Shown: positions 1 to 32,867 of the stretch, in pieces
Position numbering within the stretch: position 1 is the stretch's first letter
Layout of the letters: every line of letters starts with the position of its first letter
Source of the DNA: Candidatus Thorarchaeota archaeon
GTDB taxonomy: Archaea > Asgardarchaeota > Thorarchaeia > Thorarchaeales > Thorarchaeaceae
Direction of reading: 5' to 3'
Length of the DNA: 32,867 nt
Assembly (NCBI GenBank): GCA_004376265.1
Contig: SOKL01000140.1
Coordinates: forward strand, 1 to 32,867
Made by a program: the position numbers and the translations under genes
Notes under the pieces: model-generated
Databases searched by the model: none
Seen by the model: only the letters and a program-made list of their open reading frames with translations
What the model was told of the DNA's origin: nothing

Positions 1-529
1 CTACTCCATCAAGAACTATCCTCGAACCCGGACGGATAATCATAATATCCCCCATTTGTACAGCTGTTGTAGGAATATATGCCTCTGCACCTTTCATCCG
101 AATTGTTACTGAAGGTGGCTCTAACTCAATTAGACTCTGTATCTCTTTCCGTACTTGATTTTCAGCTCTTTCTTCAAGTAGCATGGATATGTAGAACAGG
201 AACATTACTGCAGCGCCCTCAGCAGGGGCACCAATGATCATAGCTCCAATTGAAGCTGAACTCATGAGAAAGTGCATGTCAAGTCTCAGTTTGAGGAGAC
301 CTCTCATACCTTGAGGAATGATGAACTGTCCTGCTGACAACATTGAAACAATGAAAACAGTGTAGACCCAGAAGACGTCCATAGAAAACAGTTCCAAGAT
401 AATACCCAGGACAAGTGTTGAAACCGAGAGTACCGCCATGCCATACTTGTACCTCAAAGATTTCTGGTTTTCTGAGCCCGTTAATGACGCGCAAGTTGCA
501 CATGATGTGGATTCATTTTCCTGTGACAT
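1..529 (-). CDS. Heavy-metal P1B-type ATPase, N-terminal part (cut by window edge)
   Basis: Membrane pump of the CadA/ZntA heavy-metal P-type ATPase family, expected to export a divalent or soft metal. About 176 residues are visible. They comprise a short N-terminus with a CATC motif (residues 10-13), membrane helices from about residue 31, the family signature RLDMHFLM followed by an EGAAVMFLFYISMLLEERA stretch, and the start of the actuator domain with GDIMIIRPGSRIVLDGV. The phosphorylation (DKTG) and ATP-binding regions lie outside the window. A full ferredoxin-like metal-binding (HMA) domain is absent and only the CxxC remains. The start at 529 lies inside the end of the arsR gene and has AGAGGG 9 nt upstream. 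An ATG at 535 is an alternative. Co-transcription with the repressor is inferred from the overlap. Confidence 0.87.
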   Translation of the reverse strand, partial: MSQENESTSCATCASLTGSENQKSLRYKYGMAVLSVSTLVLGIILELFSMDVFWVYTVFIVSMLSAGQFIIPQGMRGLLKLRLDMHFLMSSASIGAMIIGAPAEGAAVMFLFYISMLLEERAENQVRKEIQSLIELEPPSVTIRMKGAEAYIPTTAVQMGDIMIIRPGSRIVLDGV

Positions 530-821
530 GGTCATGTGCCCTCTGCAAAATATCGATAATACAATTATCTTCTATGCTATAGAAGACTTGTTTTCCGTCT
601 TTTCTGGGTTTTACAAATCCATGAATTTTCAGTGTACTTAGATGGTGACTTACAAGACTTATCTCCATCCCAAGGAGATTAGCAATGCTGCTCACTGAGA
701 GGCTCTTTCGCTTGCTCAATATGGATAGAATTCGTACTCTAGATGGATCAGAAAGCAACTTGAAGATACTAATCATATCTTCCATTTCACTCTCTTTGAA
801 TTCTGTCACCCCTGCTTTCAT
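513..821 (-). CDS. ArsR/SmtB-family metal-responsive repressor
   Basis: Winged-helix repressor of about 102 residues, normal for ArsR/SmtB proteins. It has the family core LLSDPSRVRILSIL, a recognition helix around ISLVSHHLSTLK and a beta-hairpin wing FVKPRKDGKQVFYS. The C-terminal helix reads EDNCIIDILQRAHDH. Aligned by eye to the CzrA alpha-5 zinc site (Asp, His, His, His), it keeps Asp and the third ligand His but has Cys in place of the second ligand and Gly in place of the fourth. That suggests a different metal preference. The reading frame stays open upstream to 917, but the TATA-like box and palindrome there look like a promoter/operator, so the ATG at 821 is preferred. The gene overlaps the metal ATPase it presumably controls. 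Confidence 0.85.
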   Translation of the reverse strand: MKAGVTEFKESEMEDMISIFKLLSDPSRVRILSILSKRKSLSVSSIANLLGMEISLVSHHLSTLKIHGFVKPRKDGKQVFYSIEDNCIIDILQRAHDHVTGK

Positions 822-850
822 TATTGCTGCAGTCAACAAAACACACTCAC

Positions 851-890
851 TTGAACAATTGTTCAAACGTTCAAATATCAGCACATAAAG
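851..890 (-). promoter_or_regulatory. arsR promoter and ArsR-type operator
   Basis: A perfect 16-bp palindrome TTGAACAATTGTTCAA sits at 851-866, followed by a further half-site GTTCAA at 868-873. This matches the TGAAC-n6-GTTCA shape of SmtB/CadC/CzrA operators. On the minus strand a BRE/TATA-like GAAACCTTTATGTG lies at about 882-895. It would place the transcription start around 860, inside the palindrome, so a bound repressor would block initiation of arsR and the ATPase. The promoter reading is inference; the palindrome is seen directly. Confidence 0.7.
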
Positions 891-921
891 GTTTCCATAT
901 CGGAATCTGACGGACAATTCT

Positions 922-2793
922 GTGTATGTTTTAGTGATTTACACAAGCAAGCTATATGAGGGTAATATTGATGCAAATTCTAGTATAAGTGCGACAGATT
1001 CGCCTCAGGGCGGGACAGACTTGCAGGACCAGCATAAGAACAATACGACCAGCCTCGAAAGTGAGTATTTCGGGATGGTCATGATGGCCAATGATGGAAT
1101 TGTGATTCTACAGGATGAAAGAATCGTCATGGCAAATCCTGCACTTCTTGAAATGTTAGATTATGACATTAAGAGTCTTTACGGACGTCCAATTACAGAT
1201 TTACTTGAACCAGCTACTGCTCATCAATTCACTGAGATCCAAGAAAGCTTTGACTGGGGACAAGTTGGAAGACCTCCTTTTAGAGCACGCTTTGTGAAGA
1301 AAGGAGGCGACATCGTTCATGTGGAGATTAGTACGTCCGATTTTGCATTCTCAAATAGACCTGCAATCATGGGAATTGTTAGGAATGTTTCAAGAAATGT
1401 GGAATTGGAAGCCGCTATCGATGCCTCAGAAAGTCGATACCGCGCTCTGTTTGATTCTTCTCCAATGGCATACTTTTCTCTAAGCCTAATGGGTAACATT
1501 CAGCATGTAAACCAAGCTGCTTCAAATTTACTTGGATATGATGAAAAAGATCTTCTACGTAGAAATCTGGCTTCATTTCTCCCAAATGGAGACTCAAAAG
1601 AAATCGTTGGACAAATGATTTCAGAGGCAGCAAATGGGAAGAGTGTAGCAGATTTCGAAATGCAAATGAAGACAAAAGATGGCCGATTATCGTGGGTCAG
1701 CGTTACTGCCAATCTTCTTGAATATCCCAATCAGTCATCAACAATTGCTCTGATTGCTTTGGATATTGACCGGCGAAAGAATGCAGAAGGCAGAGAAAAG
1801 ATTGAACGAGATAGAGCTAACCTTTACCTAGAGGTGATGACGCATGATCTTAACAATGTCAATCAGAGCCTCTTGTTCTCCACCGGACTATTAGAGGTTT
1901 CAGACGATATCCCTGATCAATATGGTCCAATATTACGAGAATCAAGCTGGAATGTTCGTCGAGCTGCACGAATGGTCGCAAATCTCAGAGCTCTATTTAG
2001 ACTAGCAAATGATCCCCCAACAAGAGAGAAAGTTGACCTCTATGATTATTTTCAATCCGCTTTATTGACAGTCAAACGAGATTTCCCATGGAAGACACTC
2101 AAGCTAACTACCAATATCGAAAAGGGTATGTTTGAAGTAGCAGGACACCAATACCTTGAGCAAGTGTGCTTCAACATCCTTCACAATGCTATGAGCTTTG
2201 ACGAGAGTGATATTGTGATACTTGAAGTCAATGCTGAAGTTGTGGAAGCTGTCAAAATGGTTCGGATTGAATTCCGTGATCGAGGCCCTGGAGTACCCGA
2301 TAGCGCAAAGGAATTCATCTTTCGAAGAACTGGCAGTCCTGACGATCAAATCGTTGGTCGTGGACTTGGTCTTACTCTTGTTGATAGAATTCTGAAAAAC
2401 GTCGGTGGCAAGATTAAGGTTGAGGACTGCGTGAAAGGAGATCCTGCCCAAGGAGCAAATTTCATTCTATTATTGCCATTATGGGTTGAAACTCCAGAAT
2501 TGCATTGTGGACAAAAGACATGCATTACATTTTACAAATCAAATCATTGTGTTTTCTGTGATCCTGCAATGGAAGTTCTAACTGCAGTACTTGATTCAAT
2601 GGGAGTTCCTCAGAGTATGATTGAATCAATCAATGTTGATGACCCCACTGTTGATATCAAAGAGGATGAATTTCCAATGTTGCCCTTCATTAAAATCTGT
2701 AAAACTGAACTTACTGGTTTCATTTCCGAATCCTCAATTCGAGGTGCTGTCATGAACCTTATGATGGAACAATGCTACCCTGAATTTGCATGA
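922..2793 (+). CDS. PAS-PAS histidine kinase with C-terminal thioredoxin-like domain
   Basis: Cytoplasmic sensor histidine kinase of up to 623 residues with no membrane segment. It has PAS domain 1 (about 48-160), PAS domain 2 (about 168-285) and a dimerisation/phosphoacceptor helix with HDLNN (His308). The HATPase domain shows an N-box around Asn422, DRGPGVP at 453-459 and GRGLGLTL at 479-486. Residues about 534-613 then form a thioredoxin/glutaredoxin-like fold with CVFC at 543-546 and a likely cis-proline in MLPFI (Pro588). Such a C-terminal addition is not usual for histidine kinases and suggests redox input or output through the CxxC. No response regulator is adjacent. The start is uncertain: GTG 922 gives the longest frame, but TTG 1021 still keeps PAS 1 whole and would suit a TATA-like CTATAT near 952. 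Confidence 0.88.
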   Translation: MYVLVIYTSKLYEGNIDANSSISATDSPQGGTDLQDQHKNNTTSLESEYFGMVMMANDGIVILQDERIVMANPALLEMLDYDIKSLYGRPITDLLEPATAHQFTEIQESFDWGQVGRPPFRARFVKKGGDIVHVEISTSDFAFSNRPAIMGIVRNVSRNVELEAAIDASESRYRALFDSSPMAYFSLSLMGNIQHVNQAASNLLGYDEKDLLRRNLASFLPNGDSKEIVGQMISEAANGKSVADFEMQMKTKDGRLSWVSVTANLLEYPNQSSTIALIALDIDRRKNAEGREKIERDRANLYLEVMTHDLNNVNQSLLFSTGLLEVSDDIPDQYGPILRESSWNVRRAARMVANLRALFRLANDPPTREKVDLYDYFQSALLTVKRDFPWKTLKLTTNIEKGMFEVAGHQYLEQVCFNILHNAMSFDESDIVILEVNAEVVEAVKMVRIEFRDRGPGVPDSAKEFIFRRTGSPDDQIVGRGLGLTLVDRILKNVGGKIKVEDCVKGDPAQGANFILLLPLWVETPELHCGQKTCITFYKSNHCVFCDPAMEVLTAVLDSMGVPQSMIESINVDDPTVDIKEDEFPMLPFIKICKTELTGFISESSIRGAVMNLMMEQCYPEFA

Positions 2794-2931
2794 AGTCTAT
2801 CAGACTGAAACAGAAGAGAGTTTAGGGTCGACCCCTTAGCTACATAATCTTCGAAGATCATAACCTGAGTCCAATGTAATGAAACTGCCCCAGACACCTT
2901 AATATGGAACTATGAACAACGAACCTTTGAG

Positions 2932-3333
2932 GTGCTCTTACTGAGTATTATTGATCATATTACGACACTACTTGATGATGTGGAAATCAAGTACACACGC
3001 GAAGACAATGTCCTCATGACTCGGTGGAAAACAGACCACTTCGAGGATCTTAAGATTAAGATAATGGCAAACAATGATGAATCTTGGGCTTATATCATCG
3101 CTCCATTCACCAACTTCTATGAAGTTGAGGAAAGTAAAAGGATGAAGCTCGCTTATGATATGCTTAAGGAATCCTATAAGGTAAATGGAGTCAAGTTTGC
3201 TATTGATGATGATGACGACATGATTGTATTAGCCGAGACCAATGATACTGACCTTACCAGTGATGAAATACAAACTCTGGTAGGTCATGTCGTGCACGCT
3301 TGCGATACTTTGTGGGAAATTTTTCCTTCATAG
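2932..3333 (+). CDS. YbjN-domain-like small protein
   Basis: Acidic soluble protein of 133 residues resembling the YbjN / type III secretion chaperone-like fold. It has an N-terminal helix, two or three strands (ESWAYIIAPF), a central helix rich in Lys and Glu (ESKRMKLAYDMLKES), then VKFAIDDDDDMIVLAE and a final helix ending HVVHACDTLWEIF. The molecular role of this family is not established; it is thought to bind other proteins. The start is GTG at 2932, with TTAATATG centred near 2902 on the same strand, a distance that fits a leaderless or nearly leaderless mRNA. The family call rests on overall pattern only. Confidence 0.6.
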   Translation: MLLLSIIDHITTLLDDVEIKYTREDNVLMTRWKTDHFEDLKIKIMANNDESWAYIIAPFTNFYEVEESKRMKLAYDMLKESYKVNGVKFAIDDDDDMIVLAETNDTDLTSDEIQTLVGHVVHACDTLWEIFPS

Positions 3334-3435
3334 AATTTATGTTTCGCTTAAAAGACAAAGAGCTAACAAGCATCATGTATCTTTCCAATTCAGTGATTTG
3401 ATTTCGACATCTTCATAAGTCGTTGGACTAGGCTG

Positions 3436-3984
3436 GTGGAACTCATGACTAAGAAAGGCCCTGAAGTGATTCCCTCTGAAAATAGAGAACGGCTAGTGAA
3501 CATCTTCTATCCAAAACGTGCTACATCTATTTTCTACTATGTCTTTGGAGTAGTCGTATTCATAATAGGGTTGGGTTTCAATGTCACGTCAGCTGCTGGA
3601 TTTATCATTCACGACCTTTTCGCTTGGACCCTTGGGATTGCCTCAATGATTTTTGGAATTCTTATGGTAGCTTGGGCTGAAAGTAGACGTTGGTTTACAC
3701 TCTATATAATCACGACATGGAATGTCAGAGTTAGAAAAGGGATTTTCTCTCGAGAAACTGTTAGAATCTTCTATGATGAGATAACTGATGTCCATTGTTC
3801 CGGTCCCGCTGACGAACGACGTGTAGGAATGGGTGATGTAGAAATATTTACGAGTGCTGATGAAGGAACTCCCTCCCTACTTTTCGATGGAGTCAATAAC
3901 CCTGATGGGATCAAAGAGATTATTCTTAGATTTATGGGAACCATTCCAGACCCGGTACATTGGGCACATCTCGATAGAGCTTGA
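3436..3984 (+). CDS. Membrane-anchored bacterial-PH-domain (bPH2/DUF304-type) protein
   Basis: Protein of 182 residues with two adjacent membrane helices (about 32-54 and 62-82) followed by a PH-like beta domain. The TLYIITTWNVRVRKGIFSRET stretch and the later ITDVHCS, GDVEIFTSADEG and GVNNPDGIKEIILRF segments are typical of the bPH2 (YdbS/YdbT) family. The PH-like part would lie on the cytoplasmic face. The function of these proteins in archaea is unknown. GTG 3436 opens the frame and ATG 3445 is an equally plausible start. A TATA-like TTCATAAG at about 3411-3418 lies 25-30 nt upstream, so the message may be leaderless. Confidence 0.75.
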   Translation: MELMTKKGPEVIPSENRERLVNIFYPKRATSIFYYVFGVVVFIIGLGFNVTSAAGFIIHDLFAWTLGIASMIFGILMVAWAESRRWFTLYIITTWNVRVRKGIFSRETVRIFYDEITDVHCSGPADERRVGMGDVEIFTSADEGTPSLLFDGVNNPDGIKEIILRFMGTIPDPVHWAHLDRA

Positions 3985-4124
3985 AGAAAGTTGAGTTTGT
4001 TGAGAGGATATAAAGCGAAATCTTTGGTGTTTTGCTGCTGTGAGTAATCCATAGAAGCCCACAAAAGCTATCAACACAAAAGAAATCAAGGTTCGATACA
4101 GAAGAAAAGTAGAGTGGTACGAAG

Positions 4125-4856
4125 GTGACAAGGTTCTCTATTAGGTACGTTGCATCAGATGGTGAGAAGTATCAGGTTGAGAAAGATGACTATTACACTG
4201 AGATTGATCTTTCAGACTCTCGTATTAAATCAATAAGCCTTGAACCATTGGGCCAATGTTCAAACCTTAAAGAGCTGAATCTTGATGCTAATCTTTTATC
4301 TGCGATTGACCTCTCTCCATTATCTAATTGTTCCAAAATAGAAATGCTCAGCATAACCTCTAACGAACTTACCGAAATTGATCTTGAACCATTATCCGAA
4401 TGCTACTCGCTTCAAGCTCTTGAGCTCAGTGATAATACGTTGTTCGAGATAGATCTTGAACCACTTAGAAAATGTACATCACTCAAGTGGTTGTATATTG
4501 CTAATAACCAACTTAGAGAGATTGATCTCTCCCCATTGGAGAATAACACAAATCTGCAATATCTTGTACTTTCTGGAAATCTTCTACGCAAGATCGACTT
4601 ATCGCCATTACACAAATCTGAAGATTTCAGGTATATTCACCTGGATGAGAACGCGTTTGAAAGCATCGACATATCCAGTCTATTTCAATTTGAGAACTTG
4701 GAATCTTTAGTGATTGATGCTAAAACAGTTCTCGTAGCTAATCATAAACTGAAACACCTTCATTACTTCCCAGATCCAATCAACGAGAAACTGAGTGAAA
4801 TAGAATGGTCACACGATGTACAAGAGCAAGGAATTGAAAAAGAGCGAATCACATAA
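4125..4856 (+). CDS. Leucine-rich-repeat protein, seven 24-residue repeats
   Basis: Soluble protein of 243 residues with no signal peptide. After about 27 residues it consists of seven head-to-tail repeats of exactly 24 residues (roughly 28-195) of the form LxLxxNxLxxIDLSPLxxCxxLxx, ending in a cap containing LVID and a charged tail. The invariant IDLxPL and the Cys at repeat position 19 in the first four repeats are clear. In the last three repeats that Cys is lost (Asn, Ser, Phe). LRR arcs usually bind proteins, but no partner can be named. GTG at 4125 is the first in-frame start; a TATA-like GGATATAAAG lies near 4002-4011. The next gene is a longer paralogue 51 nt downstream, probably co-transcribed. 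Confidence 0.85.
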   Translation: MTRFSIRYVASDGEKYQVEKDDYYTEIDLSDSRIKSISLEPLGQCSNLKELNLDANLLSAIDLSPLSNCSKIEMLSITSNELTEIDLEPLSECYSLQALELSDNTLFEIDLEPLRKCTSLKWLYIANNQLREIDLSPLENNTNLQYLVLSGNLLRKIDLSPLHKSEDFRYIHLDENAFESIDISSLFQFENLESLVIDAKTVLVANHKLKHLHYFPDPINEKLSEIEWSHDVQEQGIEKERIT

Positions 4857-4907
4857 TACTCGACGATTTATGATGAGTGTTTTACTGAAACATGTTCGGA
4901 AGAGACA

Positions 4908-5759
4908 ATGAGGATTCAACCTATGTCTGAAATTCACATCAATTTCACAATCGAAAATGGAGTGGAACTTTACTTTCAGACTAGTAATGATGCCACAGAA
5001 GTGGATCTCTCAGGAAGAAGTATTGTAGAAATTGACCTATCCCCTCTCACTGAATGTACGAACCTCCGAAACCTCAATCTCTCTGCTAATTTTATTCGAA
5101 GTGTCAACCTTGAGTCGCTCGGTATGTGCACTAAACTTGAGAAGCTCTCCCTAGGCTCAAATCTCTTATCTTCAATCGACTTGTCACCTCTAGCTACATG
5201 CACAAATTTGGACACCCTTTCGCTAGAGATAAACAAGCTACAAAGAATCGATTTGTCAGGATTACAGAATTGCTCACGGTTGCAAGAAATCAATTTACAC
5301 TCTAACGATTTTCAGAACATTGATGTATCACCTCTGGGTAAGTGCTCGGCTCTCAGGTTTGTCAGACTTGATGATAATCAACTGTATGACATAGATCTAG
5401 AACCATTCTCCAATTGCTCCAGGCTCCAAGAATTGTTCCTAGAGAATAATCAGTTTGAAGAATTAGACTTGTCACCTCTCGGTAACTGCATTTTCTTGGA
5501 GGGTTTATGGTTACGGTCCACGCAGATACTTGAGATTGAATTGCATCCACTAATGGAGTGCAAGAACCTTCTTTGGTTGGACGTGAGTGAGAATCAAATG
5601 AAGACCGTGGATGTTTCACCATTATTCTATTGTTCCGATTTCGAAAAATTCCTGATAGACGAAACAGTTCCAATGAAGGCACATGTTGAATTGACTGATG
5701 AAGATTGGCCAATGGCTTTTGATTCAATAAAAGAACGAATTTTCTGGGTAAAGCAATAG
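4908..5759 (+). CDS. Leucine-rich-repeat protein, nine 24-residue repeats
   Basis: Soluble protein of 283 residues, a paralogue of the gene just upstream. Nine uninterrupted repeats of 24 residues run from about residue 30 to 245 (first unit VDLSGRSIVEIDLSPLTEC). All but the first two-residue positions follow LxLxxNxLxxIDLSPLxxCxxLxx. Cys occupies position 19 in every unit, so the folded protein would carry a continuous ladder of cysteines along the solenoid. A cap with FLID follows, matching LVID in the neighbour. The N-terminal segment (IHINFTIENGVELYF) also matches the neighbour's. ATG 4908 is preceded by a weak GGAAGAG. Repeat number, but not repeat length, differs between the two, consistent with unequal expansion after duplication. 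Confidence 0.86.
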   Translation: MRIQPMSEIHINFTIENGVELYFQTSNDATEVDLSGRSIVEIDLSPLTECTNLRNLNLSANFIRSVNLESLGMCTKLEKLSLGSNLLSSIDLSPLATCTNLDTLSLEINKLQRIDLSGLQNCSRLQEINLHSNDFQNIDVSPLGKCSALRFVRLDDNQLYDIDLEPFSNCSRLQELFLENNQFEELDLSPLGNCIFLEGLWLRSTQILEIELHPLMECKNLLWLDVSENQMKTVDVSPLFYCSDFEKFLIDETVPMKAHVELTDEDWPMAFDSIKERIFWVKQ

Positions 5760-5791
5760 CTCTTCTTTGTCATACGCCGATGACACCGGAG

Positions 5792-5819
5792 CATATATTC
5801 ACACAGAATTTAATAAAGT
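5792..5819 (+). promoter_or_regulatory. TATA-like elements before secreted-protein gene
   Basis: GCATATATTC (5792-5801) and TTTAATAAAG (5810-5819) are A/T boxes in the 79-nt gap after the LRR genes. The second lies about 24 nt before ATG 5839, the usual archaeal TATA-to-start spacing for leaderless transcripts. Assignment is by position and composition only. Confidence 0.45.
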
Positions 5820-5838
5820 AAAAGGGTAGTATCTACAA

Positions 5839-6546
5839 ATGAAGAAATCTAAACCATTCTTTTCTGCGTTGTTAGCAGCTCTCATTATTATTGGCCTCAC
5901 AAATACAGTATCAGCGGTGGTCTGGGGTGTTAATGATGGAGATGAATTGAAGTATGTAGCAACTAAATATACCGATAATCAATTTATCATTGACCAAACA
6001 CTCACAATGGACGTAATATTTGATGTAACGTATGTAGGTGAATGGATTAATGCAACTATGAGTGAGGATGGTGGTACCGCATTTGATGTATTCTTAAACA
6101 CTCAAAGCTTGGACGATACCTATGGAATAAATATACGATCTTCAAATGGAATAAACATTCGATATATTGCTGACGATCAAAGGGTTCAATCTCAAATGAC
6201 TCAAATAACTAATGCTTTCGAAGGAGTATTGGACAATTTTGTTATATCCAGGGTTGGAAATAATCTCATAATATCAGCACATGGAAGTAGCACAGGAACC
6301 AGTTGGACTTATGACGCTACAATTAATTATACCAGTGCTTATGTGCTGAGTAGTATGTCCGAAGATCACTTTGCAACAGATGGAGAAAATGATGCGGTAC
6401 AAAATGTGTTATGGACTAATGCATACCATCACTCATCATCCACGACTCCACCACCTACTCCAGGATCAGAACTTCTTACCCCGTTATTAATTGGAGGAAG
6501 CGCTGTGGTTATAGTCGGGGTAGTAATAATCATAAGAAGAAGATGA
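5839..6546 (+). CDS. Secreted, C-terminally membrane-anchored protein (WGV..D family)
   Basis: Cell-surface protein of 235 residues. It has an N-terminal signal peptide (KK start, hydrophobic 9-20, cleavage probably after VSA near 26), a beta-rich ectodomain beginning VVWGVNDGDELKYV, a Ser/Thr/Pro-rich stalk (about 200-210) and a C-terminal membrane helix ending in IIIRRR. It would be exposed outside the cell with the Arg tail inside. The WGV..D opening recurs in the broken gene at 23820-24509, so both appear to belong to one surface-protein family. No enzymatic motif was seen. Function unknown. Confidence 0.8.
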   Translation: MKKSKPFFSALLAALIIIGLTNTVSAVVWGVNDGDELKYVATKYTDNQFIIDQTLTMDVIFDVTYVGEWINATMSEDGGTAFDVFLNTQSLDDTYGINIRSSNGINIRYIADDQRVQSQMTQITNAFEGVLDNFVISRVGNNLIISAHGSSTGTSWTYDATINYTSAYVLSSMSEDHFATDGENDAVQNVLWTNAYHHSSSTTPPPTPGSELLTPLLIGGSAVVIVGVVIIIRRR

Positions 6547-6642
6547 AACTTTCTCTAAACATTCTATGCTCTTGCACTTCATCCACTTTGGAGCTTTAGG
6601 AATTAGTTTAGTTTCATGGTACAGTGTAGAGCGATAACCGTT

Positions 6643-6686
6643 GTATCACCCCGGTGACACTAGCTCTAATCTTACGCAACTGTAAG
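6643..6686. promoter_or_regulatory. Two inverted repeats before winged-helix gene
   Basis: TCACC-cc-GGTGA (6646-6657, with flanking GT/AC at one mismatch) and CTTAC-n6-GTAAG (6671-6686) lie directly upstream of the start at 6695. Neither is followed by a T-run, so they look more like protein-binding sites than terminators. Autoregulation by the winged-helix product is a possibility only. Confidence 0.35.
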
Positions 6687-6694
6687 TTGAACAC

Positions 6695-7366
6695 GTGGAA
6701 TACATGACAACCACTGATGATAATGCAGCACGAATGACTCTCCGAATTGCTGGAGTGTTTCAAGAAATTCGTGATATTTGGACTAAGAGAATAGATGCAT
6801 ACTACACTCAGATAGGATCTCTCATTGAAGGTCAACAGCTGGAAACTGAAGATTTTCTTGGTATCATTAGAGAATCACGATTGGCATCCCGTGAGGCGTT
6901 AGATGGCCTTGGTAATGATTTGAGTGCTGAGCTGGTACATACATCCAATGGTGTTGTTGCTCGTTACGAGGCGATGAGGTCATCACTCGTTGAAGAGATT
7001 GTGGACCTAAGAAACGAGATTGGTAGCTTAACTTCTGGAGATGAAAATGCTTTACGGCGTGAAAACATTGCATTGAAAGATGCCGTATTCTCGGTTCCAG
7101 AGTTCAAACTTTTACAGGTCATTCAGAAATACAGGCGTGTTACATACGACCAATTGTGTGATGAAACGAACCAGAAGAAATCTCCAGTTCGTAAGCTTGT
7201 CAAGGAACTGATGAAGAGAGGATACATTCACATAGACAAGAAATCGCGACCGCATGCTATAGTCTATCTCACTGCTCCGTGGACTCGGAATACGTCAAAC
7301 GATCCGGAGATTCTTGAGCCGCATACGTCTTCACCATACCTACCAGCTCAAGTTGAACATCAGTAG
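6695..7366 (+). CDS. Coiled-coil plus winged-helix DNA-binding protein
   Basis: Protein of 223 residues with no membrane segment. Residues about 10-135 are helical and charged, with heptad-like spacing (SSLVEEIVDLRNEIGSL, ENALRRENIALKDAVF), indicating a coiled-coil dimer. Residues about 140-195 form a winged helix: FKLLQVIQKYRRVTYDQLCDE, recognition helix region SPVRKLVKELMKRGYI, wing HIDKKSRPHAIVYL. The tail is Pro/Thr-rich. It is probably a transcriptional regulator, but the target is unknown. GTG 6695 opens the frame and ATG 6704 is an alternative. Palindromes just upstream (6643-6686) could be its own operator. Confidence 0.7.
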   Translation: MEYMTTTDDNAARMTLRIAGVFQEIRDIWTKRIDAYYTQIGSLIEGQQLETEDFLGIIRESRLASREALDGLGNDLSAELVHTSNGVVARYEAMRSSLVEEIVDLRNEIGSLTSGDENALRRENIALKDAVFSVPEFKLLQVIQKYRRVTYDQLCDETNQKKSPVRKLVKELMKRGYIHIDKKSRPHAIVYLTAPWTRNTSNDPEILEPHTSSPYLPAQVEHQ

Positions 7367-7509
7367 CTCCCAATTTTCTTACCAATCTTTGCATAGTCAA
7401 ACCTTTTTATGAAAATTCACTATGGTGAAGAATATTGCCCATAGATGTAGTGTTATAACGGAAACTTGGAACAATAACTAACATCCCGATTCTTTAGAGG
7501 ACATCACAC

Positions 7510-8073
7510 ATGGAACCACAAAAGCTTGCAATTGTTGGAGTGATGTTGGTTGTCGTGACTGTTGGTTTGCTCATTGGAGCAGCTTTCATGACATTCCCAG
7601 CAGGTGACGATGATCCACTCACAAAGTATTCCCTTGATCGTGATTTACTGGAACTGGCTCTTCCAGCTCCAAGTGATTGGTCATTTGAAATGTCAGACGG
7701 CACGACTTTATTATTGAGCGACTTACGTGGACAAGTTGTATTAGTTGATTTGATGGCAACCTGGTGCTCAACGTGCAAATTTCAGAATGAATTTCTTGAA
7801 ACCGTAAATGAGAATCTTGCTGGCATAGCTGTAGTTCTCTCATTGTCTGTTGACCTTGGATACGACAATATACCTTCGATGGCACAATACATGGTCGACG
7901 AGGGAGTCACTTGGGCTCACGGACTCGATACCGGCTATTCATTCAATAATTACTTCAATGTAGTATCAATTCCTTCAATGGTTCTCATTGATGCTGATGG
8001 TATATTCAGATACTTTCACATTGGTCTTTGGAGTGCAGCTAGCATCAGTGATATTATTGCAACAATTCTTTAG
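7510..8073 (+). CDS. Membrane-anchored TlpA/ResA-like thioredoxin
   Basis: Thiol-disulfide oxidoreductase of 187 residues anchored by one N-terminal helix (about 7-28), with the redoxin domain outside the membrane. It shows the TlpA-type order: a strand-turn with LLLSDLRGQVVLVDLMATWCSTCK carrying the active CSTC (Cys86, Cys89), then a cis-proline in VVSIPSMVLI (Pro155) and DADGIFRYFHIG. The following gene encodes a CcdA-like electron carrier 15 nt away. Together they form a classical pair that passes reducing equivalents from cytoplasmic thioredoxin to the outside. A BRE/TATA-like AAACCTTTTTATG at about 7399-7411 may be the promoter of the pair. Confidence 0.85.
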   Translation: MEPQKLAIVGVMLVVVTVGLLIGAAFMTFPAGDDDPLTKYSLDRDLLELALPAPSDWSFEMSDGTTLLLSDLRGQVVLVDLMATWCSTCKFQNEFLETVNENLAGIAVVLSLSVDLGYDNIPSMAQYMVDEGVTWAHGLDTGYSFNNYFNVVSIPSMVLIDADGIFRYFHIGLWSAASISDIIATIL

Positions 8074-8088
8074 TTGGGGTAATGTGGA

Positions 8089-8781
8089 GTGCAGGGGATC
8101 ATTGAGGTAGGACTTCTACTTGCTAAACTAGTCGGAGTGTTTGGATCAGGATTATACATTGCAATGTCCCCCTGTCTTTTCCCCCTTCTTCCTCTCTTCT
8201 TACTGAATAGTTTGAAATCAGCAGACAGCCGGAAGCGTAGTGTGCTCGTGACTGCTGTTCTTGTGGTAGGGATACTCAGCTCGCTAGCAATTTTCTTATC
8301 GATTGCATGGTTTATTGGCTCATTGCTGATTCAATATTACATTAGAATCCAAGCTATTTTGGGATTAATCATAATCTTTCTGGGCATTGTGACAATGTCA
8401 ACTACCCTGAAGAACAAGATTGGACTTTCAAGTTTATCCTTCAGATCTCAACCTTCTGCACCCTCAAATTTGAAGAGTGTGTTTTTAGTTGGTTTCGGTT
8501 ATTCTCTTTTGGCAGCCCCCTGTTCAGGTTCAGCAATATTCGGTGTGATTGCACTCTTTGGTGCTGAAACTGGTTTTCTAATCCCTGTATTACTATTCAT
8601 TGTACTCTCAATTGCAGTTTCTATTCCTTACTTCGCAATTGCTGTTGTGACAGGTGAAGCAAGGATGAGGATGGCGATGTCAATTAGCACTCACGCTAGG
8701 AAAGTAGAGATTGTTGCCGGCCTGATACTTATCGTGATAGGGACACTCTTGTTCTCACAACTCTTTGGATTCAGATTTTAG
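8089..8781 (+). CDS. CcdA-type thiol electron-transfer membrane protein
   Basis: Six-helix membrane protein of 230 residues from the CcdA/DsbD-core family, which carries electrons across the membrane through two buried cysteines. The expected cysteine motifs are present: MSPCLFPLLP (Cys29) in the first helix and LLAAPCSGSA (Cys145) in the fourth. Length is normal for CcdA. GTG 8089 follows the TlpA-like gene by 15 nt and is preceded by GTGGA. The pairing with a TlpA-like partner supports export of reducing power to an extracellular thioredoxin. The final acceptor (cytochrome c maturation or protein thiols) cannot be told from the window. Confidence 0.85.
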   Translation: MQGIIEVGLLLAKLVGVFGSGLYIAMSPCLFPLLPLFLLNSLKSADSRKRSVLVTAVLVVGILSSLAIFLSIAWFIGSLLIQYYIRIQAILGLIIIFLGIVTMSTTLKNKIGLSSLSFRSQPSAPSNLKSVFLVGFGYSLLAAPCSGSAIFGVIALFGAETGFLIPVLLFIVLSIAVSIPYFAIAVVTGEARMRMAMSISTHARKVEIVAGLILIVIGTLLFSQLFGFRF

Positions 8782-8829
8782 CTGTAATCGTATTTGTAGA
8801 ATCCTTTGAGTCATCCCTTTGAGAAGCGC

Positions 8830-9588
8830 TTATGTAAAGAGATTCTCAGAATCGGATCGCAAGATTTGAGTTGCTGACCCATCCCCGTAATCGAATTTGA
8901 TTCCTCGAACAATGACAACAGGTATGCCTTCTCCAGCTTGACCCATCACCAGCTCTGTAGCTGCTGCGACTTGATCTGCAAGACAGACAAGAGACCCTTG
9001 CAACTCATGTCCATGGAGGTCTTTCTTTCCAACATTGTATTTGAAAGGGGACATACCTGCTACACCGATTGCTAAATTGACTGCTCCCTTTCTCCAAGGT
9101 CTACCCTGTGTGTCAGTAATAATAACAGGAACCTTGAAGCCCATCTTTTCCGAAAGAACATCGCTGATGCTTCGTGCAGTTTTGTCAGGATCATCAGGTA
9201 ATGCCGTGAGCATGTTGGGTGGTGCATTGCTCTCATCCACCCCAGAGAAATCAGTGATAATACCGTGCTGGGTTTTTGTTATCAATACTGGTTTCTCTCT
9301 CAATATTTCCCTTGCTTCTTTGAGTGCCACTTCAACCCTCTCAGGTGAGGAACCTATTTCTTCAGAAATTTCTCTGGCTCTATCTGATGCTTCTACATCT
9401 TCTAAGTGGTACAACTTGCCCTCTGCAATTGAGATGATTGAATGAGTGACAACAACAATATCCCCAGAATGAAGTTCAATTGATTGCTCATCAAATACCG
9501 AAATGATGAGGTTTGGAATATCATCTCCAGTATGAACCAAGGGAAATCCAACAAGAGGGATCAGTTCAATTCTGTTGTCATTCATCAT
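8830..9588 (-). CDS. cofE: Coenzyme F420-0:L-glutamate ligase
   Basis: GTP-dependent ligase of 252 residues that adds gamma-linked glutamates to coenzyme F420-0 in the cytoplasm. Family hallmarks are ELIPLVGFPLVHTGDD near the start, GDIVVVTHSIISIAEG (42-57), GVDESNAP (116-123), IITDTQGRPWRKGAVNLAIG (156-175) and DLHGHEL (190-196). Length fits the single-domain archaeal CofE, without the bacterial FbiB nitroreductase extension. The start ATGATG at 9588 overlaps the upstream ECF-type gene by 11 nt, so translation is probably coupled. Other F420 genes are not in the window. Confidence 0.93.
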   Translation of the reverse strand: MMNDNRIELIPLVGFPLVHTGDDIPNLIISVFDEQSIELHSGDIVVVTHSIISIAEGKLYHLEDVEASDRAREISEEIGSSPERVEVALKEAREILREKPVLITKTQHGIITDFSGVDESNAPPNMLTALPDDPDKTARSISDVLSEKMGFKVPVIITDTQGRPWRKGAVNLAIGVAGMSPFKYNVGKKDLHGHELQGSLVCLADQVAAATELVMGQAGEGIPVVIVRGIKFDYGDGSATQILRSDSENLFT

Positions 9589-10213
9589 TAACTAATTCAA
9601 GCTCTTCCTCTGATATCTCTTCGTACTTGCCTTCACTTCCAAATCTGTATTTTCCAAGACCTGCCTGAATAGCGAGACTCTCGGGAATCATTTGGTATAG
9701 CAGAGTGCCACCTATGACATTGATAGCAGCTTGAAGAACGTTCCAAGGCATGTAAATTACAGATGCACCAATTGCGATATCTACAGGCATGTATCCAAAG
9801 ATAGTGAATAGGAAGATATTCCCGAAGTACATTCCAATTGATCGAAAAATACATGCCGAAACTAGATACACTACTAATCTCCATTTCCAGCTGACTTTAC
9901 GGTTTCTCATTGCTAATTTGGCAATGATTAATCCTAACAATGTGAACATCTCAGCTAGCAACTTGAATGCTGCACCGGAAAAGTTCCTGTATGCAATGAA
10001 AACCCACATTACTCCTACAGCGAGTACAGAAAACATCATTCCTAGTCCGAGGAAAATAATCAAAATCGGGATTCCTGTCCAATCAATAGTGAAGTTGGGG
10101 ATAGGAGTATAGAAGTCAGTCAAACCAACTATCGGAAAAATCTCAAGAGCAATTATGATCGATGTGAAGATGGCTAGAAGTGCAATACTTTTGGAGTCGG
10201 TTCGAACTTTCAA
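9578..10213 (-). CDS. ECF-type transporter S component-like membrane protein (RibU-like)
   Basis: Integral membrane protein of 211 residues with five or six helices and a charged Glu-rich C-terminal tail, the size and shape of a substrate-binding S component of ECF transporters. Helix 1 (SIALLAIFTSIIIALEIFPI), the short loop IPNFTIDWTGIPILI and the long later helices resemble the RibU group. No EcfA ATPases or EcfT are nearby, so a shared energy module elsewhere would be needed. The start is TTG 10213 with GGAG 9 nt upstream and a TATA-like CCCTTTTATC near 10272-10282. Overlap with cofE suggests a flavin- or deazaflavin-related substrate, which is inference. Confidence 0.65.
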   Translation of the reverse strand: MKVRTDSKSIALLAIFTSIIIALEIFPIVGLTDFYTPIPNFTIDWTGIPILIIFLGLGMMFSVLAVGVMWVFIAYRNFSGAAFKLLAEMFTLLGLIIAKLAMRNRKVSWKWRLVVYLVSACIFRSIGMYFGNIFLFTIFGYMPVDIAIGASVIYMPWNVLQAAINVIGGTLLYQMIPESLAIQAGLGKYRFGSEGKYEEISEEELELVNDE

Positions 10214-10314
10214 TATCTACTCTCCAGATATAATTGCCCAATGAGGCTTGAAGTTGCGCTTTACACTTCCGAGATAAAAGGGCATTGCATAGTTTATTCT
10301 GGTTGATTTATGAG

Positions 10315-10345
10315 AAAAAAGGAGCCCCCGAGCATCAAATCGGGG
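10315..10345 (-). terminator. Hairpin terminator after zinc-finger gene
   Basis: Read on the minus strand, CCCCGA-n8-TCGGGG (stems 10340-10345 and 10326-10331) is followed by CTCC and six T (10320-10315). This stem plus U-run lies 18 nt past the stop of the zinc-finger microgene and fits an intrinsic-style terminator. It would also shield the ECF/cofE promoter region from read-through. Confidence 0.65.
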
Positions 10346-10362
10346 ACACAATTGTCTAAATC

Positions 10363-10470
10363 TTATTTGTGCTTGGGGTGCGTTTCCAAGGAGTGTCTCT
10401 TCATCTCATCTTGAGATTCGAAACGTTTTCCACAGAGCCGACACTCAAATGTTTCTAATCGTTTATCCAT
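10363..10470 (-). CDS. C2H2 zinc-finger microprotein (35 residues)
   Basis: A 35-residue frame from ATG 10470 to TAA 10363 encodes a single classical zinc finger, FECRLCGKRF then MKRHSLETH. Ligands are Cys10, Cys13, His26 and His31 (C-x2-C-x12-H-x4-H), with the conserved Phe between them. Almost the whole protein is the finger, with a few basic residues on each side. An intergenic hairpin with a T-run follows it at 10345-10315, and an A/T-rich region with inverted repeats precedes it, so it appears to be an independent transcription unit. Single C2H2 proteins of this size occur in archaea and are thought to bind nucleic acid. The target is unknown. It is divergent from the surface-protein gene at 10614. 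Confidence 0.8.
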   Translation of the reverse strand: MDKRLETFECRLCGKRFESQDEMKRHSLETHPKHK

Positions 10471-10483
10471 GATAAATCAATTT

Positions 10484-10606
10484 AACTATTGTTAATGATA
10501 GTTATTAACTTTTCGATAAATGATAATAAGGTGGACCTATATTTTACAAAGTCTACACAAGAAGTATTCATAACAATTCAATTGAATATTGTTCTCCGAG
10601 GTGAGG
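10484..10606. promoter_or_regulatory. Divergent promoter region with palindromes and strong ribosome-binding site
   Basis: Between the zinc-finger start (10470) and the surface-protein start (10614) the DNA is very A/T-rich. It holds AACTAT-n8-ATAGTT (10484-10503), a TATA-like CTATATTTTAC near 10537-10547, the perfect 12-bp palindrome ATTCAATTGAAT (10576-10587) flanked by AACAA/TTGTT, and an unusually good ribosome-binding site GAGGTGAGG (10598-10606), 7 nt before ATG 10614. Most other genes here lack such a site. The operator role is inferred from symmetry and position. Confidence 0.5.
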
Positions 10607-10613
10607 ATGTGCT

Positions 10614-12935
10614 ATGACGCACGTCAACAAGAAGATGATATTAGGTTTAGCAGTTTCGTTTGCTTTCTTATTCGGAACACTTGCCGCCCCGGTTTCCGCT
10701 CTTCAGATAAATTTAGTAATTAATCAATACAATCAAGCATATGCCTCAGGCGCTAACAACCACACCTACATGTACGTTGAGCCTGATCCATTAAACTTTG
10801 TATCAAGAAGTTTGATGCATGTGAATGAAAATTTGGATTATACAACCTATTGGTTTGATGGAACGGGATGGAATTCTCCTGACAGTTCTCGAGCTGAGGG
10901 TACAAATGCCCCATTCCAGTGGACATCATTCAATAGTTGGACTACTGGTCCATTCGATAATCCGGTACTTCTTCCTACGTTCTTCGATTTTGAAGCATCA
11001 GAGGGAAGCGACCACGTTATCAACACAACGTTAGAAACACGAACTTTCGGACTCACATTTGGTCAGGATACTCCAGTGCTTGCTAATACTGGGTACTCAT
11101 ATTTTGGTACGCTAGGCATCAGCGGACAAGAGTTTGTCCATTTGACCATTGACAGTAGGCAAGATGCTGTATCATGGTCTGTAGGGGTCATCGATCCTGA
11201 GGGTCGATTTATTACGGTGATTGGAGGCTCAGGCGGTGACATTCTGACTATTCCATTCAAACCTACAATAGCAGGAACTTACTATATAATTCTCGAGGCC
11301 AATCCTTCAGTTGGTACCTTTGCTCTGTTTAATCTATTACCAGTAGCTGTTGCGCCACAGGTCATAGCAGCAGGCAATATTATCACAGGCGAATTACCAA
11401 CGGGTGAAATTGTTTCGAGAAGTGATACAGGTAGTTGGGTACATCAGGAAATGGCTCCAACCGTTCATACATACAAGGTGGAATCTCCCAATGATGTAGC
11501 CTCCTTGACCTATGCTTTCAACTACCCCAGCGGAATTTTGCCCATCACTCAAATGCACGGTATCTTTTTCACTAGCAGTGAATTTGAGTACGGCTACAAT
11601 GGTGGATTTCGATACGAAGACGGCATTGGTTTTCCAGGCAACGGTGAGTACTTCTTCAGAGGTGGTCCGTATTATGTTACTGTAATCGGTGGCGATGGAA
11701 CTGAATACACGCTCTATCATCAAGCTAATAGTCATGGCGCACTACCATTGAACGAAGAATTCCAGTTTGAGAACTATATTGGTGCAGCAGTCACTCATGC
11801 CTACACACTTGACATTGTAAATGCGTCCATTCTCAGAATGAATTCCACAGCATCAGGTGGAGAACTTTCCGTCAGATTAATTGGTGCCTTCGAGGATGGA
11901 TACCGAACTGATCAAGCAATCAGTTTTGGTGCAGATCTCCTGACTTCAGATGAGTATTATTTGCCGCCAGGTGAATATCTGGTTGAAATGGAAGTCTCAA
12001 ACAACGTGAACGAATGGGTTGAGTTCAACCTCGGTCAAATCGTAGATGCAACAACAACTGAAATCGTCGATGTGGGTGGATTCTTTGTAAACACTGACAT
12101 CTTCCAGATGTACAATATGACAATCTTCCTGAACAATGAAGACAACGTCACTGTTGGTCTTGATGTTACCATCTATGATGCCTCAGGTCGAGAAATGTAT
12201 AGTGCTGGAATGCTCATTGCAAACCGGTGGGACGGATCTCAGATACAACCGCATCCAACCTACTGGGCCAATTCAACTTTCAACTATGCCGGTCACGACT
12301 GGTCTGATAGTGCATTCGTTGGAGTATGTGCCTATTTAGTCAATAACAATACAGAAATACCTGCTACGAACGGCTACGAAGACTACCCGCTTGACTTAAC
12401 AATTCAATGGACAAACAGGTTGAACGACTATTTCGTGAACATTGAGAGTCTTGATGTGAGCACCTCAGCTGCATCTTACAATTTCTCATTACCGCTTCCG
12501 GGGAGTTCGAATGAATTCCATGGTTTGGTATTAAACACGACACCCGGGACTTGGTACAATGTATCTGTGATGTCTGCTGACATTGGGGGGCGTTTTGTAA
12601 CTCTCTATAGTGGATACGATGGAAGAACTCATACTACAGGTTGGACCGATCTCAATGACGCGTATGTTGGAGTAACACAGGATTACTCAATCCAATTTGG
12701 CGCAATATCTGATAATCTGTTGTTGGAATTTCAATTAACACGAAATCAAGCAGTCGATGGATTCCTCTATGTTCTGATTACACCAATGGAAACTAATCCG
12801 CTAGTGTTTGATGAGATAGCACCACTTGGACCTGATATCCTCGCAGTTCTTGGAGGTGTCGCTGTACCAGCAGTCATTGGTGTAGGAGTCATTGTAATCG
12901 TCTACATTGTGTATGTCAAGAAGTTCAAGAAGTAG
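10614..12935 (+). CDS. Large secreted surface protein with C-terminal membrane anchor
   Basis: Cell-surface protein of 773 residues. It has a signal peptide (KK at 5-6, hydrophobic core about 9-26, cleavage near VSA-LQ around 29-30), a long beta-rich ectodomain with many Asn-x-Ser/Thr sequons, and one C-terminal membrane helix (about 740-766) ending KKFKK. Segments such as SWSVGVIDPEGRFITVIGG, GTYYIILEANPSVGTFALFN and GGPYYVTVIGGDGTEYTLY look like repeated beta-sandwich units of the kind that bind or pack at the cell surface. No catalytic motif was found. A strong ribosome-binding site and a robust terminator frame the gene as an independent, probably well-expressed unit. Function unknown. 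Confidence 0.82.
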   Translation: MTHVNKKMILGLAVSFAFLFGTLAAPVSALQINLVINQYNQAYASGANNHTYMYVEPDPLNFVSRSLMHVNENLDYTTYWFDGTGWNSPDSSRAEGTNAPFQWTSFNSWTTGPFDNPVLLPTFFDFEASEGSDHVINTTLETRTFGLTFGQDTPVLANTGYSYFGTLGISGQEFVHLTIDSRQDAVSWSVGVIDPEGRFITVIGGSGGDILTIPFKPTIAGTYYIILEANPSVGTFALFNLLPVAVAPQVIAAGNIITGELPTGEIVSRSDTGSWVHQEMAPTVHTYKVESPNDVASLTYAFNYPSGILPITQMHGIFFTSSEFEYGYNGGFRYEDGIGFPGNGEYFFRGGPYYVTVIGGDGTEYTLYHQANSHGALPLNEEFQFENYIGAAVTHAYTLDIVNASILRMNSTASGGELSVRLIGAFEDGYRTDQAISFGADLLTSDEYYLPPGEYLVEMEVSNNVNEWVEFNLGQIVDATTTEIVDVGGFFVNTDIFQMYNMTIFLNNEDNVTVGLDVTIYDASGREMYSAGMLIANRWDGSQIQPHPTYWANSTFNYAGHDWSDSAFVGVCAYLVNNNTEIPATNGYEDYPLDLTIQWTNRLNDYFVNIESLDVSTSAASYNFSLPLPGSSNEFHGLVLNTTPGTWYNVSVMSADIGGRFVTLYSGYDGRTHTTGWTDLNDAYVGVTQDYSIQFGAISDNLLLEFQLTRNQAVDGFLYVLITPMETNPLVFDEIAPLGPDILAVLGGVAVPAVIGVGVIVIVYIVYVKKFKK

Positions 12936-12943
12936 AATCGAGA

Positions 12944-12983
12944 ATCGATCCGGTGATGTACCGGGTCGATACCTTTCTTTTTT
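12944..12983 (+). terminator. Strong hairpin terminator
   Basis: ATCGATCCGGT (12944-12954) pairs with ACCGGGTCGAT (12960-12970) around a 5-nt loop, 11 pairs with one T-G wobble, followed by ACCTTTCTTTTTT (12971-12983). It lies 8 nt after the stop of the surface-protein gene. Confidence 0.85.
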
Positions 12984-13060
12984 CAGTTTCATATCATCAA
13001 AGTAACTCTTGCCCATTGATTCATATCCAAAAATTGACTTGTCTATAATAGGGAGATTCT

Positions 13061-13807
13061 ATGTCAGTTGATTGGTTCGAAGATGATTCGCTGTGGAAGT
13101 TAATGGAGCCAGTGCTGTTCACTGAGGCGCGTCTAGCTCATACACCTGCAGAGGTTGATTCAATCAAGTCACTTTGCAAAATCCTACAAGAGGATACGAT
13201 TCTCGATATGTGTTGTGGCGTTGGTAGACACTCCTTAGAGTTAGCGAGGAGAGGACACAAGGTTGTGGGAGTTGATCGAACTAGACTATACATCGAAAAG
13301 GCTATCACGAACGCAAAAAAAGAAAATCTGGACATCGAATTCGTACAAGATGATATGCGCACTTTCTATCGAAAGAACTCGTTTGATGTTGTCTTGAGTA
13401 TGTTCACATCTTTCAGTTATTTTGACGACCACGAAGAACAGATGCTTGTTCTTCGGAATATTTATTCATCTCTCAGAGTTGGAGGCCGGTTCATTCTCGA
13501 ATCTGCTGGAAAAGAAATCCTAGCTCGGATATTTATGAGACAGAATTGGTCTGAATGGCCGCATGGCTTCATGATGGAAGAAAGAGAACCAATCGAGAAC
13601 TGGAGTAAGATGCATAACAAATGGATTTTCGTTGAGAGAGATGGTTCAGTTCACAGATGGGAAGTGATTCATTGGATATATTCAGGGTCTGAAATCAATG
13701 AAATGTTGGAGAGTGTTGGTTTCTCCGATGTACGGGTGTTTGGAGGTCTTGATGGAGGACCGTATGACAATGAAGCCACGAGGCTTGTAGTTGTGGCTAC
13801 AAAGTAA
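13061..13807 (+). CDS. Class I SAM-dependent methyltransferase
   Basis: Cytoplasmic methyltransferase of 248 residues with a Rossmann-type SAM fold. Motif I is ILDMCCGVGRHSLELA (about 47-62), with the acidic residue ending strand 2 in VVGVDRT, then FVQDDMRTF for the adenine-contact region and FDVVLSMFTSFSYF for motif IV, followed by LRVGGRFILES. The C-terminal half (WIFVERDGSVHRWEVIHWIYSGSEINEMLESVGF) resembles the uncharacterised small-molecule methyltransferase group. The substrate is not predictable. GGGAG lies 7 nt before ATG 13061. It runs in the same direction as adenine deaminase, 55 nt apart. Confidence 0.82.
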   Translation: MSVDWFEDDSLWKLMEPVLFTEARLAHTPAEVDSIKSLCKILQEDTILDMCCGVGRHSLELARRGHKVVGVDRTRLYIEKAITNAKKENLDIEFVQDDMRTFYRKNSFDVVLSMFTSFSYFDDHEEQMLVLRNIYSSLRVGGRFILESAGKEILARIFMRQNWSEWPHGFMMEEREPIENWSKMHNKWIFVERDGSVHRWEVIHWIYSGSEINEMLESVGFSDVRVFGGLDGGPYDNEATRLVVVATK

Positions 13808-13862
13808 GCTCTTTGGAAACCCTTTTCATTGATATCGCTTAAAGCAAATGGAGTGAGAAGAT

Positions 13863-15608
13863 ATGTTTCTAACACGTTCCGATGACTACCCACTTGAACA
13901 AATGATTGATGTTGCAGCTGGAAGGACCCGTGCAGATCTTGTTTTGAAGAACGCCAACGTTGTGAACGTGTTTTCGGGTGAGGTCACTAAGGGTGATATT
14001 GCTATTCACCGTGAGTATATTGCTGGAATCGGTGATTATGTGGGAAATGAGGTGATTGACCTCAAAGGAAAGTATGTAACGCCTTCTTTCATTGATGGTC
14101 ATGTGCATGTAGAATCATCAATGGTCATGCCAATCCAGTATGCCCGTGCTGTTGTGCCACACGGAACTGGTTCAGTGATAGCCGACCCACATGAGATTGC
14201 AAACGTATTAGGAACTGAGGGTATTCTATACATGAGTAAAAGCATGCGAGGAGGACCTCTCGAGTTTTACATGATGCTACCATCGTGTGTTCCATCTACA
14301 GATCTCGAAACAAATGGCGTTGCTTTAGATTTCCTCGATATCAAGCCTCTCATGACAGAGCATTATGTCCTGGGTCTTGCCGAAGCCATGAATTATCCTG
14401 GCGTTATCTATCGTGACCCTGATATTCTAGAGAAGATTCAAGTTGCTCTCAGAATGGGTAAGATGATTGATGGTCATGCTCCAAATCTACAAGGTCTAGA
14501 TCTCAACGCCTATGTATCTGCACGAATAACATCTGACCACGAATGTATTGATATTGATGAAGCAAGAACAAAGCTCGCAGCAGGGATGCACATTCATATT
14601 CGTGAGGGCTCTACTGCAAAGAACCTGACAAATTTAGCTCCTTTGATGCAACCACACACTGCGATGTTCTGTAGTTTTGTAACCGATGACAGAAATACAC
14701 TCGACATACTTGAACGTGGTCATATCGATAGCATGATTCGTGACGCTATTGAATTAGGAGTTGACCCAGTTTTAGCTATTAAAGTCGCAACAATTTCAAC
14801 AGCTAGACATTACGGTCTCCAGTATGTTGGTGCCATAGCACCCGGTTACCATGCTGACGTCGTAGTTCTTGATTCCCTTGAAAAAATCAACGTAGAGATG
14901 GTCTTCAAACAAGGAATTCTGGTTGCGAAAGATGGTAAGATGATTCAGGAATTTGGAGTGGAGGAACAACCCCGTCTGAGACGCTCTGTAAACATCCACT
15001 ACTTAGAACCAGAAGATTTCCAAGTTAAGGCTCGTGGAGACCAGATGAATGTCATAGGAATGATTCCCGATCAGGTGACCACGGAGCGTTTGATTGAGGA
15101 CACAAAGGTCGTTGATGGTCTCGTTGTACCAGATATCGATCGAGATATAGTGAAAGTAGCAATCATTGAGCGACACAATGCTTCAGAACCTCGAGCTATC
15201 GGATTTGTGAAAGGGATGGGCATCAAGGATGGAGCGATGGTGTCATCTATTGCACATGATAGTCATAACATAGTAGTAGTTGCAACAAATGACAGAGACC
15301 TCATTGAGGCTGCAATACAAATTGTGCGAATGCAGGGTGGTATCGCCATTGCGAAAGATGGGAAGATAATCGAATCGTTACCTCTACCTATTGCTGGACT
15401 CATGTCTGATCAACCAATAGAACATGTCAGTGAGAAATTGAAGGACCTCAAGAGAGCCGCACAAACCCTGGGAACTCCATTGGAAGAGCCCTTTATGGCC
15501 ATGTCTTTTCTATCATTACCAGTGATTCCCAAACTTAAGATAACTGATCTTGGCTTGGTTGACGTTGAGAGGTTTCGGTTGATTGATCTCTTTGATGTTA
15601 CAAGCTAG
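13863..15608 (+). CDS. ade: Adenine deaminase
   Basis: Converts adenine to hypoxanthine and ammonia in purine salvage (EC 3.5.4.2, Ade family of the amidohydrolase superfamily). At 581 residues it has the typical full length. The N-terminal metal motif FIDGHVHVESSM (His80, His82) is the specific Ade signature. It is followed by SVIADPHEIANVLG, GLAEAMNYPGV, DGHAPNLQG and SDHE in the expected order. The C-terminal Ade-specific domain includes AIIERHNASEPRAIGFVKG, SSIAHDSHNIVVVA and LPIAGLMS. ATG 13863 has GGAGTGAG upstream. Ade is common in archaea as a route into the hypoxanthine/guanine pool. Confidence 0.95.
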   Translation: MFLTRSDDYPLEQMIDVAAGRTRADLVLKNANVVNVFSGEVTKGDIAIHREYIAGIGDYVGNEVIDLKGKYVTPSFIDGHVHVESSMVMPIQYARAVVPHGTGSVIADPHEIANVLGTEGILYMSKSMRGGPLEFYMMLPSCVPSTDLETNGVALDFLDIKPLMTEHYVLGLAEAMNYPGVIYRDPDILEKIQVALRMGKMIDGHAPNLQGLDLNAYVSARITSDHECIDIDEARTKLAAGMHIHIREGSTAKNLTNLAPLMQPHTAMFCSFVTDDRNTLDILERGHIDSMIRDAIELGVDPVLAIKVATISTARHYGLQYVGAIAPGYHADVVVLDSLEKINVEMVFKQGILVAKDGKMIQEFGVEEQPRLRRSVNIHYLEPEDFQVKARGDQMNVIGMIPDQVTTERLIEDTKVVDGLVVPDIDRDIVKVAIIERHNASEPRAIGFVKGMGIKDGAMVSSIAHDSHNIVVVATNDRDLIEAAIQIVRMQGGIAIAKDGKIIESLPLPIAGLMSDQPIEHVSEKLKDLKRAAQTLGTPLEEPFMAMSFLSLPVIPKLKITDLGLVDVERFRLIDLFDVTS

Positions 15609-15629
15609 ATGTTGTCCCTCATTTCCTGA

Positions 15630-16472
15630 TTAGAGGGAGAGATGTAACTTCTCCCTTGCTTCTTTCAGCTGAGTCCGCTTCTTGTTTCCAACATACATAG
15701 CCATTAGTGAACCAGTGAAAACTAAGATCGTTCCGAAAAGAAACGCTCCTAACAACATAGGTAAGAATATCGGATTGGGTAATCCAAGGAGGCCAAAGAA
15801 CAGACCGCGGAATAGTAGATGTGCCACCTCAATTATTAGTATCACCATGAGTGTGATACCAGCACCAAGCTGTCTTTCATGAATATACACCTGTAATGCT
15901 GATTGTAACAGAATGGCTGATAGTAGGTTACCTAGGACGCTGAGTAATAGAATGAAAAGTGGAATAGTAAACCATGCTGGTATATCGAAAAGAATAATCG
16001 CTGGAATACTCCAAGGTGTCAAGAATTGGAAGTAGAGCATACCAATGAAGAAAATCAATTCGAAAACCATTATCATGATGGCTCCAACTCCTGTGATGCG
16101 TAAAACCAAATTATCAATCCTATCTGCCCAATCCATATTTGCTAGTTTGAGATAATCCTCATTGAGCGGCTTTGCCCACTCACTTTCAGCTATACAAGCT
16201 GGTTTATCACAATTCACAATCGTGAGAAGTTTACCACCATATTCTCCAACCCTCTTCTGTTCACACTCCTCACAGATGAGGTCTCCACACACATGACATA
16301 CTTCCTTTGCAAGGGTTCCAGAATGATTTACGCAGTTTCGATTCTGACCAGGACTGAGAATTGGAGCTGCACAATATTCGCAACGATTGACCTTATCCTC
16401 ACTGAAAACATCAACAGGTCCACCGCAAACCGGGCAAAGGACCTTTTCTTGTGTGGTTTCTGACGCGGTCAT
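15630..16472 (-). CDS. Zinc-ribbon/B-box-like membrane protein
   Basis: Protein of 280 residues with an N-terminal zinc module and about five membrane helices (120-265), ending in a short basic tail. The zinc ribbon is CPVC (13-16) with CEYC (31-34). It is followed by a B-box-like array Cys47-x2-His50-x8-Cys59-x2-Cys62-x4-Cys67-x2-Cys70, then Cys88 and Cys93. The same composite module with identical core spacing is found in the gene directly upstream, which it overlaps by 4 nt (ATGA). B-box folds usually mediate protein contacts. No enzymatic RING or ligase motif is seen. Both genes are likely one operon and their products may act in one membrane complex (inference). Confidence 0.75.
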   Translation of the reverse strand: MTASETTQEKVLCPVCGGPVDVFSEDKVNRCEYCAAPILSPGQNRNCVNHSGTLAKEVCHVCGDLICEECEQKRVGEYGGKLLTIVNCDKPACIAESEWAKPLNEDYLKLANMDWADRIDNLVLRITGVGAIMIMVFELIFFIGMLYFQFLTPWSIPAIILFDIPAWFTIPLFILLLSVLGNLLSAILLQSALQVYIHERQLGAGITLMVILIIEVAHLLFRGLFFGLLGLPNPIFLPMLLGAFLFGTILVFTGSLMAMYVGNKKRTQLKEAREKLHLSL

Positions 16473-17983
16473 TCACTCATCCTCCAGAAAGATTGCGCGT
16501 GTTTTCTCTTTAGTTCACGCTGAGTACTTTCGTATTCGCGTCGAAACTGTTCTCTTCGCTTGAGTTCACGTTCTCGTTTCTTTTGAGCAGCCCGGGATTC
16601 ATCCTCCCATGAACGGACTGCTGGTCTGAGTTTAGATTCCTTGACCTTCATTTTGCGGCGAGTGGCCAGACTCTTCACTCTTGCATTATCAACAGATACG
16701 AAGTCAGTGCGACTTATGATTTTAGCTGCTTCAAAAGTTACTGCTACCAAACCTGCATAGAAAAGAATGGGGATAATAATGATTGCTGCCAAAAGCATGA
16801 GAATCCCAGCTAGTATCGGGATTGCAATAATGATGATCACAATTAAGATGATAGCTCCAGCAGCGCCGTCACCACTACTTTTTCCTCCACCAGACTTGCC
16901 CATACTTGCTAGGAGTTGAAGTGGAAGTCGCCAAATATGTTTCATTACTCTTGCATATGCCCCGAGGAAACTGCGATACATCCCTCCTATCCGTGTGAAT
17001 CTCCCCCCTGCAGATGTGAATAATTCGTCAATTGGAATGACCAAAGATGCTGTAGTAACAGCTGGGCGGTATCTTCCCTCGAAACACTTTCGACAGAGGT
17101 AGACTGCTGAGCCTTCCCATTTCTCATCAATAGGGGGTTCTTGGACTGTAAGGCATTGTCTACAGTAATGGTTTCCACAGACATTACAGGTTGTCGCCGC
17201 TAAATACTCCTCATGGTTAGCGCAGGGGACGAAGACACTACTGACACCTAAAACGACTCCGCAGTAGACGCAGCTTACTGTGTTATTATCCTCAACATTC
17301 GTAAGGGGTGTAGCTCCTCCACAATTTGAACATAGGAGGGCCATCCCTTCTTCTGTGACGATTTTTCGGATATCTAGAATCTTTTGCTCAGCATCGGGTG
17401 AGAGCGTAGTAGTGCCATCCGGTGCAAGGAGTGTTGGTTCTAATGGACTTGGCATCAAACCTTCTTCGATAAGCCTAGCCTGTGCCCGGTCTCTAACAAT
17501 AATAACCCCAGCTGGTGGTACTACCTGATTCCATCTGACGAGAAGGTAGAGAATGAATATTGTCTGGGATGCAGCAATAAACATCGCAACATTCCCAATT
17601 GCTATCTCAAAGTTGTCCACTCCAAATAATGGGAAATTCCATGAGTATGATATCCCCTGAACATAGAGAAGAAATGCGGATAACCCAACTGCGATGAAAC
17701 TATACAACAATTGAGCAATGACAGCCCATCTTCTGAGATCATCAACGTAATTCCCGATCACTAGACTCGGAAATGCCACTCCACCAAAGACCAACAGAGT
17801 GTAAACATATCCGATTGAGCCTAGTGTTCCAGATATGGTTGCTAATAGTAATCCAGCTGAAGCAATAATACCAAATATGCCAAAGGTCATTTGTGTGACG
17901 CCAATCAGACGAAGTCCAACAGGTCTGTCAAAGATAGTGTCAATCTTCTTTTCTTCAGACAAAACACTTTCTCCTTGATGCAT
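16469..17983 (-). CDS. Large membrane protein with internal zinc-ribbon/B-box-like module and basic coiled-coil tail
   Basis: Protein of 504 residues. It has four N-terminal membrane helices (about 25-150), then a cytosolic segment with zinc ribbon Cys218/Cys221 and Cys238/Cys241, and a B-box-like array Cys254-x2-His257-x8-Cys266-x2-Cys269-x4-Cys274-x2-Cys277 with Cys297/Cys300. After an amphipathic stretch come a very hydrophobic Ile-rich pair of helices (about 376-422) and a strongly basic coiled coil (about 440-500, RAAQKKRERELKRREQFRREY) that could touch nucleic acid or another coiled coil. The zinc module matches that of the downstream overlapping gene. ATG 17983 opens the frame. An internal TTG at 17962 is also possible because AAGGAG lies 8 nt before it. 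Confidence 0.72.
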   Translation of the reverse strand: MHQGESVLSEEKKIDTIFDRPVGLRLIGVTQMTFGIFGIIASAGLLLATISGTLGSIGYVYTLLVFGGVAFPSLVIGNYVDDLRRWAVIAQLLYSFIAVGLSAFLLYVQGISYSWNFPLFGVDNFEIAIGNVAMFIAASQTIFILYLLVRWNQVVPPAGVIIVRDRAQARLIEEGLMPSPLEPTLLAPDGTTTLSPDAEQKILDIRKIVTEEGMALLCSNCGGATPLTNVEDNNTVSCVYCGVVLGVSSVFVPCANHEEYLAATTCNVCGNHYCRQCLTVQEPPIDEKWEGSAVYLCRKCFEGRYRPAVTTASLVIPIDELFTSAGGRFTRIGGMYRSFLGAYARVMKHIWRLPLQLLASMGKSGGGKSSGDGAAGAIILIVIIIIAIPILAGILMLLAAIIIIPILFYAGLVAVTFEAAKIISRTDFVSVDNARVKSLATRRKMKVKESKLRPAVRSWEDESRAAQKKRERELKRREQFRREYESTQRELKRKHAQSFWRMSE

Positions 17984-18126
17984 GCTTGGAAACCATCACG
18001 GTTTGTGACCTCCATCTAGATTGAGCACTTAAAACCTCTGTGTCTCTAATTTTGATTCAAAATCAATACACGAGTAATTGAACCAGCAAGTCTCATAAGG
18101 AGGTTATTCTTCCATTCGCCAACAGA

Positions 18127-18324
18127 GTGATGCCTATGACAGAGATTCCAATGCCCGATGATGGCTATCCCGCCCCTGAGAGACAATATCAACCACCTCC
18201 AAGCAAAGGGTGTTGCACAAGAATCTGCGAATGTTGGTTGTATCTCCTCTGTGGAGGGATTCTACTTCTGGTTGTTCTAATGATTCTTTTCGGTTTCTTC
18301 CCTCTATTATGGCTCTTTGGCTGA
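18127..18324 (+). CDS. Small Pro/Cys-rich single-pass membrane protein
   Basis: A 62-65 residue protein with a Pro-rich N-terminal part (PAPERQYQPPP), a juxtamembrane cysteine cluster GCCTRICECWLYLLCGG and one hydrophobic helix to the C-terminus (LLLVVLMILFGFFPLLWLF). Five cysteines in about 14 residues next to the membrane could bind metal or be lipid-modified. Neither is proven. GTG 18127, ATG 18130 and ATG 18136 are all possible starts. A TATA-like CTCATAAGG about 30 nt upstream suggests a nearly leaderless message. It lies upstream of the VIT1-like transporter in the same direction, 104 nt away. Not a recognised family; judged real from its promoter-like context and protein-like composition. 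Confidence 0.5.
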   Translation: MMPMTEIPMPDDGYPAPERQYQPPPSKGCCTRICECWLYLLCGGILLLVVLMILFGFFPLLWLFG

Positions 18325-18428
18325 AGACACCCTAAGAACTTCAACTTCCCTTAGATATAATCCGTTTAGTTTATATCTCATCAGGGAATCACTGGAGCAG
18401 GAATTCAATACCGCGGAGTAAGACCTCT

Positions 18429-19097
18429 GTGTCCAATACTGACGAAGAGAACAGGCAATACTCCCCCCTCGAAGGTGGGCGTATCAATCGAATTATGAGA
18501 GCCTTGGAACTTACTAAGGGTGTAGAAATTGCGCGCAGATACCTAGCGATGAATGCCTTCGATGGGGCACTCACGATGCTGGGACTTATTCTTGGTGGTC
18601 TTATTACAATTAATCCTGCAATGCCAGCAGAAGCAAGTCTTCAATTCAATGCTATTCTTCTTGCTGCAGCGGGTACTAGCATCGCTATGGCCATCTCAGG
18701 TTTCAGTGGTTCATATTTGACCGAGAGTGCTGAAAGGGAACGGGAGGTCGAGGAAATGGGAAAGGCAATGCTCAGTGATATGAGCGAATCGATGTATGCA
18801 AAAGCAACAAAGACAACTTCCATGGTGGTGGCGGTAGTTGATGGTGCTTCTCCAGCGATTGCTGCATTCATCATCATCACACCTCTCTTCTTTGTACCTT
18901 CAGGCGTTCTTGATTATAGGGCCGCATTTTACATTGCAATAGCTATTTGTATGGCTTTGCTGTTCGCGCTCGGATTGTTCCTAGGCGCTGTTTCGAAGAA
19001 AAATATGTGGGTTTATGGAGCAAAGACCCTCTTCGCAGGGATCATGACCGCCATTCTTATGTTAATTATTTCTTGGCTCACGGGTGCGAGTGGATAG
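18429..19097 (+). CDS. VIT1/CCC1-family membrane protein
   Basis: Membrane protein of 222 residues related to the VIT1/CCC1 (DUF125) transporters that move Fe2+ or Mn2+. The family's first-helix motif appears as MNAFDGALTMLGLILGG (about 41-57), followed by helices with GTSIAMAISGFSGSYLTESAERE, a charged cytoplasmic loop (about 95-125) and three C-terminal helices. The loop is shorter than the full metal-binding domain of plant VIT1. GTG 18429 gives the frame. It ends 4 nt before the PLP-enzyme start, so the two are probably co-transcribed. The metal and the transport direction are not deducible. Confidence 0.72.
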   Translation: MSNTDEENRQYSPLEGGRINRIMRALELTKGVEIARRYLAMNAFDGALTMLGLILGGLITINPAMPAEASLQFNAILLAAAGTSIAMAISGFSGSYLTESAEREREVEEMGKAMLSDMSESMYAKATKTTSMVVAVVDGASPAIAAFIIITPLFFVPSGVLDYRAAFYIAIAICMALLFALGLFLGAVSKKNMWVYGAKTLFAGIMTAILMLIISWLTGASG

Positions 19098-19101
19098 TAC
19101 A

Positions 19102-20079
19102 ATGTTTGACGATTTGCCAAGGGAACATTTCGCATTCCTACCTACACCTCTGCATCGATTAAAGAATCTCGGAGAATCCATTGGATTGAACAATCTATGG
19201 ATCAAGAGAGACGATCAGACCGGGGCAGCCTTTGGAGGGAACAAGACTCGTAAACTTGAGTTTGTAGTAGGAGATGCGAAAGCAAACAAAGCTGACACCT
19301 TGGTCACCGTTGGTGGAATCCAGAGTAATCATTGCAGACAGACTGCAGCAGTTGCTGCTTCGATGGGGATGAGATGCATCCTTCTTCTTGCAGGAGAGGA
19401 ACCTGAGAACTATAGTGGTAACGTGCTCCTCAATCGATTTCTCGGTGCTGAGATGAAGTTCTTTCCCGATGATGCTCCTATGATGTTGAACAATCGTCTA
19501 GATGAGATAATGAACACACTAATCGAGTTTGGTCTCACTCCCTATGCAATACCTGCTGGAGCTGCTTATCCAGTAGGAGTCGTTCCTTATGCTGCAGCTA
19601 TGCAGGAGGTGAAGACCCAATTTGATGAACACTACACCTTACCAAAGAAGATTATTCTAGCAACTGGAACCGGTGGAACCCAAGCTGGATTGATTATCGG
19701 AGCACATATGCTTGACCTTGATGTAGAGATAATTGGCATCACAGTTTCTCGGTCTGCAGAAGAATCGGAGGAGAAAGTCAAGCACCTGATAGAACGAACC
19801 ATTGATGCCTACCCTGAAATCAGAACGTTCAAACCGAAGATATCCATTGATGACACTTTCATTGGTAAGGGCTATGGGAAACTTGATGACGGAGTGGTTA
19901 GTGCCATCGAGATGTTTGCCAAAACTGATGGTATCATTCTCGATCCTGTGTACACCGCAAAAGCAGGACTTGCGCTCCTTCGGATGGCTCTTGCTGGAGA
20001 TATCTCAGCTGATTCCCCCACGCTCTTCTACCATACTGGAGGACAACCTGCTTTGTTCTCCTATTCCGAACTAGGATAA
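19102..20079 (+). CDS. D-cysteine desulfhydrase / ACC deaminase-family PLP enzyme
   Basis: Fold-type II PLP enzyme of 325 residues in the cytoplasm. The PLP lysine lies in FGGNKTRKLE (Lys48), the Ser-Asn-His substrate motif is at 75-77, the phosphate-binding loop is TGTGGTQAG (188-196), and the C-terminal motifs LDPVYTAKA and HTGG (311-314) are present. HTGG, rather than the HLGG of true ACC deaminases, favours D-cysteine desulfhydrase (to pyruvate, sulfide and ammonia) or a related sulfo-lyase such as CuyA. Cys replaces the more usual residue after SNH. ATG 19102 is chosen because it leaves a 4-nt gap to the VIT1-like gene; an in-frame GTG at 19084 would overlap it. Confidence 0.85.
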   Translation: MFDDLPREHFAFLPTPLHRLKNLGESIGLNNLWIKRDDQTGAAFGGNKTRKLEFVVGDAKANKADTLVTVGGIQSNHCRQTAAVAASMGMRCILLLAGEEPENYSGNVLLNRFLGAEMKFFPDDAPMMLNNRLDEIMNTLIEFGLTPYAIPAGAAYPVGVVPYAAAMQEVKTQFDEHYTLPKKIILATGTGGTQAGLIIGAHMLDLDVEIIGITVSRSAEESEEKVKHLIERTIDAYPEIRTFKPKISIDDTFIGKGYGKLDDGVVSAIEMFAKTDGIILDPVYTAKAGLALLRMALAGDISADSPTLFYHTGGQPALFSYSELG

Positions 20080-20123
20080 CAAGGTCATATAATATAAAAT
20101 CATTAACCAATGAGGATCTAACA

Positions 20124-20462
20124 ATGAATGGTGATTTTCTCTTCTTTGTCTTCTTCCTCTTGATCTTTATCACAGGAATGATTTTTCGTGGTGTCTTTGG
20201 GCGAAGATCCCCAGACTTTAAGAAATCAGGAAGAGAACTAATACAACAAGCATTCGAACATGAAAGCCGCTTGAGTATGGCATTGCAAATCCTAATGGGA
20301 ATCTCCATTATGATAGGAATGATTACCTACCTGTTCTTCACACCGCTATTTCCCTGGTTGCAATTACCTTTGCCAGACTTAGTTCGATGGAATGGAGTAG
20401 TCATTGACATAGCATCAGTTGATGAATTACCAGAAAAACTCCTTCGGGTTACTAACTACTGA
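20124..20462 (+). CDS. ICMT/PEMT-like methyltransferase, apparently N-terminal fragment
   Basis: A 112-residue membrane protein whose first 90 residues resemble the start of prokaryotic isoprenylcysteine carboxyl methyltransferase-like proteins: a first helix, RGVFGRRSPDFKKSGRELIQQAFEHESRLS, a second helix and the PLPDLVRWNGVV stretch that precedes the third helix. Normal relatives continue for about 100 residues with the SAM-binding GPYRxVRHPxY region, which is absent here. Instead the frame runs into 20 unrelated hydrophilic residues and stops at 20462, directly abutting the stop of the opposite gene. No other frame downstream restores the motif. It is either a decayed gene or a reduced membrane protein. 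ATG 20124 has GAGGATC upstream and a TATA-like TATAATATAAAA at 20088-20099, so it may still be transcribed. Confidence 0.55.
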   Translation: MNGDFLFFVFFLLIFITGMIFRGVFGRRSPDFKKSGRELIQQAFEHESRLSMALQILMGISIMIGMITYLFFTPLFPWLQLPLPDLVRWNGVVIDIASVDELPEKLLRVTNY

Positions 20463-21200
20463 TCACATTGGCGAATATCCAGTTCTCTCAGTGAGAGACT
20501 TATCCTTACTCTCACAAACCCAAAACTTGTAGGCACAGATGTAGTCCTCAGTGCCCCTGAGGTCGAGAAGCTTAGAACTAAACAACCTACGCATAAGTCG
20601 CATGTATCTGAAGAAGGGATCTCCAGGAGGTACTCTCTCTGCAACACAATTTACCTGAAATCCTTGGGCTTCAGGTGCTGCTTCTTGAGTCCAGAAGAAG
20701 TTTAGAGAAACTCTTGGATCACGCTGAATGTTTTGGTACGTTTGATCGCCATACATTTCGACGGCACCAAACCTGAACCTGTCTATCTGTGTGTCATCGA
20801 GCATTATTTTTTGGTATAGCTCAATTCTTTCCTCAATCGTGTCTACAAATGCTCGTCCTTGGAATGAGAGTTCAGCGCCTTCAAGCTCGAGGATTTTTTC
20901 CTCAAGCGCTTCATCCGTTAGAGTGAGTCGAATTATCTTTTTTGCAGAATTAACGGGGAAGAAACCAGTTGAGTTCATTGTGGAGATAGTGGGTTTCATC
21001 AGTGTTGCTTCATATAGGCAACGCAATTTTTCATTCGTGTTCTGAACACCATCAAGAGTATTGACAATTGCCTCGTATATCATATCTGGAATTGCATTCA
21101 AGGGAAATGAGACATTGAGTCCGTTGATATCAACCTCGATTCTTCTCAACTCACGATCGATAAACTTGATTACAGAGGGCTTATCTTCCGACACTCGCAT
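20463..21200 (-). CDS. Uncharacterised soluble protein
   Basis: Protein of 245 residues, no signal peptide or membrane helix, moderately acidic. Mixed alpha/beta pattern: an N-terminal part VIKFIDRELRRIEVDINGLNVSF, a helical middle (ALEEKILELEGAELSF, IEERIELYQKIML) and a C-terminal part with FGAVEMYGDQTYQNI, VSLNFFW and a basic RYMRLMRRLFSSKLLDLRG. No family was recognised and no catalytic motif is evident. ATG 21200 faces the gelsolin-like gene across a 129-nt divergent intergenic region; its stop abuts the ICMT-like fragment. Length and composition make it a convincing coding region. Confidence 0.6.
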   Translation of the reverse strand: MRVSEDKPSVIKFIDRELRRIEVDINGLNVSFPLNAIPDMIYEAIVNTLDGVQNTNEKLRCLYEATLMKPTISTMNSTGFFPVNSAKKIIRLTLTDEALEEKILELEGAELSFQGRAFVDTIEERIELYQKIMLDDTQIDRFRFGAVEMYGDQTYQNIQRDPRVSLNFFWTQEAAPEAQGFQVNCVAERVPPGDPFFRYMRLMRRLFSSKLLDLRGTEDYICAYKFWVCESKDKSLTERTGYSPM

Positions 21201-21329
21201 AACCTCATCCGCTACTATATCAATCTATCAAAGACTGTATTTTAAGCTATGTCGGATTATTGAAACCTATTGAAAAACATCATAAGCGGGTCTACCTGTT
21301 CTTTGGCAGGCCCTTGTTAAAACTCAGGA

Positions 21330-21614
21330 ATGAAGAACATGGTTGAAGCATTCGAAATTAACTCGCAAGCAAAGTTGGTTGAGTTCAAAGGCGAGATTTT
21401 ACAAGTGGATACAAACAAGGTCCTCGTATTTGTTGTGCATGATGCTAAGACCGTATACCTTTGGAGGGGAAAAAAGGCAGATATCTTCGAGAAATTGATG
21501 GGGACACGGGTCGCTGCCAAACTGAGTCACACCTATTCAGATTATAGAATCCGCCCCATATCAGAGGGGAATGAACCAGCAGCATTCTTACATCTAATAG
21601 GAACGAAACTCTAA
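21330..21614 (+). CDS. Single-domain gelsolin-like protein
   Basis: A 94-residue protein that consists of one gelsolin-like repeat. The family order is visible: first strands AKLVEFKGEILQV, the central strand VLVFVVHDAKTVYLWRGKKA (31-50) corresponding to the hallmark 'xxVYxWxGKxA', the long actin-binding helix DIFEKLMGTRVAAKLS, and the terminal SEGNEPAAFLHLIG (78-91) matching the 'EGxEPxxF' motif. Gelsolin domains bind and sever actin under calcium control in eukaryotes, and Asgard archaea (notably Thorarchaeota) are known to encode one- and two-domain versions. It would act in the cytoplasm on the archaeal actin. ATG 21330 or ATG 21339 may start it. A TATA-like CATCATAAG at 21278-21286 and a hairpin in the leader precede it. 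Confidence 0.78.
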   Translation: MKNMVEAFEINSQAKLVEFKGEILQVDTNKVLVFVVHDAKTVYLWRGKKADIFEKLMGTRVAAKLSHTYSDYRIRPISEGNEPAAFLHLIGTKL

Positions 21615-21668
21615 TTCATGCACCAGAAGACACTTAGTCGATTGCTTTAATTAGCCCATGTGGTCTAA

Positions 21669-21989
21669 GTGCGAATTTTCAACCGCCTTGCATATCTCAA
21701 TAGTATTCGTAATGTGAGGAAAGGGCTGTTCTCTCGAACAGAGATCATTGAACATTTGGATTCTGATATTTGGATCTCTCCTTCAGAAATTGCTTCACGG
21801 ATTCATCTAACGTCACATACGGTTCTCTATCATCTTCGAAATATGGAACATGAGAAAGTTGTTGAACGTGATGCTGAAGGGAGAGGTTGGCGTTTGGGAC
21901 CATTTGAACAAAGTGAATTGCAACAATTTCTTGCACCTTCTACAAAGAAGAGAAAGAAAACATCCAAATCCACAAACAAAAGGATGTGA
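21669..21989 (+). CDS. ArsR-like winged-helix protein
   Basis: A 106-residue regulator-like protein: an N-terminal helix pair (about 1-30), a winged helix with WISPSEIASRIHLTSHTVLYHLRNMEHEKVVERDAEGRGWRL-type layout (about 35-78; recognition helix TSHTVLYHLRNM) and a Lys-rich tail (TKKRKKTSKSTNKR). The GTG start at 21669 has CTTTAATTAG centred 20 nt upstream, consistent with a leaderless message. Its TGA overlaps a potential GTG of the following DDAH gene (GTGA), and the pair is probably one operon. It could regulate that operon or bind DNA more generally through its basic tail. Confidence 0.72.
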   Translation: MRIFNRLAYLNSIRNVRKGLFSRTEIIEHLDSDIWISPSEIASRIHLTSHTVLYHLRNMEHEKVVERDAEGRGWRLGPFEQSELQQFLAPSTKKRKKTSKSTNKRM

Positions 21990-21994
21990 CTCTG

Positions 21995-22747
21995 ATGAAT
22001 ACACGTGCGATTGTTCGATTACCAGGAAAGAATTTCAAGAGCTGTTTGTCGGACCACCCACAACATCATACAGTAAGTCTAGAGCTAGCTCAAGAGCAGC
22101 ACAAGAATTATTGTCAGACTCTTGCAGACCTAGGAATTGACCTCATTAGAATAGAACCCAATGACGAATATGCCGATTCATGTTTTGTGGAAGATACAGT
22201 AGTCGTGTCTGGAAATCGTGCAGTGATAACTCGAATGGCTAAAGAAAGCCGTAGGGGAGAGAGTGAAGCAATAGAAAAGATTCTGTCGGAATACAAGCAA
22301 ATTGAATCCGTGAAGGCACCAGGTACTTTGGAAGGTGGTGATGTGATTCATCTTCCTGACTCTTTGATTTGTGGGATCACAAAAAGAACTAACCACGATG
22401 GCGCTACGCAGTTGGAACATTGGCTGGAAACATATGTTCACCGAATTGAAGATCTTGATATCATGCACATCAAAAGTCATGTCACATACCTAAACAAAGA
22501 CATTATTGTTGTCAATCCGAAATATGCAAAGAACCCTGTGCTAGAATCTTTCGAAAAAATCATACTTCCTACTGAGGAATCCCATTCCGCAAACACACTG
22601 ACAGTTGGGAATGTGGTTATCATGTCTACTCGACATATCAAGACTGCTAAGTTGGTGAAAGAAGCTGGGTTTGATGTGATTCTTCTTAATATGAGCGAGT
22701 TTGAGAAATGTGATGGTGCCCTCACCTGTCTCTCAATCGTGTTCTAG
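21995..22747 (+). CDS. Dimethylarginine dimethylaminohydrolase-type amidinotransferase-fold hydrolase
   Basis: A 250-residue member of the guanidino-group-modifying enzyme superfamily, closest in motifs to DDAH, which cleaves methylarginine to citrulline and a methylamine. The start RAIVRLPGKNF is typical. Substrate Asp is in DSCFVEDT (61-68), the acidic residue in LEGGD (Glu113), the catalytic His in KSHVTYL (His162) and the catalytic Cys in DGALTCLS (Cys245), in the right order and near the usual positions. Arginine deiminase has a longer chain and a different C-terminal motif. ATG 21995 gives the usual N-terminus; GTG 21986 is in frame. The physiological substrate in archaea is unproven. 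Confidence 0.85.
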   Translation: MNTRAIVRLPGKNFKSCLSDHPQHHTVSLELAQEQHKNYCQTLADLGIDLIRIEPNDEYADSCFVEDTVVVSGNRAVITRMAKESRRGESEAIEKILSEYKQIESVKAPGTLEGGDVIHLPDSLICGITKRTNHDGATQLEHWLETYVHRIEDLDIMHIKSHVTYLNKDIIVVNPKYAKNPVLESFEKIILPTEESHSANTLTVGNVVIMSTRHIKTAKLVKEAGFDVILLNMSEFEKCDGALTCLSIVF

Positions 22748-23694
22748 AGGAATTCATCGTAGAATTTGTGAGCATTGTTCCAGTATATCTTCTGAAGTAC
22801 ATTCTCTGCCAAACCAAGTCCATTTATGAAAGTCCCACCAGTGTTCACAGTATCAGAATCAGTGAAAGGTAAGGGCATATTCTCCCCATCAGTTTCGAAT
22901 AAGAGCCTAAGGGCAAGATACCTCCCCTCATAATAATCTCTGTCGGGACCCCAAGATACACAATCTGTACCAAAGAGAATGCGATCTTGATATTTGATGA
23001 AGAACTCCTTTGCTATCTTCGGATCTTTACTAAGTTCCCTTGACATCCATCTAGCTGAACTTGTATCAATGTTGAAATTTGGGTAGGTATCAAACCATTT
23101 TGCTAGATTTTCAAGTCGGTGTATCTCTGGTTGTCCGGCAAAATGTGCAAACTGAAGCTTCATCGAACCATGCCGCCGGAGCACGCCTTCTAGCTCCCTG
23201 AGGTCTCGTTCTTTGGACGTGAAGTAATTTCTGTCTGTATATCTTGTTGCATAGTAAGTGTCAGGATCAGAGAGGTGGAGCAAGAATGGGATATTCTCAT
23301 CCTTCATGGCATCGAAAAACCTTGCCATGTCAGCATTGTCCATCCTCAAGTAATCTAGAGATGCAGAAGCCCTACCTCTCATAACAGGAGCGGATTGCAT
23401 TTTTGCCAAATGATAGCCTTCATCCTTTAAGACCTCTATTTCCTTAATCAAGGGTTCAACACCTGAAGCGAAACGCATTGAACCCGAGAAATACTTGGCA
23501 TAAATAAAACGGCCAGGATACTTCTCGTCAGCGTACTTCTTGGCATCAAGACTATGACAGATCAGTAGAGACTTCTGAATGCCATGCTCGGTTCCAACAT
23601 TGACAAGTGTGTTTAGTGCTTCAGTATCAACAACGTGGATATGAGAATCAAAGATAGGGTCTTCAAAGGTCAGTTCAGGATACAGTTTCCACAC
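22744..23694 (-). CDS. Amidohydrolase-2-type metal-dependent TIM-barrel hydrolase
   Basis: Protein of 316 residues with the amidohydrolase_2 layout: N-terminal metal site FDSHIHVVD (HxH), HLSDPDTY in the middle, third His in LQFAHFAGQPEIHRL, and the catalytic Asp in RILFGTDCVSWGPD, followed by the C-terminal helix KIYWNNAHKFY found in this family. Members include decarboxylases and lactonases; no substrate can be assigned. The frame begins with GTG 23694. It is convergent with the DDAH gene and its stop shares the tetranucleotide CTAG with the stop of that gene (22744-22747). Confidence 0.83.
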   Translation of the reverse strand: MWKLYPELTFEDPIFDSHIHVVDTEALNTLVNVGTEHGIQKSLLICHSLDAKKYADEKYPGRFIYAKYFSGSMRFASGVEPLIKEIEVLKDEGYHLAKMQSAPVMRGRASASLDYLRMDNADMARFFDAMKDENIPFLLHLSDPDTYYATRYTDRNYFTSKERDLRELEGVLRRHGSMKLQFAHFAGQPEIHRLENLAKWFDTYPNFNIDTSSARWMSRELSKDPKIAKEFFIKYQDRILFGTDCVSWGPDRDYYEGRYLALRLLFETDGENMPLPFTDSDTVNTGGTFINGLGLAENVLQKIYWNNAHKFYDEFL

Positions 23695-23819
23695 CAGTTA
23701 GCGCCGATGTTTTTCTCACTGAAAACTCTGTCCATCTGGTAAAAGAATAGAGCTGAAGCATTTTTTTAGTTTCAATTTGCATTGAAGAAAATCGCATTCG
23801 CGGGTATGGAGATTATAAA

Positions 23820-24509
23820 TTGAAACGCACGTTACAAGCAATATTGGCAATGTCTTTTGTGGCTATGTTCCTCATCTCACCTGTTGCAGCTGCAACATCA
23901 GAAGGTCTAGAATGGGGAGTAGCACTAAATGATTAATTCACCTTCCAATTCACAATCAATGAGGAAGGGGAAACAGCCATTGACGAAGGTGTCAATATCA
24001 CCGTTGACTTATCACCAGGAGCAATCGATGATCCCCTAACCAACTGGTCTAATCTTGGTTTTGTGAACATTGACTTGGTTTATACCAATGGGACATCAAT
24101 GGGATTTGAAGCCTTAACCTTACTTGGTCTCGCACTAGTTGGTAATGGTTTTGCTGTTCCAATAGGTAACTTCAATCTGTTGACTGAACTATTTACTGAC
24201 TCAATCCTCTGGACTGAGAACCATACTATCATCAACGATGGAACCTATTGGGGTGCCAGCATGAGTGGAGTTGATGATGTAGTGACAATGCAGGTGTCTG
24301 TCCAATATCTGAAAACAGATGGGTTCCTTGCAAGATATTTGATGACTGTAACCAACACCACATCTGGAGTCGTGGAAGGTGTTACATTCATTCGTGATGG
24401 ACTAGGAACTGATATCATCGGACTTCTTCAAGATAACATTCTACTTGTTGGAATAGTGGTCGGCGTAATTGTCCTTCTAGGTGCAGTGGTGTGCATAAGA
24501 AGCAGGTAG
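23820..24509 (+). pseudogene. Secreted anchored surface protein interrupted by in-frame TAA
   Basis: A continuous frame of 230 codons is interrupted only by TAA at 23934-23936. It starts at TTG 23820 with GGAG 7 nt upstream. It begins with a clear signal peptide (KRTLQAILAMSFVAMFLISPVAAA) and EWGVALND, then the stop, then FTFQFTINEEGETAIDEG and a beta-rich ectodomain, ending in a membrane helix (ILLVGIVVGVIVLLGAVVCI) and RSR. The expected residue at the stop is Glu (GAA to TAA), as in the WGV..DE opening of the related gene at 5839. A good terminator follows. The remaining frame can only restart at the GTG 24063 without a signal peptide, so the product is probably lost. A sequencing error is the main alternative. 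Confidence 0.75.
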
Positions 24510-24514
24510 ATAAT

Positions 24515-24543
24515 GTGGAGCTTTGCTCCACTCTTTTCCTTTT
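24515..24543 (+). terminator. Hairpin terminator
   Basis: GTGGAGC-ttt-GCTCCAC (24515-24531), a perfect 7-bp stem, followed by TCTTTTCCTTTT. It lies 6 nt after the stop of the interrupted surface-protein gene and directly abuts the stop of the convergent amidohydrolase gene. Confidence 0.85.
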
Positions 24544-25872
24544 TTAGAGATTAAGGCGCGACCAGAGACCCTCAGCTGATTTCTTAGAAACCTCTGCAAC
24601 TTTGGCATCAGACGTCTTTGTCAATTTTCTATCTTTTACAACCACTTGGCCACCTACAACAACATCTTTCACATCACGACCGCTGAATGTGTTGACCAGA
24701 TGACCCACCACAGAATCAGGGGTTAGCGGAGTTGGAACCGTGGAACTATCTAGAATTACTATATCTGCCTGTTTTCTTTTCTCCAAACTACCCAAGTTTT
24801 TCTCGAGATCATAGGCACGAGCACCCTCAATTGTTGCCATCTTGAAGATCTCGTCTGGACCTATTGCACTAGGATTGCCACTTGCCAACCTGTGGACCGT
24901 CAAAGCACACCTCATGTTCTCAAATGGGTCAAAGATCCAACCATCATTTCCGAGACAAACAGTGATCTTTCTCTCGAGCATTGCAGGAACAGGAGCAACA
25001 CCAACAGCATTCAGCATGTTGCTCATGGGATTGTGAGCGACTGACGATCGTCGTTTTGCAATAAGCTCAATCTCGTTCAAGTCAACATGGACGCAGTGCG
25101 CTAAGACTGTATTGGATCCTAGAAGTCCAAGTCTGTCAAGACGTTCCACCGTCCGCTCGCCAGAAGTTTCTAAATTGTGATAGAGGTCCACGAGACCTTC
25201 AGATGTGTGAACAGTGATTGGGACTTTCATTTCCTTTGCCTGTTCAGCAGCCCTGGTGATGATTTCATCTCCTACCGTGAAAGAGGCATGAATACTGACC
25301 ATTCCAGAAACAAGGTCTCCTTCTCCACATGAGTTAATGAAATCCACACCTTCCTTGAGACCTCGGGACGCTTCATCTGGATCATTCCTCTCAGTCATCT
25401 CAAATGCTAGGATTCCTCGAATACCTAATTCCTTTGTCGCTTTTGCTATCGCATCTAGACTGCCTTCAATCGAATTGGGTCCTGAATATGTATCAGCAAA
25501 AAGTGTTGAGCCATTCCTCAACATATCAGCCCCCGCAGATAGTGCACTTGCATATGCATCTTCAATGGTCAAAGCCTCATCGACTGGCCACCACACTCTC
25601 TGAAGGACTTGAGCAAAGTCAGTTGGTGGTTTGATATTTAGACTAGCACCGCGCAATAAAATACCATAGAGATGAGTATGAGCTGTGATGAGACCTGGAA
25701 TGATAACTCCGCCCGATGCATCTATCACATTCTCAGATGTGAAGGATGGTTCTCCTTCATTGATTTCTGCAATCTTTCCATCGTTGATTCTGATGAATCC
25801 GTTAGGAATGATCTTACCTCTCTTATCTCCCGTTACTATCAAACCATTCTTGATAAGAAGTTCATCGCTCAT
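24544..25872 (-). CDS. SsnA-like amidohydrolase (deaminase/chlorohydrolase group)
   Basis: Protein of 442 residues in the amidohydrolase superfamily, cytosine/guanine-deaminase-like branch. It starts with the composite beta-sandwich LLIKNGLIVTGD, followed by PGLITAHTHLYGILLRGAS (HxH metal site), a middle with FAQVLQRVWWPVDEALTIEDAY and FEMTERND, which resemble the SsnA subgroup, then HTSEG, VLAHCVHVD, SVAHNPMSNM and the catalytic Asp in CLGNDGWIFDPF, and a C-terminal sandwich ADIVILD. The reaction is probably hydrolytic deamination or dechlorination-type chemistry on a ring compound; the substrate is unknown. ATG 25872 lies 64 nt after the HEAT-like gene, same direction. Confidence 0.85.
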   Translation of the reverse strand: MSDELLIKNGLIVTGDKRGKIIPNGFIRINDGKIAEINEGEPSFTSENVIDASGGVIIPGLITAHTHLYGILLRGASLNIKPPTDFAQVLQRVWWPVDEALTIEDAYASALSAGADMLRNGSTLFADTYSGPNSIEGSLDAIAKATKELGIRGILAFEMTERNDPDEASRGLKEGVDFINSCGEGDLVSGMVSIHASFTVGDEIITRAAEQAKEMKVPITVHTSEGLVDLYHNLETSGERTVERLDRLGLLGSNTVLAHCVHVDLNEIELIAKRRSSVAHNPMSNMLNAVGVAPVPAMLERKITVCLGNDGWIFDPFENMRCALTVHRLASGNPSAIGPDEIFKMATIEGARAYDLEKNLGSLEKRKQADIVILDSSTVPTPLTPDSVVGHLVNTFSGRDVKDVVVGGQVVVKDRKLTKTSDAKVAEVSKKSAEGLWSRLNL

Positions 25873-25936
25873 AGCTCAAGCCAACCAGTGGTCCAGTATC
25901 ATCAGCTCAACAAGATTAGTCTTTGGATAGAAAAAA

Positions 25937-27367
25937 TCAGAGTTCGATGTCTACATAACTCACTGTACCTTTGCTGGAACGATAAATGATTCCCTGCTTC
26001 TCAAACTCCACGATAATCTCTTCGAATTCATCTTCAGTAATACCTGCCTCCTCAGCTTTTGTGAGAATATCATTTAGAGGTACATCTTTTCCAACCTTGT
26101 CAGTCATTCTCTGCAGAAGTAGAAGGAACTTGCTACTGGCTGGAATTGTTGGGTCAAGTGGTAGATCGTCTGCATGAATTGCCTGAGTTTCTTCTGACTC
26201 AGCTGTGGATTGCTTTTGTGCCCCAAGAAGCGCAGCCATTAATACTGACTTTTCCTCTCCTTTGACAATAGGTGCATTATTTTCTTCTTCAGTGACCTTC
26301 TTAGTTATATCATGCATTGGATCAATTGTCTTCAAATCAACGCCCAACCATACTGCTTCCAAATCCTTGTTTGCCCCTGCTGCTCTGAGCAATTGTGGAC
26401 GATATTGATTCTCTAGTTTCCTTCTTTGTTCTCTGACTGTTGTATCAAGGCACTTCTCAGACCCTAGAAGTAGAAGTGTCCTCTCTGCTTGCGTTCTAAC
26501 CCTGTCGTTAGATTCCTTCACGAGAAAACTAAGAATCTTTAGCAAGCTAGAGAATTTGGAAATTCGGGTGTTGAGCTTCTTTAGTAGAGCTTGTTTCACC
26601 TGCCAATTAGGATCCCCGACTAGTTCCATTACAAAACCTGAAGTAGACTTGATTCCCGAGGCTGATACTGCGGATGCAATCTCAGCTCGTTCTTGCCATT
26701 TACTCTCCTTGAGAAAAACCGATAAATTGGAATATGTGGTCTGATCCACAATTCCACAGATAAAAGGCAACATGTCTCTTCTGTTTTTCGATGCAGTTTC
26801 GGTGATGAGTTTGATAAGACTCTTTTTTGTCTTACCAGGAAATCCACTTAGGGCAGGAACTGCGCCTAAAGAGATATTCTTGAAATTATCTTTGATCTGC
26901 TTTGTCACCCATCTCTTACCAGGCCCACCCAAATACCTCATCAATCCAAATACTGTAGGTTGATGCTCCTTACCTAATCCCTCAAGAGCCTCAATCCAAC
27001 GTTTTAGTTCACTAGTTGATTCTGGTCCACCTATCTGATTGAACTTTTCCTGAATTCCCTGTAGCACTTGTTCCCTCTCAACAGGGTTCATTGATTTTAG
27101 AGAATTGAAGACTTCACCAGTATACTCTCCAAAAGTAAACTTTCCAGCAACGGTGAACGCAGATTGTTTCACATTTTGATCCGGATGATCAAGAAGGTCC
27201 ATTGCTTTGGGAAGAAGCGATCTACTATTTTGGTGAGAAGCGAGTCGACCAACAGCATCGTACATTCGTCCCAGGTCCGGTGAGTCTATATCATAAGCAA
27301 TCTTTGAGAGCTCCCTCAACGCTTTCTTTTCTAAAGCTGGAATATTTAGAGTACCCTTCTTGCTCAT
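25937..27367 (-). CDS. HEAT-like helical-repeat protein with C-terminal winged helix
   Basis: Protein of 476 residues. Residues about 15-340 are helix-rich with repeated helix pairs characteristic of HEAT/ARM-type solenoids (SLLPKAMDLLDHPDQNVKQSA, SGFVMELVGDPNWQVKQALL, KILSFLVKESNDRVRTQAERTLLLLG). A disordered acidic linker follows (about 365-405), and residues about 408-476 form a winged-helix-like domain (FLLLLQRMTDKVGKDVPLNDIL, EDEFEEIIVEFEKQGIIY, SSKGTVSYVDIEL) resembling the C-terminal domain of archaeal MCM proteins. This suggests a scaffold in nucleic-acid transactions, which is inference. Its ATG overlaps the stop of the Lys-rich gene upstream (ATGA, 4 nt), so the two are translationally coupled and probably interact. 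Confidence 0.65.
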   Translation of the reverse strand: MSKKGTLNIPALEKKALRELSKIAYDIDSPDLGRMYDAVGRLASHQNSRSLLPKAMDLLDHPDQNVKQSAFTVAGKFTFGEYTGEVFNSLKSMNPVEREQVLQGIQEKFNQIGGPESTSELKRWIEALEGLGKEHQPTVFGLMRYLGGPGKRWVTKQIKDNFKNISLGAVPALSGFPGKTKKSLIKLITETASKNRRDMLPFICGIVDQTTYSNLSVFLKESKWQERAEIASAVSASGIKSTSGFVMELVGDPNWQVKQALLKKLNTRISKFSSLLKILSFLVKESNDRVRTQAERTLLLLGSEKCLDTTVREQRRKLENQYRPQLLRAAGANKDLEAVWLGVDLKTIDPMHDITKKVTEEENNAPIVKGEEKSVLMAALLGAQKQSTAESEETQAIHADDLPLDPTIPASSKFLLLLQRMTDKVGKDVPLNDILTKAEEAGITEDEFEEIIVEFEKQGIIYRSSKGTVSYVDIEL

Positions 27368-28278
27368 TTCTTCTTCACCTTCCTCATCTTACGAGATCGA
27401 GCATTTTTCGGTTTCTTTTTCTTTTTGACATCTTTGTCCTCTAGATAATCCGTGAGAGGTGATTGTACAGCTTTATCGATTACTCGTTTACTAGGAGTTG
27501 TCTTCTCGTCGTCATTATTCGATAACGGAGTACCATTCAGTGTTACTTGTTCAGTATGTGCTGGTTCAGGTATTGCTGAACGTCTGTTAATTTCATGTTC
27601 TAACAGGAAATGATCATACGCCTCAAGGATTGTGGAAATCCGTTGGTCCTTCTTCTCAATCTTAGTTTCCATAATCATCTGTTTTCGGAGAAATCTACTT
27701 CCTAGCTTAAGTTTCTCCAGTGGAGCAAGGTCAAGAATCTCTTTCTTCTTTTTCTTGGGGTCTTGTTTAAATGTAGGTTTAGCCTTTCTGAATAATTCCA
27801 ATTCAACCTCTTCAATATCGTCAACAAGAAATCCAAATCCATCGCGCTTCAGTGCTGAAGGTATAAGATACCTGGTCTTCTTCTTCTTGATCAAGCCTTC
27901 TACCAGCTCGATGCATTTGTTCCTGACTTTCCTTCGGCCTTCCTTCCACGTGTCTTCTTTCGTAAAGTGAGTAAGGAATTCTGATGTGGGATTAGGTAGG
28001 GTGATGCTTAAGGATAGAATATCTAGTGCTCCAAATACACCATCTCGAAGCAGAATTAGGGTTTCCGACGGAGACTTCTTGGGATGTTCACGTTTCCAAT
28101 ACGTTTCAATGTCTTTGTACACTCTATGCCATGGATGAGCCTTCTTGTCTAAAAAGAAACCTTTCATCAGCTCAGCAACCGCATCAATATCTCCACGTCT
28201 ACTCAGTTCAGCAATCTTGTGAACATAGGCCAGACGTTTGTACTTTGCAGTGCTTCGCTTCTTGCTCAGGGCATACAT
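27364..28278 (-). CDS. Uncharacterised Lys-rich basic protein
   Basis: Soluble protein of 304 residues. The N-terminal half is helical and mixed-charge (LAYVHKIAELSRRGDIDAVAEL, SETLILLRDGVFGALDILS). The second half has several Lys runs (LIKKKKTRY, DPKKKKKEIL) and the final 35 residues are extremely basic (KDVKKKKKPKNARSRKMRKVKKK), consistent with DNA or RNA contact. No known domain was recognised. ATG 28278 has a good GGAGGA 5 nt upstream. It overlaps the HEAT-like/winged-helix gene by 4 nt, so a two-subunit nucleic-acid-associated complex is a reasonable guess. Confidence 0.6.
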   Translation of the reverse strand: MYALSKKRSTAKYKRLAYVHKIAELSRRGDIDAVAELMKGFFLDKKAHPWHRVYKDIETYWKREHPKKSPSETLILLRDGVFGALDILSLSITLPNPTSEFLTHFTKEDTWKEGRRKVRNKCIELVEGLIKKKKTRYLIPSALKRDGFGFLVDDIEEVELELFRKAKPTFKQDPKKKKKEILDLAPLEKLKLGSRFLRKQMIMETKIEKKDQRISTILEAYDHFLLEHEINRRSAIPEPAHTEQVTLNGTPLSNNDDEKTTPSKRVIDKAVQSPLTDYLEDKDVKKKKKPKNARSRKMRKVKKK

Positions 28279-28342
28279 CCTCCGGACGCTTCAATCTGAA
28301 TGTTGAGGACTATTTGCCTTTATTGTTGTTGTATTGTTTTGT

Positions 28343-28368
28343 AAAAAAGAGAGAGATGGGTCGCCATC
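28343..28368 (-). terminator. Hairpin terminator after the 844-residue surface-protein gene
   Basis: Read on the minus strand, GATGG-cgac-CCATC (28368-28355) is followed by TCTCTC and six T (28348-28343). A larger competing stem ATGGG/CCCAT spans the same region. It lies about 25 nt beyond the stop at 28394 and before the start of the next leftward gene. Confidence 0.65.
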
Positions 28369-28393
28369 CTGAGACAGCTTCCCATTCTTTGTG

Positions 28394-30928
28394 CTATTTT
28401 TTCTTCTTGAGCTGCATGACTACAACCAGAATAATAACAACACCCGCCCCTGCGACACCAATGATGATTACCAATGTTGGGTCTAGTGGTGGCCCTCCAG
28501 GTCCTGTAGTAGTTGTAGGTCCTGGAGTAGTAGTTGGTGTAGTAGTTGGTACAAACTCGGTTACATCGAGTATAACTAAGTCAGACGCACCAAAACCAAG
28601 TTTGTCAAAGACTGTAAGTTCGTACTCTGTAATTGAGGCATTGACACCATCCACACTGAATGTTAATGGTGCTCCAGTCCATGAACCGCCTTGTACAGGT
28701 GTTCCGTTCACGCTGAAGACATATTCCCATGGCCCTGCATCAGCTGTAGGAGTCCAAGTGATATCATTACCAGTCTCAGTTTCCATGTAGGTGACATCAT
28801 CGGGATGATTGATTGTTGGTCTGTCATAGTATAGGAATGCAATCTGATTTATCCACAACTCCACGTTGTCTGGATATGTTGAGTCATCTATGTCATCAAA
28901 GTAGCTAATGAGCAATGGGCCATTAACTATCACGTTTCCTCCTGCTCCAATTGCAATTGCTACACCTGAGGGGGCAGCAGCATAACCTGCTAATGGAGTT
29001 GCATTTGTGTAGGTCGTAAAGTTGAGTGCATCAGTCCCAAAAATTAGGTCTTTAGTTGTGTTGAGAATAGTTTCACCATAGGTTGCGGGCAAGTTGAAAA
29101 TAGGATGCCCAGACTCCCACAGATAAACAGCTGGGGGAGAGTGTATACCGTTAACCAAATCGACACCGAAATAGTCTCCTGTCGCTGCGTCTAGAGCCCA
29201 GGTGTTGAAGACTACTTTTCCACCTTCTTCTACAAAGTCTATCAAGTGATGCTGGTAAATGTTCGTGAACCAATTGTTGTTGTCAAATACTACCATATCA
29301 TAGTCATCACGAAACAGACTCATGTTGAAGTAAACGATATCGGAGGTCATATAGAACGACTCACCAAGATCATTCAATGCTTGAGCTACTGGACCGTTCA
29401 GTGGAACAAAGTTAGGATGTGTAGCACTGAGAGTAGAATCCGCATAGACAAGTATTCTTGCCCTTGCAGCAGTTAGCCAGTTTGCTACATTCATTAGATA
29501 TTGAAAGTTATCCCTCTCAATGATACCTAGAGTGTCGGTACAAAGATTGCCATCCGAGCTTACAATGATTCTTCCCTCACCATACTCCTGCCCAGCAGCT
29601 GCAATGTTACCAACGTACATCCACAGGGGATATGCATCTCCTGTTACATTGATATATGAAAAGCCACCATATTCCGTTTCTGAAGTGCCTTCGTGTATCG
29701 GGTGATCAACTGTGTATGTCCCTACAGCGCCGTATGGACCTAGACCAGAAGTCAGGTTAAATGTAATATCATAAGGTGACAACAGATAGTTGGAATATGC
29801 AGCAATCGTTCCAAGCCCCGGGTCGTCTCCAATTACGAAGAGCCCTCCGCCGTTAGCGACCCAAGTTTGCACAGCTTGCACCTCTTGACTTGAGAAGTTT
29901 GCATTTGACATTGGTAGAACCAACATATCGTATGATTCTAGATTATCCAGAGTCAGAGATGTATGTAGTTTATCAACAGTATAGGATCGATTTACTAATC
30001 CATTTCTCCATTGATTCATTGCATATGCTTCATTATATGGATCCCAAGCGTCTATTGGAATCCAATTATCATGGGTGAAGTCAACCAGGATTCTACCCTT
30101 AGGTCGTGGTGCTAGCCAATCAATTGAATCGAAAATGACAGATGTTTCCCATGCAGGGATGTAACTGCAATTGCCAGGTAATTGGACAATGCGGCCGCCT
30201 TGTCGTGCAGTGTTATCAAGTGCAAATCCTACAGTTGTCGAGATGCTTCCCATTTCAATAAATAAGGGAACGAAGTCTGTAGGGTTAGCACCATTGAAGT
30301 AGGATTTATCGTGAATTGTCGTGTTTTCATCAACACTGATAATATCCGATTGCTGATAGCTTTTTGCTGTTGAATGACGTTCACCAATAGTAATATTGGT
30401 AATGTAATCAAATCCCCAGTGTGGTCCTGAATCTACACCCACAAGAGCATAATCCCCGGTATCCGCTGGAACTATCATTCCATGATAATACAGATACCCT
30501 AGTCCACTATCGAAACTCAGGATTCCTCCACCAGCCAACCAGTAATCCATGACATGAGTGACTATCTCATCTTTTGGTAGATTATTGGGCAAGATGAACA
30601 CATCAAAACTTGCAGCCATTAGTTTTCGGTCAAGAATATCTTGAGTAGATAATGCTGTAACAGCGTATCCGTTTGATTCTAGTAACTGAATCAGAATAAC
30701 GTGATGTGCTGTGGACACACCTCCCGAGGCGTACAAAGGCAGAGTTGTATTTCCCTCTGCATATACCGCCACTCTGAGGGTCTGTTCAACGAATTGAGCT
30801 GGTAGTGCGCTGTCTACTGGTGCTCTATTCGTGAGAACCTCGTTCGGGCCTGCAACCAAGGATGGTGCAAGTGCGAACATCGGGAGGATCAAAATAGTTA
30901 GAACTAAGACGTGCTTTAATCGCGCCAT
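28394..30928 (-). CDS. Large surface protein with three GATase-like modules, Ig-like domain and C-terminal anchor
   Basis: Cell-surface protein of 844 residues with a signal peptide (about 1-26). Three tandem modules of about 210-220 residues follow (roughly 51-272, 278-488, 489-690). Each starts with a strand such as LRVAVYAEGN, GRILVDFTHDN or ARILVYADS, has a (F/Y)DMxVxxN-type segment and a 'WxAxGGGxxxF' segment, and ends with a GGRIVxxxGN strand plus a helix. This is the layout of the class I glutamine amidotransferase-like (GldG/IFT52-type, DUF4350) fold; no catalytic Cys-His pair was seen. An Ig-like domain (about 705-785) precedes a Thr/Pro-rich stalk (TTTPTTTPGPTTTTGPGG) and a membrane helix ending QLKKKK. 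GAGGAAAAGGAA precedes ATG 30928. Function unknown; probably sugar or protein binding outside the cell. Confidence 0.75.
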   Translation of the reverse strand: MARLKHVLVLTILILPMFALAPSLVAGPNEVLTNRAPVDSALPAQFVEQTLRVAVYAEGNTTLPLYASGGVSTAHHVILIQLLESNGYAVTALSTQDILDRKLMAASFDVFILPNNLPKDEIVTHVMDYWLAGGGILSFDSGLGYLYYHGMIVPADTGDYALVGVDSGPHWGFDYITNITIGERHSTAKSYQQSDIISVDENTTIHDKSYFNGANPTDFVPLFIEMGSISTTVGFALDNTARQGGRIVQLPGNCSYIPAWETSVIFDSIDWLAPRPKGRILVDFTHDNWIPIDAWDPYNEAYAMNQWRNGLVNRSYTVDKLHTSLTLDNLESYDMLVLPMSNANFSSQEVQAVQTWVANGGGLFVIGDDPGLGTIAAYSNYLLSPYDITFNLTSGLGPYGAVGTYTVDHPIHEGTSETEYGGFSYINVTGDAYPLWMYVGNIAAAGQEYGEGRIIVSSDGNLCTDTLGIIERDNFQYLMNVANWLTAARARILVYADSTLSATHPNFVPLNGPVAQALNDLGESFYMTSDIVYFNMSLFRDDYDMVVFDNNNWFTNIYQHHLIDFVEEGGKVVFNTWALDAATGDYFGVDLVNGIHSPPAVYLWESGHPIFNLPATYGETILNTTKDLIFGTDALNFTTYTNATPLAGYAAAPSGVAIAIGAGGNVIVNGPLLISYFDDIDDSTYPDNVELWINQIAFLYYDRPTINHPDDVTYMETETGNDITWTPTADAGPWEYVFSVNGTPVQGGSWTGAPLTFSVDGVNASITEYELTVFDKLGFGASDLVILDVTEFVPTTTPTTTPGPTTTTGPGGPPLDPTLVIIIGVAGAGVVIILVVVMQLKKKK

Positions 30929-30963
30929 ATTTCCTTTTCCTCAGCATGTTCCCAACTTTAACC

Positions 30964-30976
30964 GTTATATATAATG
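30964..30976 (-). promoter_or_regulatory. TATA box for surface-protein gene
   Basis: CATTATATATAAC on the minus strand, 36-48 nt upstream of ATG 30928, a good archaeal TATA box. With a start about 25 nt downstream the leader would be short but would include the GAGGAAAAGGAA ribosome-binding site. Confidence 0.6.
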
Positions 30977-31016
30977 TAGAAAACCTTTCCAATATAATGA
31001 ATCAAGTCTGAGATGC

Positions 31017-31538
31017 CTATTTCCGCTTCAATCTAGCCATTTCTTTCTCGACTCGCTCTTTATCCACAAGTAGACTTCTGCCCTCTGTAACAAGTGCAGC
31101 AATCTCCTCTTGATATTGCTTCTTCGTGATGAATTTGCTCTTTAATTGAGCCTCCAAGGTATCCCTTCGTTTCTTGATTTCTCGAAGGGCACTCTCTATT
31201 GAGCGTTGTCTGACCCTAAGCATCAAAAGATTTCGTCCATCTATCTCCTTGATTTTTGCATCACTGAGGGTTTTGGGTGCTTTTCTGACATTGCCCCCTG
31301 GTCCTAGAAGTTCTTTCTTTGATGGGCTCACAGTCACCTGAGGAGGTTTCGGTTTGCCTACCCGCCTAATTGTCTTGTCAACAGTCGTCCTATCAGAAGC
31401 TAAACCTTTGGTTGAAACATCAGAGGTCTTCTTCATTATAGTTGTGGTCTTGAGATTCCTACCTTCTTTCTTTGCTAACAGATTTAGACTTGCCTTGTAA
31501 CGTTTTAACCTCTCTTCAGGAGAATGTTCGTACGGCAA
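31017..31538 (-). CDS. Basic coiled-coil protein
   Basis: Protein of 173 residues, strongly basic and without membrane segments. The first 90 residues are Lys/Thr/Pro-rich and probably disordered. Residues about 95-172 form a long coiled coil (RSIESALREIKKRRDTLEAQLKS, EEIAALVTEGRSLLVDKERVEKEMARLKR). No family was recognised. The frame begins at TTG 31538, with TTCATAATATTTG about 25 nt upstream, so the message is probably leaderless. It could be a structural or nucleic-acid-associated protein. Confidence 0.6.
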   Translation of the reverse strand: MPYEHSPEERLKRYKASLNLLAKKEGRNLKTTTIMKKTSDVSTKGLASDRTTVDKTIRRVGKPKPPQVTVSPSKKELLGPGGNVRKAPKTLSDAKIKEIDGRNLLMLRVRQRSIESALREIKKRRDTLEAQLKSKFITKKQYQEEIAALVTEGRSLLVDKERVEKEMARLKRK

Positions 31539-31641
31539 GTTAAATCACTCACACCAAATATTATGAAGCGTTTCTTGTGGTCTCGCTAATTTTTCAGCCT
31601 GAGTCTATTAATCATTATCTGGGTCGAATGAATTTCTAATC

Positions 31642-32835
31642 CTAGAAGAATGATGGTGCGGTTTCGCTAACTGTTGTGGGTCCCTTCATCTTGGCTGTTC
31701 TTTTCGGTGATAATACTTCAACCAGTTTGTAATCTTTTGATCCCATACCAAGTTTCTCACCATATGCGACAGAAATGTATGGATTCTTCATTGGACCATT
31801 TATCCTCTGGAAGGGGTGCAGCTCTGGTCCATTATGCAATCTTACAAATGGTGGAACCATACTCTCAATTAGATCTTGTTTTCCAATCAAATCAAGACTA
31901 GCCTGCTCCACAGCAATGATATCTCTACTTCCAAGAACACCAATATCATTGACGATTTGTGGTAGAGCCATACCCCAACAATCACAAAACGGTGTGATAT
32001 CGATGAGGAAATTTAGGAAGAACCGCTTATTTTCATCGAATGTCTTGAGAATCTCATTTGCACCAATCGCCATCAGTTCTTGAAACAGTGAGAAGTTCTC
32101 CTGTTTTAGTTCGAGACACCCAACTCCTTCATCCGCTTTTATACAGTCCTTGCACTGGTTACACATACCAAAGGAAAGTGTTAGCTTGTGTTTTTTCTCA
32201 TCATACTTGATGCAATCCTCTTTGCATGCCTTCACAAGTTTCTTTGCGTGTTCAGGTGTACATTTCTCAGCATCCCAATATGGAATCGATTGCTCAACAC
32301 CATGTATCTTAGTCCATCGAGAAGGTCCGTGATATCCTCCGAGTGCGATATTCTTGATAGCACCACCAAAGCCGCACGAATTGTGTCCTTTCACATGTGA
32401 AAGGTCGATGAGAACATCAGCATCGGAAAGAACTCCTCCGATCTTTAGAGTATCAACATTGTGGAAGTTGACTTCAAAATCGTAGGTATAACCGTCTTTG
32501 ATACCTGCGACAGGAATTATTGGGCATCCACAAGTCTCCTGTGTGTATCCCCGCTCCACAGCGTTATAGACTGCGGTGGGATTGTCAGTGATGAATGGGT
32601 ATCCTCCAACGTCTTTAACAGCTTTTACAATTCTCCTGACAAAGAATACTGGTATAGTCTGATATCCATCATTGAAACCAAGGTGCATCTTGATCGCGAC
32701 CTTGTCCTTCTTGTCAATTGTCTTGAAGTTCAGTTTCTTCATAACTTCGTCCACTTTGGCTCCGAAAGCAGCCCACCTAGCAGTGTTGCCTGCGATAACA
32801 GATCCAAAGTAAACTCTCGAGGGTCCAGCGCTCAT
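31642..32835 (-). CDS. DUF362-domain protein with Cys-rich Fe-S-like insert
   Basis: Protein of 397 residues of the DUF362 family, common in archaea. The family core is visible: VAIKMHLGFNDGYQTIPVFFVRRIVKAVKDVGGYPFITDNPT, then DADVLIDLSHVKGHNSCGFGGAIKNIALGG. The usual ferredoxin region follows as Cys-x11-Cys-x3-Cys (about 193-210), then C-x2-C-x2-C-x8-C in MCNQCKDCIKADEGVGC. The first cluster is therefore incomplete compared with a regular CxxCxxC pair, and only the second looks able to hold a 4Fe-4S centre. The C-terminal part DIGVLGSRDIIAVEQASLDLI completes the family. The role is unproven (electron transfer or enzyme maturation). ATG 32835 is chosen for its TATA spacing. Confidence 0.83.
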   Translation of the reverse strand: MSAGPSRVYFGSVIAGNTARWAAFGAKVDEVMKKLNFKTIDKKDKVAIKMHLGFNDGYQTIPVFFVRRIVKAVKDVGGYPFITDNPTAVYNAVERGYTQETCGCPIIPVAGIKDGYTYDFEVNFHNVDTLKIGGVLSDADVLIDLSHVKGHNSCGFGGAIKNIALGGYHGPSRWTKIHGVEQSIPYWDAEKCTPEHAKKLVKACKEDCIKYDEKKHKLTLSFGMCNQCKDCIKADEGVGCLELKQENFSLFQELMAIGANEILKTFDENKRFFLNFLIDITPFCDCWGMALPQIVNDIGVLGSRDIIAVEQASLDLIGKQDLIESMVPPFVRLHNGPELHPFQRINGPMKNPYISVAYGEKLGMGSKDYKLVEVLSPKRTAKMKGPTTVSETAPSFF

Positions 32836-32855
32836 AATGTAGTACCTATCAATTG

Positions 32856-32866
32856 CCCATTAAAAT
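32856..32866 (-). promoter_or_regulatory. TATA box for DUF362 gene
   Basis: ATTTTAATGGG on the minus strand is centred about 26 nt before ATG 32835, with no ribosome-binding site between, so this is another probable leaderless start. It lies at the window edge, so further upstream elements cannot be seen. Confidence 0.5.
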
Positions 32867-32867
32867 G

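Follow-up and report, generated by a model that had tools for sequence, protein, structure and literature searches.

Several described systems each share part of the design of the protein considered here, a histidine kinase with a predicted thioredoxin-like tail that is encoded in a 32,867-nt stretch of a Candidatus Thorarchaeota contig (SOKL01000140.1, hereafter the window). MJ0307 and MtTrx (1fo5 and 1nho), the best sequence-profile matches of this tail among solved structures, are like it in fold, in size and in having a CxxC after strand 1 together with a cis-Pro, but they stand alone, unfused to a kinase, and have no accessory Cys4. SasA, too, is a histidine kinase that contains a thioredoxin-like fold, although its KaiB-like domain is N-terminal, has no catalytic Cys and serves in docking, whereas the window tail is C-terminal and its CxxC invariant; a KaiB/SasA-type docking class was rejected on these grounds. 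NifL has a comparable PAS-PAS-kinase-like chassis (NifL-NifA is the second Foldseek match of the full-length model) and senses redox without phosphotransfer, in which it is comparable to a clade of relatives that lack the phosphoacceptor His. Unlike the window kinase, NifL does so via FAD in a PAS domain and has no thioredoxin domain. Trx2 of E. coli and Deinococcus is a zinc-binding thioredoxin that, like the tail, bears four additional Cys outside the active site (PMC8945050). In Trx2, however, an N-terminal zinc finger contains a pair of CxxC motifs; the tail has no such finger, and its accessory Cys are spread out (ahead of strand 1, where strand 3 ends and at the C-terminus), so that the zinc thioredoxin class was rejected as well. 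Response regulator-thioredoxin reductase fusions were reported from Heimdallarchaeota in an archaeal two-component census (PMC5847659); these are likewise two-component/thiol-redox fusions in Asgard archaea, but combine a receiver with a thioredoxin reductase rather than a kinase with a thioredoxin. Among the open-access papers searched, none was found to describe a histidine kinase with a thioredoxin tail, and thioredoxin is not mentioned in the Asgard kinase paper PMC10343646.

The full-length model of the window protein shows the order PAS-PAS-DHp-CA-thioredoxin (Table 1). PAS_9 was significant in two stretches (E 3.6e-22 for the whole protein), while the DHp was matched by no Pfam HisKA model. 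The two PAS domains named by an earlier, sequence-only reading and the ATPase domain of its histidine kinase core were borne out by significant Pfam matches, and the core motifs (His308, DRGPGVP, GRGLGL) are where that reading had put them. Having a sensor domain, a DHp His and the N, D and G boxes of HATPase_c, the protein is best read as a soluble, cytosolic sensor histidine kinase with predicted kinase activity. Its true start is probably the TTG at 1021, giving 590 aa, because the first residue of the orthologues corresponds to residue 34; residue numbers (C543, P588 and so on) nevertheless follow the 623-aa open reading frame of the window.

Table 1 Coordinates of the kinase, its neighbours and selected homologues (window positions unless a contig or locus is named)
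Feature	Position	Strand	Remarks
P1B heavy-metal ATPase, N-terminal part	2..535	-	Cut by contig end
ArsR/SmtB-family metalloregulator	513..821	-	Probable ATG start 821; Pfam HTH_5 5e-12; NF033788 6.9e-23, above cut-off
Perfect palindrome TTGAACAATTGTTCAA	851..866	.	Between ArsR and kinase; putative ArsR/SmtB-type operator
Fused histidine kinase ORF	922..2793	+	623 codons/aa as listed, GTG start
PAS domain 1	1054..1404	+	About residues 45-161; Pfam PAS_9/PAS; boundaries from full-length model
PAS domain 2	1417..1776	+	About residues 166-285; Pfam PAS_9 182-268; full-length model
DHp helices with phosphoacceptor His308	1768..2011	+	His codon 1843-1845, in MTHDLNNVNQ; full-length model
HATPase_c catalytic domain	2155..2481	+	Pfam 412-520, E 1e-13; N box NILHN, DRGPGVP, GRGLGL
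C-terminal thioredoxin-fold domain (predicted)	2497..2790	+	Residues 526-623; AlphaFold2, Foldseek, conservation, profile links
His-less paralogue in the same genome (L117)	G000:C137 3670-5406		SNDLN for HDLN, degenerate N box, CxxC kept
Stand-alone six-Cys glutaredoxin-like examples	L118:4762-5133, L119:3109-3462, L120:566-928		

The claim that a thioredoxin-like CxxC domain is fused to this kinase was upheld by structure prediction and by conservation across the family. AlphaFold2, given a 47-sequence alignment, modelled the tail with thioredoxin topology (mean pLDDT 80.2, pTM 0.71), its strands (22-26, 54-58, 76-79 and 82-85) and helices (33-46 and 90-101) following one another in thioredoxin order. 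The predicted beta-alpha-beta-(alpha)-beta-beta-alpha arrangement is that of the thioredoxin superfamily, with the CxxC (CVFC, 543-546) at the start of helix 1 and P588 at the cis-Pro site before strand 3; the classical WCGPC/CPYC motif is absent. Almost all top Foldseek matches of the tail in the PDB were thioredoxins or glutaredoxins (probability ~1, TM 0.45-0.6, best E only 0.007), D. radiodurans Trx2 ranking first and fold-switched KaiB being among them. Past residue ~526, Pfam gave sub-threshold matches only (Glrx-like E 0.022, Glutaredoxin 0.13), and the tail alone matched no curated thioredoxin or glutaredoxin model of Pfam or NCBIfam above cut-off. Profile comparisons linked it to stand-alone Thorarchaeota homologues (hhalign E 5.5e-33), whose own profile reached 1nho at 1.4e-5 and 1fo5 (MJ0307) at 4e-4, and to other Asgard thioredoxin-like sequences, some of which Pfam calls Thioredoxin (E 4e-16). 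Human glutaredoxin 2 was a weak profile match, and a parallel to its structural disulfide was considered, for which the literature searched offered no usable support. These results are best explained by the fusion of a glutaredoxin/thioredoxin-like domain, of the kind seen in archaeal MJ0307 and MtTrx, to the C-terminal side of the ATPase domain; this tail is probably redox-active.

A search of 228 genomes of the phylum placed the fused kinase in 41 of the 47 genomes tallied for the window's family. The 47 named loci come from Thorarchaeota MAGs, a few of them labelled Lokiarchaeota or just archaeon. CxxC and cis-Pro are each invariant in the fused proteins (56/56), whereas the phosphoacceptor His is present in 33 of 56. 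The fused kinases, His-less clade included, stay under purifying selection, with dN/dS of ~0.03-0.15 in PAS, kinase and tail where dS was unsaturated; this and the fusion's presence in 41/47 family genomes rule out chance or a MAG artefact. Stand-alone relatives of ~98-135 aa with the same six Cys are common in the window's family; these glutaredoxin-like proteins (CGxxxC, CxxC, IC, DCF) fall below Pfam cut-offs and number several per Thorarchaeota genome. Separately, a second Asgard family (f11; L077:3128-5107 and L078-L081) comprises kinases whose thioredoxin domain is flanked on either side by a PAS domain (Pfam Thioredoxin 6.5e-7, significant) and, read by eye, a Thr in place of the HisKA His (ELTSTKLLEPL). 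Because both architecture and kinase core differ, the f11 fusion probably arose independently of that in the window's family.

In the 23 of 56 fused proteins without the phosphoacceptor His, its place is taken by S, Q, N, K or R, and in most of those from the window's genus the second N-box Asn has become Tyr. A maximum-likelihood tree, built with the His column and the tail left out, indicates a single loss of the His (support 100/98). The window's genome holds one such paralogue (L117), which like the 22 others lacks the His expected of a sensor kinase and is, by its sequence, a pseudo-histidine-kinase under purifying selection; its dN/dS ruled out a pseudogene. At least 22 genomes carry both the His-bearing and the His-less type, and on eight contigs the two lie on the same strand, ~17-24 kb apart. 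Since the sister clade lost the His and kept the CxxC, gating of autophosphorylation cannot be all that the domain does in this family, and the retained CxxC suggests that the thiol switch has an importance of its own.

Besides CVFC, the tail contains four further conserved Cys (C529, C534, C593 and C618). With the last of them scored within 4 alignment columns, all four are present in 36 of the fused proteins and none in the remaining 20 of 56, never a mixture, and every His-bearing protein has the full set. On the maximum-likelihood tree this distribution requires two changes and, as the losses cluster, the 4-or-0 pattern reflects few evolutionary events rather than 56 independent ones; it is the pattern that a single metal site or disulfide set would leave. 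The tail model puts C534 ahead of strand 1, C593 behind strand 3 and C618 behind the last helix; strands 1 and 3 have the CxxC and the cis-Pro at their opposite ends. These strand ends are opposite poles of the thioredoxin fold, so by fold topology the accessory Cys should cluster at the pole opposite the CxxC, and the four form a candidate metal site or set of structural disulfides. The main His-less clade, which keeps the CxxC, has neither Cys4 nor an ArsR neighbour.

An ArsR gene and a partial P1B ATPase gene lie upstream of the window kinase and divergent from it, as the sequence-only reading had it. A complete orthologue of the ATPase (L125:6131-8044) is ZntA/CadA-like, with a CPC motif and an above-cut-off match to the Cd family TIGR01512 (E 1e-145). 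Of the 22 informative loci of the His-bearing kinase, 20 have ArsR and/or the P1B ATPase beside it, with varying genes downstream, and the ArsR pair is absent at some His-type loci (L143, L153). The perfect palindrome TTGAACANNTGTTCAA in the intergenic region occurs once in the 3.04-Mb genome; among seven relatives scanned, three had perfect copies, and of the four sites in these three, three are at the same place. Weaker versions (at least 11/14 positions) were present in most other His-type upstream regions, as against ~7% of random 320-bp segments, and were not found upstream at two His-type loci without ArsR. The 851-866 palindrome resembles ArsR/SmtB operators, and from this likeness we take it to be one. 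A metal link of the kinase is thus suggested by the neighbourhood; the joint metal/redox response proposed earlier has gained the 20/22 ArsR/ZntA-like neighbourhood and a unique palindrome in the shared intergenic region, and is still something that we infer. Elsewhere in the window, 2932-3330 encodes a 133-aa protein with a sub-threshold YbjN Pfam match only and 76-79% identity across the genus, and 4125-5759 two consecutive leucine-rich-repeat proteins (repeat DLSPL..C..L..L.L..N.L..I) whose order is kept in relatives.

No response regulator adjoining the kinase was seen in the window's neighbourhood. In the genome, five matches to the receiver domain exceed the cut-off, and the kinase core is matched ~14 times. 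The closest paralogue without the fusion (37%) is immediately followed by a gene for a single-domain receiver, which makes a trans-acting single-domain receiver the likely partner type of the window kinase. As possible reductants, the genome encodes two or three strong TrxR-like flavoproteins, all below curated cut-off. Some 5 kb downstream of the kinase, 7510-8781 encodes a possible thiol-transfer pair: a redoxin/TlpA-like protein (WCSTC) and, immediately after it, a membrane protein recognised by eye as CcdA/DsbD-like.

Our main reading, which we hold at roughly even odds, is that a thiol switch (possibly thiol/metal) in the tail sets the output of the kinase, which would act on a separate receiver protein. 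The CVFC pair would cycle between dithiol and disulfide, or capture a soft metal, and the change of state would alter the packing of the tail on the ATPase/DHp core. Thiol stress, or stress from a thiol-reactive metal, could thereby set autophosphorylation of the PAS-tuned core, from which phosphate would pass in trans to a receiver protein, of which the genome has few. In the His-bearing type the Cys4 would make up a second site, set apart from the first in the structure, that either binds zinc or cadmium or consists of two disulfides, and the His-less paralogue with its CxxC would serve as a redox-responsive partner (heterodimer or competitor) rather than as a kinase.

The cognate receiver is not adjacent, however, and the region C-terminal to the ATPase domain is an unusual place for sensory input; both observations count against a switch in the tail. 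The clade that lost the His but kept the CxxC moreover shows that the tail is of value even where its own chain does not autophosphorylate, which a role as reductase or adaptor would explain just as well, and the stand-alone six-Cys homologues suggest that the domain does work of its own. These homologues also favour a reversal of the wiring, whereby the PAS/kinase chassis senses the signal and controls a tethered thiol-disulfide oxidoreductase, the tail being the output and the chassis, in the His-less clade, only an ATP- or ligand-driven scaffold. Such an arrangement would account for CxxC and cis-Pro outlasting the phosphoacceptor and also, in some members of the clade, the second Asn of the N box; it is unlikely, in our estimate, as the literature searched offered no earlier case of a thioredoxin driven by a kinase core and the tail is without the classical WCGPC/CPYC motif.

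The neighbourhood permits a third interpretation, that CVFC and/or Cys4 bind Zn, Cd or As(III) directly and the kinase is the phosphorelay arm of the ArsR/ZntA regulon, redox being secondary. The conserved divergent ArsR and Zn/Cd ATPase, the putative operator in the shared intergenic region and the all-or-none Cys4 are in its favour, but a CxxC that persists without Cys4 or ArsR neighbour in the main His-less clade, a cis-Pro whose conservation points to thiol chemistry and His-type loci from which the ArsR pair is missing (L143, L153) leave it unlikely as well. We give still less credence to a thioredoxin fold used for protein-protein recognition without redox chemistry, like the KaiB-like domain of SasA: there is precedent for a thioredoxin-like fold in that kinase (PMC3161067), and fold-switched KaiB appeared among the Foldseek matches, yet KaiB has no catalytic Cys (PMC3161067), whereas CxxC and cis-Pro are found here in 56/56. 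Returning to the switch in the tail, a wider version for the whole family may be entertained, although it seems doubtful: a Thorarchaeota-specific thiol/metal signalling module whose conserved function would be the thioredoxin tail and not phosphotransfer. It would pair a His-bearing kinase, controlled through an ArsR operator and equipped with Cys4 as a second, metal-binding site, with a His-less redox partner that works without phosphorylation and that most often shares the genome, in many cases at a distance of 17-24 kb.

If the main reading is true, a catalytic-type thioredoxin carried as the tail of a histidine kinase would tie thiol chemistry directly and physically to phosphorelay signalling, in a fusion fixed across a major Asgard lineage, the Thorarchaeota being related to the archaea from which eukaryotes arose. 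The His-less sister clade with its intact CxxC offers a natural test of whether kinase chassis or thiol switch carries the function, and the all-or-none Cys4 together with the ArsR-type putative operator would make thiol/metal coupling directly testable with recombinant protein.
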